A stretch of DNA of 64,000 nt from Anabaena sp. PCC 7108 (GTDB lineage: Bacteria > Cyanobacteriota > Cyanobacteriia > Cyanobacteriales > Nostocaceae): positions 1,499,403 to 1,563,402 of the forward strand of contig NZ_KB235896.1 in assembly GCF_000332135.1 (NCBI RefSeq), written 5' to 3'. Below, one piece after another: positions 1-64,000 of the stretch; the first letter of the stretch is position 1, and the number at the start of each line of letters is the position of its first letter. The position numbers and the translations under genes are program-made. Below the pieces are notes generated by a model, which saw nothing but the letters and a program-made list of their open reading frames with translations, ran no database searches and was not told the origin of the DNA.

Positions 1-2
1 AA

Positions 3-551
3 GTAACTTATATTGTCGCTTCTGCTAAAGATGCAGATAGTGTAGATGCAGCAGAGTTTCAAATTACCAATTTACTACGACAACGCCACAAACTTGTCGG
101 TGAAGATGACTTTACTATTCGTACACAAAAAGATGCTTTGCAAACAGTAGGTCAAATTTCCGGTGCGTTGACAACCATGTTAACTGCAATTGCTGGGATT
201 TCACTATTTGTCGGTGGTATTGGTATTATGAATATTATGCTCGTTTCTGTTACCGAACGTACCCAAGAAATTGGCTTAAGAAAAGCAATTGGTGCTACCG
301 AACAAGATATTTTACTTCAGTTCATTATTGAAGCAGTAATTGTTTCTCTAGTTGGCGGTTTAGTTGGAACTACAGTTGGTGTTGGTTGCATAATTTTAGT
401 ATCAGCCCTAACTCCTTTAGAAGCGAGTATTTCCGTTGTTTCTATTACGATGGCTGTTGGTATTTCCGGGGGAATTGGTTTGTTTTTTGGCGTAGTTCCT
501 GCCCGTCGTGCTGCTCAACTTGACCCAATTGTGGCATTAAGAAGTGCGTAA
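3..551 (+). CDS. MacB/FtsX-type ABC transporter permease, C-terminal part
   Basis: The reading frame is open from the window edge, so the start lies upstream and only about 182 C-terminal residues are seen. The protein ends with the typical MacB/FtsX permease core: a first hydrophobic helix (GISLFVGGIGIMNIMLVS), the cytoplasmic motif VTERTQEIGLRKAIGA that couples to the ATPase, and two more membrane helices. The family exports substrates or lipoproteins across the envelope together with an ATPase and a periplasmic adaptor. The ATPase at 1567-2331 is the likely partner, separated from it by a repeat and a toxin-antitoxin pair. Which substrate it handles cannot be read from this fragment. Confidence 0.88.
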   Translation, partial: VTYIVASAKDADSVDAAEFQITNLLRQRHKLVGEDDFTIRTQKDALQTVGQISGALTTMLTAIAGISLFVGGIGIMNIMLVSVTERTQEIGLRKAIGATEQDILLQFIIEAVIVSLVGGLVGTTVGVGCIILVSALTPLEASISVVSITMAVGISGGIGLFFGVVPARRAAQLDPIVALRSA

Positions 552-562
552 ATAATTAAAAA

Positions 563-756
563 TAGGACTTACGCATTGACAAAATTTATCAAACATGACT
601 TGTGGATTTTATCTCTTCTATGGTGCGTCAGAGCCTATAATTTGCCCACAATTAACAAAATTTTGCCATCTGACGCACCCTACTAATATGCTGGACGGAA
701 ATAACTAATTTGGGTTGATACAGATCATGTTTAATTTGTATATTGCTTAAGTCCTA
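563..756. mobile_element. MITE-like element, family 1, copy 1
   Basis: A non-coding 194-bp unit bounded by near-perfect inverted termini: TAGGACTTACGC on the left and GCTTAAGTCCTA on the right. It carries an internal inverted pair (GGTGCGTCAGA and TCTGACGCACC). A second copy lies in opposite orientation at 37828-37993. There is no open reading frame, so any movement would need a transposase supplied from elsewhere. It accounts for most of the gap between the permease and the antitoxin gene. Confidence 0.7.
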
Positions 757-857
757 AAAAATTAAAAATTAAAGATTCAGAAAAAGTTTCATTCTTAGAT
801 TTCAGAATTCAGAATAAAAACTACTGTAACGCAAATTTTTGACAGTCACAATCTTAT

Positions 858-880
858 ATTGTACAATAATATTGTACAAG
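858..880. promoter_or_regulatory. Palindrome upstream of the antitoxin gene, possible operator
   Basis: The arms TTGTACAATA and TATTGTACAA form a near-perfect palindrome a few bases upstream of the Phd/YefM start. Antitoxins of this family repress their own operon through such palindromes, so this is a reasonable operator. No binding data exist here. Confidence 0.45.
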
Positions 881-895
881 TCTTAAAAAAAGATA

Positions 896-1180
896 ATGTT
901 AAGCAAAGAAACTACTTACTCTCAAGCCAGATTGAATTTAGCAAGTATTTTAGATCAGGTATGTGATCAACGGGAAATAATGGTAATTAAACGTCGTAAT
1001 CAAAAAAATGTCGCGTTAATTGCAGAGGATGAACTTTCAAGTTTATTGGAGTGTGTTTACTTATTAAGATCGCCTGAAAATGCTAAACGTTTATTTCGTG
1101 CTTTAGAATGGTCTGAAACAGCAACGGAAACTCCTCAAACATTAGCAGAATTAAAAGAGGAGTTAGGAATTGACCCCTAA
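896..1180 (+). CDS. Phd/YefM-family antitoxin
   Basis: A 94-residue protein with the N-terminal Phd/YefM fold (TTYSQARLNLASILDQV, then IMVIKRRNQKNVALI), which normally binds its own promoter as a dimer. The C-terminal tail, rich in Glu and Thr, is the part that usually wraps the toxin. It overlaps the toxin gene by 11 nt, the usual translational coupling of type II pairs. The upstream sequence TTGTACAATAATATTGTACAAG near 860-880 is a palindrome just before the start and is a plausible self-regulatory operator. Length and motifs fit the family well. Confidence 0.87.
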   Translation: MLSKETTYSQARLNLASILDQVCDQREIMVIKRRNQKNVALIAEDELSSLLECVYLLRSPENAKRLFRALEWSETATETPQTLAELKEELGIDP

Positions 1181-1490
1181 GAAAAAAAAGCAAGATGAGA
1201 ATGAAGAAAAACAAGCATCTGGTTATATTCCTATTTTCAGTCCTGATTTTAAAGCAGATTTAGCTTGGTGGTATAGTCAAGATCCCAAAAAAGGCAATAA
1301 GATTTTGGATTTAGTAGCGGATATTCTTGATGGTAAACCATTTACAGGTTTAGGTAAACCAGAACCTCTTAAATATATTGCTGCTGATACTTGGTCACGA
1401 CGCATTGATTTAGAACATCGTTTAGTTTATAAAGTCACCGAAAATAAAGTTTATTTTTTACAAGCTCTTTATCATTATGAATCAGACTAA
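1170..1490 (+). CDS. Txe/YoeB-family toxin (mRNA interferase)
   Basis: A 106-residue protein with a TTG start inside the antitoxin 3' end. After a Lys/Glu-rich N-terminal stretch of about 20 residues it matches the YoeB/Txe pattern: FSPDFKADLAWW, then DI..GKPFTGLGKPEPLK, then the catalytic end WSRRIDLEHRLVYKV and a terminal ALYHY. YoeB toxins cleave mRNA on the ribosome; the conserved Glu, Arg, His and C-terminal Tyr are all present, so it looks functional. The Lys-rich leader is longer than usual, and the true start may be later. The pair sits inside what is otherwise a MacB-type exporter locus. Confidence 0.87.
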   Translation: MTPKKKKQDENEEKQASGYIPIFSPDFKADLAWWYSQDPKKGNKILDLVADILDGKPFTGLGKPEPLKYIAADTWSRRIDLEHRLVYKVTENKVYFLQALYHYESD

Positions 1491-1566
1491 AATCAAAATT
1501 AATCCATATCAACCTTTTTTTTGTTAATGTGTGCAATTAGTAGTTTAAAAAAAGGATATAATTATT

Positions 1567-2331
1567 GTGGCAAATACTCTGACTTTAACTGATTCAAACA
1601 TTCCTAATTCAGCACCACCATCAGGAATTATTCAGCTTGATAACATCTTTAAAATATATGGTAGTGGTGAAACAGAAGTAAAAGCACTAAATGATATCAA
1701 CTTAGTTATAGACAAAGGTGAATATTGTGCGATTATGGGACCTTCTGGTTCTGGTAAATCTACCGCGATGAATATTATCGGCTGTTTAGATCGTCCCAGT
1801 TCTGGACATTATTATTTAGACAATCTTGATGTAGCCCAAATCGGTGATACAGAATTGGCACATATTCGCAATAAAAAGCTAGGGTTTGTATTTCAACAAT
1901 TCCATTTATTAAACCAATTGACAGCAATGGAAAATGTGATGCTGCCAATGGTGTATGCTGGTGTTAAGCCTGGGGAAAGAAAAGAACGGGCTACAGAAGC
2001 ATTGATAAAAGTAGGTTTAGAAAAACGACTCAACAACAAACCTACCCAATTATCAGGGGGACAACAACAAAGAGTAGCGATCGCACGCGCTATTGTCAAC
2101 CGTCCCGTTGTTCTCCTTGCTGACGAACCCACCGGCGCACTTGATTCCCGCACAACTCAAGAAGTTTTAGACATTTTTGGTGAATTAAATAGCAGTGGAA
2201 TTACAGTTGTCATGGTGACGCATGAAACAGAAGTTGCGCGTCAAACTAAACGCATTGTTTGGTTTCGTGATGGTGAAGTGGTACATTCTCACCTGACACC
2301 AAGTGAGTTACATCAGCTTGTAGTTTCTTGA
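1567..2331 (+). CDS. MacB/LolD-type ABC transporter ATP-binding protein
   Basis: A 254-residue ATPase with a GTG start. Walker A is GPSGSGKST (about residue 59), the Q-loop is FVFQQFHLL, the signature [14 protein letters not shown], Walker [14 protein letters not shown], and the switch His sits in VMVTHE. The signature, Walker B and the [15 protein letters not shown] stretch are typical of the MacB/LolD/FtsE group, which works with FtsX-like permeases. The permease ending at 551 is the likely partner. The intervening toxin-antitoxin pair separates them by about 1 kb, so joint transcription is uncertain. Confidence 0.9.
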
Positions 2332-2373
2332 TTAGAACATCAACAGTCAAATCGAAGGTATTAAAAAACCATC

Positions 2374-2787
2374 ATGCTGCAAATTACCGACAGAACCACC
2401 ATCCCTATTAGCGAAATCAGTATTAGTGCAATTCGTTCTCAAGGTGCAGGTGGTCAAAATGTTAATAAAGTTGCTACAGCAATTCATTTGCGCTTCGACA
2501 TCAACGGCTCTTCTCTATCACCGCTTTACAAAGAACGTCTACTCAATTTGGGAGATCAACGCATCACCAAAGATGGAATAATTGTTATTAAAGCCCAGCA
2601 ACATCGGACTCAAGAACAGAATAAAGAAGACGCTCTTGAACGTCTCCAAACTTTAATCAAAAGCGTCACCGTCATCTCCCCAAAACGCAAGCCCACGAAA
2701 CCCACGCGCAGCGCTAAAAATAAACGCATTGACAGCAAAACAAAACACGGCGAAATTAAAGCCCTACGACGCAACATCACAGAATGA
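2374..2787 (+). CDS. arfB: Alternative ribosome-rescue factor, aminoacyl-tRNA hydrolase ArfB
   Basis: A 137-residue class-I release-factor-like protein. The catalytic GGQ lies in RSQGAGGQNVNKVATAI near the N terminus, where ArfB (YaeJ) carries it, and no codon-recognition domain is present. The tail is basic (RKPTKPTRSAKNKR), as expected for the ArfB extension that enters the empty mRNA channel of stalled ribosomes. It would hydrolyse peptidyl-tRNA on non-stop ribosomes. It starts 42 nt after the ABC ATPase and could be co-transcribed with it. Confidence 0.9.
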   Translation: MLQITDRTTIPISEISISAIRSQGAGGQNVNKVATAIHLRFDINGSSLSPLYKERLLNLGDQRITKDGIIVIKAQQHRTQEQNKEDALERLQTLIKSVTVISPKRKPTKPTRSAKNKRIDSKTKHGEIKALRRNITE

Positions 2788-2935
2788 GTACCACAACTAA
2801 TACATCTCAGGTAAAGTAATACATTTTCACCTCAACCCAGTTGATTTAAATTAACTCATACCATTTATTTATTGTTGTAAAGACGTTCCATGGAACGTCT
2901 CTACGGTATTTATTTGCTGCTTTTTAATTCCTAAC

Positions 2936-3008
2936 TCAAAATTCAAAATTCTGAATTCAGAATTTTGAATTTTGAATTTTGAATTTTGAATTTTGAATTT
3001 TGAATTAA
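2936..3008. repeat. AT-rich tandem repeat (GAATTTT/CAAAATT units)
   Basis: A run of 7-nt GAATTTT units preceded by an inverted CAAAATTCTGAATTCAG stretch, lying directly against the 3' end of the carotenoid-protein gene that follows on the other strand. The inverted halves can fold into a hairpin, so it may also help end transcription. It is a typical short tandem repeat of filamentous cyanobacteria. Confidence 0.7.
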
Positions 3009-3542
3009 TTACAAACTCGATGTTTTTCCTGTTTCTGCTTGCGTCGCAATTGGTTTAACATCGCTATAACCCATCTCACCAGCAATTGTCCGCAAAATAG
3101 AAATTTGCTCTTGAAATTCTAGTTCTTCAATTTGAGCAAGTAAATCATTAATTTCCTCAGTTGATTCATAATTATCTGGCATTCCTACCACTGTATCCCC
3201 CATAGCTTCTGCCCAAACATACCAAATGAACAACTGGTTATTTTCTTTTAATGCCCCATAAGCACGAGAATAGACTGTATCCTTACAGTTAACTATATCC
3301 CGCATAATTTCTAGTTGTTCCTCATCCGATAATTGCAAATAGTCTCCTACCAACATGGGAGCTAATTCTGGTTCAGCTGCTGAGGGAGCCGCTGGAGTAA
3401 CAGTATCACCCATTTTTTCATAAACAAAATATAGCCAAGCTAATTTTGCATCGGTATCTAAAGTATTAAACGCTTCGACTAAATTTTGAGTTGACTGGCT
3501 CTGAGCTTGATCAGAAATAGTTTTATTGTAACTCGCGGTCAT
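3009..3542 (-). CDS. Helical carotenoid protein (OCP N-terminal domain homolog)
   Basis: A 177-residue all-helical protein homologous to the N-terminal domain of the orange carotenoid protein (OCP), without the C-terminal NTF2-like domain. Conserved blocks include LAWLYFVYEKMG, LSDEEQLEIMRDIV, YSRAYGALKENNQLFIWYVWAEAMG, and FQEQISILRTIAGEMG. The Tyr and Trp that line the carotenoid tunnel in OCP have counterparts here (VYEKMG and WYVWAE). Such proteins bind ketocarotenoids and quench singlet oxygen or phycobilisome excitation. It is divergent from the second copy at 6080-6601 and has an extra Pro/Ala-rich linker (TPAAPSAAEPE). The paralog class is not assigned. Confidence 0.88.
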   Translation of the reverse strand: MTASYNKTISDQAQSQSTQNLVEAFNTLDTDAKLAWLYFVYEKMGDTVTPAAPSAAEPELAPMLVGDYLQLSDEEQLEIMRDIVNCKDTVYSRAYGALKENNQLFIWYVWAEAMGDTVVGMPDNYESTEEINDLLAQIEELEFQEQISILRTIAGEMGYSDVKPIATQAETGKTSSL

Positions 3543-3654
3543 AATTAATCCTCAGCCTAATTTAACAGTTAAGACTTATAGGATTATCAGACATTTATAA
3601 TTATGATCTACCTCCAAGAGAAGGATGTTTATTAAATAGCTAAACTTGATATTA

Positions 3655-3695
3655 TCTATCTTGCAATAGATAGTAATATCTATCTTGTGTAAAAA
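3655..3695. promoter_or_regulatory. Inverted repeat in the divergent promoter region
   Basis: Between the divergent genes at 3542 and 3760 the sequence TATCTATC is repeated and pairs with GATAGATA, giving overlapping palindromes in a 217-bp intergenic region. It could be an operator for one or both genes; nothing in the sequence names the regulator. Confidence 0.3.
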
Positions 3696-3759
3696 GATTT
3701 TAGTAAATTATTTTGATAGACTTGCCCCAGCAATGTAAATCTTAATTAAGGTTTTAATT

Positions 3760-4137
3760 ATGTCTGATAAAGTGCAGCCTAATCCCAGTGAAGCTCCCAC
3801 CCATGATGCACAATTAGCTGCCGAACAAATAGCTAGTGGTGAAAAAAAAGTACCAAAGGTAAATTTTGAAGCTGATTATGCAGCCGCACAGCAATTCAGT
3901 GTCAGCGAAATTGATCGCACAGGTGAAGGAAAAATTGCTGCTGAAGCTGTTACTGCACCTAAATATGAAATCCCTGATCAAGAAGAGACAAAAACTGAAA
4001 CACAGTCCACAGGTAATCCTGATGATTATGTAGAGATGGCTGATAAAATTGGTGCTTCTAGGATTGAGGCTGTCACAAGTGTTAGTGATGATTTAGTACA
4101 ACAAGCTTTGCAAAAGGGTGAAGCCGCTAAGGAGTAA
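3760..4137 (+). CDS. Hypothetical acidic, probably disordered protein
   Basis: A 125-residue protein with no recognised domain. It is rich in Glu, Ala, Asp and Thr, has no Cys or Trp, and carries two phrases that look like short helices (HDAQLAAEQIASGEKKVPKVNFEADY and ADKIGASRIEAVTSVSDDLVQQALQKG, only parts quoted). Composition suggests a soluble, partly unfolded protein. It is divergent from the carotenoid-protein gene, with the inverted repeat between them, which may hint at shared stress control. No function is proposed. Confidence 0.7.
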   Translation: MSDKVQPNPSEAPTHDAQLAAEQIASGEKKVPKVNFEADYAAAQQFSVSEIDRTGEGKIAAEAVTAPKYEIPDQEETKTETQSTGNPDDYVEMADKIGASRIEAVTSVSDDLVQQALQKGEAAKE

Positions 4138-4249
4138 TTCCAATTAGTTAACATCAACATCAAATACTCATTTTTTGTCCAAGTTCAATCTTTAATTAGG
4201 TTGAGCTTTTAACTAATTCTGGGGTCTAAATCTCAATTATAAAACTTAA

Positions 4250-4888
4250 TTACGAATTATTTTTTATCACTTCTAATAATTTGCTTGGATGATCAATTAA
4301 AAAATCCGGCTTTTGCTGTAATAATACTTCGGCTGAATTAAATCCCCAAGTCACAGCAATCACCTTGATATTTGCTTTTTTTGAAGCTTCAATATCTCTG
4401 GTTTCATCCCCTACATAAATTACTGATTGAGGTTTGATCTGCCTCTGTCTCAATACATTATTAATTATTGTGGTTTTGCCAAAAATCGTCACTCCTGAAT
4501 GGATAAATTCAAAAAGATAACCTAATTCATGACAATTTAGAAATTCGGTAACATTCTCTTGTGAATTAGATGTAATAATTCCCAGCCGAAAATCTTGATT
4601 TTTTAGTTCTATTAGCGCTTCTTTAATTCCAGGTATAGGCTGGAAATCTTTGATTTTATCCTTTAATTCTGATTTAACTTTTTTAAGTAAAAAAGGAATT
4701 TTAAACAGCGAAATACCTGAATATTTAATAATTTCTCTAGAGGTTAAATTCCTTAAAAGAGCAAGTTCATTAGGAGTGATTTGTACATAACCGAACTCTA
4801 AAGCTAAACGATTAGCAAGAGTTACAAGTGCGTCAACTGTATCAGCAATTGTTCCGTCAAAATCAAATATTATTACTTTCTGAGTCAT
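4250..4888 (-). CDS. HAD-superfamily phosphatase (phosphoglycolate-phosphatase-like)
   Basis: A 212-residue HAD hydrolase of subfamily IA. Motif I is DFDGTIADT (nucleophile and acid/base Asp), motif II is ITSNS, the motif III Lys is in FGKTT, and motif IV is VGDETRDIEA. A helical cap follows motif I. The family dephosphorylates small phosphometabolites such as 2-phosphoglycolate, but the substrate cannot be told from sequence. The start overlaps the 3' end of queG by 26 nt, so the two are probably translated from one message. Confidence 0.85.
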   Translation of the reverse strand: MTQKVIIFDFDGTIADTVDALVTLANRLALEFGYVQITPNELALLRNLTSREIIKYSGISLFKIPFLLKKVKSELKDKIKDFQPIPGIKEALIELKNQDFRLGIITSNSQENVTEFLNCHELGYLFEFIHSGVTIFGKTTIINNVLRQRQIKPQSVIYVGDETRDIEASKKANIKVIAVTWGFNSAEVLLQQKPDFLIDHPSKLLEVIKNNS

Positions 4889-5858
4889 TCTTTAGCCTAG
4901 ATGCATCAAGATTAGCACGAGCATTCCGTCGTAACATTTCAGGTTTAATCCGTCGTAAGGCTGATGCTGTAAATTGTCTATCCCACTCCTGATCTGAGAT
5001 TTGCGCTAATTCTACCAGCTTAGGTGCTAAATTCCCAGCATAAGGACGAAAATCTGTGACATCACTAACTTGAGCAAAACGCTGATTCCAAGGACATACA
5101 TCCTGACATATATCACAACCTGCTACCCATCCCTGTAAATGAGGTGTCAGGTTTTCTGGCAATGTTTCTGCTCTGTTTTCAATGGTATGATAAGCGATGC
5201 AGCGATTGGCATCTACTACAAATGGTTCGGTAATTGCACCAGTAGGACAAGCCTCGATACAACGGGTACAAGTTCCACAATGTTGTGTAGCTGGGCGATT
5301 CCTACGGAGCGCTTCGCTATCGCTCTCTAATTCTATATTAGTGAATATTTCTCCCAAAAATACCCAAGAGCCATACTCTCGCGTAATTAAATTCCCATTT
5401 TTAGCAATCCAACCAATCCCGGCTTTTTGCGCCCAAACTTTATCTTGCACTGGGCCTGTATCTGCGTAATATCTAGCTTTTATACCTTCACCTAATGATT
5501 CTAACCAGGTAGCTAATTGCTTGAGTTTCTTGTGCAACACCTTATGATAGTCCCGTCCCCAGCCATAACGGGAAATTTTGGCGTATTCTTCACCTTCTGG
5601 ACGTTGATCGGGAGTGTAATAATTTAGAGCCACACACACAAGCGATCGCACTTCTGGCATGACTAAACGAATATCTTGGCGCTTGGGGTTAGCCATCCAT
5701 TCCATATCAGCATGATAACCAAGTTCCATCCAAGCTTGCAGTCTTTGTACTTCTTTTGCATCTATCTCATTTACAGATGCAATACCAACTAGATGAAAAC
5801 CTAACTCCCTGGCTTTTTCTTTCACCACACTGCTGCTGGTTGAGGCACAATCATTCAT
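4863..5858 (-). CDS. queG: Epoxyqueuosine reductase QueG
   Basis: A 331-residue cobalamin and iron-sulfur enzyme that reduces epoxyqueuosine to queuosine in tRNA, the last step of the pathway. It has the N-terminal QueG domain with the RYYADTGPV segment, then two [4Fe-4S] clusters: CGTCTRCIEACP (Cys 194, 197, 200, 204) and CDICQDVCPW (Cys 248, 251, 255), plus Cys 219. Just before the first cluster, residues 181-188 (SEALRRNR) look like an 8-residue insert absent from usual family members; it coincides with a 24-nt GC-rich repeat at about 5295-5318. The reading frame is kept, so the enzyme is probably still active. Confidence 0.92.
   Translation of the reverse strand: MNDCASTSSSVVKEKARELGFHLVGIASVNEIDAKEVQRLQAWMELGYHADMEWMANPKRQDIRLVMPEVRSLVCVALNYYTPDQRPEGEEYAKISRYGWGRDYHKVLHKKLKQLATWLESLGEGIKARYYADTGPVQDKVWAQKAGIGWIAKNGNLITREYGSWVFLGEIFTNIELESDSEALRRNRPATQHCGTCTRCIEACPTGAITEPFVVDANRCIAYHTIENRAETLPENLTPHLQGWVAGCDICQDVCPWNQRFAQVSDVTDFRPYAGNLAPKLVELAQISDQEWDRQFTASALRRIKPEMLRRNARANLDASRLKNDSESNNI
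5295..5318. repeat. 24-nt GC-rich small dispersed repeat inside queG
   Basis: The stretch around CTACGGAGCGCTTCGCTATC resembles the small dispersed repeats of Nostoc (GC-rich, near-palindromic, HIP1-like ends). It adds exactly eight codons in frame. Related 24-nt units occur at 32545-32568 and 46839-46862. The exact insertion edges are inferred from family length, not observed directly. Confidence 0.6.
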
Positions 5859-6079
5859 TTTTCTGATTCCGAATTCTGCCAGTAGGTTGATGTTAACTAT
5901 ACATTATAAATTTAATATATTTATCTTTATTAAATTTTGTTCATAAAACTATATGTAAATATTAATGTTAAATTATTAAGAAATAATGCACAATAGTTTT
6001 CAAGAGGTCAAGCAACCCAGAGTGATGCAAACCTCCCACTAGTTAACAGCTGACTTAGTTAATAAATTGTGGTGACAAT

Positions 6080-6601
6080 ATGACATTCACTTCTGACACA
6101 GCTTCAACCCGCTTTTCTGGCGGTTTTAAATACGGTATCCAATCTGGAGATGCTGTAGCTGCAACCACTGCTGTATTCAAAGCCCTCAGCGTGGATGACC
6201 AACTAGCTGTACTTTGGTATGCGTACACAGAAATGGGACGTTCCATCACTCCAGCCGCAACAGGTGCAGCCCGTTTGCAAATGGCTGAAGGTCTTTTAAA
6301 TCAAATCAAACAGATGTCCCATCCAGAGCAGTTAGAAGTAATGCGGGACTTAGCTGCTCAAAGAAATACACCAGTTTCTCGTGCTTACGGTATTTTCAGT
6401 GTCAATACAAAATTAGCTTTCTGGTACGAGTTATCAGAATTAATGGTCAAAGGTTTTGTTATTCCTGTACCAGCAGGTTATCAAATCTCTCGTGATGGCG
6501 CACAAGTGTTAGAAACACTTAAGGAATTAGATTTTGGTCAACAAATCACAGTACTACGGAAAGTAGTTGCAGACATGGGTGTTGATCCTCTGGCTGACTA
6601 A
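6080..6601 (+). CDS. Helical carotenoid protein paired with CTDH (HCP4-like)
   Basis: A 173-residue OCP N-terminal-domain homolog. Conserved helices include DQLAVLWYAYTEMGRSITPAA, HPEQLEVMRDLAAQ, VSRAYGIFSVNTKLAFWYEL and FGQQITVLRKVVADMG. The tunnel Tyr (WYAYTEMG) and Trp (FWYELSELM) positions are present. The OCP C-terminal homolog lies 356 nt downstream on the same strand, separated only by a MITE; in Anabaena the HCP beside CTDH is HCP4, so this is the likely class. In that model CTDH delivers carotenoid to the HCP, which acts as quencher. The 220-nt AT-rich region upstream is free of genes and probably holds the promoter. Confidence 0.9.
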   Translation: MTFTSDTASTRFSGGFKYGIQSGDAVAATTAVFKALSVDDQLAVLWYAYTEMGRSITPAATGAARLQMAEGLLNQIKQMSHPEQLEVMRDLAAQRNTPVSRAYGIFSVNTKLAFWYELSELMVKGFVIPVPAGYQISRDGAQVLETLKELDFGQQITVLRKVVADMGVDPLAD

Positions 6602-6740
6602 GCAAGTTTAAAAAATTCGTAATTTTGCGGTTTTAATTACCCCTTTTCCATACCTAATTTTTTTACAAGGGTCTAAATCAATAACTGTAAGCCTTTAGCC
6701 TCCCATAAGGCTTTACTTTCGGAAATTACGAATTATTTTG

Positions 6741-6855
6741 GGCGTTGCTCCCATTGCGGGATGATTTGAGAATCTGCATCAATATATAATCACCGCGTCT
6801 GGAGTGTCCCCGCGTCCCCGCGTCAGCCTCAATCATCCCCTTATTCAGCAACGCC
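6741..6855. mobile_element. MITE-like element, family 2, copy A
   Basis: A 115-bp unit starting GGCGTTGCTCCCATTGCGGG and ending CCCCTTATTCAGCAACGCC, so its ends are inverted repeats. The core holds an ATATATAATCACCGCGTC block followed by GC-rich TCCCCGCG units. Two more copies lie at 13184-13336 (inverted) and 43440-43552. It sits between the HCP and CTDH genes. No coding capacity. Confidence 0.75.
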
Positions 6856-6957
6856 TTATTTTGATATCCTTCCAACCTCAATGTCTGAATGAATAGTTCT
6901 CAGGTACTTCTCTGGGGACTATTCTTTATTAAAAATCCCCAATCCCATAAAACGGCT

Positions 6958-7407
6958 ATGACATCTGCTGAATTTTCGCTATCAACAGAATTTAAGATTG
7001 AAGGAATTACCGAAACCAGTATCCTACGTTATTTTTCCACGTTAAACGCTGGAGACTTTACAGCTACTGCTGCGTTATTTGCTGAAGATGGTGTGATGCA
7101 CCCACCATTTGAACCTGGTATTGTGGGAAGAAATGCGATCGCTGCATACTTACAACAAGAAGCCCAAGATATCCAAGCTGAACCCCATCAAGGAATTAGC
7201 GAAAACTTACCAGACAACTATATCCAAATCCAAGTCACAGGAAAAGCACAAACTTCTTGGTGCGGTGTCAATGTTCTCTGGCTATTTATCCTGAACCAAC
7301 AAGGAGAAATTTTAGAAACTCAAATCAAACTCCTAGCTTCTGGGAAAGAGTTACTTTCTTTGCGTCCACCTAACAAAGAATATACACTTACTTCAGAAAT
7401 TGTCTAA
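6958..7407 (+). CDS. OCP C-terminal domain homolog (CTDH), NTF2-like carotenoid carrier
   Basis: From ATG 6958 the protein has 149 residues; an in-frame ATG at 6889 would add 23 residues with no family counterpart. It is an NTF2/SnoaL-fold protein clearly related to the OCP C-terminal domain: LFAEDGVMHPPFEPGIVG, then YIQIQVTGKAQTSW, then LLASGKELL. Trp 101 and Trp 108 match the OCP tryptophans near the carotenoid carbonyl. Cys 102 lies next to Trp 101, close to the redox-sensitive Cys reported for the Anabaena CTDH, so disulfide-controlled dimerisation is plausible. Such dimers take carotenoid from membranes and pass it to HCPs. Confidence 0.9.
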   Translation: MTSAEFSLSTEFKIEGITETSILRYFSTLNAGDFTATAALFAEDGVMHPPFEPGIVGRNAIAAYLQQEAQDIQAEPHQGISENLPDNYIQIQVTGKAQTSWCGVNVLWLFILNQQGEILETQIKLLASGKELLSLRPPNKEYTLTSEIV

Positions 7408-7844
7408 CCTTTAGTAGCAATAGTTTGCTCTAAAGAACGCAATAACAATTTTCTTCCTAACTCAACATCTGATGGCGAACATTGCCAATCTGGGTGTGCG
7501 GTCATTAACAGACTATCTAAAGTCTCTTGATCAAAAAGATGCCATACAGGAGCATCATTAATTCTACTTTCTAGAGCATAGCAGTTAGGAGAAACACAGC
7601 GAATCATGCATCGACTGGAAATTCTTGCCAAACTCATCATCTCCCCAGGTTGTAGAGAGCGAAATTTACGAATCACTTCTTTGAACTCATCAAAAGAAGA
7701 CACGATTAACCCAGGAAGAGCCATTGTAACCTTTTTCTCTCCATTCACTGCAATCCAGTAATGACGACTGGGATCAATGCCTTCTAACCAAGGTGATTCA
7801 TCATCAAGACGATAGCGAGGGGACAAACAAAATAAAGGTTGCAT
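7404..7844 (-). CDS. Hypothetical protein
   Basis: A 146-residue protein convergent with CTDH, the two stop regions overlapping by 4 nt. No domain is recognised. It has four Cys residues, two of them in SSRCMIRCVSPNCYAL, and a Trp-rich first half. It reads as a genuine gene: no internal repeats, normal composition, and a clean start 5' of an AT-rich 300-nt gap. Function unknown. Confidence 0.7.
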   Translation of the reverse strand: MQPLFCLSPRYRLDDESPWLEGIDPSRHYWIAVNGEKKVTMALPGLIVSSFDEFKEVIRKFRSLQPGEMMSLARISSRCMIRCVSPNCYALESRINDAPVWHLFDQETLDSLLMTAHPDWQCSPSDVELGRKLLLRSLEQTIATKG

Positions 7845-8107
7845 AGTTTAAATTTAGTATTAATTTCCAGATGATTTCCATTACCTGAAATTGGGTTTCA
7901 AGTACATAGAAACTCACCCTTTAAGTAAATTATTTAGTAAATAATACTAATAAAGCAAATAAATTTAGCAAAAGTTATTAACTTACTTAATAATTCTTAA
8001 TTTATTTATTAAATATACACAAATAAAATTATCAGAAATTAATCGGATAAATCAATTAATTTTCAGCATTTCACCTAACTTTGATAGCAAAGGGGAATCA
8101 TACACCC

Positions 8108-8162
8108 TGGCGAAAACACATAAATTTTGAGCTAATTTTGAGCTAATTTTGAGCTAATTTTG
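8108..8162. repeat. Direct repeat of TTTTGAGCTAA, four units
   Basis: An 11-nt unit (GAGCTAATTTT) is repeated about four times and runs into the last codons and stop of the anti-sigma-factor-like gene. The remaining 7845-8107 is AT-rich intergenic sequence in which nothing else was recognised. Confidence 0.7.
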
Positions 8163-8571
8163 GGATAGTTGCTTCTAACTTGAGACAGTTAGCACCATCA
8201 ACTTGCAACTTGTACTCCACTTTATCCATTAGGCGATTCATAATCAGCCACCCATAACCACCTTCTTGCTTCTCCGTAGGATTGGGAGCAAAATAAGTAG
8301 ACAAATCAAAGCCTTCACCGTAGTCCCAAACTTCGATGGATAACTCACTATCTTTTAGTTCCAAGCGCAGTAAAACTGGTAAATTCGGCTTGTCTTTATG
8401 GGCATGACGTACTACGTTGGAGTATGCTTCCACTAACGCCAGCCGCAAACGAACTGATTGCTCTGACCAATCCACTGATTCACCTAGTTGGATTTTTAAG
8501 CATCCCAGCAACCAAGTTTCGACGATGTTTACAAAACTCAAATCGCTTGGTACGTGAAGCTCACTTTTCAT
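8143..8571 (-). CDS. RsbW-like serine kinase / anti-sigma regulatory factor (HATPase)
   Basis: A 142-residue GHKL ATPase. The N box is ALVEAYSNVVRHAH, the G1 box is WDYGEGFD and the G2 box GGYGWLIMNRLMD, the arrangement found in RsbW/SpoIIAB kinases rather than sensor kinases. It follows the PP2C phosphatase gene by 3 nt on the same strand, so the two form an operon. In partner switching such a kinase phosphorylates an STAS-domain protein and the PP2C removes the phosphate. No STAS protein is encoded nearby. Confidence 0.87.
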   Translation of the reverse strand: MKSELHVPSDLSFVNIVETWLLGCLKIQLGESVDWSEQSVRLRLALVEAYSNVVRHAHKDKPNLPVLLRLELKDSELSIEVWDYGEGFDLSTYFAPNPTEKQEGGYGWLIMNRLMDKVEYKLQVDGANCLKLEATIPKLAQN

Positions 8572-8574
8572 AAT

Positions 8575-10248
8575 TTATAGAACCTCCAGAGAAAGTATAG
8601 TTTGGTCATCTTCTTGCACATGATTGTTTGCTTGGATATGAGTTATTAAGTGTTTAAGAGACAGAGGTTTGGGTTGCTTTTGTATAAGTAGCCACAGTCC
8701 TTCTTGATTTAACATAGAACGGTTAGTTGTGCCGGAGCCATGATTTACTTCTATACTAGAATCTGTTTTATTTAATACTCTTGATTCCGTAATTCCGTCA
8801 CTAGCGAGTAGTAATGTGTCCCCCGAAGCAAGTATCAATCGTCCCGACTGCGCCTGCCATTTCGGTAAAATTCCCAAAGGTACACTGCGGTTTTTGAGGT
8901 ACTCAGGTTGAGTGACTAAATTTGCTTGACGTGACCATAGTAGAGGATAGATGTGACCAGCATTAGCATAGACAAGTTCCTTGGTAGCAGGGGTGTAAGA
9001 TGCAATCACAAGAGTAATAAAATAATTGTTACTGATTAAGTCATCAGCAAGAGCGTAGTTGAGATTTTGCATGACCACATTCGGCTCGGCTGGTGATTCT
9101 TGAGATAATTCCCGACGCAATAAAGAAATAGCGCTGGCCATGAATAAAGCCGCTGGGACACCTTTACCGGAAACATCACCTACGGCTATCCATAAGTCAC
9201 CTTTAGGGTGAACAAACACTTCAAAAAAATCTCCTCCCACTTCTCGTGCGGGGTAGCAGCAGGCTTGTACCTTTACACCTTCAAGATCAGGTAAAGTTTG
9301 GCGAAGCAGGTTGTTTTGGATTTGGCGTGCTACTTGTAATTCAACCCGGATTTGCTCTTGTTTTTCTTGCAGGCTTTGGTAGAGTTTGGCTTGGGATAGA
9401 GCTAAAGCAGCTTGTTCTGCCACACCTGTAATTAGTTGAATATCTTCTTCTTGCCAAGGATGCTCACTTTGCCATTGATAAAGGCACAAAACCGCTAGTA
9501 AGTTGTGCTGGTAGGTAAATGGTACAACTAAATAGTGAAAAGGATGTCCATTGTGTGTGCCTTGAGTTAATTGATAATGCTGGGTTTGTAGAACTGCTTC
9601 GGTTAAATGAAAGGGGTCGAAGGGTAGATTAATAACTGGGGATTGAGGATCTTGATAGGAAAACAGGTGTTGTGTCAGTTGATCATCCTCTACTAGTTTC
9701 AGTAAACAACTGGTAGCGGCAAATGTTTGTCCAATAGTGACAACAATATTTTGCAAAATACTGTCATAGTCTAAAGATTCCCTAATTGTCGTGGTGACAG
9801 CGTTAAATAAAGATTCACGTCTGAGAGCATGACGCAATTCTTTTGTCCGCTTTTTTACCAGACAATATGTATCACGGGCTTGCTCAACTAATGCCTTTAG
9901 CTGCTCAGGTTTCCAAGGTTTAGTGATGTATTTAAATACCTGACCCGAGTTAATTGCATCCACTAAATCTTCGACATCAGTAAAACCAGTTAGTAAAATC
10001 CGAATAGTATCAGGAAAGCTTTCTACAGTCCGACTGAAAAATTCTGTACCATTCATCTCTGGCATTCTTTGGTCAGAGATAATCACCGCCATTTCCCCGA
10101 CTTGCTCTAAGATTGCTAAGGCATCATAGGCATTATCTGCTCTGTATACTTTGAAGTCTCGCCAAAAGGTGCGGTAGAGTAGGTCTAAGTTATCTGGCTC
10201 GTCATCTACCACCATGAGCTTGAGCTTTTCTACCTCTGGTTCAGTCAT
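8575..10248 (-). CDS. Response regulator with GAF and PP2C (SpoIIE/RsbU) phosphatase domains
   Basis: A 557-residue three-domain protein. Residues 1-125 form a receiver (VVDDEPDNLDLL, phospho-Asp in IISDQRMPEMNG, Thr in ILLTGF, Lys in YITKPWK). About 160-300 is a GAF domain, followed by a coiled segment. From about 310 to the end is a SpoIIE/RsbU-type PP2C phosphatase, with metal-binding motifs REVGGDFF and VGDVSGKGVPAALFM and a later SDGITE. Phosphorylation of the receiver should tune the phosphatase acting on an STAS-domain partner. It forms an operon with the downstream RsbW-like gene. Confidence 0.92.
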   Translation of the reverse strand: MTEPEVEKLKLMVVDDEPDNLDLLYRTFWRDFKVYRADNAYDALAILEQVGEMAVIISDQRMPEMNGTEFFSRTVESFPDTIRILLTGFTDVEDLVDAINSGQVFKYITKPWKPEQLKALVEQARDTYCLVKKRTKELRHALRRESLFNAVTTTIRESLDYDSILQNIVVTIGQTFAATSCLLKLVEDDQLTQHLFSYQDPQSPVINLPFDPFHLTEAVLQTQHYQLTQGTHNGHPFHYLVVPFTYQHNLLAVLCLYQWQSEHPWQEEDIQLITGVAEQAALALSQAKLYQSLQEKQEQIRVELQVARQIQNNLLRQTLPDLEGVKVQACCYPAREVGGDFFEVFVHPKGDLWIAVGDVSGKGVPAALFMASAISLLRRELSQESPAEPNVVMQNLNYALADDLISNNYFITLVIASYTPATKELVYANAGHIYPLLWSRQANLVTQPEYLKNRSVPLGILPKWQAQSGRLILASGDTLLLASDGITESRVLNKTDSSIEVNHGSGTTNRSMLNQEGLWLLIQKQPKPLSLKHLITHIQANNHVQEDDQTILSLEVL

Positions 10249-10417
10249 ATTTGACTATAATTTTCAGTTCGTTCTTATGGCAAGATAATACCAAGTTTAG
10301 ATCACTTGATCATCAACTAACCATCAAAAAGCATTCTTTTACATTTATTAAAAATTTAAACAGCCAAAAGGCTATTTCAAATCTATGATCTGCCTAAATT
10401 CAGAGAATTATAGAGAT

Positions 10418-11143
10418 TTATTCCACTAATCCAGTACGTAAAGCGTGTACCGCTGCCTGGGTGCGATCATCAGCACATAGCTTGTTAAGAATATTGCGAA
10501 CGTGAGTTTTTACAGTGCCAATGGTGATGTAAAGTTTTTCTGCTATCACTGCATTGCTACAACCTTCTACTATTAATTGCAATACTTCTAATTCTCTTTC
10601 TGTGAGGGAGTTAGATTCAATAGGCTGTTGATGTTCGGCTGATTCTGAAGAATCTACAAAAGGTTGATGATCTGAGGATTTAGATGTTAGGCTAGGTGGA
10701 TTTTGTTGAGCTTGTTGCAATACTATACGAGCGATCGCTGGATCAATCCAAGCATTGCCATCATAAGTTACTCGCACCGCTTCTAGTAAATTATCGAATT
10801 TGATATCCTTCATACAGTAAGAGTCTGCCCCTGCGGCAAAAGCCGCCAAAACAGCTTCTTTATTATCACGCAGTGTTAAAATCAACACTTTTGTCTCTAG
10901 ATATTCACTTTTAATAATGGCTTTTAACTCTCTGGTTAGCTCAATTCCATCCTTATCTGGTAAACCGATATCGACAATCGCAATATCAGGTTGTAATTTT
11001 TTTAACATTTTTAGCCCTTCAACCGCATTGGCAGCTTCTCCTACAACTTCAATTTCATCTTTTTGTAGTAGTGCTGTCCGAATGCCCACACGAGTGAGAT
11101 CATGATCTTCAATTAGCGCGATCCGAATTTTACTCATAGTCAA
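10418..11143 (-). CDS. NarL/LuxR-family response regulator
   Basis: A 241-residue two-domain regulator. The receiver has the acidic pair in LIEDHDLTRVG, phospho-Asp in IAIVDIGLPDKDG, and Lys in YCMKDI. A Ser/Gln-rich linker (about 145-175) leads to a LuxR-type helix-turn-helix (LTERELEVLQLIVEG, then TIGTVKTHVRNIL). It is a DNA-binding output protein whose kinase is not encoded here. It is on the same strand as the PP2C operon, 169 nt upstream of it, so the two could belong to one signalling set, although co-transcription is not evident. Confidence 0.9.
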   Translation of the reverse strand: MTMSKIRIALIEDHDLTRVGIRTALLQKDEIEVVGEAANAVEGLKMLKKLQPDIAIVDIGLPDKDGIELTRELKAIIKSEYLETKVLILTLRDNKEAVLAAFAAGADSYCMKDIKFDNLLEAVRVTYDGNAWIDPAIARIVLQQAQQNPPSLTSKSSDHQPFVDSSESAEHQQPIESNSLTERELEVLQLIVEGCSNAVIAEKLYITIGTVKTHVRNILNKLCADDRTQAAVHALRTGLVE

Positions 11144-11360
11144 CTTATATCAGTTATACTAAGTTTTACAATCTTTACACTTAGAAGGTGTGAGATTCTT
11201 CATTGACAGTCAATCTAACCATTTTACTCAACATCTCTGACCGTAGTGTAGCGGGAATTTTTGCCATTATGAATACTTTTATATCTATTCAAGTATGGCA
11301 ATCATCTCAAATGTGTAAATTGACTCTCAGAATAGAATAGTGATTCTGAGGGAACTCTTA

Positions 11361-11411
11361 ACAGAAAAAACTCATGTTTAAAAACATAAGATTGAAATAA
11401 TGACACTGTTT
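11361..11411. repeat. Dispersed 51-bp repeat with hairpin, copy 1
   Basis: The sequence ACAGAAAAAACTCATGTTT and what follows to GACACTGTTT matches the reverse complement of 16600-16650 almost base for base. Inside is the near-palindrome CTCATGTTTAAAAACATAAG, able to form a stem. It lies in the 486-nt gap between the NarL-type regulator and the glycosyltransferase gene; elsewhere in this gap only AT-rich sequence is seen, which presumably holds both promoters. Confidence 0.6.
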
Positions 11412-11629
11412 CTGATCTATTTCCTGTTCCTTGTGTCCTTTTTTTTGGAAAAATCTTGGTAAAAAAACAGATATTTCAAGTTATCTTCAAATAACTACTC
11501 ATAAACTAGATTTTTGAGTTTCAACAGCAATGAAGCAAAAACTAAGCGGATGTGTCCCATCTACCTGGGAAAAAATTTGATAAACTTAGCTTCAATATAA
11601 TTTACTGTAGGTTTAATTAAGTAAAATTT

Positions 11630-12394
11630 ATGTATAAATCACCTAGGGTATCTTCCGTATTAGGTTTACCAGTCCATGTCATGACAAATTATACAGACTG
11701 GTTGCTAGAATGCTTACAACAAGGCAGAGGAACTCATGTAGTTACTCTCAATGCAGAAATGACCATACAAGCCGAGCGAAACCAATCCCTAACACAGGTA
11801 ATTCAAAAAGCTGACTTAGTGATTCCAGATGGAGCTGGAGTTGTTCTGTATTTGCAGTGGCTGTTAAGGCAAGAAGTACAACGTTGTCCGGGAATTGAAC
11901 TAGCAGAAAAACTGTTACAAGAACTTGGTCAACAAAAAACTGCGCCTACAGTATTTTTCTATGGGGGAGCGCCAGGGGTAGCGGCCACAGCAGCAGAGTT
12001 GTGGCAGATGGAAGTTCCAAATCTAAGTATAGCAGGTACTTACTCAGGCTATCATTGTCCAGAAGAAGAAGAAGTATTACAACAAACTTTGACTCAGTTA
12101 CAGCCACAAGTCATTTTTGTGGGTTTGGGAGTACCACGTCAAGAGTTGTGGATTGCCAAAAACCGACATTGGTGTCCTCAAGCAATTTGGATAGGGGTTG
12201 GTGGTAGTTTCGATATTTGGTCAGGTAAAAAAACTCGCGCTCCCCGATGGTTAGCTAATAACAATTTAGAATGGCTATATCGCTTGTATCAAGAGCCTTG
12301 GCGTTGGCGACGAATGTTGGCTTTGCCTGAGTTTGCACTAAAAGCCTGTGTTTATCGTGTAACTGTTAGGAGCGCTAATGGTGTTGAGTGCTAA
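11630..12394 (+). CDS. WecG/TagA/CpsF-family glycosyltransferase
   Basis: A 254-residue GT26-type enzyme. The family pattern is seen in VVTLNAEMTIQAERN, ADLVIPDGAGVVLYL, CPGIELAEKLL, FFYGGAPGVAATAAEL and VGLGVPRQELWIAKN, ending with a basic, membrane-associating tail (LEWLYRLYQEPWRWRRM). The Asp of PDGAG is the family's conserved acidic residue. The reaction is transfer of a sugar (N-acetylmannosamine or its uronate in the studied members) to a lipid-linked acceptor during envelope polysaccharide assembly. ftsE follows 43 nt downstream on the same strand. Confidence 0.9.
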   Translation: MYKSPRVSSVLGLPVHVMTNYTDWLLECLQQGRGTHVVTLNAEMTIQAERNQSLTQVIQKADLVIPDGAGVVLYLQWLLRQEVQRCPGIELAEKLLQELGQQKTAPTVFFYGGAPGVAATAAELWQMEVPNLSIAGTYSGYHCPEEEEVLQQTLTQLQPQVIFVGLGVPRQELWIAKNRHWCPQAIWIGVGGSFDIWSGKKTRAPRWLANNNLEWLYRLYQEPWRWRRMLALPEFALKACVYRVTVRSANGVEC

Positions 12395-12437
12395 TTAGGA
12401 AAGAGTTGATTGGGAAACAACGGATAACTGATAAGCG

Positions 12438-13184
12438 ATGCCAATGTTAAAAGCTCCAGAACAGACAAACACATCTGTTGATAACAAGGTACAAGATAGT
12501 CAACAACAGGGTAATCAAGCCCAGACAATGGTGGAATTACGCTCTGTAACTAAGACTTACACCACAGGCTATCATGCCCTGTTAGATGTGAGCCTAGAAA
12601 TCAAAAAGGGAGAATTTCTTTTTATTACCGGCGCTAGTGGTTCTGGTAAATCGACTTTTTTAAAATTATTGTATGGACAGGAGTTACCTACACAAGGAGA
12701 GGTAATTGTTGATGATTTGAATGTAGCAAACTTGCAGGGCGATCGCTTGTCATTTTTGCGTCGTCGGATAGGTATTGTCTTCCAAGACTATAAACTCATT
12801 CCTCAGCGAACAGTAGCAGAAAATATCACTTTTGTACTGCAAGCTCAAGGCTATACTCGTAAAGAAATTCAACGACGCTTGGAACCAACTTTAAAATTAG
12901 TAGGTTTGTTGTCTAAAGCAGACCGCTTTCCTGATCAACTTTCTGGGGGTGAACAGCAGCGAGTAAGTATCGCTAGAGCAATAATTGCTACTCCACCTTT
13001 ATTGCTGGCAGATGAACCAACAGGCAACCTTGATCCTGATAATTCATGGCAAGTAATGCAGATTCTGCAAAAGTTAAATACTTTTGGCGCGACGGTAATT
13101 GTGACTACTCATGATGAACAACTAGTCAGACGGTGTAATCATCCAGTTGTGCAGGTCAAAAATGGACGACTATATCGGAAATAG
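12438..13184 (+). CDS. ftsE: Cell-division ABC ATPase FtsE
   Basis: A 248-residue ATPase with a Gln-rich, unstructured N-terminal extension of about 30 residues. Walker A is GASGSGKST, the Q-loop [16 protein letters not shown] is characteristic of FtsE, the signature is [14 protein letters not shown] and Walker [14 protein letters not shown]; the switch His is in VTTHDE. FtsE works with the membrane protein FtsX in activating septal peptidoglycan hydrolases; no ftsX is visible nearby. The stop codon TAG overlaps the first base of a MITE, so transcription runs into repeated DNA. Confidence 0.88.
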
Positions 13185-13336
13185 GCGTTGCTGAATAAGG
13201 GGATGATTGAGGCTGAGGCGGGGACGCGGGGACACGGGGAAGCGGGGACGTGGAGACGCGGTGACGCGGTGACGCGGTGACGCGGTGATTATAGATTGAT
13301 GCAGATTCTCAAATCATCCCGCAATTATGCAACGCC
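13184..13336. mobile_element. MITE-like element, family 2, copy B, with expanded minisatellite core
   Basis: It starts GGCGTTGCTGAATAAGGGG and ends CCCGCAATTATGCAACGCC, the same termini as the copies at 6741 and 43440 but in reverse orientation. Its core is longer (153 bp against about 114) because of GGGGACGCG- and GGTGACGC-type tandem units. It abuts the ftsE stop codon. Confidence 0.75.
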
Positions 13337-13385
13337 CGGAAATAAAAATAAAAAATTAAGTTCAAGTAGCTTGGAGTCATCACTT

Positions 13386-14144
13386 TTATGAATGATGAAT
13401 AATTTCCTGTTTAACTTTTGCAGATACAGGTACAAAAGGTTTGGCATTGCTGGATAGTAGAACTTGTAAACCTTCCAAGCTTTGTAAACTATTCAAAGCT
13501 GCTTCACGAATTACTGTTTCCTTCTCTTGACTTAATAGAAGTTGCAAGCATTGGATAACTTCTGACTTGACTGAAGTATCAACTTGCTTACGAGTGATAA
13601 ATTTAGTGAGTTGACGCACGGCAATTAACCGTTTCAATGGGTCTGTTTCTATTAAGTTTTTCAATAACTGATCAAGACGATCTTGCTCTTGATTTGCTTG
13701 CAGGCTAAAGATTTGCCAAACCAATAAAATTAAAGTCAACAACGTTCCCAAACCTTGCACAATCATACCAGTGGCTATCCAATGACTTGGGGAATCAACC
13801 CAGATAGCAGCAGTCATATAAGTAATGAAAGTAGCAATACCGCCACTGGCAACTGCTAAAGCTAATCTAATATTAGTACTGTTTAAAAATCTCTGTGTTT
13901 GTAACCAACTTAGTTGCCAGTTCCATCTTGGTATGGAGTAAGCCAAGATCATGACCCCAATCCCAATTGTAAGTGCTAACAGCAATTTCCAGTTCCAAAA
14001 CAGCATGGCCACGAAAATGGTGATAAAGGCAAGAATGCTGCCAGGTTCAGAAATACGCTGTAAAGTTTGCCGTTTTGGGCTTCCTATCTTGATCTCTGGA
14101 AGTCTGTTGATTAATTGTCGCCAAGAAGACGAAGCCTGAGCCAC
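13386..14144 (-). CDS. Membrane protein with C-terminal armadillo/HEAT-like helices
   Basis: A 252-residue protein. Four hydrophobic segments are visible: about 35-52 and 53-68, then 93-113 and 124-145 (for example ILAFITIFVAMLFW and TLLTLILLVWQIF). The last 90 residues are soluble helical repeats (RLIAVRQLTKFI, VIREAALNSLQSLEGL) resembling HEAT/armadillo units. The family appears to be cyanobacterial and has no assigned role. The HEAT-like part probably faces the cytoplasm and mediates protein contacts; this is inference. Confidence 0.75.
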   Translation of the reverse strand: MAQASSSWRQLINRLPEIKIGSPKRQTLQRISEPGSILAFITIFVAMLFWNWKLLLALTIGIGVMILAYSIPRWNWQLSWLQTQRFLNSTNIRLALAVASGGIATFITYMTAAIWVDSPSHWIATGMIVQGLGTLLTLILLVWQIFSLQANQEQDRLDQLLKNLIETDPLKRLIAVRQLTKFITRKQVDTSVKSEVIQCLQLLLSQEKETVIREAALNSLQSLEGLQVLLSSNAKPFVPVSAKVKQEIIHHS

Positions 14145-14269
14145 AGTTTTTTCCTACTTGATTACAAAATTGTGTCATGGATAAGTTTTACCTGATATGG
14201 TCATCCTCATCTCAGGTTAATTGTACTGTTTACTTTTAATTTTACTTTTTTTACTCAGCACTGTTTCGG

Positions 14270-14863
14270 TCAGAATGAAAAACAAAACTTAAATTCATCA
14301 AGGGTAAAGTGGCCGTCGAAACAGCAGAAGTTAACTCTGGTGATATTATTGATCGTGACGGATAGTGGCTGATTTGGGAGTATCCCGGAGTCAGAATTGA
14401 CAAGATTAGCTGTAGGTAAAACTGATTGAGTCAGTAAGTTATCATCTTGGTCGTAAGCGGAAAGCACTAACCGTTGGGAACTAATCACTAAAGAACTAAC
14501 TAAGTTGACAGGACGTAAGAAAGTAGCTTCTAAAAATGCACTTTGGGGAGATCCCATTAAAACTTTTAGCCCTGAATGTCCAGAAAATAGTGGATTCGAC
14601 GGCTCTATTGCTAATGAATTGTGAAAAATGACACCCAATTCCTGATATTGACAATCAACTGCTTCAAAAGGTTTCAGATTGTCCAAGTTTAAACAAATGC
14701 ATCTAGAAGATATGGGTATTTGTTTAGCATCAATTTCCGCTGCTTCCAGTTCCTGCCAAGCTGAAGTAATAATTTGGTTTTGGACACCACTTCGGTGAGG
14801 CTGAAATTTATTGTTTTCAAGGGTTTGGACTTGATCTAATTGAAGAGTAGCCTGATTTATCAT
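14270..14863 (-). CDS. Hypothetical protein, possible beta-rich
   Basis: A 197-residue protein without recognised motifs. It has no signal peptide or membrane helix, and alternating hydrophobic residues suggest beta-strands in the middle (VNLVSSLVISSQRLVLSAYDQ). It ends FTLDEFKFCFSF. It stands alone between two gaps; neighbours give no clue to a role. The clean open frame of nearly 600 nt and the ATG start support a real gene. Confidence 0.65.
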   Translation of the reverse strand: MINQATLQLDQVQTLENNKFQPHRSGVQNQIITSAWQELEAAEIDAKQIPISSRCICLNLDNLKPFEAVDCQYQELGVIFHNSLAIEPSNPLFSGHSGLKVLMGSPQSAFLEATFLRPVNLVSSLVISSQRLVLSAYDQDDNLLTQSVLPTANLVNSDSGILPNQPLSVTINNITRVNFCCFDGHFTLDEFKFCFSF

Positions 14864-14904
14864 GACACCCTGCTTTACCGTTGTCTAGAGATTAATCACA
14901 TCAT

Positions 14905-15010
14905 TAAACATAAGACTTACGCATTGACAGAAAACATTAAATATAGGGTCTGGGTTTCAGTCTCTTGTCAGGTGCGTTAGATTTATAAACATAGAGTAGA
15001 TATAAAATTC
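14905..15010. repeat. Degenerate relative of MITE family 1
   Basis: AAGACTTACGCATTGACAGA matches the left end of the elements at 563 and 37828, and a GGTGCGTTAGA motif follows at about 14971, but the right terminus is not clear. It is probably a decayed or truncated copy in the 676-nt gap between 14863 and 15540. Confidence 0.35.
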
Positions 15011-15131
15011 CGTAACTTCTGAATAAATAAGCGCTTATTCCTGCATAGACAAAGAGGCTCAATAATTGATTTAGGTCAGCTTTGCGACTATCTTTAATGC
15101 TCGAAATTGACCGTGATTTCTCTGATAGATT

Positions 15132-15313
15132 AACATAAAAATTTATGGGGAGCAGCGCGATTTTGTGAGGTGCGTAAATTTCAGGTGCTAAATCACCTAT
15201 TTAGGGGTGCGATCGCGGCAGAAAATGTGTTTTTATTGAGAATTAGGCAATTTAATTGAGAATTAAAACCCGATCTAACAAAATCGCATCGCTCCCAAAT
15301 TTATGTTGGTCTT
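15132..15313. repeat. Long inverted-repeat element, possible MITE
   Basis: The left arm (AACATAAAAATTTATGGGG, then AGCAGCGCGATTTTGT) pairs with the right arm (ACAAAATCGCATCGCTCCC, then AAATTTATGTT), giving imperfect inverted repeats of roughly 35 bp around a 110-bp centre. The centre holds two GAGAATTA copies and a HIP1 site. No reading frame. The rest of the gap (15314-15539) shows nothing recognisable beyond a probable promoter region for the next gene. Confidence 0.5.
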
Positions 15314-15539
15314 TATTTAGCTGTAATTCTCAGTACGTTTAAAAAGCTTTATTTTATAATAGTTTCAGTATGATTTTTGGGAATGATAGAGAAAACCACA
15401 CTAAATCTTTATCAACTGTTTAAGGATTTTACATTTACAGAATCTAAACCATAGTCGGAAATTATCGGGAGTTGATACGCAATAAAGCAACGACAATTTT
15501 TAACATCAGTCTACTTAGTTTAAACAACAAAACATACAT

Positions 15540-16439
15540 ATGTTACAACCACTGGGATTTGAGCAGCGCTCGATTAATACCTCACTAGGTAAGATGGTAT
15601 ACTATACTGCTAGTGGCTTGCCTTGGCAGGATAAAAGTGAAAAAACTGACAAGGAAACTTTAGTATTTTTACATGGCTTTGGTGGTGGGTCTTCTGCTTA
15701 TGAGTGGTCGAAGGTGTATCCGGCTTTTGCAGCTGAATATCGGGTGATTGCACCAGATTTAATCGGTTGGGGTAAATCTGATCATCCACAACGCAGTTAC
15801 AAAGTTGATGATTATTTGACGACGATTCGGGAGTTTATTGAACAGACCTGTACAAGTCCAGTCACAGCGATCGCATCTTCTTTGACGGCAGCGTTTATAA
15901 TTCGGGTAGCGATCGCTGATCCTGATTTATTTAAGTCGTTAATTCTAGTCAGTCCTGCTGGTATTTCCGACTTTGGACAAGACTACTCCCGCAGCTTTTT
16001 TGCCCAATTGGTCAGCGTTCCCCTAGTTGACAGATTTGTGTATAGTAAGGGAATTGCCACAGATGCAGGTATTCGCACCTTTTTAGAACAGCGACAATTT
16101 GCTCAAGCTAATCGAGTTTATCAAGAGATTGTGGAAGCTTATTTACAATCTGCACAAGCTCCAAATGCCGAGTATGCAGCTTTGTCCTTTGTCCGGGGAG
16201 ATTTATGCTTTGATTTATCTCTTTATGTTCAACAGTTGACAACTCCCACGGCTATGATGTGGGGACAAAAATCGCAATTTACTGCTCCTGAAGTTGGTCG
16301 TCGCTTGGCGGAAATTAATCCCCAAGCTATTCGCTTTTTTCAAGTTTTAGAAAATGTAGGATTAACACCGCAATTAGAATTACCTGCGGTGACAATTGGA
16401 TTAATTCGCCGATATTTAACTTTGCTAAAGGGTAATTAA
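15540..16439 (+). CDS. Alpha/beta-hydrolase-fold protein with altered catalytic positions
   Basis: A 299-residue alpha/beta-hydrolase. The oxyanion motif LHGFGGGSSAYEW and the following APDLIGWGKSDHP are typical, and the nucleophile elbow is AIASSLTAA, so a Ser is present. The usual acid (WGxxDxF) is here WGQKSQFT, and the usual His (xGHxPxxExP) appears as VGLTPQLELP. Both may be replaced, leaving an incomplete triad, unless other residues serve. Its role could be a binding protein or an enzyme with a shifted triad. The stop codon TAA lies in GGGTAATTAAGG, which resembles repeat sequence. Confidence 0.82.
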   Translation: MLQPLGFEQRSINTSLGKMVYYTASGLPWQDKSEKTDKETLVFLHGFGGGSSAYEWSKVYPAFAAEYRVIAPDLIGWGKSDHPQRSYKVDDYLTTIREFIEQTCTSPVTAIASSLTAAFIIRVAIADPDLFKSLILVSPAGISDFGQDYSRSFFAQLVSVPLVDRFVYSKGIATDAGIRTFLEQRQFAQANRVYQEIVEAYLQSAQAPNAEYAALSFVRGDLCFDLSLYVQQLTTPTAMMWGQKSQFTAPEVGRRLAEINPQAIRFFQVLENVGLTPQLELPAVTIGLIRRYLTLLKGN

Positions 16440-16481
16440 GGATTGGGGTGATGAGGATGTTATCACCCAATTACAAAAGAA

Positions 16482-16523
16482 GGGAACAGGGAACAGGGAA
16501 CAGGGAACAGGGAACAGGGAACA
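16482..16523. repeat. Heptamer array GGGAACA, six copies
   Basis: Six tandem GGGAACA units just downstream of the hydrolase-like gene. The same unit reappears in the larger array at 59654-59797. Confidence 0.85.
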
Positions 16524-16599
16524 AATAAAAAACTAAAGTTTAAGAGTTTAAAGCTCAGTCAAAAAAAAGGATGTTTTTACAAGGAGAGTGACACGAAAA

Positions 16600-16650
16600 A
16601 AACAGTGTCATTATTTCAATCTCACGTTTTTAAACATGAGTTTTTTCTGT
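16600..16650. repeat. Dispersed 51-bp repeat with hairpin, copy 2
   Basis: Reverse complement of the unit at 11361-11411. The palindrome CTCACGTTTTTAAACATGAG forms a stem, followed by TTTTTTCTGTT, so on the plus strand this copy could work as a terminator between the converging genes at 16439 and 16696. Confidence 0.6.
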
Positions 16651-16695
16651 TCCCTGTTTCCTCTGAAGAATTACTCATCACCCATTACCAAAATG

Positions 16696-17229
16696 CTATT
16701 TATCTTTTAGGCGAATATCAATGACGGAAGCGTTGAAATTATAGTTAAAACCTTCTAATTCAAAAGGCATTCCGATTTTTACTTTATTATTACCTAAAAC
16801 TGGACCGCTGTCGGTAACTTGAGCTTGGCCTGCTAAAGTCAAAAGAAAATCTGTACTAAAATTATTTGATCTTGGGTCTGGTAATTCTTTGACAGAACCG
16901 TCTGGTTGGGGAACAGAAATTGTTCTAGGTAGTTCTTGAATTGATTTTATTCCAATTTGACCATAGGGTTGATTACGAATAATTACACTTGTTTTACCAC
17001 CTTTGGTAAATCCTTGTTTAAATAACTGCTCAGGATCACGGATATTTAAACCACGAACCACTAAATCTACCTCCATTGGTACTGTTTTTTTACCGACTTG
17101 AGCAACAGAGCCAGAGGTTCCGGGAAATATAAAGATGCCAAATATAACTAGCAAAATTACCAGCCCAGCACCTAAATCGAGTAAGTTGATTTTGCCGAAT
17201 AAGCGACCTTTTGAATCTAAAATAGCCAT
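16696..17229 (-). CDS. DUF4330 membrane-anchored protein
   Basis: A 177-residue protein with the start MAILDSKGRLFGKINLLDLGA that is characteristic of DUF4330, then one hydrophobic anchor (AGLVILLVIFGIFIF, residues about 21-36). The rest is a soluble domain of beta-strands, probably exposed outside the plasma or thylakoid membrane, with a conserved-looking end (NFNASVIDIRLKDK). The family is cyanobacterial and has no known function. It converges with the hydrolase-like gene. Confidence 0.85.
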   Translation of the reverse strand: MAILDSKGRLFGKINLLDLGAGLVILLVIFGIFIFPGTSGSVAQVGKKTVPMEVDLVVRGLNIRDPEQLFKQGFTKGGKTSVIIRNQPYGQIGIKSIQELPRTISVPQPDGSVKELPDPRSNNFSTDFLLTLAGQAQVTDSGPVLGNNKVKIGMPFELEGFNYNFNASVIDIRLKDK

Positions 17230-17565
17230 AATGAAGTTGTGTCAGTGATTGTAAGAGCAAGGTTTTGGCGGAAAGTGGCAATTTTCTCTATTTGGTAATA
17301 ACTTAAAGCTGCTTGGTGTTGGGGTCATGGGTCAGTCTATCATTTACTGGGACAGTTCCCAGCAATGGCAGCCGAAAGCCAACTAAGTTGCAGTTGAGAA
17401 TTTCTGATTTTTAATCATAGCTCAGACTTTGAGGGTTTTCCGCGTGGTAATCTTGGAGTCGATATAGTAGTTGAGATTAAGGGTATTAAGTTGAGAATGC
17501 AACTCCAGTAGCTATAAATACGTCCCCTATTTTAAGTTCTCACGCAACTCTATTTTCTGAAGATT

Positions 17566-18441
17566 ATGATTAACTGGAATGGATTTTTAAGAAATTACCG
17601 TCTATGGCAGCGCCGCTGGTTGTATCCGTTGATTTCGCTAAGTGTTGCTATTAGTCTGTGCTTGAGTACATCCCTTCCTAGTCAAGCGATAGATATCTGG
17701 CAGATTATACGCAAGGCTACGGAAATAGCACCGCAAGTAACGCAGGTAATTCAACTGTCTAATTTATCAATTAGGGACGAAGTTGAGCTTGGTAAGCAGA
17801 TGAATGATGAATTGCAGCAGGAAGTTAGACTTTCTCGCAATCAACAGCTTAATCGCTATGTAGATCAAGTTGGTAGACGTTTAGCCGCTCATAGCGACCG
17901 CGCTAATATTCCTTATACTTTTCAAGTGGTTGAAGATGAAGCTGTTAACGCATTTGCTACTGTGGGTGGCTTCGTTTATGTGAATACGGGATTATTAAAA
18001 GTGGCAGATAATGAAGCGGAACTAGCTAGTGTCATCGGTCATGAAATGGGACACATTGAAGGTAAGCATTTGGTCAACCAGATGCAACAAAGAGCGATCG
18101 CTAGTGGTGTAGCTACAGTAACAGGTTTAGATCGAAGTCAAGCTATAGGTATTGGTGTCGATTTAGCTCTAAATCGTCCACGTAGTCGTCAAGATGAATA
18201 TGATGCTGATCGAAGAGGATTAATTACCTTAACACGCACTGGTTATTCTCAATTAGCGATGGTTTCGTTTATGAAAAAACTACAGGGAAAGAGTTCGGTT
18301 CCCACGTTTTTGAGTACACACCCTGGAGCCAGCGATCGCGTATTAGCTCTCCAACGTCAAATTAATAGCCAACCAAGCAAGGGAAATTATGGCTTGGATA
18401 ATACAACTTATAAAGCTAATATCCGAGCCTTTTTACCGTAG
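17566..18441 (+). CDS. M48-family metallopeptidase, secreted
   Basis: A 291-residue zinc protease with an N-terminal signal sequence (RRWLYPLISLSVAISLCLST, cleavage likely after about residue 42). The zinc motif is HEMGH (His159, Glu160, His163) in SVIGHEMGHIEGKH, and the third ligand is Glu211 in RQDEYDADRRG. This layout matches the BepA/LoiP-type periplasmic M48 proteases that handle misfolded envelope proteins. All metal-binding residues are present. It lies alone, 336 nt from the divergent DUF4330 gene. Confidence 0.9.
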   Translation: MINWNGFLRNYRLWQRRWLYPLISLSVAISLCLSTSLPSQAIDIWQIIRKATEIAPQVTQVIQLSNLSIRDEVELGKQMNDELQQEVRLSRNQQLNRYVDQVGRRLAAHSDRANIPYTFQVVEDEAVNAFATVGGFVYVNTGLLKVADNEAELASVIGHEMGHIEGKHLVNQMQQRAIASGVATVTGLDRSQAIGIGVDLALNRPRSRQDEYDADRRGLITLTRTGYSQLAMVSFMKKLQGKSSVPTFLSTHPGASDRVLALQRQINSQPSKGNYGLDNTTYKANIRAFLP

Positions 18442-18507
18442 AAACACTGCCTTGGTTAGTTAAAAAATACCCCCATATTGTCATTGCTCTCAACCTAAAC
18501 TTTCATC

Positions 18508-19269
18508 TTAGGCTCGTTGCTTATGACGATTACTAACTTTAACTTTCTTTGGCTCAACTATACTTACTGCTTTTTCCAAAGGTAGAGTCCGAACGCAGTG
18601 GTTAAAAACATTGGCTTGATAAACCAATTTATTGGTAATGTCTAGCCCGGTTAACCAACCACTGCGAGGATGATAAGCACCGGTATCAATGTCTAACCAG
18701 CCTTGTCCTTGTGCTAATTGCCCAGGAGCCACCCCTGGTAGACTGAAGGTGATAGTGTGTCCGACAATAATTAATTTGTCCTGAAAGTAAGGCTGTTGAA
18801 GGCTGTGAAATTCATCACGTATCCAGCAAAGATCATCTGCTGTCTGTTCTGATACAGATTTATCGGGATCTACACCTGCATGAGTTAACCAAACATCTCC
18901 CAAATCAAGATAGATAGGTAAACTTTCAAACCAATCAATATGATCTTGGGGAATTTGGGCGGTTTGATAACTAGCAATAGTTGCTTGTCCACCACTATAC
19001 AGCCATGCGTGCATTGTTTGATTAGAACTAGATTTGTTACCAACCACGCTCAGTAACATTTGTTCATGATTACCTAGTAGACAAGAATAGTTATTCTCTT
19101 TAACAAAATTTACTACTTGTGCGCTTTGGGGTCCACGATCAATTAAGTCCCCCAAAAAATACACTTCATCTGTTGATGTAACTGCTATTTCCGCCAACAG
19201 AGTCATTAAACCTTGATAGTAACCATGTACGTCCCCAATAATAATTCTTCGTGGACTAATTTCGCTCAT
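18508..19269 (-). CDS. PPP-family metallophosphatase (PrpA/ApaH-like)
   Basis: A 253-residue calcineurin-like phosphatase. The motifs are GDVHGYYQG (Asp13, His15), GDLIDRGPQS (Asp41) and GNHEQ (Asn67, His68), then a later VGHT and WLDIDTGA. It fits the bacterial PPP phosphatases that act on phospho-Ser/Thr or on dinucleoside polyphosphates. Converges with the M48 gene. Confidence 0.88.
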   Translation of the reverse strand: MSEISPRRIIIGDVHGYYQGLMTLLAEIAVTSTDEVYFLGDLIDRGPQSAQVVNFVKENNYSCLLGNHEQMLLSVVGNKSSSNQTMHAWLYSGGQATIASYQTAQIPQDHIDWFESLPIYLDLGDVWLTHAGVDPDKSVSEQTADDLCWIRDEFHSLQQPYFQDKLIIVGHTITFSLPGVAPGQLAQGQGWLDIDTGAYHPRSGWLTGLDITNKLVYQANVFNHCVRTLPLEKAVSIVEPKKVKVSNRHKQRA

Positions 19270-19518
19270 CGGCTCTTGTCTTGAATAAATTTACTAGATA
19301 CTTTTACTACAGTCTTATTTGTCTAACTTTCTTATGACTAAGTTACTAAATACCTGATACCTGATGAATTACATAACTGAATTTTAAACAAATATCTTCA
19401 GTGACTTAATCAGTGACTTAAGTAAAATCTTATCAGATATAACATACCTATTGTAAATGTAAATCCAGTATAGCTTAAAATATAGATGATATTTATCTAC
19501 CTTGTTGGGAGCAGCACA

Positions 19519-19797
19519 ATGTCTGATCAGTTTTCTCCAGAAATTAGCGATCGCATCTGCAAACACATGAATGAGGATCATGCTAATGCTGTTGTTATCT
19601 ACGCACAGGCTTTTGGGAATGTAAAAAATGCTACGGTAGCCCAGATGCTCTCAATTGATGCTGAGGGTATGAATTTAAGCGCAGAGGTAAATGGAGAAAC
19701 AGTACCAGTTCGCGTCCAGTTTGATCATATTTTAGCAGATGCGGAAGATGCTCATCAAACCTTGATTGCAATGGTGAAACAAGCACGGGTGAAGTAG
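19519..19797 (+). CDS. DUF2470 protein (HugZ-like C-terminal fold)
   Basis: From ATG 19519 the protein has 92 residues; an ATG at 19486 would add 11 hydrophobic residues without family support. The pattern ISDRICKHMNEDHANAVVIYA, then MLSIDAEGMNLS and VRVQFDHILADAEDAHQTLIAM is that of DUF2470, the C-terminal domain of HugZ/PPOX-like heme proteins, here free-standing. Free-standing copies are common in cyanobacteria and may touch heme or flavin chemistry, but no activity is known. A heptamer array begins 4 nt after its stop. Confidence 0.82.
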   Translation: MSDQFSPEISDRICKHMNEDHANAVVIYAQAFGNVKNATVAQMLSIDAEGMNLSAEVNGETVPVRVQFDHILADAEDAHQTLIAMVKQARVK

Positions 19798-19801
19798 TAT
19801 T

Positions 19802-19995
19802 GAGTGCTGAGTGCTGAGTGCTGAGTGCTGAGTGCTGAGTGCTGAGTATTGAGTATTGAGTGCTGAGTGCTGAGTGCTGAGTGATGAGTGATGAGTGATG
19901 AGTGATGAGTGATGAGTGATGAGTGATGAGTGATGAGTATTGAGTGCTGAGTATTGAGTATTGAGTGCTGAGTATTGAGTATTGAGTATTGAGTA
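19802..19995. repeat. Heptamer array GAGTGCT/GAGTGAT/GAGTATT, about 27 copies
   Basis: An uninterrupted 7-nt tandem array of nearly 200 bp directly after the DUF2470 gene. The three unit variants occur in blocks (a GAGTGCT block, two GAGTATT, GAGTGCT again, about eight GAGTGAT, then a mixed GAGTATT/GAGTGCT block), which indicates growth by local slippage. Open frames across it on the minus strand are only by-products of the 7-nt period. Confidence 0.95.
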
Positions 19996-20158
19996 GAAAC
20001 AGCCTCACATAATTTTCTAGTTTTTGTTGGATTATTTGGAGCATTAACAACTAAATTGTTAAGTGATATTACAAACCTTGGCAAAATATTGAGAAATTGA
20101 CCGCTAGTCAAACATGGCTCTAAGGTAGAACCTATAGGATAAAATTGAGGCAAATAAG

Positions 20159-20476
20159 ATGAATAAGAATAATATTCAAAACTATCGGTTTGTCTGCACC
20201 TTGACTTTTGGTGATATTTACGGTCAAATCATTGTTTGGTTAATCACAATTACTATCAGTTTAGCATCGGCTTTGGCGCTGATGGGTGCGAGAAGACCAG
20301 TGTATGCTTTAGCTACAGTCGGATTAGTAGTTTTTCTGACACTGCCTTTCTTGCTGTTTGCCTTTGTGACGACATTGTTAAATCATATTGAATTAACTGC
20401 TATAGAACCGGGGACAAAAATGGAACCTATACCAGGTAATATTTCTCAGCAACAACCTGTACAAGCAACTAGTTGA
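20159..20476 (+). CDS. Small membrane protein, hypothetical
   Basis: A 105-residue protein with two membrane helices: about 22-43 (IIVWLITITISLASALALMG) and 50-74 (ALATVGLVVFLTLPFLLFAFV). The short loop between them carries GARRP. The tail is soluble and ends in a Gln-rich stretch. Nothing identifies a function. It lies 93 nt upstream of sdhA with a terminator-like hairpin in between. Confidence 0.7.
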   Translation: MNKNNIQNYRFVCTLTFGDIYGQIIVWLITITISLASALALMGARRPVYALATVGLVVFLTLPFLLFAFVTTLLNHIELTAIEPGTKMEPIPGNISQQQPVQATS

Positions 20477-20523
20477 GAAATGGGTAATTGGGTAATGGCA
20501 ATAAACTAATAACTTAAGATAAC

Positions 20524-20552
20524 ATCCCTGTCTAGAGGCAGGGTATTTTTTT
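20524..20552 (+). terminator. Rho-independent terminator before sdhA
   Basis: CCCTGTCT and AGGCAGGG pair around a small loop, followed by TATTTTTTTG. It would end transcripts of the small membrane-protein gene just before sdhA. Confidence 0.6.
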
Positions 20553-20569
20553 GCAATTGGGGGTTGATT

Positions 20570-22297
20570 ATGTTACAGCATGATGTAATTATTGTTGGTG
20601 GTGGTTTGGCGGGATGTCGGGCTGCGCTAGAAATTGCCCGCACTGACCCTAGTTTAAATGTGGCGGTAGTTGCCAAAACCCATCCGATTCGTTCTCACTC
20701 CGTTGCTGCTCAAGGTGGTATGGCAGCATCTTTGCAAAATGTTGACCCAGAAGATAGTTGGGAAGCACACGCTTTTGATACTGTCAAGGGTTCCGATTAT
20801 TTGGCAGACCAAGATGCTGTAGCTATTCTCACCCAAGAAGCGCCCAATGTGGTAATTGATTTAGAACACATGGGAGTTTTGTTCTCGCGTCTTCCTGATG
20901 GTAAAATTGCTCAACGGGCTTTTGGTGGACATTCCCACAACCGCACTTGTTACGCTGCTGATAAAACTGGTCATGCAATTCTGCACGAATTGGTGAATAA
21001 TTTACGGCGTTATGGTGTGCAGATTTACGAAGAATGGTATGTAATGCGCCTGATTTTAGAAGATGGACAGGCAAAAGGTTTGGTGATGTTTCACCTGTTA
21101 GATGGGCAAATTGAGGTGGTGCGGGCTAAGGGCGTGATGTTTGCGACGGGTGGATATGGTCGCGTTTATAACACTACATCTAATGATTATGCTTCGACCG
21201 GTGACGGTTTAGCAATGACTGCGATCGCTGGTTTGCCTTTAGAAGATATGGAATTTGTGCAGTTTCATCCTACTGGTTTATATCCTGTAGGAGTGCTGAT
21301 TTCCGAGGCTGTGCGGGGGGAAGGGGCGTATTTAATTAATGCTGAGGGCGATCGCTTTATGGCTAATTATGCGCCTAGTAGAATGGAATTAGCTCCTCGT
21401 GATATTACCTCAAGAGCGATCGCTTATGAAATTCGTGCCGGTCGTGGTGTCAATCTCGATGGTAGCTCAGGTGGACCCTTTGTTTACCTAGATTTGCGCC
21501 ACATGGGTAAAGAAAAAATCATGAGTCGCGTTCCCTTCTGTTGGGAAGAAGCACACCGTTTAGTAGGTGTTGATGCTGTCACTCAACCGATGCCAGTCCG
21601 TCCCACAATTCATTATTGCATGGGTGGTATACCAGTTAACACCGATGGACAAGTCCGCAGCAGTGGAGATGGTTTAGTTGATGGCTTCTATGCTGCTGGA
21701 GAAACGTCTTGTGTTTCCGTTCATGGTGCCAATCGTCTCGGTAGTAATTCGCTGTTAGAATGTGTAGTTTATGGCAAGCGCACAGGGGCAAGTATAGCCA
21801 GATATGTGCAGAACCGCAAATTACCAAATGTAAATGAGCAACATTATATTACCGAAGCAAAACAACAAATTCAATCTTTACTAGAACAACCTGGAAAATA
21901 TCGAATTAACCAAATTCGCCAAGAATTTCAAGACACAATGACGCAATATTGTGGAGTGTTTAGAACAGAAGAATTAATGCGAGAAGGTTTGCAGAAACTT
22001 GAAAAATTACAACAACAATATCCACTGATTTATTTAGATGATAAAGGAACTTGTTGGAACACGGAATTAGTAGAAGCTTTGGAATTGCAGAGTTTAATGG
22101 TAGTAGGACAGACAATTTTAGCATCAGCTTTAAATCGTCAAGAAAGTCGCGGCGCACATTTCCGGGAAGATTTCCCAAATAGAGATGATAGTCAATTTCT
22201 GCAACACACAATGGCTTATTATTCACCAGCGGGAATTGATATTCAATATCGTCCGGTAATGATTAATATGTTTGAACCAAAGGAGAGAAAGTATTAA
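20570..22297 (+). CDS. sdhA: Succinate dehydrogenase / fumarate reductase flavoprotein subunit
   Basis: A 575-residue flavoprotein from ATG 20570, which has a GGGGG ribosome-binding stretch 7 nt ahead (a TTG two codons earlier is less likely). The dinucleotide-binding motif is VGGGLAGCRAA. HSVAAQGGMAASL carries the His for covalent FAD, and FHPTGLYPVG, the catalytic RxxNSxGSNSLLE-like HGANRLGSNSLLE and the N-terminal part of the C-terminal helical domain follow. It oxidises succinate to fumarate and passes electrons to the iron-sulfur subunit, encoded elsewhere, as is common in cyanobacteria. Single-gene organisation is normal here. Confidence 0.92.
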   Translation: MLQHDVIIVGGGLAGCRAALEIARTDPSLNVAVVAKTHPIRSHSVAAQGGMAASLQNVDPEDSWEAHAFDTVKGSDYLADQDAVAILTQEAPNVVIDLEHMGVLFSRLPDGKIAQRAFGGHSHNRTCYAADKTGHAILHELVNNLRRYGVQIYEEWYVMRLILEDGQAKGLVMFHLLDGQIEVVRAKGVMFATGGYGRVYNTTSNDYASTGDGLAMTAIAGLPLEDMEFVQFHPTGLYPVGVLISEAVRGEGAYLINAEGDRFMANYAPSRMELAPRDITSRAIAYEIRAGRGVNLDGSSGGPFVYLDLRHMGKEKIMSRVPFCWEEAHRLVGVDAVTQPMPVRPTIHYCMGGIPVNTDGQVRSSGDGLVDGFYAAGETSCVSVHGANRLGSNSLLECVVYGKRTGASIARYVQNRKLPNVNEQHYITEAKQQIQSLLEQPGKYRINQIRQEFQDTMTQYCGVFRTEELMREGLQKLEKLQQQYPLIYLDDKGTCWNTELVEALELQSLMVVGQTILASALNRQESRGAHFREDFPNRDDSQFLQHTMAYYSPAGIDIQYRPVMINMFEPKERKY

Positions 22298-22339
22298 CTC
22301 TAGTTACTAGTTATTCATTTGCGGAGATTTTATAGTTTT

Positions 22340-22440
22340 TAGGGTGCGTCGGACAAGATTAGGACTAAAGCTGCGTGTCACACCAAAAATCTATTGTAGG
22401 GTGTGGTTCGGCAAGCTCACCAACCACGTCAGATATCAAA
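22340..22440. repeat. Dispersed GGTGCG/GTAGGGTG repeat at the cassette 5' end
   Basis: AGGGTGCGTCGG and GTAGGGTGTGG motifs lie in a block that continues into the first codons of the next gene. These motifs recur at 663, 37900 and 43320. The first about 20 residues of the 22375 gene therefore appear to be written by repeat sequence. Confidence 0.5.
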
Positions 22441-22833
22441 AATCCTATTGTTGGTACTTGGGCTGCTAATGCGTTGTTGCGGTGGATAGGTCAGATTGAT
22501 GTTGCGGTAAGTGCGCCAGTTGCGTTAGTTGATGCGGTTAAGAGTGGAGTTATTGCTTCTTATGAGGAGTTTAAGTCTGTCGCATTGGATGTTTATGACA
22601 AGTTGAATAACGATTACAACCTAGATGATTTAGTACCTATCTATCGCATTAGAAGAGAAATAGGTGAACGAGTTAGCCGTGAAAAATTCAATAAATGGCT
22701 AGTAGAAATGCAAGCTGATGACATTTTGCAGCTAATTGCCGGAGAAATACCAGACTTTACCTCTGATAAACGCGAAGATTCAATTTCTATACCTGGTACA
22801 CAACTACGTTCTTACGCTAAACGCTTGAGTTAA
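22375..22833 (+). CDS. Probable winged-helix protein, first gene of a three-gene cassette
   Basis: A 152-residue protein with a GTG start; its first about 20 residues come from a dispersed repeat, so the true start may differ. The C-terminal half (LVPIYRIRREIGERVSREKFNKWL, shortened, and IPGTQLRSYAKRL) has the helix-helix-strand-hairpin rhythm of a winged-helix domain, with basic residues in the second helix. It is followed 48 nt later by a large ATPase. No named family was recognised. It could be the regulatory or DNA-recognition part of the cassette. Confidence 0.6.
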   Translation: MSHQKSIVGCGSASSPTTSDIKNPIVGTWAANALLRWIGQIDVAVSAPVALVDAVKSGVIASYEEFKSVALDVYDKLNNDYNLDDLVPIYRIRREIGERVSREKFNKWLVEMQADDILQLIAGEIPDFTSDKREDSISIPGTQLRSYAKRLS

Positions 22834-22881
22834 TCAAATTATCCCCGCAGTTTCTAGTTCCTCGCACCATACGAAATCACC

Positions 22882-24813
22882 ATGACAGATACCCCTATTT
22901 CTCCCATAGAAGCCGTTAATGCTGTAATTAATAGTCATAATCCATTTATTAACGCTGGGATTGTTAAAGAACAGGATGTTTGGGGAAAAGGAGTCCCCGA
23001 CGTACCGACATTAAACGCCCATGCTTCTAATCAAGTTTTTAAAGCCATTGAATTTGTTCGCAAAAGTCAATCTAGTCAAGATAAAGTAACTTCAATTGCT
23101 ATTACTGCACAGCAGGGAGTTGGTAAAACTCATCTTTTGAGTCGCATTCGTCATGAACTAGAAAAAGTGGGTGGTGCTTTATTTGTTTATGCCAGTGCTA
23201 ATAACTATACAGACTTAAATTTAGTTAAATACCAATTCCAGCAAACTTTGGCAGATAGTCTCAGTAAAACTGGTAGCCAAAAAGTCATGCAATGGCAAGA
23301 AGTTGCCGCAGCTATGGCCAACGAAGGTAGAGAAAATGCTACTACTCCAGCAGAGTTAGTCAAAAGATTTGACAATGCGTATAAAAAAAATAAAAACTTA
23401 ATGAATACTCTGCAAAGACAGGTTATTAAAAATAAATCTGATGCAGATCCTTATATTATTCGCGCTATTCTGTGGACACTTTCAGAAACGCAATCGCCTT
23501 TTGCCATTAAATGGCTATCTGGTGAAGAATTAGCTCAATTGAATGCTGATGAGTTGGGATTACCTAATCCTAGTAAAACTAATCAAGATAGAGAAAGTGA
23601 GGCTCTTAAAAATATTCAACAAGTTTTGAATCTAGTTAGTTTTTACAACTCAATTGTTATTTGTTTTGATGAAATAGATGTTAAGAATAACTCTACTGAA
23701 GATGGGTTTCCAACAGAAAGTGTAATTGCTAATTTCGTGAAAATTCTCCATGATACTTTAGAAAATTCAGACCTCAGCCAAGGTGTAGTGATTCTGACGG
23801 TAATGTTACCAGAAACATGGAGAGATAAAGTAAATTCTCTTCAAGGTGGTACACCTGATAGAATTTCTAAATTTACACAACGAAAACCGATAGATTTAAA
23901 ACCTGTTAGTGCCGATTATATGGTACAATTAGCAACTGTCTGGTTACGAGAATATTATAGTTCAAAAAACTTAATTCCTCCTCATCCACTTTACCCATTT
24001 GAAGAAAGTCATCTGAGAGAATACGGTAAGAATAAACCAACTGTTAGAGAAGCTTTACGATGGTGTGCTGATAATTTTAAAGTTGAAGAAGAGCAACTAC
24101 CTGGTGATCCATTTGAAAGGTTTGAATTAGCATTCACAAGGGAAAATGAAGCAAAAATTGAAGAATATATAGAAGATAGTTCTCTCATAGCTGAAGCTCT
24201 ATATTTTGGATTTAATACTTTAAAAGGACAGACTTTAGAAGGAGTAATGATTGAAGAACTTACAAATGATATCAAGCCCAAAGCACACAATAAAAATTTT
24301 ATCAACTTCAAAGTTATTGGTAATGAAAATGGTAAAGAAGTGAAAATTGGTGTAGCAGTTATCCAAGATTCTCAATCTACATTAAATGCAGGTTTAAGAC
24401 GGTTAAATGACTATCATACTTTTGATTTAACTCGTGGTTGTTTAGTGCGTTCTAAATCCAAAATAAAACAAATGCAAAAAAAATCAGCAACATATAGGTT
24501 GTTTGATGAATTGATTTTACAAAGAGGAGGAGAAAATGTAGATGTAATAGAAGATCAAATTCGCCCACTTGTAGCCATATTAGCTATTTATCAAAAGCGA
24601 CAAAATTATAAACTAACAGAAGAACAGATTTTAGATTTTATTTCTAAGAATAAGATTACATTTGATAATCTGTTATTAAGAGAAATTTTAAGTGATCCAT
24701 CTGGTAATATGCCTGACGTTGACGATGGTAATTTTGGAGGATTATTTGATGATGAAGATGATAATATTCCTGACGTTGATGATGATGGTGGTTTAGGTGA
24801 TTTATATGGTTAA
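22882..24813 (+). CDS. Large P-loop (AAA-like) ATPase of the three-gene cassette
   Basis: A 643-residue protein. Walker A is AQQGVGKTHLL (residues 76-86), Walker B is IVICFDE (258-264), and FTQRKPIDL after about 330 sits where a sensor or arginine finger would be. After a helical lid (about 360-410) follows a second domain (residues 450-560, KEVKIGVAVIQDSQ and RRLNDYHTFDL), perhaps nuclease- or oligomerisation-related, and then a strikingly acidic tail of Asp repeats (PDVDDGNF, DDEDDN, PDVDDDGG). The next gene starts 6 nt later. The acidic tail may mimic DNA or bind the partner. Family not identified. Confidence 0.75.
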   Translation: MTDTPISPIEAVNAVINSHNPFINAGIVKEQDVWGKGVPDVPTLNAHASNQVFKAIEFVRKSQSSQDKVTSIAITAQQGVGKTHLLSRIRHELEKVGGALFVYASANNYTDLNLVKYQFQQTLADSLSKTGSQKVMQWQEVAAAMANEGRENATTPAELVKRFDNAYKKNKNLMNTLQRQVIKNKSDADPYIIRAILWTLSETQSPFAIKWLSGEELAQLNADELGLPNPSKTNQDRESEALKNIQQVLNLVSFYNSIVICFDEIDVKNNSTEDGFPTESVIANFVKILHDTLENSDLSQGVVILTVMLPETWRDKVNSLQGGTPDRISKFTQRKPIDLKPVSADYMVQLATVWLREYYSSKNLIPPHPLYPFEESHLREYGKNKPTVREALRWCADNFKVEEEQLPGDPFERFELAFTRENEAKIEEYIEDSSLIAEALYFGFNTLKGQTLEGVMIEELTNDIKPKAHNKNFINFKVIGNENGKEVKIGVAVIQDSQSTLNAGLRRLNDYHTFDLTRGCLVRSKSKIKQMQKKSATYRLFDELILQRGGENVDVIEDQIRPLVAILAIYQKRQNYKLTEEQILDFISKNKITFDNLLLREILSDPSGNMPDVDDGNFGGLFDDEDDNIPDVDDDGGLGDLYG

Positions 24814-24819
24814 TTAATT

Positions 24820-26283
24820 ATGAATAAATCTGTTTCAATTTATAATGCCTTATGCCTACCTGTTCATGATGTTGAGGCTTTAATACAAGGGCAAATTATT
24901 GCCGCGATACCTCGTAAATTGCTGAATACTGGGCAAACATTTGCTCTTTATCCTGTTGATATTTCTACAATAGAAATTGAGAAATATTACCGTACAAGTT
25001 TTTTACCTAATGTTCAAACTGCTATCAAACAAGTTAATACTGATAAAGTATTAATTAAAGCATGGGCTAAATGTGAACTTTGCGAAATTCTAGATAAAAC
25101 AACACCATTAGATATTTTATCTCAATTAACAATCTGGAATTTAGAAACTTTGGAAGCAATGATACAGAAACATCAAAATATTTTTCTGGCTTATTTGCGC
25201 GTTTATCATTTATCTCAACCTTTGGAAATTCCAGCTATTCCAAATATTCAAGATAAGTTAGGTAAATTTGCACCTTTACCGAATAATATTTCTGCTTCTG
25301 AAGATAAACCCGTATTAAGTGATCAAGTATTTATTCGACGCAAACGTCAATTAGAAAACCTAGAACCTCCTTTACATCCTGAATTAGAAGAATTGCAAAG
25401 TGCATTGTTAAAAATAGCTAATAATAACCCATCAGCACAGCAATTAGAAAATGAAATTAAAATCTTTTTAGGTTGGAGTAATGCACCAAATACAAATACA
25501 TCTGATTTAGCTTGGATAAAAACAATTACAACATTAGGAGATAGAAGCATAGAATTTGAAGAGAAAAAAAGTAATTATCAAGCGGGTACAGACTTTGAAA
25601 ACATCTCCCGTCAAAGCCTTGATTTCTTAGGATTTCAAGTTGAAAATGCTTATAAAGGAGGTGCAGGAGGTTTAGACTTATATTGTTCACAACCTTATCC
25701 TTTAGTATGTGAATGTAAAGCAGGTAGAAGTATTCCAGATCGTGCAGTAGAAGAATTAGATAGAATTGGAAAAAGACATCTGCAAGAAAATTATCTGCAA
25801 GCAGTAAGGTTAATTATTGGACCAGGAGAACACACTAGACAACTCAAAAAATCTCTCGAAAAATCTGCGAAAATATCTAAAACCAGTATTATTAAAGCTA
25901 TGACATTACAAAAATTAGTAGAACTGAAAGCAAAATATCCAGGTGCGATAAACTTAATTGAATTAAAAAAATACTTAGAACCCGGTCAAATAGATGATAA
26001 AATTAACGAATATATTGATAAAATAGAAAAAGAGATAAAATTGCGATCGCATATTATTCAAGCAGTAAAAGAAATCCCTAAATCAACAAATCAAAATTCT
26101 GTAACAGTCATAGAAATTCGTAGTCACTATAACGCCATCAATAAATCAACTTTAACAGATGAAATAGTACATGATTTATTAATAGAACTATCATCACCAT
26201 TAACAGGATACTTAGGAAGAGAAAAAGGAAACGACTGGAAAACAGATAAATTCTATTATTTGCGCGACTTAGCAATAAATTAA
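24820..26283 (+). CDS. PD-(D/E)XK nuclease-like protein of the three-gene cassette
   Basis: A 487-residue protein. The N-terminal about 160 residues (YNALCLPVHDVEALIQGQ, then IPRKLLNTG) recall the DUF1802 pattern, only loosely. The middle holds a PD-(D/E)XK nuclease-like core: FENISRQSLDFLGFQ, GGAGGLDLYC with Asp286, and VCECKAGR with Glu298 and Lys300, followed by the helix RAVEELDRIGKRHL. The C-terminal part is helical and ends with a winged-helix-like stretch. It is likely to cut or bind DNA with the ATPase encoded 6 nt upstream. It might be a restriction or repair enzyme; no family name is certain. Confidence 0.75.
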   Translation: MNKSVSIYNALCLPVHDVEALIQGQIIAAIPRKLLNTGQTFALYPVDISTIEIEKYYRTSFLPNVQTAIKQVNTDKVLIKAWAKCELCEILDKTTPLDILSQLTIWNLETLEAMIQKHQNIFLAYLRVYHLSQPLEIPAIPNIQDKLGKFAPLPNNISASEDKPVLSDQVFIRRKRQLENLEPPLHPELEELQSALLKIANNNPSAQQLENEIKIFLGWSNAPNTNTSDLAWIKTITTLGDRSIEFEEKKSNYQAGTDFENISRQSLDFLGFQVENAYKGGAGGLDLYCSQPYPLVCECKAGRSIPDRAVEELDRIGKRHLQENYLQAVRLIIGPGEHTRQLKKSLEKSAKISKTSIIKAMTLQKLVELKAKYPGAINLIELKKYLEPGQIDDKINEYIDKIEKEIKLRSHIIQAVKEIPKSTNQNSVTVIEIRSHYNAINKSTLTDEIVHDLLIELSSPLTGYLGREKGNDWKTDKFYYLRDLAIN

Positions 26284-26334
26284 AAATAACTCTTCTCTCT
26301 GTGTTCTCTGTGTCTCTGTGGTTCGTTTATCCAA

Positions 26335-26697
26335 TCATCCCAAAGTCAAAACACCCGCTGGAAAATTCACCACCAAAGGGAAAAACTCCAACCACTCCGA
26401 ACCCAATAAAATCTCCGTTAATTCATCTCCAACATAAACAGGAATTTCATACTCTTGGTTATCCAAAATTACCTTACCTGAGTAAAGTTCAAAAGTTTTT
26501 AATCCCTGTGCTGTTACCAATTCATCATCACTTACAAATTGCCAGTTAAGTCCATTTAAATCTTGTTTATTAATAGCCAAAAAGCCTGTGAAACCAGTAT
26601 CAAATAAAGCATCCACAGGCAGATTTAAGCCATCAGCAGTAATTAATTCAATCTCAAAAAATAGTTGTTTTCCATTCCCAAAATAACCCTCAATCAT
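26335..26697 (-). CDS. Clan AA aspartic-protease-like protein
   Basis: A 120-residue single-domain retropepsin-like protein. The catalytic triplet is Asp33-Thr34-Gly35 in ALFDTGFTGFLAI, followed by the flap-like region and the closing ILLGSEWLEFFPLVV, which matches the second hydrophobic Gly loop of the family. Homodimers form one active site. Its start overlaps the stop of the upstream gene (26694-27011) by 4 nt, so the two are one operon. In cyanobacteria such small proteases commonly sit after a short hypothetical gene, as here. Confidence 0.82.
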   Translation of the reverse strand: MIEGYFGNGKQLFFEIELITADGLNLPVDALFDTGFTGFLAINKQDLNGLNWQFVSDDELVTAQGLKTFELYSGKVILDNQEYEIPVYVGDELTEILLGSEWLEFFPLVVNFPAGVLTLG

Positions 26698-27011
26698 ATT
26701 CTGCCAACTGCCCCAATTTCATTTAACCTAAACATACAATGTACAGCATGAGGGTGTTGATCCCGTGCTTTTTGACTAGCAACTTCTTTATCCTCATCAA
26801 TGAAATAATCACCGCTATCTGGTTCTACAGCAATATACCAGTTATAATGTTCTTTCATTAACTCAGGACGGACACGCTCAAAAATTGCCCGACAGCGTTT
26901 ATGAAAAGCATCTCTTTCCGCTTCCCGTTTAGCTAACTCTTCCGGTGATAAAGTCAGTTCAGGAAAAATTCTGCCTCTTCTTCTTGGTTGTTGTGATGTT
27001 AATTGTGTCAT
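26694..27011 (-). CDS. Hypothetical protein coupled to the aspartic protease
   Basis: A 105-residue protein. Residues 5-45 are highly charged and helical (PRRRGRIFPELTLSPEELAKREAE, shortened). The second half, WYIAVEPDSGDYFIDEDKEVASQKARDQHP, has the look of a small alpha/beta domain. It overlaps the downstream protease gene by 4 nt. No function known; a substrate or inhibitor of the protease is conceivable, but no evidence separates these ideas. Confidence 0.7.
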   Translation of the reverse strand: MTQLTSQQPRRRGRIFPELTLSPEELAKREAERDAFHKRCRAIFERVRPELMKEHYNWYIAVEPDSGDYFIDEDKEVASQKARDQHPHAVHCMFRLNEIGAVGRI

Positions 27012-27092
27012 AGTTTTTCACTCAATCAATTATTCAAACTAAGATAATTGTAACATATTATATTTTGTTGTAAGAATTCAAGTGAGGCGATA

Positions 27093-27231
27093 AGATCCCC
27101 GACTTCTTTTGTTTATTGTGTCCATAAATGATAAATTGATCTTAGAAGTCGGGGATCTGGGTATGAACGATTGCTATTTTGCGTGAGATTAAAAAAGTTA
27201 AATCCCCGACTTCTTAAAGAAATCGAGGATC
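27093..27231. repeat. Dispersed GATCCCCGACTTCT repeat with inverted arms
   Basis: AGATCCCCGACTTCT (27093) and AGAAGTCGGGGATCT (27144) are perfect 15-bp inverted partners. A third, imperfect pair (AATCCCCGACTTCTT and AAATCGAGGATC) follows at 27200-27231. The block fills the 245-nt gap between pgi and the protease pair and could also stop transcription from either side. Confidence 0.7.
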
Positions 27232-27256
27232 TAATTAATTAACGAAGAGAATATTA

Positions 27257-28840
27257 TTAACCGAGAGAAACAGTTAAACTACCTGGTTTAGCTAAATCAC
27301 CAGTTAATACCACACCGCGATTATTAGCATGGAGATGACGGAGAATTTTGTAAATTGCTTCAACTTCATTAGCAACGCCGGCTTTATCAGCAATCTCAGA
27401 AAGAGAAAGTGCTTTCTTTTCTGTTTGCAAAACAGTCATTACTTTTTGTTGTAAATCGAGAATGACAGCGGCGGCTTTTTTACCAGCTTCCACACCTGGT
27501 TGGTGATAAGCATTGACATTTACTAAACTGGCATATAAACCTACAGCCCGTTCATACAATGCAATTAACGCGCCAACTGTGCGAGCATTAACTTGAGGAA
27601 TAGTCACTGTAATAGAATCGCGGTTATTTTCATACAGTGCTTGACGAGTTCCTAACAAGAAACCAGCTAAATAATCACCAGCAGTCACACCAGGATCAAT
27701 TTCTGGAGATGCACCTTGACGGTCTTCTAAAACCTCAATCAAGGTTGCAAAGAAATTGGGTACACCTTCCCGCAATTGTTGTACATAAGCGTGTTGGTCA
27801 GTAGAACCTTTGTTACCATAAACAGCAATACCTTGATATACAGTTTTACCGTCTAAGTCTTTTTCCTTACCCAAAGATTCCATGACCAGTTGTTGCAAAT
27901 AGCGGCTAAATAATAACAAGCTGTCTTTATAAGGTAAGACAACCATATCTTTTTCGCCTTTGCCATTTCCAGAGAAATACCAAGCCAACGCTAATAAAGC
28001 CGCTGGGTTATTTTTAATATTAGCGACGCGAGTAGCGTCATCCATTTCCTTTGCACCATCCAGCATGGCACGAATATCAATGCCTTGTAATGCCGCAGGA
28101 ACTAGCCCTACAGCAGACATTTCCGAGGTACGTCCACCCACCCAGTCATACATGGCAAACCGGGCTAACCAGTTTTCAGATTTGGCGACTTTATCCAAGT
28201 TGCTATCTGGTCCAGTTACAGCAACTGCATATTTAGCAAAGTCTAAATTTTTAGCTGTGTATGCTTTTTTCACCTCAATCATGCCGTTGCGGGGTTCGGG
28301 AGTACCCCCAGATTTAGAAATGACTAATACTAAAGTGCTGGCTAAATTGTCGATGTAGGAGAGAACCCGATCAATACCTGTGGGATCGGTATTGTCGATA
28401 AAATGAATCTTCAGCGGTGGAAAATCGGGTGCGAGGGCTTCAGCGACAAATTCTGGACCCAAAGCAGAACCACCAATACCGATAGAAATGATATCTGTGA
28501 AGCGGCTTTCTTTCGGGGGATGAACTGCCCCAGTGTGTACCTGGTCTGCAAAAGCCTCAATTTGTTCCAGGGTTTGGACTATTTCTTGTGTCAGTTCTGG
28601 AGTTGGTGCTAAATCGGGATTCCGCAACCAGTAGTGTCCTACCATGCGGTTTTCATCAGGATTGGCGATCGCACCTTTTTCTAGTTTTGCCATATCAGCA
28701 AAAGCTTTGTCAAACTTCGGCTGCAACGATTTCACAAAGGCATCATCGAACCGCATCCGGCTAATATCTAGATACAGTCCCAATCCCTCGTGGAAATATA
28801 ACCAATCTTGGTATCGTTGCCAAAGTGCCTTAGCATCCAT
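27257..28840 (-). CDS. pgi: Glucose-6-phosphate isomerase
   Basis: A 527-residue enzyme of the cyanobacterial PGI type. The phosphosugar-binding motif is [14 protein letters not shown], and the second motif lies in [10 protein letters not shown]; the catalytic His and Lys segments lie in [11 protein letters not shown] and in the C-terminal [14 protein letters not shown]. It interconverts glucose-6-phosphate and fructose-6-phosphate between glycolysis, the oxidative pentose phosphate pathway and the Calvin cycle. Length is normal. Single gene, with a long repeat block on its 5' side. Confidence 0.93.
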
Positions 28841-28976
28841 AAGAGGGAAATCTCAAATATATTGGTCAAACACCAGTTTAATGTATGGTTCTAGCCATCC
28901 CTGCTTTGTCTTATACAGTTTACATTTAGTAGCCAACGGGAAACGGGGAACGGGTAACAACTAGAAGGTGATTTAT

Positions 28977-29214
28977 AATTCGTAATTCGTAATTCGTAAT
29001 TCGTAATTCGTAATTCCTCCGCATCTCCCCATCTCCGCGTCTCCGAGTCTCCGCATCTCCCCATCTCCGCGTCTCCGTGTCTCCCCATCCCCGCGTCCCC
29101 GCGTCTCCGTGTCCCCGCGTCTCCCCATCCCCCCATCTCCGCGTCTCTCCATCCCCGCGTCCCCGCGTCTCCCCATCCCCGCGTCCCCGCATCTCCCTAT
29201 CTCCCTGTCTCCAG
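28977..29214. repeat. AATTCGT array followed by a TCTCCGCG-type minisatellite
   Basis: About five 7-nt AATTCGT units (28977-29015) are followed by roughly 200 bp of GC-rich, C-strand-biased units (GTCTCCGCATCTCCCC and similar, 9 and 15 nt periods). On the minus strand these give Arg/Gly/Asp-rich spurious frames. It ends at the 3' end of the RelE-like gene. Confidence 0.9.
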
Positions 29215-29215
29215 C

Positions 29216-29476
29216 TTAAACATCTGGCATCGGGACGACACGTAAAAATTTGACTAGTTCACCCCTGATTTCTATGCCAATCAGATAATTATCTATGGTA
29301 AAGCGATAAAAAATACCTTGTTCATCAAGTTTTCGCAATTCTGGTAGTCCATGCAAATTCCACTTGTGTGCAGCACACTCAACAAATACAAAATCATACA
29401 CCCGTTCATAAGCAACAGGTTCTAAACTTTTCAGGTCTACTAGAAAAGACCTAGCATAGCGGACTTCCAGATTCAC
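29216..29476 (-). CDS. RelE/ParE-family toxin-like protein
   Basis: An 86-residue protein with the compact RelE/ParE pattern: YARSFLVDLKSLEP, then LRKLDEQGIFYRFTIDNYLIGIEI, then VKFLRVVPM. This fold cleaves mRNA at the ribosome (RelE) or poisons gyrase (ParE); the catalytic residues are not diagnostic here. A 65-residue gene is encoded 41 nt upstream on the same strand and is the natural candidate antitoxin. The stop codon borders directly on the minisatellite. Confidence 0.75.
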   Translation of the reverse strand: MNLEVRYARSFLVDLKSLEPVAYERVYDFVFVECAAHKWNLHGLPELRKLDEQGIFYRFTIDNYLIGIEIRGELVKFLRVVPMPDV

Positions 29477-29517
29477 TCTTACTCACCAAATCTTTTTGCT
29501 AACTTTTGTGTCTAAAC

Positions 29518-29715
29518 TTAGAGGAACATTAATAATCGTATCGCCTCCTCATGGGTTAATATGTCCCACGGCTGCTGCAATGACTTAACTTGTTCCATAG
29601 TTTTAAGCATATAAGAGTCAAAATGTATGGCTTGGACTAATTCCCAAGCTATATATAAATCCTCATCAGCTAATTGCTCAATCAGATGATGCATTCTAAT
29701 CCGTAGTAAATTCAT
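29518..29715 (-). CDS. Small hypothetical protein, possible antitoxin
   Basis: A 65-residue mostly helical protein (IEQLADEDLYIAWELVQAIHF, shortened, then PWDILTHEEAIRLLMFL). The final helix looks like the toxin-binding tail of a small antitoxin, and the order antitoxin then toxin fits. No DNA-binding motif is evident. Function inferred from position only. Confidence 0.5.
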   Translation of the reverse strand: MNLLRIRMHHLIEQLADEDLYIAWELVQAIHFDSYMLKTMEQVKSLQQPWDILTHEEAIRLLMFL

Positions 29716-29866
29716 AAAATTTAATGAAGATCAACACTCTGTCTAAATAAAAATACTTTTTCCACCAGAATAGCAATGATTTACAGCAATCTCCGACAAT
29801 ACCCAAGGTACACTACAATCTATTCGCCTGCATGGGAGACGCAAAGACGCTCTTGCGCGGAAAAAA

Positions 29867-29904
29867 TGACCAATCACCAATCACCAATCACCAATCACCA
29901 ATGA
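29867..29904. repeat. CCAATCA heptamers just before livM
   Basis: Five tandem ACCAATC units end 8 nt before the livM start codon. The usual ribosome-binding region of livM is therefore made of repeat sequence. Confidence 0.85.
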
Positions 29905-29911
29905 CTAAATT

Positions 29912-31045
29912 ATGATTGAATATCTGATTTTTTTGTCTATTTCTACCGCAACCTTTGCGCTGTTTGGACTAGGGCTTAATTTGCAGTGGGGCTTTACAGG
30001 GTTAATTAACTTCGGTCATATTGCTTTTATGACTTTGGGGGCATACACCACGGTCTTATTAAGTTTAAAAGGTGTACCCTTATTATTTTCAGCGATCGCA
30101 GGAACAATGGTGGCCGCTTTGTTAGGTTTAGTCATTGGTTTTGCCACTTTGCGGTTACGGGAAGATTATTTATCAATTGTCACAATTGGGACAGGAGAAC
30201 TGATTCGTTTGGTTGTGAATAATCAGGAGTTACCTGTGGGTGATACTTGGGTAGCAGGGACGTTTGGTATCCAAAGTTATGCCATACCCTGGAATGCAAC
30301 TCCCAGTTTATTTGTGCGACTGGTAATGATTGGAGTTCTTACCCTGTTAGGAATTGTCACTATTTTTTATTTAGGGCGTTGGGTAAAATCTGCAAAAATA
30401 TCCTTAAGTAACGATGTAGCTAAAACTAACAGTAGCAAACAAGAATTTTTATCCCGTTTAGCAGTGGGTATAATCCTAGGATTGTTGACACTAGCAATTT
30501 ATGTTTCTGGTGTGACTGGACTTTATAACTACAACCCGAAAGCGGGTTTGATGCTGTTAGCGTTGTTGGTATTGGCTTTTGTATTTTGGCGGTTAGAAAT
30601 TTTAGTGCGATCGCCTTGGGGTAGAATTCTTAAAGCTATCCGTGAAGATGAAGAAATTCCCAAAGCACTAGGGAAAAATGTCTTTTGGTATAAACTACAA
30701 TCATTAATGTTAGGCGGTGCGATCGCAGGTATCGCTGGTGCTTTCTTCGCTTGGCAACTTAGCGCCATCTACCCCGATAACTTTCAACCCCAACTCACCT
30801 TTGATGCTTGGATTATGGTGATTTTAGGCGGTTCTGGTAACAATATTGGCACAATATTGGGCGCAGTGATTTATTTTGCTTATGATGCCCTGACTAGAGA
30901 ATTTTTACCAAAAATCGTCCCCTTAGATGTAGAACGCATTGGCGCTTTTCGTGTCATGTTTATCGGTCTAATTCTGATGATACTCATGATTTGGCGACCT
31001 CAAGGTATCTTAGGGAAAAAGGAAGAACTTACTCTTGGTAAATAA
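29912..31045 (+). CDS. livM: Branched-chain amino acid ABC transporter permease (LivM-type)
   Basis: A 377-residue permease with about nine membrane helices. The signature QWGFTGLINFGHIAFM near the N terminus is the LivM motif, with LREDYLSIVTIGTGELIRLV after it and GAFFAWQLSAIYPDNFQPQLTFDAWIMVILGG in the last third, where the ATPase-coupling loop lies. It would import neutral or branched-chain amino acids (the Nat-type systems of cyanobacteria) with an ATPase, encoded at 31725. The two are separated by a PD-(D/E)XK gene. Confidence 0.88.
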   Translation: MIEYLIFLSISTATFALFGLGLNLQWGFTGLINFGHIAFMTLGAYTTVLLSLKGVPLLFSAIAGTMVAALLGLVIGFATLRLREDYLSIVTIGTGELIRLVVNNQELPVGDTWVAGTFGIQSYAIPWNATPSLFVRLVMIGVLTLLGIVTIFYLGRWVKSAKISLSNDVAKTNSSKQEFLSRLAVGIILGLLTLAIYVSGVTGLYNYNPKAGLMLLALLVLAFVFWRLEILVRSPWGRILKAIREDEEIPKALGKNVFWYKLQSLMLGGAIAGIAGAFFAWQLSAIYPDNFQPQLTFDAWIMVILGGSGNNIGTILGAVIYFAYDALTREFLPKIVPLDVERIGAFRVMFIGLILMILMIWRPQGILGKKEELTLGK

Positions 31046-31094
31046 TTGGTAACAGACAACCAGTGAACAAATAATTTCTTCAGAGGTTAACTTA

Positions 31095-31691
31095 ATGGCT
31101 TATGGCGATTTCAAATTGCAGGAAATAGTTAAGAAATTCAGTTTAACCATTAATGAAAAAACTGATTTATTTGCTGATACACCAGAAATAGAATCTAGTG
31201 AGGTTTTAGCTGCGGTGCTAAAAACTACGGTTCCTTTGGCATTAGCAATTAACACTGAAAAAGCTCGCTCTGAAATGATAATTGCTCCTATTTTAATTGA
31301 AATCAAAAATAAATTCTCAGAAAAAATTAGTTTATTCTCAGGTGTTGATTTTAATGTAGAACCAGAGCAAGGGTTGAATGGTATTTGTGATTTTTTAATT
31401 AGTAAATCCTCAGAACAACTCTTTATTACTACTCCGGTGATCACAATAGTTGAAGCAAAAAATGAAAATATAAAACTGGGCTTAGGTCAATGTGTTGCCG
31501 AGATGATAGCAGCACAATTATTTAATCAAAAGGAAGGAAATTATATAGATTCGATTTATGGTGTTGTCACTACAGGCAATATGTGGAAATTTTTGCAGCT
31601 ACAAGAACAATTGATTTACATTGATTTCAGTGAATATTACATTAAAGATATCAATAAAATATTAGGTATCTTATCCAAATTCATTGGTTAA
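31095..31691 (+). CDS. PD-(D/E)XK nuclease-like protein between transporter genes
   Basis: A 198-residue protein of a family frequent in cyanobacteria. A PD-(D/E)XK core can be traced: Glu60 in [12 protein letters not shown], Asp99 in LNGICDFLI, Glu120 and Lys122 in [14 protein letters not shown], and Gln132 in [11 protein letters not shown]. No DNA target is known for this family and many members are related to Uma2/Type IV-like proteins only at the fold level. It starts 49 nt after livM and ends 33 nt before livG, so it may share their transcript. Confidence 0.75.
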
Positions 31692-31724
31692 TAAAAACAT
31701 AAAAAATTTAGCGAACGTACAGTC

Positions 31725-32501
31725 ATGATGGTAAATAACCAACTTCCTCTATTAGCAGCTACAGGACTTTGTAAAAGTTTTGATGGTATCCAAGCCGTTA
31801 AAGCAGCAAATATCGAAGTTATCAAAGGCAGCATTACTGGTTTAATTGGTCCAAATGGTGCTGGAAAAACTACTTTATTTAATTTACTCTCCAATTTTAT
31901 CCATCCTGATCAAGGAAGAGTAATTTTTGATGGTGAACCCATTCACAACTTGCAACCATACAAAATCGCCCAGCAAGGGTTAATTCGTACTTTTCAAGTA
32001 GCGCGGACTCTTTCGCGGTTATCGGTGTTAGAAAATATGCTGTTAGCAGCGCAAAAACAAACCGGTGAAAATTTTTGGCAAGCACAATTTCAACCTCACG
32101 TTGTCGTTCAAGAAGAAAGACAGCTAAAGGAACGAGCGATGTTTTTATTAGAGTCTGTGGGGTTAGAAAAAAAAGCCAATGATTACGCTGGTTGTTTGTC
32201 TGGGGGACAACGGAAACTGCTGGAAATGGGCAGGGCTTTGATGACTAATCCTAAGTTAATTTTGTTAGATGAACCAGCAGCAGGGGTAAATCCTCGATTA
32301 ATTGATGATATCTGCGATCGCATTCTCAAGTGGAATAGGGAAGACGGTCTAACTTTTTTAATTATTGAGCATAATATGGATGTAATTATGTCATTATGCG
32401 ATCGCGTTTGGGTGTTAGCAGAAGGGCAAAATTTAGCTGTCGGTACTCCCGCAGAAATTCAAAAAGATGCCAAAGTTTTAGAAGCTTATTTGGGACAATA
32501 A
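31725..32501 (+). CDS. livG: Branched-chain amino acid ABC transporter ATP-binding protein (LivG-type)
   Basis: A 258-residue ATPase; two ATG codons lie in tandem at the start. Walker A is GPNGAGKTTLF, the signature CLSGGQRKLLEMGRAL, Walker B LILLDEPAAGVNP and the switch His sits in LIIEHNMDV. The AAGVNP and LIIEHNMD forms mark it as LivG rather than LivF. Its last 144 bp, including the stop, are repeated in tandem straight after it. It belongs with livM at 29912. Confidence 0.9.
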   Translation: MMVNNQLPLLAATGLCKSFDGIQAVKAANIEVIKGSITGLIGPNGAGKTTLFNLLSNFIHPDQGRVIFDGEPIHNLQPYKIAQQGLIRTFQVARTLSRLSVLENMLLAAQKQTGENFWQAQFQPHVVVQEERQLKERAMFLLESVGLEKKANDYAGCLSGGQRKLLEMGRALMTNPKLILLDEPAAGVNPRLIDDICDRILKWNREDGLTFLIIEHNMDVIMSLCDRVWVLAEGQNLAVGTPAEIQKDAKVLEAYLGQ

Positions 32502-32669
32502 TTAATTATTGAGCATAATATGGATGTAATTATGTCATTATGCGTTCGCCTCTGGCGCGGCGTAGCCCATCGCGTTTGGGTATTGGCTGAAGGGCAAAAT
32601 TTAGCTGTCGGTACTCCCGCAGAAATTCAAAAAGATGCCAAAGTTTTAGAAGCTTATTTGGGACAATAA
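32502..32669 (+). pseudogene. Tandem duplicate of the livG 3' end with a 24-nt insertion
   Basis: This 168-bp segment repeats 32358-32501, codon phase included, with only a few base changes (GTGTTAGCAGAA has become GTATTGGCTGAA). It has gained exactly 24 nt (32545-32568, TTCGCCTCTGGCGCGGCGTA and four more bases) in the middle of a HIP1 octamer GCGATCGC. It follows the livG stop and has no start of its own, so it is a non-coding remnant. Confidence 0.92.
32545..32568. repeat. 24-nt small dispersed repeat, insertion with known empty site
   Basis: The GC-rich 24-mer splits GCG-ATCGC in the duplicate, while the parent livG (about 32397-32407) retains the uninterrupted octamer. This gives exact edges for the insertion. 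Related units sit in queG (5295-5318) and tnpB (46839-46862). Confidence 0.85.
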
Positions 32670-32682
32670 AGTTATATTAGAT

Positions 32683-32912
32683 ATGCCCAAGAAAATTAGA
32701 GAACTGAAAAATTTATTACTTCAATTAGGGTTTACTTGTCGCCCCCTCAAGGTAGTCACACTAACTGGTATCATCCCTTGTTATCTGGGAGAGTTACTAT
32801 ATCAGGTAATGATGGAAAAGATGCTAAAGAATACCAAGAAAAAGACGTTAATAATGCAATCAAAAGAATAGAAGAAATCAAAAAAGCTCAACAGGAAGAA
32901 CAGAATGAATAA
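32683..32912 (+). pseudogene. hicA: HicA toxin gene with a frameshift
   Basis: The first 23 codons read MPKKIRELKNLLLQLGFTCRP, as in HicA. After a run of five C residues near 32739-32745 the family sequence GSHTNWYHPLLSG, with the catalytic His in GSH, continues in another frame and runs to a TAA at 32912, overlapping hicB by 8 nt. A single missing base in the C run accounts for it, giving a 76-residue toxin if restored. It may be a real loss of the toxin, a sequencing error, or slippage. Confidence 0.85.
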
Positions 32913-33129
32913 TCATTACACGATAATTATTCAATGGTCAGAAGAAGACAAATGTTTTGTAGTCAGTCTTCCTGAATGGGGAGAGTTTTGTCATACTCAT
33001 GGAGACACTTATGAGGAAGCTTTAAAAAATGCTCAGGAAGTGTTAGAAATGCTGATTTCATCTTATTTAGAAGATGGACAACCTTTACCAGAACCGCAAA
33101 TATTAGGAAAGTCATTAAAAGCGGCTTAA
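32905..33129 (+). CDS. hicB: HicB-family antitoxin
   Basis: A 74-residue protein with the HicB partial RNase-H fold: YTIIIQWSEEDKCFVVSLPEW, then CHTHGDTYEEALKNAQEVLEMLI and a short tail. This short form lacks a separate DNA-binding domain. It neutralises HicA, an RNA-cleaving toxin. The partner gene just upstream is frameshifted, so the antitoxin may now have no target. Confidence 0.85.
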   Translation: MNNHYTIIIQWSEEDKCFVVSLPEWGEFCHTHGDTYEEALKNAQEVLEMLISSYLEDGQPLPEPQILGKSLKAA

Positions 33130-33221
33130 TAGAGACAGGCATATGGGGATATGGAGACTGAGAATAAGGTAATTCTCCCCCTGTCTCCCCTTTCTCACCT
33201 GACTCCTGCTTCCTGGAGATT

Positions 33222-34508
33222 TCAGCTAAATTGCTCCCCTGCGTCTAAGTTAAATAACATTTGCAGAGTCTGCATACAATTTCGTCTAGCTTCCACATCT
33301 TGCTGTGCGCGTAACTGCACCATTGGGTCATGTAAAATTTTATTAACAATCCCTCTGGTTAAAGCCTCTATCACTTCTTGATGCTTCTCACCAAATTCTG
33401 AACCTAAACGAGACAAAGCTTTTTCTAGTTCTTGTTCACGGATAGTTTCGATTTTATTTCGCAGAGAACTAATTGTCGATACAGTTTCTAAACTACGCCA
33501 CCAGACATCAAAAGCTTCCACTTCTTCATCTAGAAGTTTTTCGGCTTCCTGTGCCATTTTCCGACGGCTTTCGTAATTTTGCGCCACAACAGCCTTCAAA
33601 TCATCGACATTAAAAGCTTGCACATTAGCTAAGTCATTCACATCTGCATCAACGTTACGTGGTACAGAAATATCAAAAAGCATCAACCTTTGGCTAGGTT
33701 CTAAAACCATTTCCAACTTAGCACGATCTAGAATTGGCTCGGTTGCAGAAGTGCTAGTAAAGACAATATCACTTGCGGCAACCACGGTCATCATTTCTGG
33801 AAGCAAATGGATTTCGATTGGTTGTTCTGGGAACAACTTTGCCAGTTCTTCAGGACGTTGACGGGAACGATTAACAATACTAATTTGGGTTGCACCTTTA
33901 GAAATGAGGTGTTGTACCAATAATCGGGACATTTTCCCAGCACCGAGAATACAGATACGGTAAGTAGATAAATTTTCTACTTTCATCTGGGCTAATTCTA
34001 CAGCCGCCGAACTAATCGAAACAGCACCAGTACCAATGCTGGTTTCAGTACGAACCCGCTTACCTGCTGTCAAAGCTTGTTTAAATAAGCGATTTAAAAT
34101 TGTTTTTATACCGTTGTATTGCTGTCCCAGTTTGTGAGTATTTTTCACCTGAGCCAGAATTTGACCTTCACCAAGAACAAGACTATCTAACCCAGCGGAA
34201 ACCCTCATCATATGAGTCACTGCATCATTATGCAGCAACATAAACAGGTGCTGTCGTAGAGAGACAACAGGTAATTTACTATATTCCGACAGAAACTGAG
34301 TAACTTCCTGAAGACCTTGGGTAATTTCACTGCTAACAATGTAAATTTCCAAACGGTTACAGGTGCTGAGAATAGCGACTTCATCAATATGAGGATAACT
34401 GAGAAGATGCGCGATCGCACTTTCGGTTTGAGGTTCGGGAATACTCAGCTTTTCTCTAACTTCTACAGGGGCTGTTTTATGGCTTAACCCCACCACTGCA
34501 ATATTCAT
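33222..34508 (-). CDS. hemA: Glutamyl-tRNA reductase
   Basis: A 428-residue enzyme that makes glutamate-1-semialdehyde, the first step to heme and chlorophyll. The N-terminal catalytic domain has [10 protein letters not shown] with the nucleophilic Cys50; the NADPH-binding domain has [12 protein letters not shown]; the C-terminal dimerisation helix follows. SVPRNVD is also present. The start [19 protein letters not shown] is typical. The 5' side is a TAATGGG heptamer array, so its promoter must lie upstream of or within repeats. Confidence 0.95.
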
Positions 34509-34516
34509 TTTTTAAA

Positions 34517-34660
34517 TTGGTAATGGGTAATGGGTAATTGGTAATGGGTAATTGGTAATGGGTAATGGGTAATGGGTAATGGGTAATGGGTAATGGGTAA
34601 TTGGTAATAGTTTTTTCTCTTCCCCAATCACCAATCACCAATCACCTATCACCTATCACC
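34517..34660. repeat. TAATGGG heptamers and CCAATCA units between hemA and glpX
   Basis: About 13 tandem TAATGGG/TAATTGG units (34517-34608), then about five CAATCAC/CTATCAC units (34626-34660). Together they fill the whole 157-nt gap between the hemA start and the glpX stop. Confidence 0.9.
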
Positions 34661-34665
34661 AGTTT

Positions 34666-35703
34666 CTAACGAAGTTGAATAACCTGGGGTTCGTTAACCA
34701 AGTGAACTGTATCCACAAATCGAGCCGTTTTGGATTGGCTAGAAATAACCAAGCTTTGGGTTCTAATTCCACCGTGGAAGAAGCGTACACCATCCATGAG
34801 AGTTCCAGGAGTGATACCGCAACCAGCGAATAGCACTGTTTCACCAGAAGCTAATTCATCAGCGTTATAAACCTTGTCTCCATCAGTAATACCCATTTCG
34901 TTTAAACGGGCAAGATTACCTTCTCTGCTTTCGCCAATCAAACCTGTTTGGACTACAGCTGGGTCATAAATCAATTGTCCTTGGAAGTGTCCACCCAAGC
35001 AACGTAAAGCAGCAGCAGAAATCACACCTTCAGGTGCAGCACCGATACCCATCAAAGCATGAATATTAGTACCAGCAAAAGCGCAACAAATAGCAGCAGA
35101 AACGTCACCATCGCTGATGAGTCTAACTCTTGCTCCAGCGGTGCGAATTTCTTGAATTAGGTCTTTGTGACGAGGACGATCCATCACTACTACTACCAAT
35201 TCTTCAACGGCACGGTTTAAGGACTCAGAAAGGATTTTGAGGTTTTCTGTCGCAGACTTGTTGATATCAACTTTACCTTTTGCTGCTGGTGGTGCAGCGA
35301 GTTTCTTCATGTAGAAGTCAGGAGCAGCAAATAAGCCGCCTTTTTCGGAAATTGCCAAAACCGCCATTGAGCCATTTTGACCGTAAGCAACCAGGTTAGT
35401 ACCTTCACAAGGGTCAACAGCAATGTCAATTTCTACAAGTTCATCAGGGTTACAGAAATTTTTGGCATCTGGTTGGGTACAGATACCAACTTCTTCCCCA
35501 ATGTAGAGCATAGGAGCTTCGTCACGCTCGCCTTCACCGATAACGATGCGACCACGCATATGGATTTTGTTCATCCGTTCGCGCATAGCTTCCACTGCTA
35601 CTTGGTCAGCAATGTTCTTTTCACCTTTACCCATCCACTTCGAGGAAGCGATCGCTGCTTGCTCTACTACTTCAATAATCTCTAGCCCAAGTGTATTTTC
35701 CAC
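34666..35703 (-). CDS. glpX: Class II fructose-1,6-/sedoheptulose-1,7-bisphosphatase
   Basis: A 345-residue Calvin-cycle enzyme that removes the 1-phosphate of fructose and sedoheptulose bisphosphates. Start chosen at GTG 35703 ([15 protein letters not shown]), which gives the usual length and has an AGGG upstream; a TTG at 35772 would extend it by 23 residues. Metal and substrate motifs are visible: [21 protein letters not shown], and [13 protein letters not shown] followed by SDGDVSAA. The enzyme is often redox- and AMP-regulated in cyanobacteria. It lies upstream of hemA on the same strand. Confidence 0.92.
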
Positions 35704-36026
35704 AGTGTCTACCCTTTCAATTGCTTGTTTTAGCGTCTTTTTATCGGCTATTTCAGTTTTCAAGTCTACCAAAGTGCGGATACAGATGGAAAAAAGTCTT
35801 GTGGAAAGCCTGTGTTAAGTTTTGCGACCAAGTCGCGGTTAGAGGTTTTGTTGATACTCTTGTATTAGTGAGGTGTAATCCCAATTTTCGGGTAAATCAA
35901 CCAAATTTTTTGGTCTCACTCTCCAAACAAATAAAGAGTGTAGCCTAAAGATATGAAAGCTGTTGTGAAGTCAACAAACCATAACATCATCCAGGTAAAT
36001 TGATATTAAAACCAACCATTAATACT

Positions 36027-36344
36027 ATGTTCAACTTTATCAACTCCCTTTTAGGTCGCCATCCAGAACGTATTCAAGCCAATGTAGAAATCTACACTTG
36101 GCAAACCTGCCCTTACTGTATCCGTGCCAAGCTGCTGCTATGGTGGAAAGGCGTTAAATTCACCGAATACAAAATTGACGGTGACGAAACAGCCAGAACA
36201 AACATGGCAGAACGCGCCAATGGCCGCCGCAGCGTCCCCCAGATTTTCATTAATAACCAACACATAGGCGGTTGTGATGACCTGTATGCAATGGATACAA
36301 AAGGTCAACTCGATCCGTTATTAGTTCAGGTGACAAGTAACTGA
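36027..36344 (+). CDS. grxC: Glutaredoxin 3 (dithiol)
   Basis: From ATG 36027 the protein has 105 residues; a TTG at 36000 would add nine. The active site is TCPYC in YTWQTCPYCIRAK, with the GSH-binding SVPQIFI and GGCDDLYA. Reduces protein disulfides and ribonucleotide reductase using glutathione. The N-terminal MFNFINSLLGRHPERIQANV is a helix extension seen in cyanobacterial Grx. Confidence 0.93.
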   Translation: MFNFINSLLGRHPERIQANVEIYTWQTCPYCIRAKLLLWWKGVKFTEYKIDGDETARTNMAERANGRRSVPQIFINNQHIGGCDDLYAMDTKGQLDPLLVQVTSN

Positions 36345-36345
36345 A

Positions 36346-36433
36346 GTAGGGGCGTATTGCAATACGCCCTTACAGGAGCAATACGCCCCTACAGTAGCAA
36401 TACGCCCCTACAGGAGCAATATCCCCCTACTCT
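36346..36433. repeat. GCAATACGCCCCTACAGGA tandem repeat
   Basis: About four 18-19-nt units, the first two of which are inverted to each other (GGGGCGTATTG and CAATACGCCC). They fill the gap between grxC and tadA. Confidence 0.85.
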
Positions 36434-36457
36434 CTGCTTCCCATCTCCCCAATCTCC

Positions 36458-36940
36458 ATGCTTGACCACCCAGAATATCTAAAACATACAAAATGGATGA
36501 ATCATGCCCTAGAACTAGCACAGATAGCAGGTGAGGCGAGTGAAGTTCCCGTAGGTGCGGTGATTATTGACCCAGATGGCAAATTAATCGCCGAAGGGGA
36601 AAATCGTAAAGAACGGGACAAAGACCCCACAGCACACGCAGAAATTATCGCTATTCGGGCAGCTGCCAAAAACTTGCAAAGTTGGCGTTTGCATCAATGT
36701 ATTCTTTATGTAACTTTAGAACCTTGCCCCATGTGTGCCGGTGCGATCGCTCATGCACGTTTGGCAACAATTATCTATGGAGTAGACGATACCAAAACTG
36801 GCGCAATTCGTACTGTTATCAACATCCCTGATAGCCAAGCTTCTAATCACCGTCTACAAGTGCTAGGAGGTATTCTAGAATCAGCCTGTCGTCAGCAATT
36901 GCAGAGTTGGTTTGCTACTAAACGGCGACCGAAAAATTAA
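36458..36940 (+). CDS. tadA: tRNA-specific adenosine-34 deaminase TadA
   Basis: A 160-residue zinc deaminase. The catalytic motif is HAEIIAIRAA (His and Glu), and the zinc cysteines are in EPCPMCAGAI, as in TadA. It converts A34 to inosine in tRNA-Arg(ACG). The end QLQSWFATKRRPKN carries the basic C-terminal helix of the family. Confidence 0.93.
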   Translation: MLDHPEYLKHTKWMNHALELAQIAGEASEVPVGAVIIDPDGKLIAEGENRKERDKDPTAHAEIIAIRAAAKNLQSWRLHQCILYVTLEPCPMCAGAIAHARLATIIYGVDDTKTGAIRTVINIPDSQASNHRLQVLGGILESACRQQLQSWFATKRRPKN

Positions 36941-37051
36941 CAGACAAAGGTAAAACTGTCCAGATCGGAATACACAAGTTACTCAAGAAAATCTACGGTG
37001 GACATAATTCAGTTTGCGTCACATTTTACCCGCTAACTAGCCGCCACCGTC

Positions 37052-37822
37052 ATGATGGAAATTTACTCTGATTCTCACACCTCTCAATCTCAATTAACAA
37101 ATACACCTGTAAAGTCTCAGGTTGTTTCTAGGACTTCACAGGTTTCTCCTTGGTTAACTCCCCTTGCGTATTTTTTGGGACGCAACTTAGTTTTACCCTT
37201 GTTTTTTGGTAACATCAATATCATTGGGATCGAAAATATCCCCACAAATGGACCGATTATTCTTGCACCTACTCACCGTTCTCGCTGGGATTCATTATTG
37301 TTACCTTACGCTACTGGTCGTTGTGTCACCGGTCGAGATATGCGATTTATGGTGACAAGCAGTGAGTGTCAAGGGTTACAAGGCTGGTTTGTGCTAAGAA
37401 TGGGAGGTTTCCCCGTCGATACTCAAAGTCCGGCGATCGCAACTCTCCGTCATGCAGTAGAGTTAATGGCAGAGGGCGAAATGTTAGTTATTTTTCCTGA
37501 AGGCGGCATTTATCGTGATCACAAAGTTCAAACTTTAAAGTCGGGAACCGCACGTTTGGCTTTAAGTGCTGAATCTCTTCACCCAGGCTTAGGAGTAAAA
37601 ATAATACCCGTTGGCATCAACTACAGTCAACCTTATCCCAATTGGGGTACAGATGTGAATCTGCATATCGGTGAACCCATTCAAGTCACAGATTACATGA
37701 ATGGGAATTTAAAAAAAGGTGCTAAACATCTCACGACAGATTTAACAAATAAGTTACAACAATTAACCTATCAACAATCAGAAATCTCCTCTAGAAACTT
37801 TGCTGAAATAACCAATTCTTAA
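37052..37822 (+). CDS. 1-acyl-sn-glycerol-3-phosphate acyltransferase family protein (PlsC-type)
   Basis: A 256-residue membrane-associated acyltransferase. The catalytic HX4D motif is THRSRWDS, the substrate motif FPEGGIYRD, and a third block, IIPVGINY, follows. It would add the second acyl chain to lysophosphatidate in glycerolipid synthesis. The first about 40 residues are polar and variable. The start MMEIYSDSHT is chosen from the upstream ATG; a second ATG follows immediately. Confidence 0.87.
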   Translation: MMEIYSDSHTSQSQLTNTPVKSQVVSRTSQVSPWLTPLAYFLGRNLVLPLFFGNINIIGIENIPTNGPIILAPTHRSRWDSLLLPYATGRCVTGRDMRFMVTSSECQGLQGWFVLRMGGFPVDTQSPAIATLRHAVELMAEGEMLVIFPEGGIYRDHKVQTLKSGTARLALSAESLHPGLGVKIIPVGINYSQPYPNWGTDVNLHIGEPIQVTDYMNGNLKKGAKHLTTDLTNKLQQLTYQQSEISSRNFAEITNS

Positions 37823-37827
37823 TTAGA

Positions 37828-37993
37828 TAGGACTTACGCACTATACTAAAATTAGTTATTTCCGGCATATTAGTAGGGTGCGTCAGATGGCAGAATTTTG
37901 TTAATTGTGGGTAAATTATCGGGTCTGACGCACCATAGAAGAGATAAAATCCACAACTCATATTTGATGAACTTTGTCAATGCGTAAGTTCTA
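37828..37993. mobile_element. MITE-like element, family 1, copy 2
   Basis: Ends TAGGACTTACGCA and TGCGTAAGTTCTA are inverted repeats. The interior matches the reverse complement of 563-756 (GGTGCGTCAGATGGCAGAAT, then AATTAACAAAATT in the other copy). Shorter than copy 1 by about 28 bp. It starts 6 nt after the acyltransferase stop. Confidence 0.8.
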
Positions 37994-37995
37994 TT

Positions 37996-38214
37996 AGAGG
38001 TTGTTTGAAAAGTCTAAATTATTACAGCCCTGGCGACTAGAAGTCGCACGCCACTTGCTTTAAGTCGGCGAAGCCGCCCAACGCAGTGGCTTGGCTATAC
38101 AAACTAAACCCGCCTGCGCGGGTTAAAAATCCCATCTTTTTATTAGACCAGGTCGGTGGACTTTGCCTGTGTAGTAGCGAATTATATTCGCCCAAAACTT
38201 TTAAAACATCCTCT
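37996..38214. mobile_element. MITE-like element, family 3
   Basis: AGAGGTTGTTTGAAAAGT on the left and ACTTTTAAAACATCCTCT on the right are inverted with few mismatches. The core contains a palindromic CGACTTCTAGTCG-type segment (GCGACTAGAAGTCGCACGCC) and CCCGCCTGCGCGGG hairpin. It sits directly next to the family-1 copy, so two elements lie back to back. Confidence 0.65.
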
Positions 38215-38300
38215 TAGATATCTTCAAAAAAGAATATACAGATGTTGCATGATATCAAGGGGTTTTTAATCTTGCCTCTTGAACACATAATAAATTACTG

Positions 38301-40394
38301 CTAATACCCGATTACCAATTCCCAACTGTTAAGTTTGCCTACATCTTGGGGTGAATAATCAATAACTTGTAATTGCCAATTTCCTTTAGCTGCTAAGGAA
38401 AGTAATTGTTTAAGAACGGGATGAGATCGGACTGTATAGGTATTTTGTAACTGAGTCCGTCTACCTAAAATCCGACTCTGTAATAAAACTTGTTGATTAT
38501 TGGGAGCAATCAGATAAACTTCCAAATCCCCTAAAAAATCATGAGTAATATTCACCGTCACCTGAATATCTGCAATGATGAGATTTTGATTAACAGCGAT
38601 CGCACTCCTAATTCCTCGGTTATCATCATCAGGAATTATAACTTGGGCTTTATTCTCCCCCCGCACTTCTTTACTAACACTGGGTACTACTTGACGCAAC
38701 TGTTGCGCTGCACGGACAGCTTTAGCCGCATTAACCTTACCATAGCCAAACCAAATGCAATGACCATTAGTATCATAACTACCCCCACGTAAACCTAATT
38801 GTGGATCTGCTTCAGTATCAACAATTTTATCCGTAGTTTCTTGCAAAATGCGGTTAACTTGTTGAGCAGTCAAATCAGGATTAGCTGACAAAATCAACGC
38901 CGCTACTCCTGCCACTATGGGAGTTGCACTAGAAGTACCGCCAAAATTTTTGGTAAAGTTACCAGGATCATAACCCGCAGCACCCAATTGGTCTGTCGTG
39001 AAAATTCCCAACCCAGAAATAGAAGTAGTGATTGTTGGTTGTGTGTAAACAAAACCCATTTCCTGAAACCACATCCCCGGTGGTGCATTATTACTAGGCG
39101 CACACACAGAAATATTTGCGCCCCAATTACTATAAGCAGCTTTTTTATTCAAACTCGTAGAAGCTGACACCGCAATCACATCTGGATGAATAGCAAAACC
39201 ACTTAACCAACGCGTCTTACCTTGTAAAATATTCTTCGGCCAATTTTGCTCATCTACACTACCATCAACTGGGCGATTCGCATTACCAGCCGCAAACACA
39301 ATTACACATCCCTTCCCATTCCGCCCCCTAGTTGCAGCGCGGGTAATAGCCGCTCTTTGGCGCAAAGACAGAGGAAAATAAACAGCAGACGCTCCCCAGC
39401 TACAGGAAATTACACTAGCACCCTGATCAATAGCCCAATTAAATATATCCTCAATAGCTTGATCATCTAAAAATCCTGTCGTGCGAATCGGCATTAATGC
39501 ACAACCAGGCGCAACCCCGACAATTCCCGCACCATTTTCTTCAGCCACAGCTATCCCCGCACAAGCAGTACCATGACTAGTTTCTTTTTCCCCAGGTAAA
39601 GGTAAAAAATCATTTTCCTTCAAATCTCTGGGAGCAACAACTTTACCCATACCTTGAAAATCTGGGTGATTCAAATCAAAAGAATCATCCACCACCGCCA
39701 CAACTACAGAACGGATACCGCGAGTGATATCCCAAGCTTGTTCTACAGCAATATGAGAACCCACCCCCAACTGATTACCACCATTATGATTGAGATACCA
39801 TTGCTGGGAATACAGGGAATCACTAGGTTTATAATGTGGTTCCTGTTGGATAAATATATTTGGTTCAGCAGCTAAAACTTCTGGGAGTCTTTGCAACTGA
39901 TTGGTAATTTTGATCGGGTTTTCTGTGGCTTGTTTGCTGACTAGAAAGACAAAGGTGTTGGGTATCCCCAATACTGTTTGATCTTGTATTAAGTGAAATG
40001 TGGTAGCAACAACATTGATTTTGGCCGCGTCAACCCAAGTCGCAAATTGAATTGTAATTTGGTCACTCAGATAAACGTAAGTTCCGGGATTATCCCTAAA
40101 TTTGTATACATGACTGGCAAAAGCCACATTTTCATCAGCCCGTGCTTGAGACATGGCTGTCTCTAACTGGGCAGGTTGAATACTGAATAGTTCTAGATTG
40201 GCACTAGGTATACTACGCTGCCAAACACCCCAACTAACCTGAGATAATTGCTCACGAGGAAAGTCAGCACTGGGACGAATGGTGAAGCCAGACAAAGCTT
40301 TTTCTAGAATTAACTCTTCTCCACCGCGTTGTAAGGTCACTTCCAGGCTAACTGCGGGTAAACCTGTGGGTTGAGAATCCAAGGAATCACTCAT
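38301..40394 (-). CDS. Subtilisin-family serine protease with a C-terminal P-domain (kexin-like)
   Basis: A 697-residue protease. After a variable N-terminal region of about 215 residues comes the S8 domain: Asp in VVAVVDDSFDLNHPDF, His in SHGTACAGIA, and Ser in NFGGTSSATPIVAGVAALIL. The last about 110 residues (IIADIQVTVNITHDFLGDLEVYLIAP and GNWQLQVIDYSPQDVGKLNSWEL, shortened) are a proprotein-convertase P-domain. No signal peptide is obvious. It resembles the calcium-dependent protease PrcA of Anabaena. Likely intracellular or secreted by a non-classical route; substrate unknown. Confidence 0.88.
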   Translation of the reverse strand: MSDSLDSQPTGLPAVSLEVTLQRGGEELILEKALSGFTIRPSADFPREQLSQVSWGVWQRSIPSANLELFSIQPAQLETAMSQARADENVAFASHVYKFRDNPGTYVYLSDQITIQFATWVDAAKINVVATTFHLIQDQTVLGIPNTFVFLVSKQATENPIKITNQLQRLPEVLAAEPNIFIQQEPHYKPSDSLYSQQWYLNHNGGNQLGVGSHIAVEQAWDITRGIRSVVVAVVDDSFDLNHPDFQGMGKVVAPRDLKENDFLPLPGEKETSHGTACAGIAVAEENGAGIVGVAPGCALMPIRTTGFLDDQAIEDIFNWAIDQGASVISCSWGASAVYFPLSLRQRAAITRAATRGRNGKGCVIVFAAGNANRPVDGSVDEQNWPKNILQGKTRWLSGFAIHPDVIAVSASTSLNKKAAYSNWGANISVCAPSNNAPPGMWFQEMGFVYTQPTITTSISGLGIFTTDQLGAAGYDPGNFTKNFGGTSSATPIVAGVAALILSANPDLTAQQVNRILQETTDKIVDTEADPQLGLRGGSYDTNGHCIWFGYGKVNAAKAVRAAQQLRQVVPSVSKEVRGENKAQVIIPDDDNRGIRSAIAVNQNLIIADIQVTVNITHDFLGDLEVYLIAPNNQQVLLQSRILGRRTQLQNTYTVRSHPVLKQLLSLAAKGNWQLQVIDYSPQDVGKLNSWELVIGY

Positions 40395-40565
40395 AGAAAA
40401 TATTTTTAGTTAATTTGTAGGGGGACTGGGAACTCTATTAAACCGATTTCCAGTCTAAATCAGAGAAACTGATTGTGCAGTTTTGCTGTATCTGAGACAC
40501 AAACAGAGTTAAGATACCCGAAGTTTCCATACATTTTCTATAGACTTGTTGCACTAATTGACCCC

Positions 40566-41147
40566 ATGAACCTTGCTGCTGCTTCCTTAATTCGGTTCAC
40601 TTCTCTCTCTCTGATTATCGTGATGAGCTTGCTATCACCTGTTCATGCTCAGGTAATTCAGCAACCGGGTAATAACAACCAAGCCCAACCTATTGATCCT
40701 AATGATCCCAACACCCTCCGTCCAACTAGCAAAAACAACAGTGTCTTAAGCATTGAAGGGGGACAGCGGCTTTTAAAAGAGTCAGACGAGGCCGTTTCTG
40801 CTCAAAAATATGACGTAGCTGCTAAAAAACTCCAGGAAGCACGTCAAGTTTTTAATCAACTATCTAATTTTTATCAGGATCTCAACTCTAGCTTTTCGGG
40901 AATTGATATCAGAGTATCCGATTCCCAGCGCAAAAACGCCCTAGAGAGCGCCCAACTGCGAGATGATGCCACCTATCGTCTCGCACTAGTTCATCGGGCG
41001 CTAAATCAGCCAGAATTAGCAATTCCTTTGTTAATTCAAATTATTAAAAGCCAAAATCCCACACGTGAATTAGGCAAGAAGGCTTATCAACAGTTATTGG
41101 AATTGGGTTTTGTTGATGTAGCTTATCCTCGACAAGGAACTAAGTAA
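40566..41147 (+). CDS. Secreted/periplasmic hypothetical protein with helical tail
   Basis: Start chosen at ATG 40566, which begins a clear signal peptide (LIRFTSLSLIIVMSLLSPVHAQ). The mature part of about 165 residues has a polar, Gln/Asn-rich linker, then helices that resemble a TPR-like hairpin set (AVSAQKYDVAAKKLQEARQVF and RLALVHRALNQPELAIPLLIQ, shortened). No named family. It may act as an adaptor in the periplasm; the next gene lies 143 nt downstream. Confidence 0.72.
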   Translation: MNLAAASLIRFTSLSLIIVMSLLSPVHAQVIQQPGNNNQAQPIDPNDPNTLRPTSKNNSVLSIEGGQRLLKESDEAVSAQKYDVAAKKLQEARQVFNQLSNFYQDLNSSFSGIDIRVSDSQRKNALESAQLRDDATYRLALVHRALNQPELAIPLLIQIIKSQNPTRELGKKAYQQLLELGFVDVAYPRQGTK

Positions 41148-41290
41148 TTCAAAATAATTCCTTCGGTACACTTCAGAGATACAAAATTGGGGAAAAGGTT
41201 ATTGGTGATCACTTATTCTCCCCATTTCCCATCTCCCTCAGGCATTTCTTCCATATCTGTTAATAATAGAGAAGTAAGTTTTTTTCAGGA

Positions 41291-41533
41291 ATGGCGATGA
41301 TTACTCCGCAGCAGGTTGAGGCAATGATTAAGGCGGAACTGCCAGATGCTCAAGTTCAGGTACAGGACTTGACTGGTGGTGGTGATCACTATCAGGTGAC
41401 AGTAGTTTCATCGCAGTTTGCAGGTAAAGGACTGGTACAACAACACCAGTTAGTTTATGGCGCGTTGCAGCAAGCTATGTCAACTGAAGCGATTCATGCG
41501 TTAGCTCTCAAAACAGCTACTCCCCAAGCTTGA
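41291..41533 (+). CDS. bolA: BolA-family protein
   Basis: An 80-residue BolA fold protein: [18 protein letters not shown], then [31 protein letters not shown]. The pattern HYQVTVVS with the KxLVxQHQxVY motif identifies BolA. It forms a complex with monothiol glutaredoxin, whose gene follows 142 nt downstream, to traffic or sense [2Fe-2S] clusters. The conserved His in QQHQLVY is present. Confidence 0.92.
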
Positions 41534-41675
41534 CCAAATAATTACTAATTTGTAATTAAATGTGTACAAGCTCTCACAGATTTTAACTAGGTTCGCATCG
41601 CTGGCGATCACTACTATTATCAATTACGAATTACATTGACCGTGCCAATTTTGCCAACAAAGGAAACAAAAAACC

Positions 41676-41999
41676 ATGACCCCAGAAGTTAAAGAGAAAA
41701 TTGATAACTTGGTACAAGAAAACAAGATTATGGTTTTTATGAAGGGAAACAAGTTGATGCCTCAATGTGGTTTCTCCAACAATGTAGTCCAGATTCTCAA
41801 TACCTTGGGAGTTCCTTTTGAGACAGTTGACGTTCTCTCCGACCAAGATATTCGTCAGGGTATTAAAGAATATTCCAACTGGCCGACAATTCCCCAAGTA
41901 TATATTAATGGTGAATTTGTTGGTGGTTCTGATATTTTGATTACACTGTATCAAACTGGTGAATTGCAGCAAAAGGTAGAAGTTGCTCTAGCTTCTTAA
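41676..41999 (+). CDS. grxD: Monothiol glutaredoxin (Grx4/GrxD)
   Basis: A 107-residue CGFS glutaredoxin. The active site is QCGFSN in KLMPQCGFSNNVVQIL, with the WPTIPQVYI and GGSDILI glutathione-binding stretches. It carries [2Fe-2S] clusters as a dimer or with BolA, encoded just upstream. It ends just before a strong terminator hairpin shared with the convergent synthase gene. Confidence 0.94.
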   Translation: MTPEVKEKIDNLVQENKIMVFMKGNKLMPQCGFSNNVVQILNTLGVPFETVDVLSDQDIRQGIKEYSNWPTIPQVYINGEFVGGSDILITLYQTGELQQKVEVALAS

Positions 42000-42029
42000 T
42001 ATCTTCCTCAGATTTTTAACAGTTTTATT

Positions 42030-42072
42030 GCCCTTGAAAAATTGGCATATATCCATTTTCAGGGGCTTTTTT
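42030..42072. terminator. Bidirectional terminator between grxD and the synthase gene
   Basis: GCCCTTGAAAA pairs over 11 bp (one G-U) with TTTTCAGGGGC, loop of about 15 nt, and TTTTTT follows on the plus strand. The synthase stop codon lies within the stem on the minus strand, with an A-rich flank, so it can work both ways. Confidence 0.8.
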
Positions 42073-43273
42073 GTGGATTTGGGTAGGAAAAAATAACATT
42101 CTTTTTAGCCATCACCTGCTTAATATGACAGCGAACTACAATTTCTGGTAGTTCTTTTTCAATATCAATCGGAGTACCTCTTTTAGCAATTGCTTTAATT
42201 TCCTGGAGAATCTTAGCTACTAACTCTTTGTTTTCAGCTAATTCTTCTCTACCAATTTGCTTCATCGCCAGTTGCACAGCAGTATATCCTGATTGTATTC
42301 CCAATGCCAAGCTACTTTTTTTTCCGAGAATCTGTGGATTTAAACTTTGATACAGCATTTCATCTTTAGCTACAGCTTTAACATGAACACCTGCATAATG
42401 TATGAATGTATTTTTACCTGTTATTGGTCGATGAGGAGCAATTGGGATATGAGAATTTTCACTCACAAAATTATATAAATCCTGTAAATGGCTTAGTTGC
42501 CAATGATTTTCTTCCTCACTCATTTCTCTTAAATTTATCAGTAATTCTCCTAAATCCACAATACCTGCTCTTTCTCCTAGTCCCATTACACTCACGTCAA
42601 TAATATCAATCCCTGCTCTATATGCATCTAATGCATTTGCTAACGCTAAACCTTTATCATTATGGCAATGAATTTCTATTTCTGGATGTAAATCCTGTTT
42701 CTTTAGTTCTGCTTTTAGAGTTTTTACATAATTATAAATACTGCGTTGAGGATCAAAAGGATTAGTATAGCCAGTTGTATCAGCTATACTAATTATATTT
42801 ACTCCGGCTTTAACTGCTGCACTTGCTGCTGCAATCACATTTTCTATAGGTGAGCGCACTGTATCTTCTGGTGTATACCTAATCAATAAATCATTTTGCT
42901 GCTCTCTTGCAAAACGGATCACTTCCACAATTTTCTCAATGGCTGCTTCTAAACTAATGTTGTAATCTTGGTACAACCGCTTTTTGGAAACACTAAAAAA
43001 GATTCCTAAAAAATCCACTCCACAATCTAGCGCTTTTTGGACATTGTCTATTTTACAAAGTGAATGAGCGCCTATTTTTGCCTTTAGACCAGCTTGAGAA
43101 ATTCGACTAATAGCTAAAGCAATATCGCTATCAACTGCTGGATTACCTACTTCAATAATATCAATTCCTATCTGGTCTAAGAACTGAGCAATTACCAATT
43201 TTTTTTCAGGAGAAAAATAAACTCCTGGAGTTTGTTCTCCTTCTCTAAGAGTAGAATCAAGAATTTTAATCAT
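42059..43273 (-). CDS. Homocitrate/isopropylmalate synthase family protein
   Basis: A 404-residue DRE-TIM enzyme. The catalytic start is LDSTLREGEQTPG (LREGEQ, acid Arg-Glu variant), the metal motif IEIHCHNDKG, and the Gly-rich GLGERAG loop is present. The C-terminal region HAPHRPIT-like (PIAPHRPITGKNTFIHYAGVH) is the part shared by NifV- and LeuA-like enzymes. It is not the nitrogenase nifV neighbourhood and differs in its N-terminal motif from typical NifV. It condenses acetyl-CoA with a 2-oxoacid; the exact acid is unknown. Convergent with grxD over the shared terminator. Confidence 0.8.
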   Translation of the reverse strand: MIKILDSTLREGEQTPGVYFSPEKKLVIAQFLDQIGIDIIEVGNPAVDSDIALAISRISQAGLKAKIGAHSLCKIDNVQKALDCGVDFLGIFFSVSKKRLYQDYNISLEAAIEKIVEVIRFAREQQNDLLIRYTPEDTVRSPIENVIAAASAAVKAGVNIISIADTTGYTNPFDPQRSIYNYVKTLKAELKKQDLHPEIEIHCHNDKGLALANALDAYRAGIDIIDVSVMGLGERAGIVDLGELLINLREMSEEENHWQLSHLQDLYNFVSENSHIPIAPHRPITGKNTFIHYAGVHVKAVAKDEMLYQSLNPQILGKKSSLALGIQSGYTAVQLAMKQIGREELAENKELVAKILQEIKAIAKRGTPIDIEKELPEIVVRCHIKQVMAKKNVIFSYPNPQKSP

Positions 43274-43279
43274 AGCTAC

Positions 43280-43430
43280 TATAGGAATCCGGTTTGATTT
43301 ATGAAAAAACTAAGTATTGTAGGGTGCGTTAAGATGAAATCGGTAACGCACCGTTATTCCAGGCTTGGTGGGTTACGTTACCACTAACGCACCCTACGTA
43401 TATGTTCAAAAATCAAATAGTAGTCCTATA
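43280..43430. mobile_element. MITE-like element, family 4
   Basis: Left TATAGGAATCCGGTTTGATTT and right AAATCAAATAGTAGTCCTATA are imperfect inverted ends of 21 bp (17 matches). Nested inside is a second perfect 13-bp pair, GTAGGGTGCGTTA (43319) and TAACGCACCCTAC (43385). No coding capacity. It begins 7 nt upstream of the synthase start, where a promoter would be expected. Confidence 0.7.
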
Positions 43431-43439
43431 TCGATTTAA

Positions 43440-43552
43440 GGCGTTGCATAATTGCGGGATGATTTGAGAAACTGCGTCAATATATAATCACCGCGTCTCC
43501 CTGTCTCCGCGTCCCCGCGTCAGCCTCAATCATCCCCTTATTCAGCAACGCC
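43440..43552. mobile_element. MITE-like element, family 2, copy C
   Basis: Same orientation and ends as 6741-6855 (GGCGTTGCATAATTGCGGG and CCTTATTCAGCAACGCC). It follows the family-4 element by 9 nt. The inner block is CACCGCGTCTCCCTGTCTCCGCG. Confidence 0.78.
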
Positions 43553-43645
43553 CGATTTAGCTGCACAACAGCTTACTCTGCTTTCAGAGACTGCTAATGG
43601 AATCTCTATTAATTGCCGTTGCATTTTGCAAAGACAAGTCAAAAT

Positions 43646-43673
43646 TCCCCTCAATCGCGTAATACTGAGGGGA
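43646..43673 (-). terminator. Possible terminator hairpin
   Basis: TCCCCTCA and TGAGGGGA form a perfect 8-bp stem around a 12-nt loop; a T-rich stretch (AATTTTG) follows on the minus strand. It could end the transcript of the small gene at 43796-44050. A weak T-run makes the call tentative. Confidence 0.4.
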
Positions 43674-43795
43674 TGTTCTTGAGGAATACAATATTTACAA
43701 AATTTCATAGCACTGCACCCCGTTGACCAACGCAGAAATTATGTTACAGTTACCTGCGGTAATCTACAAGTTGCTACTGATAACACTGTTGGTGT

Positions 43796-44050
43796 TTAGT
43801 AGTAGCCGTGTTGTCTTTCTGGTTCTGGTTGTGTCATGGCAAAGTTTGATGCATCGTACAAATAGCGGCTAGCTTCTTCTTCTAGGCGATGAATCAGGTA
43901 AGGCTCAATGGCGTTACTTTGCCTCAGCGCTGCTAGATATCCATCCAAATACATCCGCATATCATCCATACGATAACCGCGATTCCATAGCTCGACGAAG
44001 GCGTCAGTAAGTCTTTGGTAATAACGGATGGTTTGTGTGTCTTGGAGCAT
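43796..44050 (-). CDS. Small helical cyanobacterial protein (DUF6761-like)
   Basis: An 84-residue protein: TIRYYQRLTDAFVELWNRGYR, then MDDMRMYLDGYLAALRQSN and HRLEEEASRYLYD, with no Cys. It has the look of a small conserved cyanobacterial family (DUF6761 is my best memory-based guess). It is soluble, charged and helical throughout. No partner or function can be read from the context. Confidence 0.7.
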   Translation of the reverse strand: MLQDTQTIRYYQRLTDAFVELWNRGYRMDDMRMYLDGYLAALRQSNAIEPYLIHRLEEEASRYLYDASNFAMTQPEPERQHGYY

Positions 44051-44578
44051 AACTGCTGTGTTTATCTCTTGGGAATGAGAATTGTAAATGATCTACGCTC
44101 AAAAGTGAAGTATGACTTCTTTCTTAAGTATTAACTTAAAGTTAATATTTTGACGTTGGGTGAGACCCCTCAGCAGCTAAAAATGTAATTACATCCTATT
44201 CTAAAAAAGCTAAAATATGGTAACTTGATCAACTATTTTTATGATTTTACCTGTCTACAGACTTATTTTATACTTTGTAGTTACGGTTTATAATAACTAC
44301 AAAATAGTATTCCCAGCCTTGATCTAACAGACATTTCCAGTTAAGTACACTTGTTTTCTAGATTGCTTTTCCACTAACTAGTAAAAAGTCTTCCAAAAAA
44401 TTAGACCAAAATTAGAAAAAATTCTAATTTGGCTATAGACAATGGGAAAATTAAATTTATTGCAAGGTTTTATAGGAGTAAATGTAAAGATTCTAGCAGT
44501 TGAGGTAACAAAGGCTACAAAACCTTGTGCTTGAGATTGTTAATTTGAAAGTCATCGACGCTAAGGGGTCTTGCCACT
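44051..44578. promoter_or_regulatory. Intergenic region with two palindromes, divergent promoters expected
   Basis: A 528-nt AT-rich gap between divergent genes. Perfect inverted repeats are ATTAACTT-A-AAGTTAAT at 44130-44146 and AAATTAGAA-AAAA-TTCTAATTT at 44409-44430. Either may be an operator; the second may also be a hairpin in the leader of the regulator gene. No reading frame of interest is seen. Confidence 0.4.
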
Positions 44579-45349
44579 GTGGGTTCGGTTTGTATTGAAA
44601 TCGTTGAGGGGAATCCCCATCTGAGGTCGTTGCTTGGTTGGCACTTGCAACAACTGGAATACCGAGTACATCAAGCCGCCAGCATTTATCAAGCAAGGGA
44701 AGTGTTTTTAAGTCATCAACCGACTCTAGTCATTCTAGATGCGGATTTGCCAGATGGCGATGGGATCGAGTTTTGTCGTTGGTTAAATCGTCAGCAACAG
44801 CCTCTGATTTTAATGCTTTCTGCCCGTAACAATGAAGCTGATATTGTTTCTGGTTTAAAAGCAGGAGCAGATGACTACTTGAGCAAACCTTTCGGAATGC
44901 AAGAGTTTTTGGCTAGGGTAGAGGCACTGATTCGTCGTAACCGTACACCCACTGCACCAGCTTACTTGGATTATGGCAGTTTGCAAATCGATTTGGTACA
45001 GCGCCGTGTCCGGTTTCAAGGGGAGTTTATCGATTTAACACCCCAAGAATTTAGTTTGCTGTATGTTTTGGCGCAAGCTGGTGGAGTACCTTTGAGTAGA
45101 TCGGAATTACTGCGTCGTGCTTGGCCTGACGCTATTGATAATCCCCGTACCATTGATACTCACGTTTTATCACTGCGGAAAAAGGTGGAACTTGATCCGC
45201 GTCAACCCAGCTTAATCCAAACTATCCGCAATGTGGGATACCGATTTAACATAGAAACTTTGAATGCTAATGTTCCGCAATCACAAACAAAGTTAGCTAA
45301 AGAAAGATTCAGTAATCCACGTTCTACCCTGGCTACTCAAATTTCTTAG
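44579..45349 (+). CDS. OmpR/PhoB-family response regulator
   Basis: A 256-residue two-domain regulator with a GTG start. The receiver has phospho-Asp in TLVILDADLPDGDG and Lys in YLSKPFG, but the acidic pair near the N terminus is IVEGNPHLRS, where a second acidic residue would be usual. The C-terminal winged helix (FIDLTPQEFSLLYVLAQAGG and RTIDTHVLSLRKKVE, shortened) is typical of OmpR/PhoB. The tail is polar. Target genes and kinase are unknown. Confidence 0.9.
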   Translation: MGSVCIEIVEGNPHLRSLLGWHLQQLEYRVHQAASIYQAREVFLSHQPTLVILDADLPDGDGIEFCRWLNRQQQPLILMLSARNNEADIVSGLKAGADDYLSKPFGMQEFLARVEALIRRNRTPTAPAYLDYGSLQIDLVQRRVRFQGEFIDLTPQEFSLLYVLAQAGGVPLSRSELLRRAWPDAIDNPRTIDTHVLSLRKKVELDPRQPSLIQTIRNVGYRFNIETLNANVPQSQTKLAKERFSNPRSTLATQIS

Positions 45350-45378
45350 TGGAGATTGGGGACTGGGAAGAAGAAGAT

Positions 45379-45534
45379 GGGGAGACACGGGGACACGGGG
45401 ACACGGGGACACGGGGACGCGGAGAAAATGACCAAAAACCAATGACCAATGACCAATGACCAATGACCAATGACCAATGACCAATTACCAATGACCAATT
45501 ACCAATGACCAATTACCAATGACCAATTACCACT
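45379..45534. repeat. GGGGACAC minisatellite plus CCAATGA heptamer array
   Basis: First about five GGGGACAC(GG) units (45379-45423), then about 13 CCAATGA/CCAATTA units (45438-45534) running up to the stop of the ABC ATPase gene on the other strand. Confidence 0.92.
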
Positions 45535-46306
45535 CCTCAGATGCTTGAATTTCAGCTTCTATCAAGCTGGCTTTTAAGTCTTCCCAGTTGATTTCAGCGG
45601 TTGGTTGATTTGCCAATAATTGACCTTGCTGGAGATGTAATAACCGGGTGCTAAATTCTTGGGCTAGGTCAAATTGGTGATTTACCATCAAAATCGCGGT
45701 TGTAGGGGGTTGAGGTAGTTGGCTGATGATGTTGATCATCCGGGAAGCCTGACCAGGGTCTAAGGCGCTCGTAGGTTCGTCTAAAAGCAAGATTTTGGGT
45801 TGGATGACTAAGGTACGAGCGATCGCAACTAACTGTCTTTGTCCGGTGGAAAGTTGTACTTCGGTTCGTCCTAGCCATTCATTAGGAATTTGCAGCTGTT
45901 CTTGCCAATAACTAACTCGTTCCTGAATTTTCTGTTTGGACAAGCCGCGCAGAACTAAAGGATAAGCTAAGGCTTCCCGAACTGTCATCCCCAACAACTT
46001 AAATTCTTGCTGTAAAAGCGTCACTTCTTGTCGCAGCTGAATAATCGGAATGTGGCGATATTCTTGATTCTCTAGATAAATTTTACCGCTACTAGGTTCA
46101 ATTAAGCGGTTAATGAGGCGTAATAAGGAAGTTTTGCCAGCACCAGCAGTACCAACAATGGTAATGCGATCGCCTGAAAACACCTCAAAGGAAATATCCT
46201 CTAAAATTGGATATCCTGGCAAATTTCTCTGCACCTGACTTTTCAGCTTTGTAAACAGATTAACTTGCTCTAGCCTAAGTACGGTTTTTGCAGTCAAATT
46301 ATCCAA
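45527..46306 (-). CDS. Stand-alone ABC-type ATP-binding protein
   Basis: A 259-residue ATPase. Walker A is GTAGAGKTSLL, the Q-loop VTLLQQEFKLLG, a shifted signature LSTGQRQLVAIART and Walker B ILLLDEPTSALDP; the switch His is in VNHQFD. The LSTGQ in place of LSGGQ is unusual. No permease lies beside it. It looks like YbbL/FetA-type ATPases; the partner and substrate are unknown. Confidence 0.85.
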   Translation of the reverse strand: MDNLTAKTVLRLEQVNLFTKLKSQVQRNLPGYPILEDISFEVFSGDRITIVGTAGAGKTSLLRLINRLIEPSSGKIYLENQEYRHIPIIQLRQEVTLLQQEFKLLGMTVREALAYPLVLRGLSKQKIQERVSYWQEQLQIPNEWLGRTEVQLSTGQRQLVAIARTLVIQPKILLLDEPTSALDPGQASRMINIISQLPQPPTTAILMVNHQFDLAQEFSTRLLHLQQGQLLANQPTAEINWEDLKASLIEAEIQASEEW

Positions 46307-46355
46307 GTTTTCTAAAAAAATGTTGGCAAAATATTCAATAAATCAACCAGTTTTT

Positions 46356-46490
46356 GACACTCTCCGGTCTAAAGACACGGGGATTCTACATTCACCGTCA
46401 AAACTTGCTCAACCAGGTTTACACCCTTACGGGTGATGCCTCCGGCACGCTGACGCGAACGCCAGTCGCTCATGGGGGAAACCCCCAAGA
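46356..46490 (-). ncRNA. Possible omega RNA (guide RNA scaffold) at the tnpB 3' end
   Basis: In this family the guide RNA is transcribed through the last part of tnpB into the element right end. The segment holds hairpins (GTTTCCCCCATGAGC region, CACCCGTAAGGGTG, and GTGTCTTTAGACCGG). The 16-20 nt beyond the right end (about 46335-46355) would be the guide. Assignment rests on position and folding only. Confidence 0.5.
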
Positions 46491-47696
46491 CCGCGCTGGC
46501 TCACCAAGCAGAGTAGTGGTTTCAACTCCTGTAGCGTTAATTTGGGGATGCCCTCCCCTATTTTTTGCTAGATTAAGAATATTTATGGCCGCGTTTGTAT
46601 CTCTATGCAATTCACATCCACAACTACATTTATGGGTACGAGTTGATAGAGATTTTTTGACAATCCCGCCGCAATCAGAACATTTCTGTGAAGAGTAATG
46701 TGGTGCTACAGCTATAGCAACTTTGTCAAATTTAACAGCAAAATACTCTATCCATTGCTTAAACAAATACCAACTAGCATCACTAATTGATTTTGCTAAA
46801 CAATGATTTTTTACCATGTTTGAAACACGTAAATCTATGCGCTTCGCGCACGCTTCGCGAACATAGGCTACTAAGTCGTTAGACTTGCATACGTTACGCG
46901 CTAGTTTCTTAGCGTGTTCAATCCATTGCCTACTTACTTTTAAGTGTTTTTTGGCATAAAGTTTTCTAGCTTTTCTTCTACCGCTAGAACCTTTTGCTTT
47001 TTTGTAAATCCGTCTTTGAGAATGCTTGATTGATTTTTCAGCCTTTCTCAAAAACTGAGGATTAGGTTCTTGATGCCCATTTGAATCTGTGTAAAACGAC
47101 TCAATCCCCACATCTAGCCCAATTTCTTCATCTGTTTTTGGTTGAATATCTACAACATCAATACCAACACAAAACTGTGCATAATATCCATCTGCACGCC
47201 GGATTAAACGCACTCGTTTAATATCTTTAAGTTCGGAGAATTGAATATCCCATTTACCTAATAACTTGAGTTCACCAATACCTTTCTTGTCAGTAAAAGT
47301 AATACGTCGCTTGGTTTTGTGTAATTTCCATCCTGATGTTTTATATTCAACAGAACGACAATCTTTTTGAAACTTTGGAAACCCCCTTTTCCCAGATTTT
47401 TTAGATTGACAATTTTCGTAAAACCTTGATATAGCAGACCAACCCCGTTCTGCTGCTGATTGTACTGCCATTGAGTTTAACTCGGCAGCAAAAGGAAAAC
47501 ATGAGCGTAGTTCTGTTGAATACTTATTCAGGGCAAACTTATCAATTTTTAGCTCACGTGGTGCATCCATCCAATATCTGAGCGCTTTATTGCGAATGAA
47601 TTGGGTGGTACGAATTGCATCGTCTATGGCGTTGTATTGATGTTGTTTACCTTTAACTTTGTATTCTAGGACTAGCATTGATTTAACTTTGAACAA
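46470..47696 (-). CDS. tnpB: TnpB RNA-guided nuclease, probably catalytically altered
   Basis: A 408-residue TnpB. RuvC-I Asp195 is in GLDVGIES; the zinc finger is CSDCG with CSCGC (Cys339, 342, 357, 359 or nearby); the RuvC-III Asp366 is in HRDTNAA. The RuvC-II motif of relatives, DLVAYEDLR, here reads DLVAYV-REACAKRI-DLR: a 24-nt GC-rich repeat has been inserted and the normal Glu is lost, though one Glu lies in the insert. The protein tail (GEPARSWGFPP) is encoded by the omega-RNA-like 3' region. Confidence 0.88.
   Translation of the reverse strand: MFKVKSMLVLEYKVKGKQHQYNAIDDAIRTTQFIRNKALRYWMDAPRELKIDKFALNKYSTELRSCFPFAAELNSMAVQSAAERGWSAISRFYENCQSKKSGKRGFPKFQKDCRSVEYKTSGWKLHKTKRRITFTDKKGIGELKLLGKWDIQFSELKDIKRVRLIRRADGYYAQFCVGIDVVDIQPKTDEEIGLDVGIESFYTDSNGHQEPNPQFLRKAEKSIKHSQRRIYKKAKGSSGRRKARKLYAKKHLKVSRQWIEHAKKLARNVCKSNDLVAYVREACAKRIDLRVSNMVKNHCLAKSISDASWYLFKQWIEYFAVKFDKVAIAVAPHYSSQKCSDCGGIVKKSLSTRTHKCSCGCELHRDTNAAINILNLAKNRGGHPQINATGVETTTLLGEPARSWGFPP
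46839..46862. repeat. 24-nt small dispersed repeat inside the tnpB RuvC-II motif
   Basis: The GC-rich insert (core GTTCGCGAAGCGTGCGCG on the coding strand) adds eight codons in frame. Exact edges are inferred from the family alignment I remember, not from an empty copy in this window. Confidence 0.6.
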
Positions 47697-47892
47697 TCAA
47701 CTTGATTTGGTTTTGACAATCGTTAATTATACAACATATACAAAATGTCAATGCAGGATAAAGGAAAGCTTTTAGCCTTCCTCCCTTGTCTCAAGCACAG
47801 CTGTGTCCTCCTGAGTCGGACGCACCTTCAAGGGTTTTCGGCATTTTCCTTATAAAAGTTGCTGGCATCATTAAAAAAAACTAGGCAGATTT

Positions 47893-48087
47893 ATTACCAG
47901 GGGTAAAGCCCATTGCTAAACCCCAACTAAATAACTACTTCGGAGTTGCTGAGAAAGTCTTTTTGTGGAGGTAGGTGACTCTTAACAGGTGACAGTTTCC
48001 AGAGTTAAATGGGAACGATTTTCCCTTTGAGTAGGAATTAAATGCAAGGTTTTTAAGTTCCCACCTCATCAAAGCTTGCACCTTTTT
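47893..48087 (+). ncRNA. Possible structured non-coding RNA with terminal T-run (6S-like rod?)
   Basis: In the 652-nt gap upstream of the DHH gene lies a stretch with helices that can close on one another: GGGGTAAAGCCCATTGC, a CTTCGG tetraloop hairpin (AACTACTTCGGAGTT), GGGAA-CGATT-TTCCC, and GAGGT with ACCTC, ending ACCTTTTTT. No open frame. The length and rod shape resemble 6S RNA, but I found no diagnostic sequence. The rest of the gap (48088-48348) shows only low-complexity CTGCCTCC repeats and a GCCACGCTACGC motif. Confidence 0.3.
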
Positions 48088-48348
48088 TCCTGTTTACTCA
48101 GTCTCAATCCTTCAATTTTTCTGGTTGTTGGTTTTATATGGCTAAGTAGGTAGACACTAAAAAACCAAAGTATGCAACGAAATGTAAATTTGCCCAAAAA
48201 CCTCTTCCCTTCTGCCTCCTGCCCTCTGCCTCCTGCCTTGTCTCAACGATAAATATTTATGCCCACCTACTTAACGCCACGCTACGCTATCAGCAACCCC
48301 TACTTCAGTTATCAGACTTCTACTTGAAGTACCAGAAATCCTCTCAGA

Positions 48349-49629
48349 CTAAATGGGGTTATCTCTAGGATTCACCAATTTCAGCAACTTTTGCTTGATT
48401 TGTGAGTCGAAAACTTCCCATTTGATTTTGGCATAAGTAGAATTTTCGTTTCCTCCAGATAAGAAACCCATGGGAATTTCAAAGCCACCAGCACCAGTGC
48501 GTCCACCACCAAAAAACCGCCCAGCACTATCCTGTCCAAAGGCTTCTTTGATAAATTCATCGGGGTCTAAGGTAAGTTTTGTGGTTCTTAGGGAACCTAT
48601 GACTACTTCTAGTTCGTCATCTTCATCATGAACTATCCCGTACACTACAGCTGTGTGGACGTTTTCTTCTGTCACTAGAAAATCAGCGGCTTGGGGAATT
48701 GCATCTCTATCGTCATAGCGTAAATAACCAACCCCGGCTATGGAAAAGTTATTTTGGACAATGCGGTTTTTGAGCGATCGCTCGATCACATCCATCACCC
48801 GCTTGGAACGATTTGCCTGTAAAATGGCATTCAGCAACTGAGCGTCATAAAATCGACTCAGATAAGCAGCAGCCATAAAGTCTTCTTCTTGCGCTTGCAT
48901 TAACCGATTCGTATCAGAACGCAAGCCATGCATCAAAGCAGTTGCACATTTAACGTGCTGGCTAATACTGCTATCTAATTTTAGTATCCCCGCTTGTAAA
49001 TACTGGGTAAAAATAGTTGCAGTTGCTCGCACGTAAGGACGGACATCGAAAAACTCGGCTTTAAGCTCTCCTTGTAAACTATGATGATCAACTAGTACTA
49101 CTAGCGGAATTCCTGCCTGTTGTACTGCTGGTAACAGTTGTGACGTAGTTCCCTGGTTATCAATTAAGACAAAACCTTGATAAGATGACAAATCTTTAGT
49201 TTTCAGGTTTTGCATTGTCCAGCGTTGAGCCGGTAAGGTCGTCAACTTAACTAAAGCTATGTTCTCTTGGTGGCTTAAAGTCCCAGCATAAATAATTTCA
49301 CACTTGATGTCGTATTGTTGAGCAATTAACTGGTAAGCCCAAGCACATGAAAGCGCGTCAGGATCAGGAAAATCTTGTAAAATTACTAACTGACGCTCAT
49401 GACGATGTCCAAGAAGAGTTTTTTGCAACTCTTCTGATTTCTGAACAGCCAGCGAATTGCCACGTGGAGCTAAATATATCCCTACATCACCATTCGATGA
49501 CGGTGATAAGGAAGGACGGGTCAGTAGTGGAAGTTCAATTGATTCTTTATCTATTTCAATTTCCTCCCCATTCTGATCTGTAGTCAGTGACAAATTCTCA
49601 AATTGAGTAAGTGAAGAATTCAAGTACAT
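48349..49629 (-). CDS. DHH-family phosphoesterase (NrnA-like)
   Basis: A 426-residue phosphodiesterase. DHH domain: DFPDPDALSCAWAY near residue 86, the DHH motif in VLVDHHSLQ, and HGLRSDTNRL. DHHA1-like C-terminal motif: RFFGGGRTGAGGFE, where many family members carry a His after GGG. The family degrades short RNA (nanoRNA), pAp or cyclic dinucleotides. The first about 75 residues are extra, polar and probably unstructured. Activity is likely but the substrate is open. Confidence 0.85.
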   Translation of the reverse strand: MYLNSSLTQFENLSLTTDQNGEEIEIDKESIELPLLTRPSLSPSSNGDVGIYLAPRGNSLAVQKSEELQKTLLGHRHERQLVILQDFPDPDALSCAWAYQLIAQQYDIKCEIIYAGTLSHQENIALVKLTTLPAQRWTMQNLKTKDLSSYQGFVLIDNQGTTSQLLPAVQQAGIPLVVLVDHHSLQGELKAEFFDVRPYVRATATIFTQYLQAGILKLDSSISQHVKCATALMHGLRSDTNRLMQAQEEDFMAAAYLSRFYDAQLLNAILQANRSKRVMDVIERSLKNRIVQNNFSIAGVGYLRYDDRDAIPQAADFLVTEENVHTAVVYGIVHDEDDELEVVIGSLRTTKLTLDPDEFIKEAFGQDSAGRFFGGGRTGAGGFEIPMGFLSGGNENSTYAKIKWEVFDSQIKQKLLKLVNPRDNPI

Positions 49630-50268
49630 AAGGAATTTGGTTGTCAGCGTGGTGGCTTGTGTATGTCTTCCGAGATACTTTAATCAATGCATCACTGGAT
49701 TAGCCACACATTATGATCTTGGCAGAAATTTACCATCTTGGCACTGAATAGAGTTTGGAAACCATTCAGCAAATTTGGTTTAAAGGCTGATTGGGACTTT
49801 GATATTTATCTTAATTGTGGTAATATTACTTTCTATTATCTCACACCAATTTAGAATTTTATAGTTTCTCAGTAAGTGTAAAAAATCTCAGATAGACTAA
49901 TGCCTCTTCGCAGCTTGCCAAAGGCAGAAAAGAGTGTATCATTAGAGCTTATTTAGTTGCAGTAGAGAATTATTCTGAAGTTGACAACAATCACTTCTGG
50001 ATTTAATTAGAATATATTGTCAAATTCTGATAATTTATCGTAACCATGATCAATACTCCATAAAATGGAGTAATATAGTTTGTCTGTACCTTGCCTAAAC
50101 TTGGTCAAAAGGTTAATCCAGCTTTTAGGAATGTCGCCGACAAGCTGTCAATAAACAAACGCCAAGTTAAGTCCTCAAATTGTGGTATGGTATTTTGACC
50201 CAGTCAAAAGGTAACACCTACAGATGAAGACTTATTTCTCCTGATGTCTGAATTGATTATGTGTAATC
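49630..50268. promoter_or_regulatory. Gene-free region with a small hairpin
   Basis: A 639-nt gap. TACTCCAT-AAA-ATGGAGTA at 50055-50073 is a near-perfect inverted repeat. The rest holds AT-rich sequence with no coding signal; promoters for the DHH gene are expected at its left end. Confidence 0.35.
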
Positions 50269-50766
50269 TCAAAGTCCTATTACATATTTTTGCCACTCTT
50301 GGTGAAGTCCACTCTTCAGATGTTTTGTCACCTCGAAGTACAGACTGCTATGAGGTTGACGAGGTTGATGACGCAAGGGCATACGGGCTTCTTGAGGTGT
50401 ACGGCAGCCTTTTTTGACGTTGCAGCGTACACAGGCGGTAACAATATTTTCCCATGTGTCACCTCCGCCACGCGATCGCGGCATTACATGATCTAAAGTC
50501 AACTCATCTCCTGTGTAGCCGCAGTATTGACAAGTATGACTGTCACGATGCAATATATTCCGGCGAGTCAGAGGAATTTCTTTATAAGGAACACGTACGT
50601 AGTGCCGTAACCGAATGACGGTTGGCAATGGAAAATCAGAGTAGATAAATTTACCGTTATGTTCTACGTGTTCGGCTTTGCCTTTAATCAACAAAACTAT
50701 GGCACGTCGCCAACTCGTGATGTTGAGAGGTTCGTAGGAGGCGTTTAGGACTAAAACCTTCCCCAT
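50269..50766 (-). CDS. HNH endonuclease
   Basis: A 165-residue protein with a central HNH domain: CQYCGYTG, then TLDHVMPRSRGGGDTWENIVTACVRCNVKKG (split into motif parts here; zinc Cys pairs and catalytic His in LDHVMP). The N-terminal about 70 residues (VLVLNASYEPLNITSWRRAI) are typical of the cyanobacterial/chloroplast-like HNH family. It may act in DNA repair or restriction; no methylase is nearby. Two CXXC pairs for zinc are intact. Confidence 0.85.
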   Translation of the reverse strand: MGKVLVLNASYEPLNITSWRRAIVLLIKGKAEHVEHNGKFIYSDFPLPTVIRLRHYVRVPYKEIPLTRRNILHRDSHTCQYCGYTGDELTLDHVMPRSRGGGDTWENIVTACVRCNVKKGCRTPQEARMPLRHQPRQPHSSLYFEVTKHLKSGLHQEWQKYVIGL

Positions 50767-51144
50767 TGATATTAGCTCAAGGTATTAGTTTTAAATATTT
50801 TAACACAAATATACCCTCATTGGGAAATGAGAATAATTTATACTTTTTTTAGAGTATTTAGGGGTTGACTTTTAATTAGAAACTTGTTATCATATTATTG
50901 ATAAGGAAGAACTATTTTATAAAAAATAAACCTGATCATAAGTAAGATAAGGTTTCAGAATTGCTAAATCCTAATAATTTAATCCTAATAATTTATAGAA
51001 ACTCATAACTCAACACAATCTTGTATGAATTACCGGATCAGCGGTAAACTTTGCTGATTGATATTGATATGGCTGAGAAGGTTGCAAACCAGAATCATTA
51101 GATAGTCTGGAAGGCTTACAGTGGTGTGATAGGAGGGAAGTGCT
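50767..51144. promoter_or_regulatory. Promoter region of alr with a 14-nt direct repeat
   Basis: A 378-nt gap between divergent genes. ATCCTAATAATTTA occurs twice in tandem at about 50967-50995; nothing else stands out. AGGAGGG just before ATG 51145 is a strong ribosome-binding site, supporting that start for alr. Confidence 0.45.
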
Positions 51145-52332
51145 ATGTTAAGTCGCAAACAAACCCCTAGTTTTGCTGATCATCAGGAACGTGATACCTA
51201 CGCTTGGTTTTCTCAACGTGCTTGGGTAGAAATTGATTTAGGGGCTTTATCCTATAATGTCAAGCAGTTAGTAAAATTTTTATCACCATGCACCCAGTTA
51301 ATGGCAGTAGTAAAAGCTGATGCCTATGGGCATGGGGCGGTAACAGTGGCTAAAACAGTATTGGAAGCTGGTGCAAGTTGGTTGGGAGTAGCGACAGTTC
51401 CCGAAGGGATTCAATTGCGAGAAGGTGGCATAAAAGCGCCGATTCTGATTCTAGGGGCAATTAATACAAAAGAACAAATTCAGGCGATCGCTCATTGGCA
51501 ACTTCAGCCGACATTATGCGGACCAAAACAAGCTTTAATATTTTCTAATACATTAGAAGCTATTAACTATAATTCTCCTATACCTGTACATATTAAATTA
51601 GACACGGGGATGTCAAGACTAGGCACAAACTGGCAAGAAGCCGCTGATTTTGTGCAGCTAGTACAAAGATTACCTCATTTGGATATTGCCAGCATTTATT
51701 CTCACCTCGCTACAGCAGATAATCCTGATGCTACAGTCATGGAAAAACAGCATCAACGATTTGAAGAAGCCATTGCACAGATCAAATCTAGAGGTATCAA
51801 AATCCCCAGTTTGCATTTAGCCAACTCAGCCGCTACCCTTGCAGATCCGAGATTGCACTATGACATGGTGCGTGCGGGTTTGGCTATTTATGGACTCTAT
51901 CCTGCACCCCACCTACAAAATGAAATCAAACTGCAACCAGTTTTACAACTCAAAGCAAGAGTTACCTATGTAAAAAATATTGCTGAGGGAACGGGTGTTA
52001 GCTATGGTCATCATTTTATTGCTAACAGAGAAATGCGTCTGGCTGTAGTCGGTATTGGTTATGCAGATGGAGTTCCCCGCAGTCTTTCTGGACAAATGCA
52101 AGTTTTACTCCGTGGCCAACGTGTGCAGCAAATAGGTGCAATTACAATGGATCAAATTATGTTAGATGTGAGTTCTATTCCTGATGTGCAAGAGGGAGAA
52201 ATAGTCACCTTACTGGGAGAACAGGGAAAAGAAAAAATCACAGCTGATGATTGGGCAGATCAATTAAATACCATTTCTTGGGAAATTCTCTGCGGTTTCA
52301 AGCATCGTTTACCTCGTGTAGCGATTATGTAA
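51145..52332 (+). CDS. alr: Alanine racemase
   Basis: A 395-residue pyridoxal-phosphate enzyme converting L-Ala to D-Ala for peptidoglycan. The cofactor Lys is in AVVKADAYGHGAV, and the catalytic Tyr lies in the ISYGH-type SYGHHF stretch. The conserved DTGMSRLG and YADGVPRS blocks are present. The strong AGGAGGG upstream supports ATG 51145. The first about 20 residues are a polar extension common in cyanobacterial Alr. tRNA-Leu follows 56 nt downstream. Confidence 0.93.
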   Translation: MLSRKQTPSFADHQERDTYAWFSQRAWVEIDLGALSYNVKQLVKFLSPCTQLMAVVKADAYGHGAVTVAKTVLEAGASWLGVATVPEGIQLREGGIKAPILILGAINTKEQIQAIAHWQLQPTLCGPKQALIFSNTLEAINYNSPIPVHIKLDTGMSRLGTNWQEAADFVQLVQRLPHLDIASIYSHLATADNPDATVMEKQHQRFEEAIAQIKSRGIKIPSLHLANSAATLADPRLHYDMVRAGLAIYGLYPAPHLQNEIKLQPVLQLKARVTYVKNIAEGTGVSYGHHFIANREMRLAVVGIGYADGVPRSLSGQMQVLLRGQRVQQIGAITMDQIMLDVSSIPDVQEGEIVTLLGEQGKEKITADDWADQLNTISWEILCGFKHRLPRVAIM

Positions 52333-52388
52333 AATCACCAATTACCTATTGCCATCTATAATTTGCTATGCTATTATAAGTTACTGAT

Positions 52389-52470
52389 GCGGATGTGGCG
52401 AAATTGGCAGACGCGCTAGATTTAGGTTCTAGTTCCGAAAGGAGTGAAGGTTCAAGTCCTTTCATCCGCA
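52389..52470 (+). tRNA. tRNA-Leu (anticodon UAG)
   Basis: The acceptor pairs GCGGATG with CATCCGC, followed by discriminator A. The anticodon stem CTAGA/TCTAG holds the loop TTTAGGT, so the anticodon is TAG at 52423-52425. The long variable arm (TTCCGAAAGGAGT) marks a class II tRNA (Leu), and the T arm has GTTCAAGTC. CCA is not encoded. It reads CUA codons and, with wobble, other CUN codons. Confidence 0.97.
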
Positions 52471-52533
52471 TTTACAAATAAATAATTGTAAGTTAAGTCC
52501 AAGTTTCACTTATTTAAGTTCCTTGGACTTTCC

Positions 52534-55365
52534 TTATTTTCTATGCTCTGCCATGATAGCCGAACCGGCTGTCACTACTACGATTTGATCAGGATGAATT
52601 AACTCACGCGCTGCTTGATTAACTTCTGTTTGGGTAACTTTCTGGATTTTTTGGGCAAAAGAGCGCAGTTCTATTGGCTTTAGTCCATATACCTGATTCA
52701 TCACAATTGTATCTGTTAATTCTTCTGGTTTTGCCAGGGAAATATTATAGTTACTAATTAAAGTGTGTTTAGCAGTTTCTACTTCTAGTTGAGTCACACC
52801 TTGCTGATGTAGTTGATTAAGGAGTTTACGAGTACTAGCGATCGCTTTATTAGTATCTTCTGGATTGGTTTGCATTTCAATCAAAAACGTCCCCACATTC
52901 CTTCCAGTCTGGAAGTTGCTGTAAATGCCGTAAGTCAAACCCAAGCGATCGCGCACTTCTGCTCCCAGTCTACTAGATAAAGTGTCACCTCCCAAAATTT
53001 GATTCAAGACTAAAGCTTGATAAAATCTAGCATCTTCCCGCTTAATACTTGTATAACCCATATAAGTTACAGCTTGGGCTTTACCAGGAAGAACAGGGTT
53101 AATACGCATTCCCTGATCCTGAATTACCACTTGTGGATATTTTAATATTGGTGGGTTGCCACTAACTTGCCAATCACTAAACTGAGTTTTAATGAGCGAT
53201 ATCGCTGACTTATCAGTTCGCAGCTTATCGAAATCAAAATCTCCTACCAGTGCTAATATCGTCGTATCTGGGCGATAATGTTGAGACTTGAAAGCAATCA
53301 CATCCTCACGTGTAATTTTCTGTAGACTTTCTTTAGTGGCAAAACTATGTAAAGGATGATTTGGTGGATAAATAGATTGTATAAATGTTCTGTTTGCAAC
53401 TTCATCGGGATCATCCAATTCGATATCAACCTCACTTAAAGCTTGTTGACGAGTTAGTTCTAAATCCCCAGCATTAAATGTACTATTTTTAATCACATCA
53501 GCCAAAGTCTCCAGCAAAATCGGCAAATCTTCAGCTAAACTCTTACCCCGAATCAGCACACCTTGACGCTGCGTTGTAAAATCTAGACTTACACCCCTTG
53601 CTGCTAAAACTTTGGCAATATCTAAAGTATCTTTGGTTTTCGTGCCATTCATCAAGTTATCTGCTACCAAAGCCGCTAATCCAGCTTTGTCATGTGGATC
53701 AAATTCTTTCCCTGCTTTGATATAGCCACTCAAAGTCACCGTCGGACTACTTTGATCTGGTAATAATAATACCTGCAAACCGTTGACCAAAGTCAATTTA
53801 TGTGGTATTGATTGAGTTGATGTATCAGTAGAAAAAGATACAGAAGGTAAATAGTTCCTCACCTCAGCAGCCGTCAGAGAAACTCCAGAAGTCAAATTTT
53901 CCTGAGTGGCTGGGGTATAATTTTGATGATTAACTGCTTTTGGAGACTTTTGTTCATCAGGCTCAAAAAATCCTACAGTTCGGGTTTCAGGTTTCAGATA
54001 TTTGTCAATTACAGCTATAATATCCGCCGATTTTACCTTGCGGACGTTTTCTAAATAGCGTTCTGTATAACGATAATCACCAGATGTTAGCTCATCATTA
54101 GCCAACTGCATTGCTTGACTAGTGATATCCCGACTATTTAAAATTACAGATGCTATTAATTGAGTCTTAGCGTTTTCAACCTGTTCCGGTGTGACACTGG
54201 TTTTTGCTAAATTAGCAATTGCGCTTTTGATCACCTGATCAATTTTTGATAACTCCTGATTTGCAACAGTAGTCACCAAAACATGATACCAACCAGATTG
54301 CCGCAAAGTCACTAAACGAGCCGAAACATCAGTAGCTAAACCCGATTCCACCAATACTTTATACAAATAAGAATTTTTTCCCCCAGTCAAGACATAGTCT
54401 ATTACACCCAGTCTAGGGATATCCGGGTGAGTTAAATCTGGAACTGGATAAATCAACTGTAACAGTTTTCCAGCGCCCGGTTCTCGCAAGATAATCGGAG
54501 ATGAAGAGAAGTGGTGAGGAAGTGGAGAAGTAGAGAGGTGGGAAGACTTTTGACTTTTGGGAATTTTACCAAAAACCTCTTTTACCGTTTCCAAAGTTGG
54601 TTGAGTTTGAAAATCTCCCACAATCGTCAACACCGCGTGATCAGGATTGTAGAACTTTTGGTAATATTCCCGCACCTGTTCAATAGTTAATTTTTCCACA
54701 TCAGCTTGAGTACCAGCAGTAGGGAAACCATAAGCATGATCAGGAAAAACAGACTGGATCACAGCACGTCTGATGCGATATGCTGGACTATTCTCATAAC
54801 CTTGTAACTCAGAAATAACTACTCGCTTCTCACTTGCTAGTTGGTTGTTATCAAGCAGTAGGTTTTGCATTCTGTCAGCTTCTAGAACCAGCAGCGCCTT
54901 GAGTTTGTCTCGTTCCGCAGTATTGTAATATGCAGTTTGATCATAGCTAGTAAAAGCATTGGAGTCACTGCCTAAAGCACTAAATAATTGTCCAAATTGA
55001 ACAGGACGATTTTTTGTACCTTTAAACATCATGTGTTCCAATTGGTGAGCAACACCATTGACTCCTGGTTCTTCGTTGCCTGAACCAACTTTATACCAAA
55101 CTTGCACCGTTACGACTGGTGCATTATGTACTTCCTTTGTTAAGACAGTTAGACCATTTTCTAGTATTGTCTTCTGAATATTTTTTGCCAATGTGAGATT
55201 ATTTGTCTTTTTACCTACGAAAATTTGCTGAGAATGTTCCCCATTGGTTTTAACTAATTTTTGGCTAATTGAAGAAGTATGCTGCAACAAAACCGCTGTA
55301 ATTATCGATAATATGAACAATAACAGGGGAACACGATATCTATGAAAGACCGAAATAACAAACAT
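52534..55365 (-). CDS. M16-family zinc peptidase (insulinase-like), two tandem domains
   Basis: A 943-residue protein. An N-terminal hydrophobic segment (VPLLLFILSIITAVLLQH) suggests membrane anchoring or secretion. The first M16 domain holds the inverted zinc motif HQLEH in VNGVAHQLEHMMFKGT. The second domain starts near residue 500 and lacks this motif, as is usual for the inactive half. Residues about 280-300 are a Ser/Pro/His-rich low-complexity insert (HLSTSPLPHHFSSSP) that corresponds to a repeat-like purine-rich stretch at about 54495-54550. It probably degrades small peptides. Confidence 0.88.
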   Translation of the reverse strand: MFVISVFHRYRVPLLLFILSIITAVLLQHTSSISQKLVKTNGEHSQQIFVGKKTNNLTLAKNIQKTILENGLTVLTKEVHNAPVVTVQVWYKVGSGNEEPGVNGVAHQLEHMMFKGTKNRPVQFGQLFSALGSDSNAFTSYDQTAYYNTAERDKLKALLVLEADRMQNLLLDNNQLASEKRVVISELQGYENSPAYRIRRAVIQSVFPDHAYGFPTAGTQADVEKLTIEQVREYYQKFYNPDHAVLTIVGDFQTQPTLETVKEVFGKIPKSQKSSHLSTSPLPHHFSSSPIILREPGAGKLLQLIYPVPDLTHPDIPRLGVIDYVLTGGKNSYLYKVLVESGLATDVSARLVTLRQSGWYHVLVTTVANQELSKIDQVIKSAIANLAKTSVTPEQVENAKTQLIASVILNSRDITSQAMQLANDELTSGDYRYTERYLENVRKVKSADIIAVIDKYLKPETRTVGFFEPDEQKSPKAVNHQNYTPATQENLTSGVSLTAAEVRNYLPSVSFSTDTSTQSIPHKLTLVNGLQVLLLPDQSSPTVTLSGYIKAGKEFDPHDKAGLAALVADNLMNGTKTKDTLDIAKVLAARGVSLDFTTQRQGVLIRGKSLAEDLPILLETLADVIKNSTFNAGDLELTRQQALSEVDIELDDPDEVANRTFIQSIYPPNHPLHSFATKESLQKITREDVIAFKSQHYRPDTTILALVGDFDFDKLRTDKSAISLIKTQFSDWQVSGNPPILKYPQVVIQDQGMRINPVLPGKAQAVTYMGYTSIKREDARFYQALVLNQILGGDTLSSRLGAEVRDRLGLTYGIYSNFQTGRNVGTFLIEMQTNPEDTNKAIASTRKLLNQLHQQGVTQLEVETAKHTLISNYNISLAKPEELTDTIVMNQVYGLKPIELRSFAQKIQKVTQTEVNQAARELIHPDQIVVVTAGSAIMAEHRK

Positions 55366-55494
55366 ATAGTTTTTAGATATAAGTAAATAAGACTACACCT
55401 TTTTACCTATACATCTGTGGTTTAAAGTTTCTGGAAAATTAGCGACTAAAAATCAAGAAAAAAATTCAGTTACTCCTTTCCCACAGTAATATTA

Positions 55495-55575
55495 CATATC
55501 TTCTTCCTTCTTCCTTCTTTCTTCGCGTCCTATCCCTTCGGGACGCTTCGCGAACGCGTCTTTGCGGTTCATTAC
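55495..55575. repeat. Small dispersed palindromic repeat
   Basis: TCCCTTCGGGA with CGCTTCGCGAACGCG downstream: the same GC-rich, near-palindromic kind as the 24-nt insertions elsewhere. It lies in the 273-nt gap between the M16 and VOC genes, with TTCTTCC tandem units just before it. Confidence 0.55.
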
Positions 55576-55638
55576 ATCCGGATTCTTTTACTGAGAAGGC
55601 AGTAGGGGAGACGCGGTGAGGGGGAGATGCGGGAAAAA

Positions 55639-56073
55639 TTACGAATTACCAAGCTTTGACAAAAAGCGGATCAACTCCAGAGGTAAACCATCAGCGTCAG
55701 CAATGAAAGCGACTTCCAAAATGCGATCGCCTATTTGCTGTTGTGTAGGTTCTAAAAGGATTTTCAAAGGCTGTAAATCACTTACCAAAGCCATTCGTGC
55801 CTTTAAATTTTCCAACCAGCCATGCAAATCTGGCGTAACCTCAGTTAAATCAAAGGAAAGATGATAATAGCCTACATAATGCTCATCTGCAAAAGCATCA
55901 GGGGCTGGTTTTGGCTGAGGAATTTGGATTAATTCAATGCGGCTATCCATTCCTTCCAGCCAACAAGCTAAAGTATAACCTGTAGTAAAGCGATCGCCAA
56001 CTGTAAATCCTAACTGCTCATAAAAAGCGATCGCATGATGAATATTGCCAGTCCGAATAGAAACGTGGTGCAT
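55639..56073 (-). CDS. VOC-family (glyoxalase/dioxygenase-fold) protein
   Basis: A 144-residue vicinal-oxygen-chelate protein. MHHVSIRTGNIHHAIAFYEQLGF is the usual first repeat, and HYVGYYHLSFDL and IADADGLPLELI mark the metal-binding second half (His near the start, Glu in PLELI). It resembles lactoylglutathione-lyase-like proteins of cyanobacteria. Substrate unknown. The stop codon falls in an AATTACGAATTACC repeat. Confidence 0.82.
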   Translation of the reverse strand: MHHVSIRTGNIHHAIAFYEQLGFTVGDRFTTGYTLACWLEGMDSRIELIQIPQPKPAPDAFADEHYVGYYHLSFDLTEVTPDLHGWLENLKARMALVSDLQPLKILLEPTQQQIGDRILEVAFIADADGLPLELIRFLSKLGNS

Positions 56074-56247
56074 AATTCAGTAGTGAGTAGTGAGTAACGA
56101 GTGCTGAGTCATCTAAATTACCTTGCTAGAGTTATGAACCAAGTAATGCTCCTCGTATATACAAGTAGATGAAGACCTTTGACTAAGAGTAACTACTAAT
56201 TATTATCATTCAGCACTCCACACTCGGCACTCAGCACTCAGTACTCT

Positions 56248-56769
56248 TTACTCAAACAGACGGAAATAAGGATAACGGACAGGAACACCTAGCTCTTTGT
56301 CCAAATCAAAATTAATCACTCCCCAGCAAGGTTCCTGAGCCGCATCTGGACCAAACTCTACTGGTAAGCCATACAAACGAGCAGAAGCTCCTTCTGGTTG
56401 TCCAGCACGCCAAGGACTACTGCGTTCCAAATAACCACTCATTAATTCCTCATAGCGTCGGGCAATAATCACCTTGGTAGCGCGATAGCCTTGGGTATAA
56501 AGCTTATCTAACGCTTCGTGAATCTCAAACCGAATACCATCAGGATGAGTATGTTGCCGATACCATTCACCATCCCATCTACGCCAATGACGACCCGACT
56601 GGAGATGAACCAACTCTTCAGTTTTTGGATCTGCTTCAAAAGCGCCATGACGCGTACATAGATATGTATCAGTCAAAGTCAGCGCGGGAATATTCTGACG
56701 GCAATGGGGACACTGTATTTCAGCGCCAAAAATTGGGTACTGCAAGCCTGGATTTATCATGAAGTGCAT
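56248..56769 (-). CDS. TIGR02652-family cyanobacterial protein
   Basis: A 173-residue protein. A zinc-ribbon-like N terminus (IQCPHCRQNIPAL, then YLCTRHGAF) is followed by blocks conserved in the TIGR02652 family: GRHWRRWDGEWYRQH, PDGIRFEIHEALDKLYTQG, and EPCWGVINFDLDKELGVP. It is found throughout cyanobacteria with unknown function. Two ATG codons (56769 and 56760) are both possible starts. Confidence 0.85.
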   Translation of the reverse strand: MHFMINPGLQYPIFGAEIQCPHCRQNIPALTLTDTYLCTRHGAFEADPKTEELVHLQSGRHWRRWDGEWYRQHTHPDGIRFEIHEALDKLYTQGYRATKVIIARRYEELMSGYLERSSPWRAGQPEGASARLYGLPVEFGPDAAQEPCWGVINFDLDKELGVPVRYPYFRLFE

Positions 56770-57112
56770 AATACAAACATAGTTTTCTCTTTACCAGCAC
56801 CATTGGGTTTAATTTTACCCTTCGGCTCCCCTACTTTTAGTTACTTGCTCACTGCTCCACACGATCATGGGTTACTGCTTGAGCAAACTAGTACAATACG
56901 ACCGAAATAAAACTACTATTAAAAATTCCTAAAAAGCTGGCGTAATCTGCTTTTTAATTATTAATTTTTAATTATTAATTTTTAATTCCGGGTAGAGGTA
57001 CTAGTGGCTTCCTCAAAGTAGAGGGCAACCGGCTGTGATATCCTGGTTGTGCAGCCAGCCTTAAAAGTTGGAGTTTTTCCAGTGTTCCTGGGTACCATAT
57101 CAACATTCTATC

Positions 57113-57634
57113 GTGTCTACTGTTTCCTATTGGACATCTCCCGATTTTTCTCAAGCTGCGTTTATCGCCAGTAACGCCGTTGTTATCGGCTCAGTCAGCA
57201 TTGCAGCCCAGGTAAGCATTTGGTATGGAGCCGTTGTGAGGGGGGATGTAGAGCGCATTGAAATTGGCGAATGCACAAACATTCAAGATGGAGCCATTTT
57301 ACATGGTGATCCTGGTTGTCCCACAATATTAGAAGATCATGTCACTGTCGGACATCGTGCTGTAGTACATTCTGCCCACATCGAGTCTGGGAGTTTAATT
57401 GGTATAGGCGCAATAATTTTAGGTGGAGTTAGAGTTGGTACAGGTAGCATCATTGGTGCTGGTGCAGTTGTCACTAAAGACATACCACCATTGTCGTTAG
57501 TTGTAGGCATCCCCGCTAAAATAGTCCGTCAACTCACAGACACCCAAGCTGCAGAACTCATCGAACACGCCGAAAAATACCATAAATTAGCCCTCGTTCA
57601 TGCCGGTAAAGGGACTGATCTTGGTTTTAGTTAG
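57113..57634 (+). CDS. Gamma-carbonic-anhydrase-like left-handed beta-helix protein
   Basis: From GTG 57113 the protein has 173 residues; a TTG at 57068 would add 15 with no counterpart. Hexapeptide repeats of a left-handed beta-helix run from about 15 to 140 (NIQDGAILHG, HVTVGHRAVVH, GSLIGIGAIIL, GSIIGAGAVVTKDIP). The His residues for zinc are in ILHGD, VGHRAVVHSAHI. It is close to the CaiE/PaaY-like group; true carbonic anhydrase activity is not assured. A short C-terminal helix follows. Confidence 0.86.
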   Translation: MSTVSYWTSPDFSQAAFIASNAVVIGSVSIAAQVSIWYGAVVRGDVERIEIGECTNIQDGAILHGDPGCPTILEDHVTVGHRAVVHSAHIESGSLIGIGAIILGGVRVGTGSIIGAGAVVTKDIPPLSLVVGIPAKIVRQLTDTQAAELIEHAEKYHKLALVHAGKGTDLGFS

Positions 57635-57644
57635 GTGACTGGGA

Positions 57645-57810
57645 GATGGGGGGACGCGGGGACACGGGGACACGGGGACGCGGGGACGCGGAGACACGGA
57701 GACACGGAGACAATTAAGAATAATTTAATTACCTTTTCCCCAATCACCTTTTCCCCAATCACCTTTTCCCCAATCACCTTTTCCCCAATCACCTTTTCCC
57801 CAATCACCAA
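57645..57810. repeat. GGGGACACG minisatellite plus ACCTTTTCCCCAATC 15-mer array
   Basis: First GGGGACGCG/GGGGACACG units (57645-57712) directly after the carbonic-anhydrase-like stop, then about five copies of the 15-mer ACCTTTTCCCCAATC (57731-57810). The remainder up to psbY is an AT-rich leader. Confidence 0.9.
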
Positions 57811-57931
57811 TCACTAATGACTTAACTATTCTTTACACTAGAGGTTGGAAAAATACCCCACTTAAGCTAAAAATAAAAATTGAGAGATGTTGACAAAACT
57901 TTAAATTCTAATTAACAGAGGGCTTCTAAAT

Positions 57932-58057
57932 ATGGACATCGATACCCGTGTAGTAATTGTTTTAGCACCAGTAGTGATTGCTGCTAGTTGGGCTGTGTTT
58001 AATATCGGTGCTGCGGCTTTAAGACAAGTGCAAAACTTTTTAAACAAAGAAGCCTAA
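57932..58057 (+). CDS. psbY: Photosystem II protein PsbY
   Basis: A 41-residue peptide read by eye: [19 protein letters not shown], then [17 protein letters not shown] and LNKEA. One membrane helix covers most of it. The sequence matches cyanobacterial PsbY, a low-molecular-mass subunit beside cytochrome b559 at the edge of photosystem II. Ribosome-binding sequence AGAGGG lies 12 nt ahead of ATG. It is a monocistronic gene between two repeat blocks. Confidence 0.93.
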
Positions 58058-58090
58058 TTAGCTAATCGGTAATGAAGGGAATAGGGAACA

Positions 58091-58180
58091 GGTGAGTCCA
58101 GCGCCTTGGGCGGGTTTCCCGACTTGTGGTGACTGGCTTATCCCTTACGGGAGTCGGAGGCATCATCCGAAGGGGAACAG
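58091..58180 (+). repeat. Segment similar to the tnpB 3' / omega-RNA region, without tnpB
   Basis: GTGAGTCCAGCGCCTTGGGC, then GGGTTTCCCGACTTG, GACTGGC and GGAGGCATCATCCG follow the same order as the reverse complement of 46424-46500 (GTGAGCCAGCGCGGTCTTGG, GGGTTTCCCCCATGAG, GACTGGC, GGAGGCATCACCCG). No tnpB is nearby. It may be a solo guide-RNA scaffold or a dispersed palindromic element. 58058-58390 has no other recognised feature beyond GGGGACAC units near 58206. Confidence 0.5.
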
Positions 58181-58390
58181 AAAAAATATATACTTTGAAG
58201 AAGACACGGGGACACGGGGACACCCCATATCTAAAGCCAGGAATTCCAGCAAGGAATGTCTATTTTCTCCTCCACGACTCAAGTCGGGGGCTTGAAACCA
58301 TTTGCGTCGAACGTCGGACACAGGCGACTCTCCGCCTCGCCGCGTCTCCCACTCTCCGCGTCCTCTTCAGTCACCTATTCCCAATTCCCA

Positions 58391-59668
58391 ATGTCCGTGA
58401 ATCCTGACTTTTTACTTCAACCCTTTCAACACTTTGGTGTCAATCTGGGACTATCCCGCATTGTCGAATTATTGGCAAATTTCGGAAATCCTCATCACCA
58501 AGTTCCTGTAATTCATGTGGCTGGAACTAACGGCAAAGGTTCTGTTTGTGCTTATCTTTCCTCAATACTTACTGAAGCTGGTTATCGCACAGGACGCTAT
58601 ACTTCCCCTCATTTAGTTGATTGGACAGAACGTATTTGTATTAACGAGCAGCCAATCGAACCAAGTGAGTTGTGCGAATTAATACTAAAAATTAGAGATG
58701 CTATTGACTCCGAGACAGAATCACCTACTCAGTTTGAAGTAATTACCGCAGCAGCTTGGTTATATTTTGCACAACAGAAAGTTGATATAGCGGTGATGGA
58801 AGTTGGTTTAGGTGGGCGTTTGGATGCAACTAATGTTTGTTCTCAGCCTTTGGTGACAGTAATTACTTCCATAAGTCGAGAACACTGGCAGCAACTAGGT
58901 CCCACTATTGCCGATATTGCCAGAGAAAAAGCTGGTATTATCAAACCTGGATGTCCTGTAGTAGTAGGTCAATTGCCAGCAGAGGCGGAAACAGTGGTGC
59001 GATTGCTTACTCTAGAATTACAATGCCCTATTTTTACCCCTCAACCTGCTAAGAATATTAACCCAGGATGGGCAGAATATCAAAGATTAGATGTAGATAA
59101 AATAGAAAACTCTCAATCTAAAATTAAATATCCATTACCGTTAAAGGGACAAATTCAATTACATAATTCAGCTTTAGCTTTAGCAGCTTTGGAAATATTG
59201 CAACAACAAGGTTGGGAAATTTCTGAAACAGCCATTATTAAGGGCATGGAAAAAACTAAATGGCCAGGCCGAATACAATGGACTACCTGGAAAGATCATA
59301 AACTATTAATTGATGGCGCACACAATCCAGCCGCAGCCGAAGTTTTACGTCATTATGTAGATAGTCTCAATACTCAAAATATAACTTGGGTAATAGGAAT
59401 GCTGGCTACTAAAGATCATGCTGATATTTTTCAAGCACTTCTCAAAAGAGGAGATAAATTATATTTAGTACCAGTTCCCGATAGTAATTCCGCAAATCTT
59501 GATAATTTAACAAAATTAGCCCTGGAAACTTGCCCAAATTTAGGTTTTTGCAGCACCTATCCAGATGTATTCTCAGCTTTAGATGCTGCATTCACCTCTA
59601 CAGATAACTTAGTAGTTTTATCCGGTTCTCTCTATTTACTTGGTCATTTTTTAGGGAATAGGGAATAG
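58391..59668 (+). CDS. folC: Dihydrofolate/folylpolyglutamate synthase
   Basis: From ATG 58391 the protein has 425 residues, matching the family; a longer frame to 58256 runs through repeat DNA and is rejected. The P-loop is HVAGTNGKGSVCAYL, the second motif is FEVITAAAWLYFA, with MEVGLGGRLDATN and LIDGAHNPAAAEVL. It adds glutamate to dihydropteroate and folates. The last codons (LGNRE, stop) are made of GGGAATAGGGAATAG repeat units, so the C terminus is set by a heptamer array. Confidence 0.93.
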   Translation: MSVNPDFLLQPFQHFGVNLGLSRIVELLANFGNPHHQVPVIHVAGTNGKGSVCAYLSSILTEAGYRTGRYTSPHLVDWTERICINEQPIEPSELCELILKIRDAIDSETESPTQFEVITAAAWLYFAQQKVDIAVMEVGLGGRLDATNVCSQPLVTVITSISREHWQQLGPTIADIAREKAGIIKPGCPVVVGQLPAEAETVVRLLTLELQCPIFTPQPAKNINPGWAEYQRLDVDKIENSQSKIKYPLPLKGQIQLHNSALALAALEILQQQGWEISETAIIKGMEKTKWPGRIQWTTWKDHKLLIDGAHNPAAAEVLRHYVDSLNTQNITWVIGMLATKDHADIFQALLKRGDKLYLVPVPDSNSANLDNLTKLALETCPNLGFCSTYPDVFSALDAAFTSTDNLVVLSGSLYLLGHFLGNRE

Positions 59669-59797
59669 GGAACAGGGAACAGGGAACAGGGAATAGGGAA
59701 CGGGGAACAGGGAATAGGGAACGGGGAACAGGGAACAGGGAACAGGGAACAGGGAATAGGGAACGGGGAATAGGGAACGGGGAACAGGGAACGGGGG
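59654..59797. repeat. GGGAACA/GGGAATA/GGGAACG heptamer array, about 20 copies
   Basis: Begins within the folC 3' end and continues for about 144 bp. Units vary only at positions 6-7. The block supplies the folC stop codon TAG. Confidence 0.93.
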
Positions 59798-59806
59798 AAT
59801 TTTTCC

Positions 59807-59846
59807 AATTACGAATTACGAATTACGAATTACGAATTACGAATTA
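59807..59846. repeat. AATTACG tandem units
   Basis: Five to six 7-nt units AATTACG run into the stop region of the solute-binding gene on the other strand. Confidence 0.88.
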
Positions 59847-61142
59847 CCGATTATCCCATTGTTGTGCTGCATCTTCTACAGCTTTATCCACCGTTTTTTC
59901 ACCCAACATTGCAGCTTGGAGATTTTCATAAATTGTCTTTTGCAAGAGTTTGAAATCTTTGATTTTCGGGGTTAAAACCTCAGCTTGTTGCATTTGTTGG
60001 GCGCTGATAATACGCCCTTTTTCCACAGTTGAGGCATTATTTGGAACTTCTTTAAAATAGCTGTCAGCAAGTGATTTAATTGTTGAAGGTAAAACATTAG
60101 CCGCTTTAGCAAAAGTTAGTTGATTTTCATCATTAGTAACAAACAAGGCAAACTTAACCGCTGCGTCAGGGTTTTTAGTGGCACGGGGAATGACTATATT
60201 CATGACAGCGACATTTTTCTTACCTGTATCACCAGTAATTTGGGGTGCTATGGCTGAAGCTTGAGCAATTTTTGGGGCATTATTAGATATTGTCTTCAGA
60301 AACTCAGGCCCAGAAGCTAAAAACGCAGTTTCCCCAGATTGGTATAAATCAATTGCATGACGGTGGCCTTGTGTCAATGATTCTTTAGGTAGTAATTTTT
60401 TCTTATACAAATCTACCCAATATTGAAAAGCAGCTTTTCCCTGTGGTGAATTAAAACCGGCTTTTCCTTCAGCATTAATTAAAGTAACTCCCATTTGCAC
60501 AAATGATTCCAAGACTTCACCAGAATCTTGAGGAACAAAAGTGGCAAAAAATGCGTATTTACCCGTTTTATCTTGAATTTGTTGTGCTGCTTGCGCTATT
60601 TCTGCATAAGTTGCAGGTGGTTTCTTGATACCTGCTTGTTTTAATAAATCAGTGTTATAAATAGTTAACCTCGTTGTGAGGTACCAAGGAATCCCAAAAG
60701 TCTTACCATTAAGGCTACTAGCTTGCCAAATATTGGGCAAATAGGAGGAACGAACCTCTTTTGGGACTTTTGCATCCAAATCTAACCAAGCATTTCGTCC
60801 AGCAAGTTGGGAGGCAAAATCTGGATTAAGGTTGACAACATCTGGTGGCGTTTTTGCGGAGACAGCTGTTAAAATCTTGTTCTCCATTGCCGACCAAGGC
60901 ACATCCACCCATTTTACTTTGATACTGGGGTTTTGCGATTCAAAAGTCGTAATTAGACTTTGGAAGTAATTTGTAAATTGAGGTTGGAGTTGCATAGTCC
61001 AAAACTCAATGGTTGCTGCTTCTGGAGTCGCTGGTTTTGTAGCTGTATTAACACTACTTGTGCTACAACTTACTACCCAACTGCTCAGTAAGCCAATTAA
61101 TGCCCAAACCGTCATTTGTGAGAATTTTCGTAATTGAATCAT
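59844..61142 (-). CDS. Sugar ABC transporter solute-binding lipoprotein
   Basis: A 432-residue extracellular solute-binding protein of family 1. The signal with lipobox lies at SWVVSCSTS with Cys26. The mature domain has PATIEFWTMQLQP near its start and a strong IPWYLTTRLTIYNTDLLKQAGI stretch, typical of sugar-binding proteins. It would deliver a sugar to a permease pair not encoded here. Its stop is in an AATTACG repeat. Confidence 0.88.
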   Translation of the reverse strand: MIQLRKFSQMTVWALIGLLSSWVVSCSTSSVNTATKPATPEAATIEFWTMQLQPQFTNYFQSLITTFESQNPSIKVKWVDVPWSAMENKILTAVSAKTPPDVVNLNPDFASQLAGRNAWLDLDAKVPKEVRSSYLPNIWQASSLNGKTFGIPWYLTTRLTIYNTDLLKQAGIKKPPATYAEIAQAAQQIQDKTGKYAFFATFVPQDSGEVLESFVQMGVTLINAEGKAGFNSPQGKAAFQYWVDLYKKKLLPKESLTQGHRHAIDLYQSGETAFLASGPEFLKTISNNAPKIAQASAIAPQITGDTGKKNVAVMNIVIPRATKNPDAAVKFALFVTNDENQLTFAKAANVLPSTIKSLADSYFKEVPNNASTVEKGRIISAQQMQQAEVLTPKIKDFKLLQKTIYENLQAAMLGEKTVDKAVEDAAQQWDNR

Positions 61143-61282
61143 CGTGGTAATATTTTTACGATTGAAAAGGGTGAAAAGCTGATGGAGAAATGTCGAGATT
61201 ATAGGCTATATAGATTACTTAGTACTAAATTAGTTTTGAATAGGATTTAAATTTTTCATTTAGCAATGTAGCAGGTAAAACT

Positions 61283-62434
61283 GTGGTGAAAGTCTTAAAT
61301 AGTTTCGGTAGTCTCAATAAAATCGGTAAAATCGGTAATCTCGGTAGTCTCTTTGGCAAATCTAATAAAGGAGTTGGTATCGAGCTTGCACCAGAACGCA
61401 TGAACATAGTTCAGCTACGCAAGCAACGCCAAGGCTTAAAGATAGAGACGTTAACAACAGTTCCAGTACCAGAGGGAATAATTACCGACGGTCAAATTAA
61501 CGATTCCCCAAGAATGGCGGAACTAATTCAGCAAGTAATGGCTGAAAGTAAAATCAAGGCTTCTCGCGTTGCTACTTGTGTACCAGGACGAGATGCTATT
61601 GTACGTGTTATCCCTGTGCCAGCAGAATTGGATAATAAAGAGTTACGGGAGATGGTACTCAACCATGAAGCAGCTTTGTATTTGCCCTACCCAAGAGAAG
61701 AAGCTGACGTAGATTATCAGAAACTTGGGTACTTTGTAGATGAGGATGGAATTGAAAAAGTACAAGTGCTGTTGGTTGCCACTCGTAAAGAAGTTACAGA
61801 TACCTATGTTAATACATTTGCAGAAGCAGGATTAAAAATTGATGTTTTAGAAATTAACAGTTTTGCGCTCATTCGGACTATTCGTGACCAGTTGCGGCTG
61901 TTTGGACCCCAAGAAGCAGCAGTTTTAGTTGATATTGAATTTGACAGTACAGAAATCGCCATCATCATCAATGGTGTACCGCAATTTTCGCGCACTGTAC
62001 CAATAGGAACATATCAACTACAATCGGCTCTATCAAGGGCAATGAATTTACCCACATCACGAGATATGGATATGTTGATGGGAATGACTATTCCAGCCAA
62101 TTCTAATGATGCTGGAAGAACCGGGACTACTGGAGTTAATCCGGGAATGGGTCCCATGCTGAAAGTACTGGGAGAATTATCAGATGAACTGCGCCGTTCT
62201 ATTGATTTTTACATTAATCAAAGTGAAGGTTTAGAAGTAGCGCAGATTTTACTAGCTGGAACAGGGGGGGGACTCCAACAGTTAGATGAGTTCTTTACCC
62301 AAAGGTTAGGTTTTCCCACAACCCAAATAGATCCTATCAGGGATTTAGCCTTAGAAGTAGAAGCAGAAAAATACCCATCAGTGCAACGCCCAGGTTTGGG
62401 AATAGTACTTGGTTTAGGAATGCGGGAGGTATAA
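61283..62434 (+). CDS. pilM: Type IV pilus assembly protein PilM
   Basis: A 383-residue actin-like ATPase with a GTG start. GVGIELAPERMNIVQL begins the first domain, with VATCVPGRDAIVRVI, NHEAALYLPYPREE and VLVDIEFDSTEIAII (phosphate loop) following; the second phosphate-binding GTGGGLQQLDEF is near the end. It binds the N terminus of PilN at the inner membrane. First gene of pilM-pilN-pilO. Confidence 0.93.
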   Translation: MVKVLNSFGSLNKIGKIGNLGSLFGKSNKGVGIELAPERMNIVQLRKQRQGLKIETLTTVPVPEGIITDGQINDSPRMAELIQQVMAESKIKASRVATCVPGRDAIVRVIPVPAELDNKELREMVLNHEAALYLPYPREEADVDYQKLGYFVDEDGIEKVQVLLVATRKEVTDTYVNTFAEAGLKIDVLEINSFALIRTIRDQLRLFGPQEAAVLVDIEFDSTEIAIIINGVPQFSRTVPIGTYQLQSALSRAMNLPTSRDMDMLMGMTIPANSNDAGRTGTTGVNPGMGPMLKVLGELSDELRRSIDFYINQSEGLEVAQILLAGTGGGLQQLDEFFTQRLGFPTTQIDPIRDLALEVEAEKYPSVQRPGLGIVLGLGMREV

Positions 62435-62438
62435 CAAA

Positions 62439-63233
62439 GTGTATAGTCTGGATATTAACTTTCTCAAAGACCGCTTACCTACTGAAATTAACTCAGAAAG
62501 AACTGTTAGACCACCAATGCAACTGGGAAATTTAATGCCAGTGTATTTGGGAATTGGAGTGGGTTTGTGTTTGCCGGCACTGGTGTTCTGTGGCTTATGG
62601 TTTTTGCAAATGGAAACTGGTAAGTTAGAGCAAAAAATAGGAAAACTAGATCAAGAAAATAAGGAACTAGATGGAAAAATAGCCAATATTAACAAAATCA
62701 AGGGTGAAACAAAAGGTATTCAAGTGCAAACACAAGCTTTAGTAACTGTGTTTGATCGGATTCGTCCTTGGTCAGCAATGTTACAGGATTTGCGCGATCG
62801 CATTCCCAAAAATGTCCAAATTGATAATATTAAGCAAATCGCTCCCGTTATCCAAGCTCAAACCACTCCAGGACAACCCCCTAGTAATCCAGCCGGAGGT
62901 ATAGAAATTAATGGCTTTGCTCGCTCTTTTAGGGATGTTAACGACTTCGTACTGAGTTTAGGTCAGTCTAAGTTCATAAATGCCTCAGAAAGTAAAATTA
63001 GTACAGCAGAGTTAATCGATGCCCCTCCAGAAACAGGTGCTATTCAACCGGATAATCAATCTAATGAAAGTGGTGTAAAAATTAAACCAACTCAAGTGGT
63101 TAAATATACAATTAAGGCTGGTCTGAGTACCACACCTGCATCAGAACTAATTCGTGAGTTAGAACAAAAAGGCACAATCGGATTAGTGACTAGACTTCGT
63201 AGTATCCAAAAAACAGGAGTCATTGCCAAATGA
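62439..63233 (+). CDS. pilN: Type IV pilus assembly protein PilN
   Basis: A 264-residue protein with a GTG start 4 nt after pilM. The short cytoplasmic DINFLKDRLP at residues 4-13 is the PilM-binding motif. One membrane helix follows (about 33-53), then coiled coil and a periplasmic ferredoxin-like domain. It overlaps pilO by 4 nt (ATGA). Confidence 0.92.
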   Translation: MYSLDINFLKDRLPTEINSERTVRPPMQLGNLMPVYLGIGVGLCLPALVFCGLWFLQMETGKLEQKIGKLDQENKELDGKIANINKIKGETKGIQVQTQALVTVFDRIRPWSAMLQDLRDRIPKNVQIDNIKQIAPVIQAQTTPGQPPSNPAGGIEINGFARSFRDVNDFVLSLGQSKFINASESKISTAELIDAPPETGAIQPDNQSNESGVKIKPTQVVKYTIKAGLSTTPASELIRELEQKGTIGLVTRLRSIQKTGVIAK

Positions 63234-63994
63234 CACTTAGTGATGATTTAAGTTTTTCACAACACGCTAACGGATTCGATGATGCCCCATCATCTAACCC
63301 CGTTATTTTTGGCGTAACTTTAACAGCCCCAATCATTGGCGCAATAGTCGGAGGTATAGGGTTTCTTGCTGCTGGTTACATGATACTTAACATTGTCATG
63401 CCCGCTTGGGACACCTATCAGCAACAACAAACAAAAAGTAACGAACTGCAAGGACAAGTTGATCAAAAGAGACTTCAATCTCAACAAATTGACAAAGTAC
63501 TAGCAGAATTAGCTCAGGCCAAGCTACAACAAGTTCAAGTTTTGGCTTTATTTGCTAACGAAAAAAGTTTGGCAACCTTGCTAATGGATACCAGTCGCTT
63601 GGTAGATTCTAGCAATGGTAAACTTACGGCTAATTCCGTCAGAGCGACACTGAAAAAGTTTGTACCATCAGGAGATCAACCACAAGTAATTATTGATGAT
63701 AGCTTAGGAGCCGAAGTCAACAATAAGCTCAAACGCAGCACTATTAAAGTGGAAATTGAAGGCACTTTTGAACAAACGCAGTCTATTATGCGTAATGTTG
63801 AGCGGTTACAGCCTTTGTTGCTAGTCAAAAACTATGACTCAAAATTAGTTCCCCCAGAAGTAGATAACTCAGAGGGAAGAAACAAGATAGTGCAGACTGG
63901 CCCAGGAAAACTGGCAACTTCCTTTGATTTAGAGGCATTGATGCCATTAACTCAAGAGGAAGCAACAACAGCAACTGCGAATGCGAAGAAGTAG
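63230..63994 (+). CDS. pilO: Type IV pilus assembly protein PilO
   Basis: A 254-residue protein with one membrane helix (about 33-57, LTAPIIGAIVGGIGFLAAGY), a coiled coil (residues 65-100), and a periplasmic domain with KVEIEGTFEQTQSIMRNVERL. It pairs with PilN to link the motor to the secretin. Complete; the window ends 6 nt later, where pilQ would be expected. Confidence 0.92.
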   Translation: MTLSDDLSFSQHANGFDDAPSSNPVIFGVTLTAPIIGAIVGGIGFLAAGYMILNIVMPAWDTYQQQQTKSNELQGQVDQKRLQSQQIDKVLAELAQAKLQQVQVLALFANEKSLATLLMDTSRLVDSSNGKLTANSVRATLKKFVPSGDQPQVIIDDSLGAEVNNKLKRSTIKVEIEGTFEQTQSIMRNVERLQPLLLVKNYDSKLVPPEVDNSEGRNKIVQTGPGKLATSFDLEALMPLTQEEATTATANAKK

Positions 63995-64000
63995 CAATTA

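Follow-up and report, generated by a model that had tools for sequence, protein, structure and literature searches.

A Predicted Orc/Cdc6-Type ATPase–Nuclease Operon at a Fixed Housekeeping Site of Nostocales, with an Interior That Does Not Follow Species Descent

Results

Gene Content of the Locus

The window analyzed here is a stretch of 64,000 nucleotides from Anabaena sp. PCC 7108. Three genes, designated A, B, and C, lie in it in the same orientation. The features of the locus are as follows.

22359..22444, no strand assigned: dispersed repeat at a rearrangement junction, providing the first ~23 codons of gene A of the window
22375..22833, plus strand: gene A, truncated, without the first winged-helix-like domain (~codons 1–94 of homologues) and with the second domain retained
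22666..25240, plus strand: exchange cassette 1 (approximate, ±20 codons), comprising the end of A, all of B, and the start of C
22882..24813, plus strand: gene B, AAA+ ATPase of the Orc/Cdc6-TnsC-BrxC-STAND type, 643 aa
24178..24450, plus strand: residues 433–523 of B, predicted as helix, three strands, helix, and strand, with no conserved catalytic D/E-K
24691..24810, plus strand: acidic tail of B, a class-I ending, DDLxxLF-like in kin and GDLYG here
24820..26283, plus strand: gene C, 487 aa
24820..25314, plus strand: residues 1–165 of C, DUF1802 region, ASCH/PUA-like fold
25537..26019, plus strand: residues 240–400 of C, PD-(D/E)XK nuclease similar to FokI, HindIII, and Nt.BspD6I; exchange cassette 2 (approximate)
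25675..25719, plus strand: active-site triad D286, E298, and K300, from alignment conservation
26035..26280, plus strand: residues 406–487 of C, winged helix

The gaps are 48 nt between A and B and 6 nt between B and C. These coordinates and gaps agree with the first-pass annotation, which had described a three-gene cassette, and the cassette is confirmed. It had also taken ATPase, nuclease, and DNA-binding protein as one unit and had called for their co-occurrence elsewhere to be checked. The order A-B-C does recur, in Nostocales and their kin. It is seen in 36 of 40 regions chosen from B matches, mostly strong ones; the exceptions are L042, which is cut, and L046, L049, and L050, which have B alone at the threshold used. 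When loci were chosen by C instead, taking the best 80 of 216 relatives, 78 show the order; in this set L074 and L103 are cut at a contig end, and L098 and L140 have deletions. In both sets, no further genes travel with A-B-C besides the neighbors of the site itself. The distribution of B is patchy. Of 60 genomes, 14 have no match; among the 46 that do, seven have a best match that is weak (E-value 4.8e-15 or worse) and paralogue-like.

The Walker A lysine is present in 79 of 80 B rows (one gap) and the Walker B aspartate in 78 of 80 (one R, one gap), and thus both motifs recognized at first pass are conserved. B passes the Pfam cut-off for KAP_NTPase (27.9 bits against 20), and its best NCBIfam match, ATPase_Sll1717, scores 34.5 bits, below the cut-off of 75. 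Structures were predicted for B and C. By fold, B is matched best by proteins that include replication initiators, and it is predicted to be an active-type AAA+ ATPase of the Orc/Cdc6 clade, as in the published class. Residues 433–523 might be an inactive nuclease domain, judging from their predicted secondary structure. The acidic tail noted earlier is present, but it is confined to one B allele class and is not typical of B in general; the other classes end otherwise. In the B tree the long rows L148, L075, L141, and L123 are unsure of place; L075 is assigned to class I and the other three are left classless.

C carries Pfam DUF1802 (E-value 8.6e-32). At each of Asp286, Glu298, and Lys300, read at first pass as a PD-(D/E)XK layout, 80 of the 81 C rows have the same residue (one gap). 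Fold matches and the triad show a nuclease fused to an ASCH-like domain, the other component of the published class. The ASCH fold is also known in RNA-acting and amidohydrolase proteins.

Protein A is probably a two-part winged-helix protein. Its homologues are 197–242 aa long, apart from one fusion of 465 aa, and weak winged-helix matches occur in some of 58 members (SelB-wing_2 in 10, DUF6293_C in five). The window copy has only 152 aa and lacks the first ~94 codons of the homologues; it is a 5'-truncated gene, which corrects the first-pass annotation. Within the same genome, the region 22330–22445 has at least 41 matches, with scores for 40 of 138 candidates. Two repeat copies of 85–86 nt with 99% identity both end at query base 115 (position 22444), and the alignment to the DNA of a sister species picks up again at 22445. 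A rearrangement at the dispersed repeat has taken away the first domain of A and the upstream DNA. The repeat at the 5' edge is real as described before, and sdhA adjoins the operon here only because of the rearrangement. Lacking the first domain of A and the DNA upstream, the operon copy of the window is probably weakened or mis-regulated, though B and C are open.

Database and Mobility Searches

PADLOC-DB 2.0.0 (2023) contains no full-length family match for A, B, or C. All three proteins give just weak, partial stretches there; at E ≤ 0.01 these are Cas7_IIId for B (0.0022) and mad8 for the B protein of L072 (0.0064). PHROGs and NCBIfam likewise give no full-length match for the operon proteins, and profile searches against PDB sequences give nothing solid (best E-values 0.93 for C, 0.031 for B, and 1.7 for A). 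The Foldseek E-value for C is never better than 1e-3; this and the lack of a full-length PADLOC family were counted against a defence reading. The earlier statement that none of the three proteins fits a named family stands as far as full-length PADLOC matches are concerned, but not for DUF1802 in C and KAP_NTPase in B.

Neither B nor C has a homologue in the plasmid search or the viral-contig search, nor has B in the phage search. A mobile-element reading was rejected on these results.

Chromosomal Site

The gene pgi and/or mutM adjoins the operon in 46 of the 56 loci that have 6 kb of sequence to either side; neither is present in the other 10. The neighbors in Nostocales are pgi, livM, mutM, and mdh, and the operon keeps one fixed housekeeping site in most Nostocales loci. 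Its edges descend vertically along with the species, which sets it apart from mobile defence islands. A modification enzyme is seen in none of nine annotated flank representatives. The prediction that the operon would lie near defence genes in varied neighborhoods fails for most loci seen, and a defence-island setting was rejected for most Nostocales loci. The housekeeping surroundings at most loci and the vertically inherited edges were also counted against a defence reading.

Replacement of the Interior

Across 38 loci, flank similarity predicts residues 1–160 of A (rho 0.63) and residues 145–235 of C (rho 0.54), but neither B (0.01) nor the nuclease (0.11), for which a sliding-window comparison was used; a scheme that labelled nuclease subtypes by short motifs failed to name 10 of the 46 loci and was discarded. 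This difference suggests that two blocks, one made of the end of A, B, and the start of C and the other of the nuclease, have undergone separate replacement in place. These blocks do not track species descent, whereas the frame and the flanks do. Congeners with 98% identical flanks have B proteins as little as 39% identical. In the pair L071 and L072, the latter from Anabaena catenula, the nuclease and the frame are near-identical and B is different. Deep B allele classes recur across families at the single site, and the flanks do not mix. In-place recombination is the probable mode of exchange.

The blocks are not wholly independent of each other. B correlates weakly with A 1–160 (0.20, p 0.002) and with C 145–235 (0.17, p 0.006), and species correlation is weak for A 165–222 (0.19, p 0.012) and C 1–140 (0.14, p 0.046).

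An artefact, with B and the nuclease evolving fast or being misaligned, can hardly account for this mosaic signal. B identity does average only 52% over the 38 loci, as such an artefact would have it. Saturation, however, cannot give 39–42% identity of B residues 151–421 in close species and 95–99% in other pairs. Besides, DNA alignment between the window and its sister is lost within B (at E ≤ 1e-20) with flanks aligning at 87–95%, and the decoupled parts have sharp edges and correlate mutually (A 165–222 with B, 0.79).

Discussion

Comparison with Known Systems

The layout of the operon has been predicted in print before. One sentence of Rakesh, Aravind, and Krishnan (2024) predicts a counter-invader role for Orc/Cdc6 with an ASCH-REase and a multi-wHTH protein; protection by operons centered on Orc/Cdc6 is inferred there from context (PMC10853773). 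Common to those operons as described and the present one are an Orc/Cdc6-type ATPase and a nuclease fused to an ASCH-like domain in one operon (PMC10853773). A multi-domain winged-helix-like protein is probably common to them as well, and an inactive-nuclease-like region between the AAA+ part and the C-terminal helices of the ATPase may be (PMC10853773). The likeness is judged by the described layout, which includes mobile neighborhoods and a DndG-like triple-wHTH protein (PMC10853773); the kin of the window operon differ in the fixed site of most Nostocales loci, an A that looks two-part, and the apparent exchange of internal blocks. In a sister operon, L049, distant homologues of A and B precede an exonuclease-Cas4 (PD-(D/E)XK)-FtsK protein. 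It belongs to the HerA/FtsK capture systems of the same published class (PMC10853773), with the FtsK protein in place of C.

BREX, described with a BrxC ATPase of 1200–1300 aa and BrxA (PMC12839542), includes a methyltransferase and PglZ, which are absent from the conserved A-B-C set. No open frame of PglZ, BrxX, or PglX size lies beside the window operon, and A, B, and C have no BREX match. Type IV modification-dependent restriction enzymes share a PUA-superfamily domain fused to a nuclease (PMC7641849; PMC7897488), whereas in the present operon such a fusion is linked to an AAA+ ATPase and to a predicted DNA-binding protein of its own gene. In R-M genes such as modA, recognition parts are recombined within a conserved gene frame (PMC3311624); in A-B-C the exchange appears to involve a block that spans three genes and, independently of it, the nuclease, and to reach across genera and families. 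The combination of a fixed housekeeping site with an interior not following species is new here. No paper on cassette exchange at the A-B-C locus was found in the open-licence PMC literature, where DUF1802 turns up in a single paper on an unrelated subject.

Possible Function

A-B-C is probably a resident counter-invader, restriction-like system centered on the Orc/Cdc6-type ATPase. The first-pass grouping of ATPase, nuclease, and DNA-binding protein as one unit is right, and the counter-invader role is the best reading of it. Protein A and the AAA+ assembly of B would load on DNA and scan it, and the ASCH/PUA-like domain of C might read a base or mark, possibly a modified base, on the scanned DNA. 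Upon a foreign target, the ATP cycle of B would license cutting of invader DNA by the FokI-like PD-(D/E)XK domain of C.

It is improbable that the operon encodes a chromosome-maintenance or repair complex, in which an Orc/Cdc6-like ATPase and a nuclease would act on the cell's own damaged or modified DNA as part of a house gene set near mutM. A constant position next to mutM, mdh, and pgi, the vertically inherited edges, and the replication initiators among the best fold matches of B fit such a complex. The patchy B does not, and a repair enzyme would not be expected to show deep allele classes across families at one site with unmixed flanks. The sharing of several old allele classes of one locus by different species, a pattern known from fungal incompatibility genes (PMC11138114), could also point to a self/non-self barrier that limits DNA uptake or acts between sister strains (kin recognition or transformation) rather than to anti-phage defence. 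Such a barrier is unlikely, considering that the nine flank representatives contain no modification enzyme. A remnant of a Tn7-like transposition machine kept in place, with B as a TnsC-like ATPase and the nuclease as a TnsA-like one, is very unlikely: in the regions compared, nine of them with annotated flanks, A-B-C is accompanied only by the neighbors of its site, it occupies a single site across genera, and B and C are unmatched in plasmids and B in phages.

The operon may be a fixed chromosomal immune locus of multicellular cyanobacteria, a bacterial counterpart to polymorphic recognition loci such as MHC and fungal incompatibility genes. A recognition-ATPase cassette (the end of A, B, and the ASCH-like part of C) would be exchanged in place between species and families, and so, separately, would a nuclease cassette, with conserved segments of the vertical frame serving as recombination arms. 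Old allele classes might be kept by a rare-allele advantage, the diversity being maintained since invaders would escape common alleles.

In the usual picture, bacterial defence genes come and go with mobile elements. The predicted defence operon described here stays in place and changes its interior. Because the operon is fixed and its interior changes, sensor and effector parts can be naturally matched against phage range. Natural allele pairs such as L071 and L072 open a long-standing question to direct testing, namely which component of an ATPase-nuclease defence system determines recognition.

The three-gene operon and its recurrence

The cassette recognized in the first-pass annotation is confirmed in the window, with intergenic gaps of 48 and 6 nt:

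22375–22833, gene A, probably a winged-helix protein
22882–24813, gene B, an Orc/Cdc6-type AAA+ ATPase
24820–26283, gene C, a DUF1802, ASCH/PUA-like region (residues 1–165), a PD-(D/E)XK nuclease (block 240–400), and a winged helix

The motifs reported there are conserved as well. K82 and D263 of the Walker motifs of B are seen in 79/80 and 78/80 B rows, and D286, E298, and K300 of C are each seen in 80/81 C rows. A match to B is present in 46 of 60 genomes, own genome counted, and is weak only (E 4.8e-15 or worse) in seven of the 46. The order A-B-C recurs in 36 of 40 regions taken from B matches, mostly strong ones, and in 78 of 80 loci picked by C, which were the top 80 among 216 relatives in named genomes. 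This recurrence indicates that the three genes form a unit far beyond chance, as had been supposed. The full set is missing from L042 (cut), L046, L049, and L050 among the regions, and A from L074 and L103 (both cut) among the C-picked loci. Two of the 78 loci carry deletions:

L098:8598–9899 (Nostoc flagelliforme), A fused with B
L140:9525–11035 (Nostoc sp. LPT), B and C shortened

Chromosomal site

In most loci the operon sits at one site, with pgi downstream and/or mutM upstream. pgi is present in 42 of the 68 named loci having at least 6 kb downstream, and mutM in 41 of the 62 having 6 kb upstream. The distance from C to pgi is 120–3230 bp (median 1765; 46 loci of any length showing pgi). 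Among 56 loci with 6 kb on both sides, pgi and/or mutM are found in 46, both in 28, and neither in 10. The flanking pair occurs with all five allele classes of B (I–IV and Ib). Flank gene identities were checked by Pfam with nine representatives (pgi, mutM, livM-type permease, mdh, and five others).

Other features near the window operon are as follows:

26335–27011 (−), two small genes downstream of C, one retropepsin-like (by eye) and one for a 105-aa protein
19801–19994, 28976–29212, and 29865–29902, intergenic tracts of short tandem repeats, built on 7- or 8-base units and multiples of these, some of which show up as spurious open frames

Of the 81 loci, 28 have cluster 11 and 31 have cluster 9, the clusters to which the small genes belong; one representative of each gave no Pfam match.

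Exchange of internal blocks

Within the stretch covered, 42 of 81 loci (80 named plus the window) show A, B, C, pgi, and livM. The comparison covers 38 of these loci (703 pairs); it leaves out the window, where the front of A is missing, and L090, L095, and L140, whose genes are short or damaged. Similarities of pgi and livM correlate at 0.91, and with mutM (351 pairs) at 0.79 and 0.85. Because these genes agree among themselves, the neighbourhood of the operon is inherited as a whole.

The operon itself is a mosaic. A residues 1–160 (0.625) and C 145–235 (0.542) track the flanks, as in part does C 405–487 (0.319). The flanks are barely or not tracked by A 165–222 (0.194, p 0.012), C 1–140 (0.140, p 0.046), C 240–400 (0.114, p 0.09), and B (0.005, p 0.47). 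B correlates with A 165–222 (0.79) and C 1–140 (0.42), and shows no association with the nuclease (−0.07). A joint block of this kind, running from the end of A through B into the start of C, is as expected if its parts have to fit one another or act jointly in recognition; the nuclease can change alone. B is also weakly linked to A 1–160 (0.20, p 0.002) and C 145–235 (0.17, p 0.006), which counts against full independence of the blocks.

Among 48 pairs with flank identity of at least 0.95, B is below 0.6 in 35 and the nuclease below 0.75 in 23.

Identity in example pairs of loci (B residues 151–421; nuclease residues 251–330)
Pair: flanks, B, nuclease
L071/L072 (L072, Anabaena catenula): 0.98, 0.39, 0.99
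L100/L101: 0.98, 0.42, 0.68
L128/L150: 0.98, 0.47, 0.43

Deep classes divide the 77-row B tree, each spanning several families. Placing the five classes on the pgi+livM tree (46 loci) requires 20 changes, where 4 is the possible minimum and shuffling gives 24.4 on average; the distribution is near-random, yet slightly clustered, as 4 of 200 shuffles needed no more changes. The tail of B differs by class: it is acidic and closes on a DDLxxLF-like pattern in most class I members, and ends otherwise in II, III, and IV. The window carries class I, and its nearest kin by flanks carry Ib, IV, and III. At E ≤ 1e-20, window and sister-species DNA are 87–95% identical outside the operon and 69% and 76% at its ends, with no alignment through most of B. 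Recombination in place presumably generated this pattern. A second B lies upstream of A (B-A-B-C) at L060, L063, and L065, the inner B of L060 being broken near its start; the extra B could be a spare cassette or an exchange step.

Truncated gene A in the window

Window A encodes 152 aa, versus 197–242 aa in homologues except L098, where the fusion with B has 465 aa. In the sister species the aldo/keto reductase gene is followed, after 570 bp, by A, B, C, and pgi. Alignment with this region ends where the aldo/keto reductase ends, the window genome's copy lying ~85 kb off on the opposite strand, and restarts at 22445, around codon 95 of A. A dispersed repeat, matched at least 41 times across the genome, ends at base 22444. 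sdhA adjoins the far side of this repeat; in the sister species it lies on the same contig, ~32 kb past C. The missing front of A has no match elsewhere in the window's genome (E ≤ 10). An inversion-type rearrangement, its second end traced in part, probably removed the first domain of A and the DNA preceding A. The frames of B and C remain open.

Relatives and possible function

Rakesh et al. 2024 (PMC10853773) predict counter-invader operons that combine an Orc/Cdc6-type ATPase, a nuclease fused to an ASCH-like domain, and a DndG-like triple-wHTH protein. A-B-C of the window has this layout, with A looking two-part, so this kind of system is already predicted in print. Neither the fixed site nor the block exchange was reported in the open-licence PMC papers that literature searches found. 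Relatives of the three genes, or stretches similar to them, are seen in other settings:

L049:8577–16905, sister operon of A and B homologues followed by an exonuclease-PD-(D/E)XK-FtsK protein, then one that is DUF2779/Cas4-like and has LRV repeats
L050:9371–11461 (G000:C2:4219018, own genome), distant B paralogue, 696 aa
L154:9910–10509 (−) (G000:C2:5147760–5148278), stand-alone DUF1802 protein of the own genome, 199 aa
L153:8283–12083 (−) (own genome, G000:C2 near 1073581), Mu-type prophage portal protein (PF06074), 1266 aa

The A and B relatives in L049 are distant (hhalign E 1.3e-7 and 2e-18), and its exonuclease-PD-(D/E)XK-FtsK protein matches PADLOC SspH, mad8, and Cas4. This sister operon independently supports placing A-B-C in the published class. 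No A or C was found beside the L050 paralogue, near which lie a ParA-type gene (AAA_31) and a ParB-like gene (by eye). DUF1802 occurs in 66 of 292 genomes of the phylum, 43 with a C-like frame of 428–524 aa and the rest in shorter proteins only (counted by eye). Over a stretch of 87 residues, the portal protein and the second domain of A share 40% identity; this could be a decoy or a shared DNA-binding part.

Computation shows the folds, motifs, site, and mosaic, whereas in-place recombination, scanning, mark reading, cutting, and protection are inferred. Most likely, A and B would scan DNA in an ATP-driven manner, the ASCH-like part of C would read a mark on the DNA, and the nuclease of C would cut. 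On balance, we favour the operon being a resident restriction-like system that would give protection against invaders.
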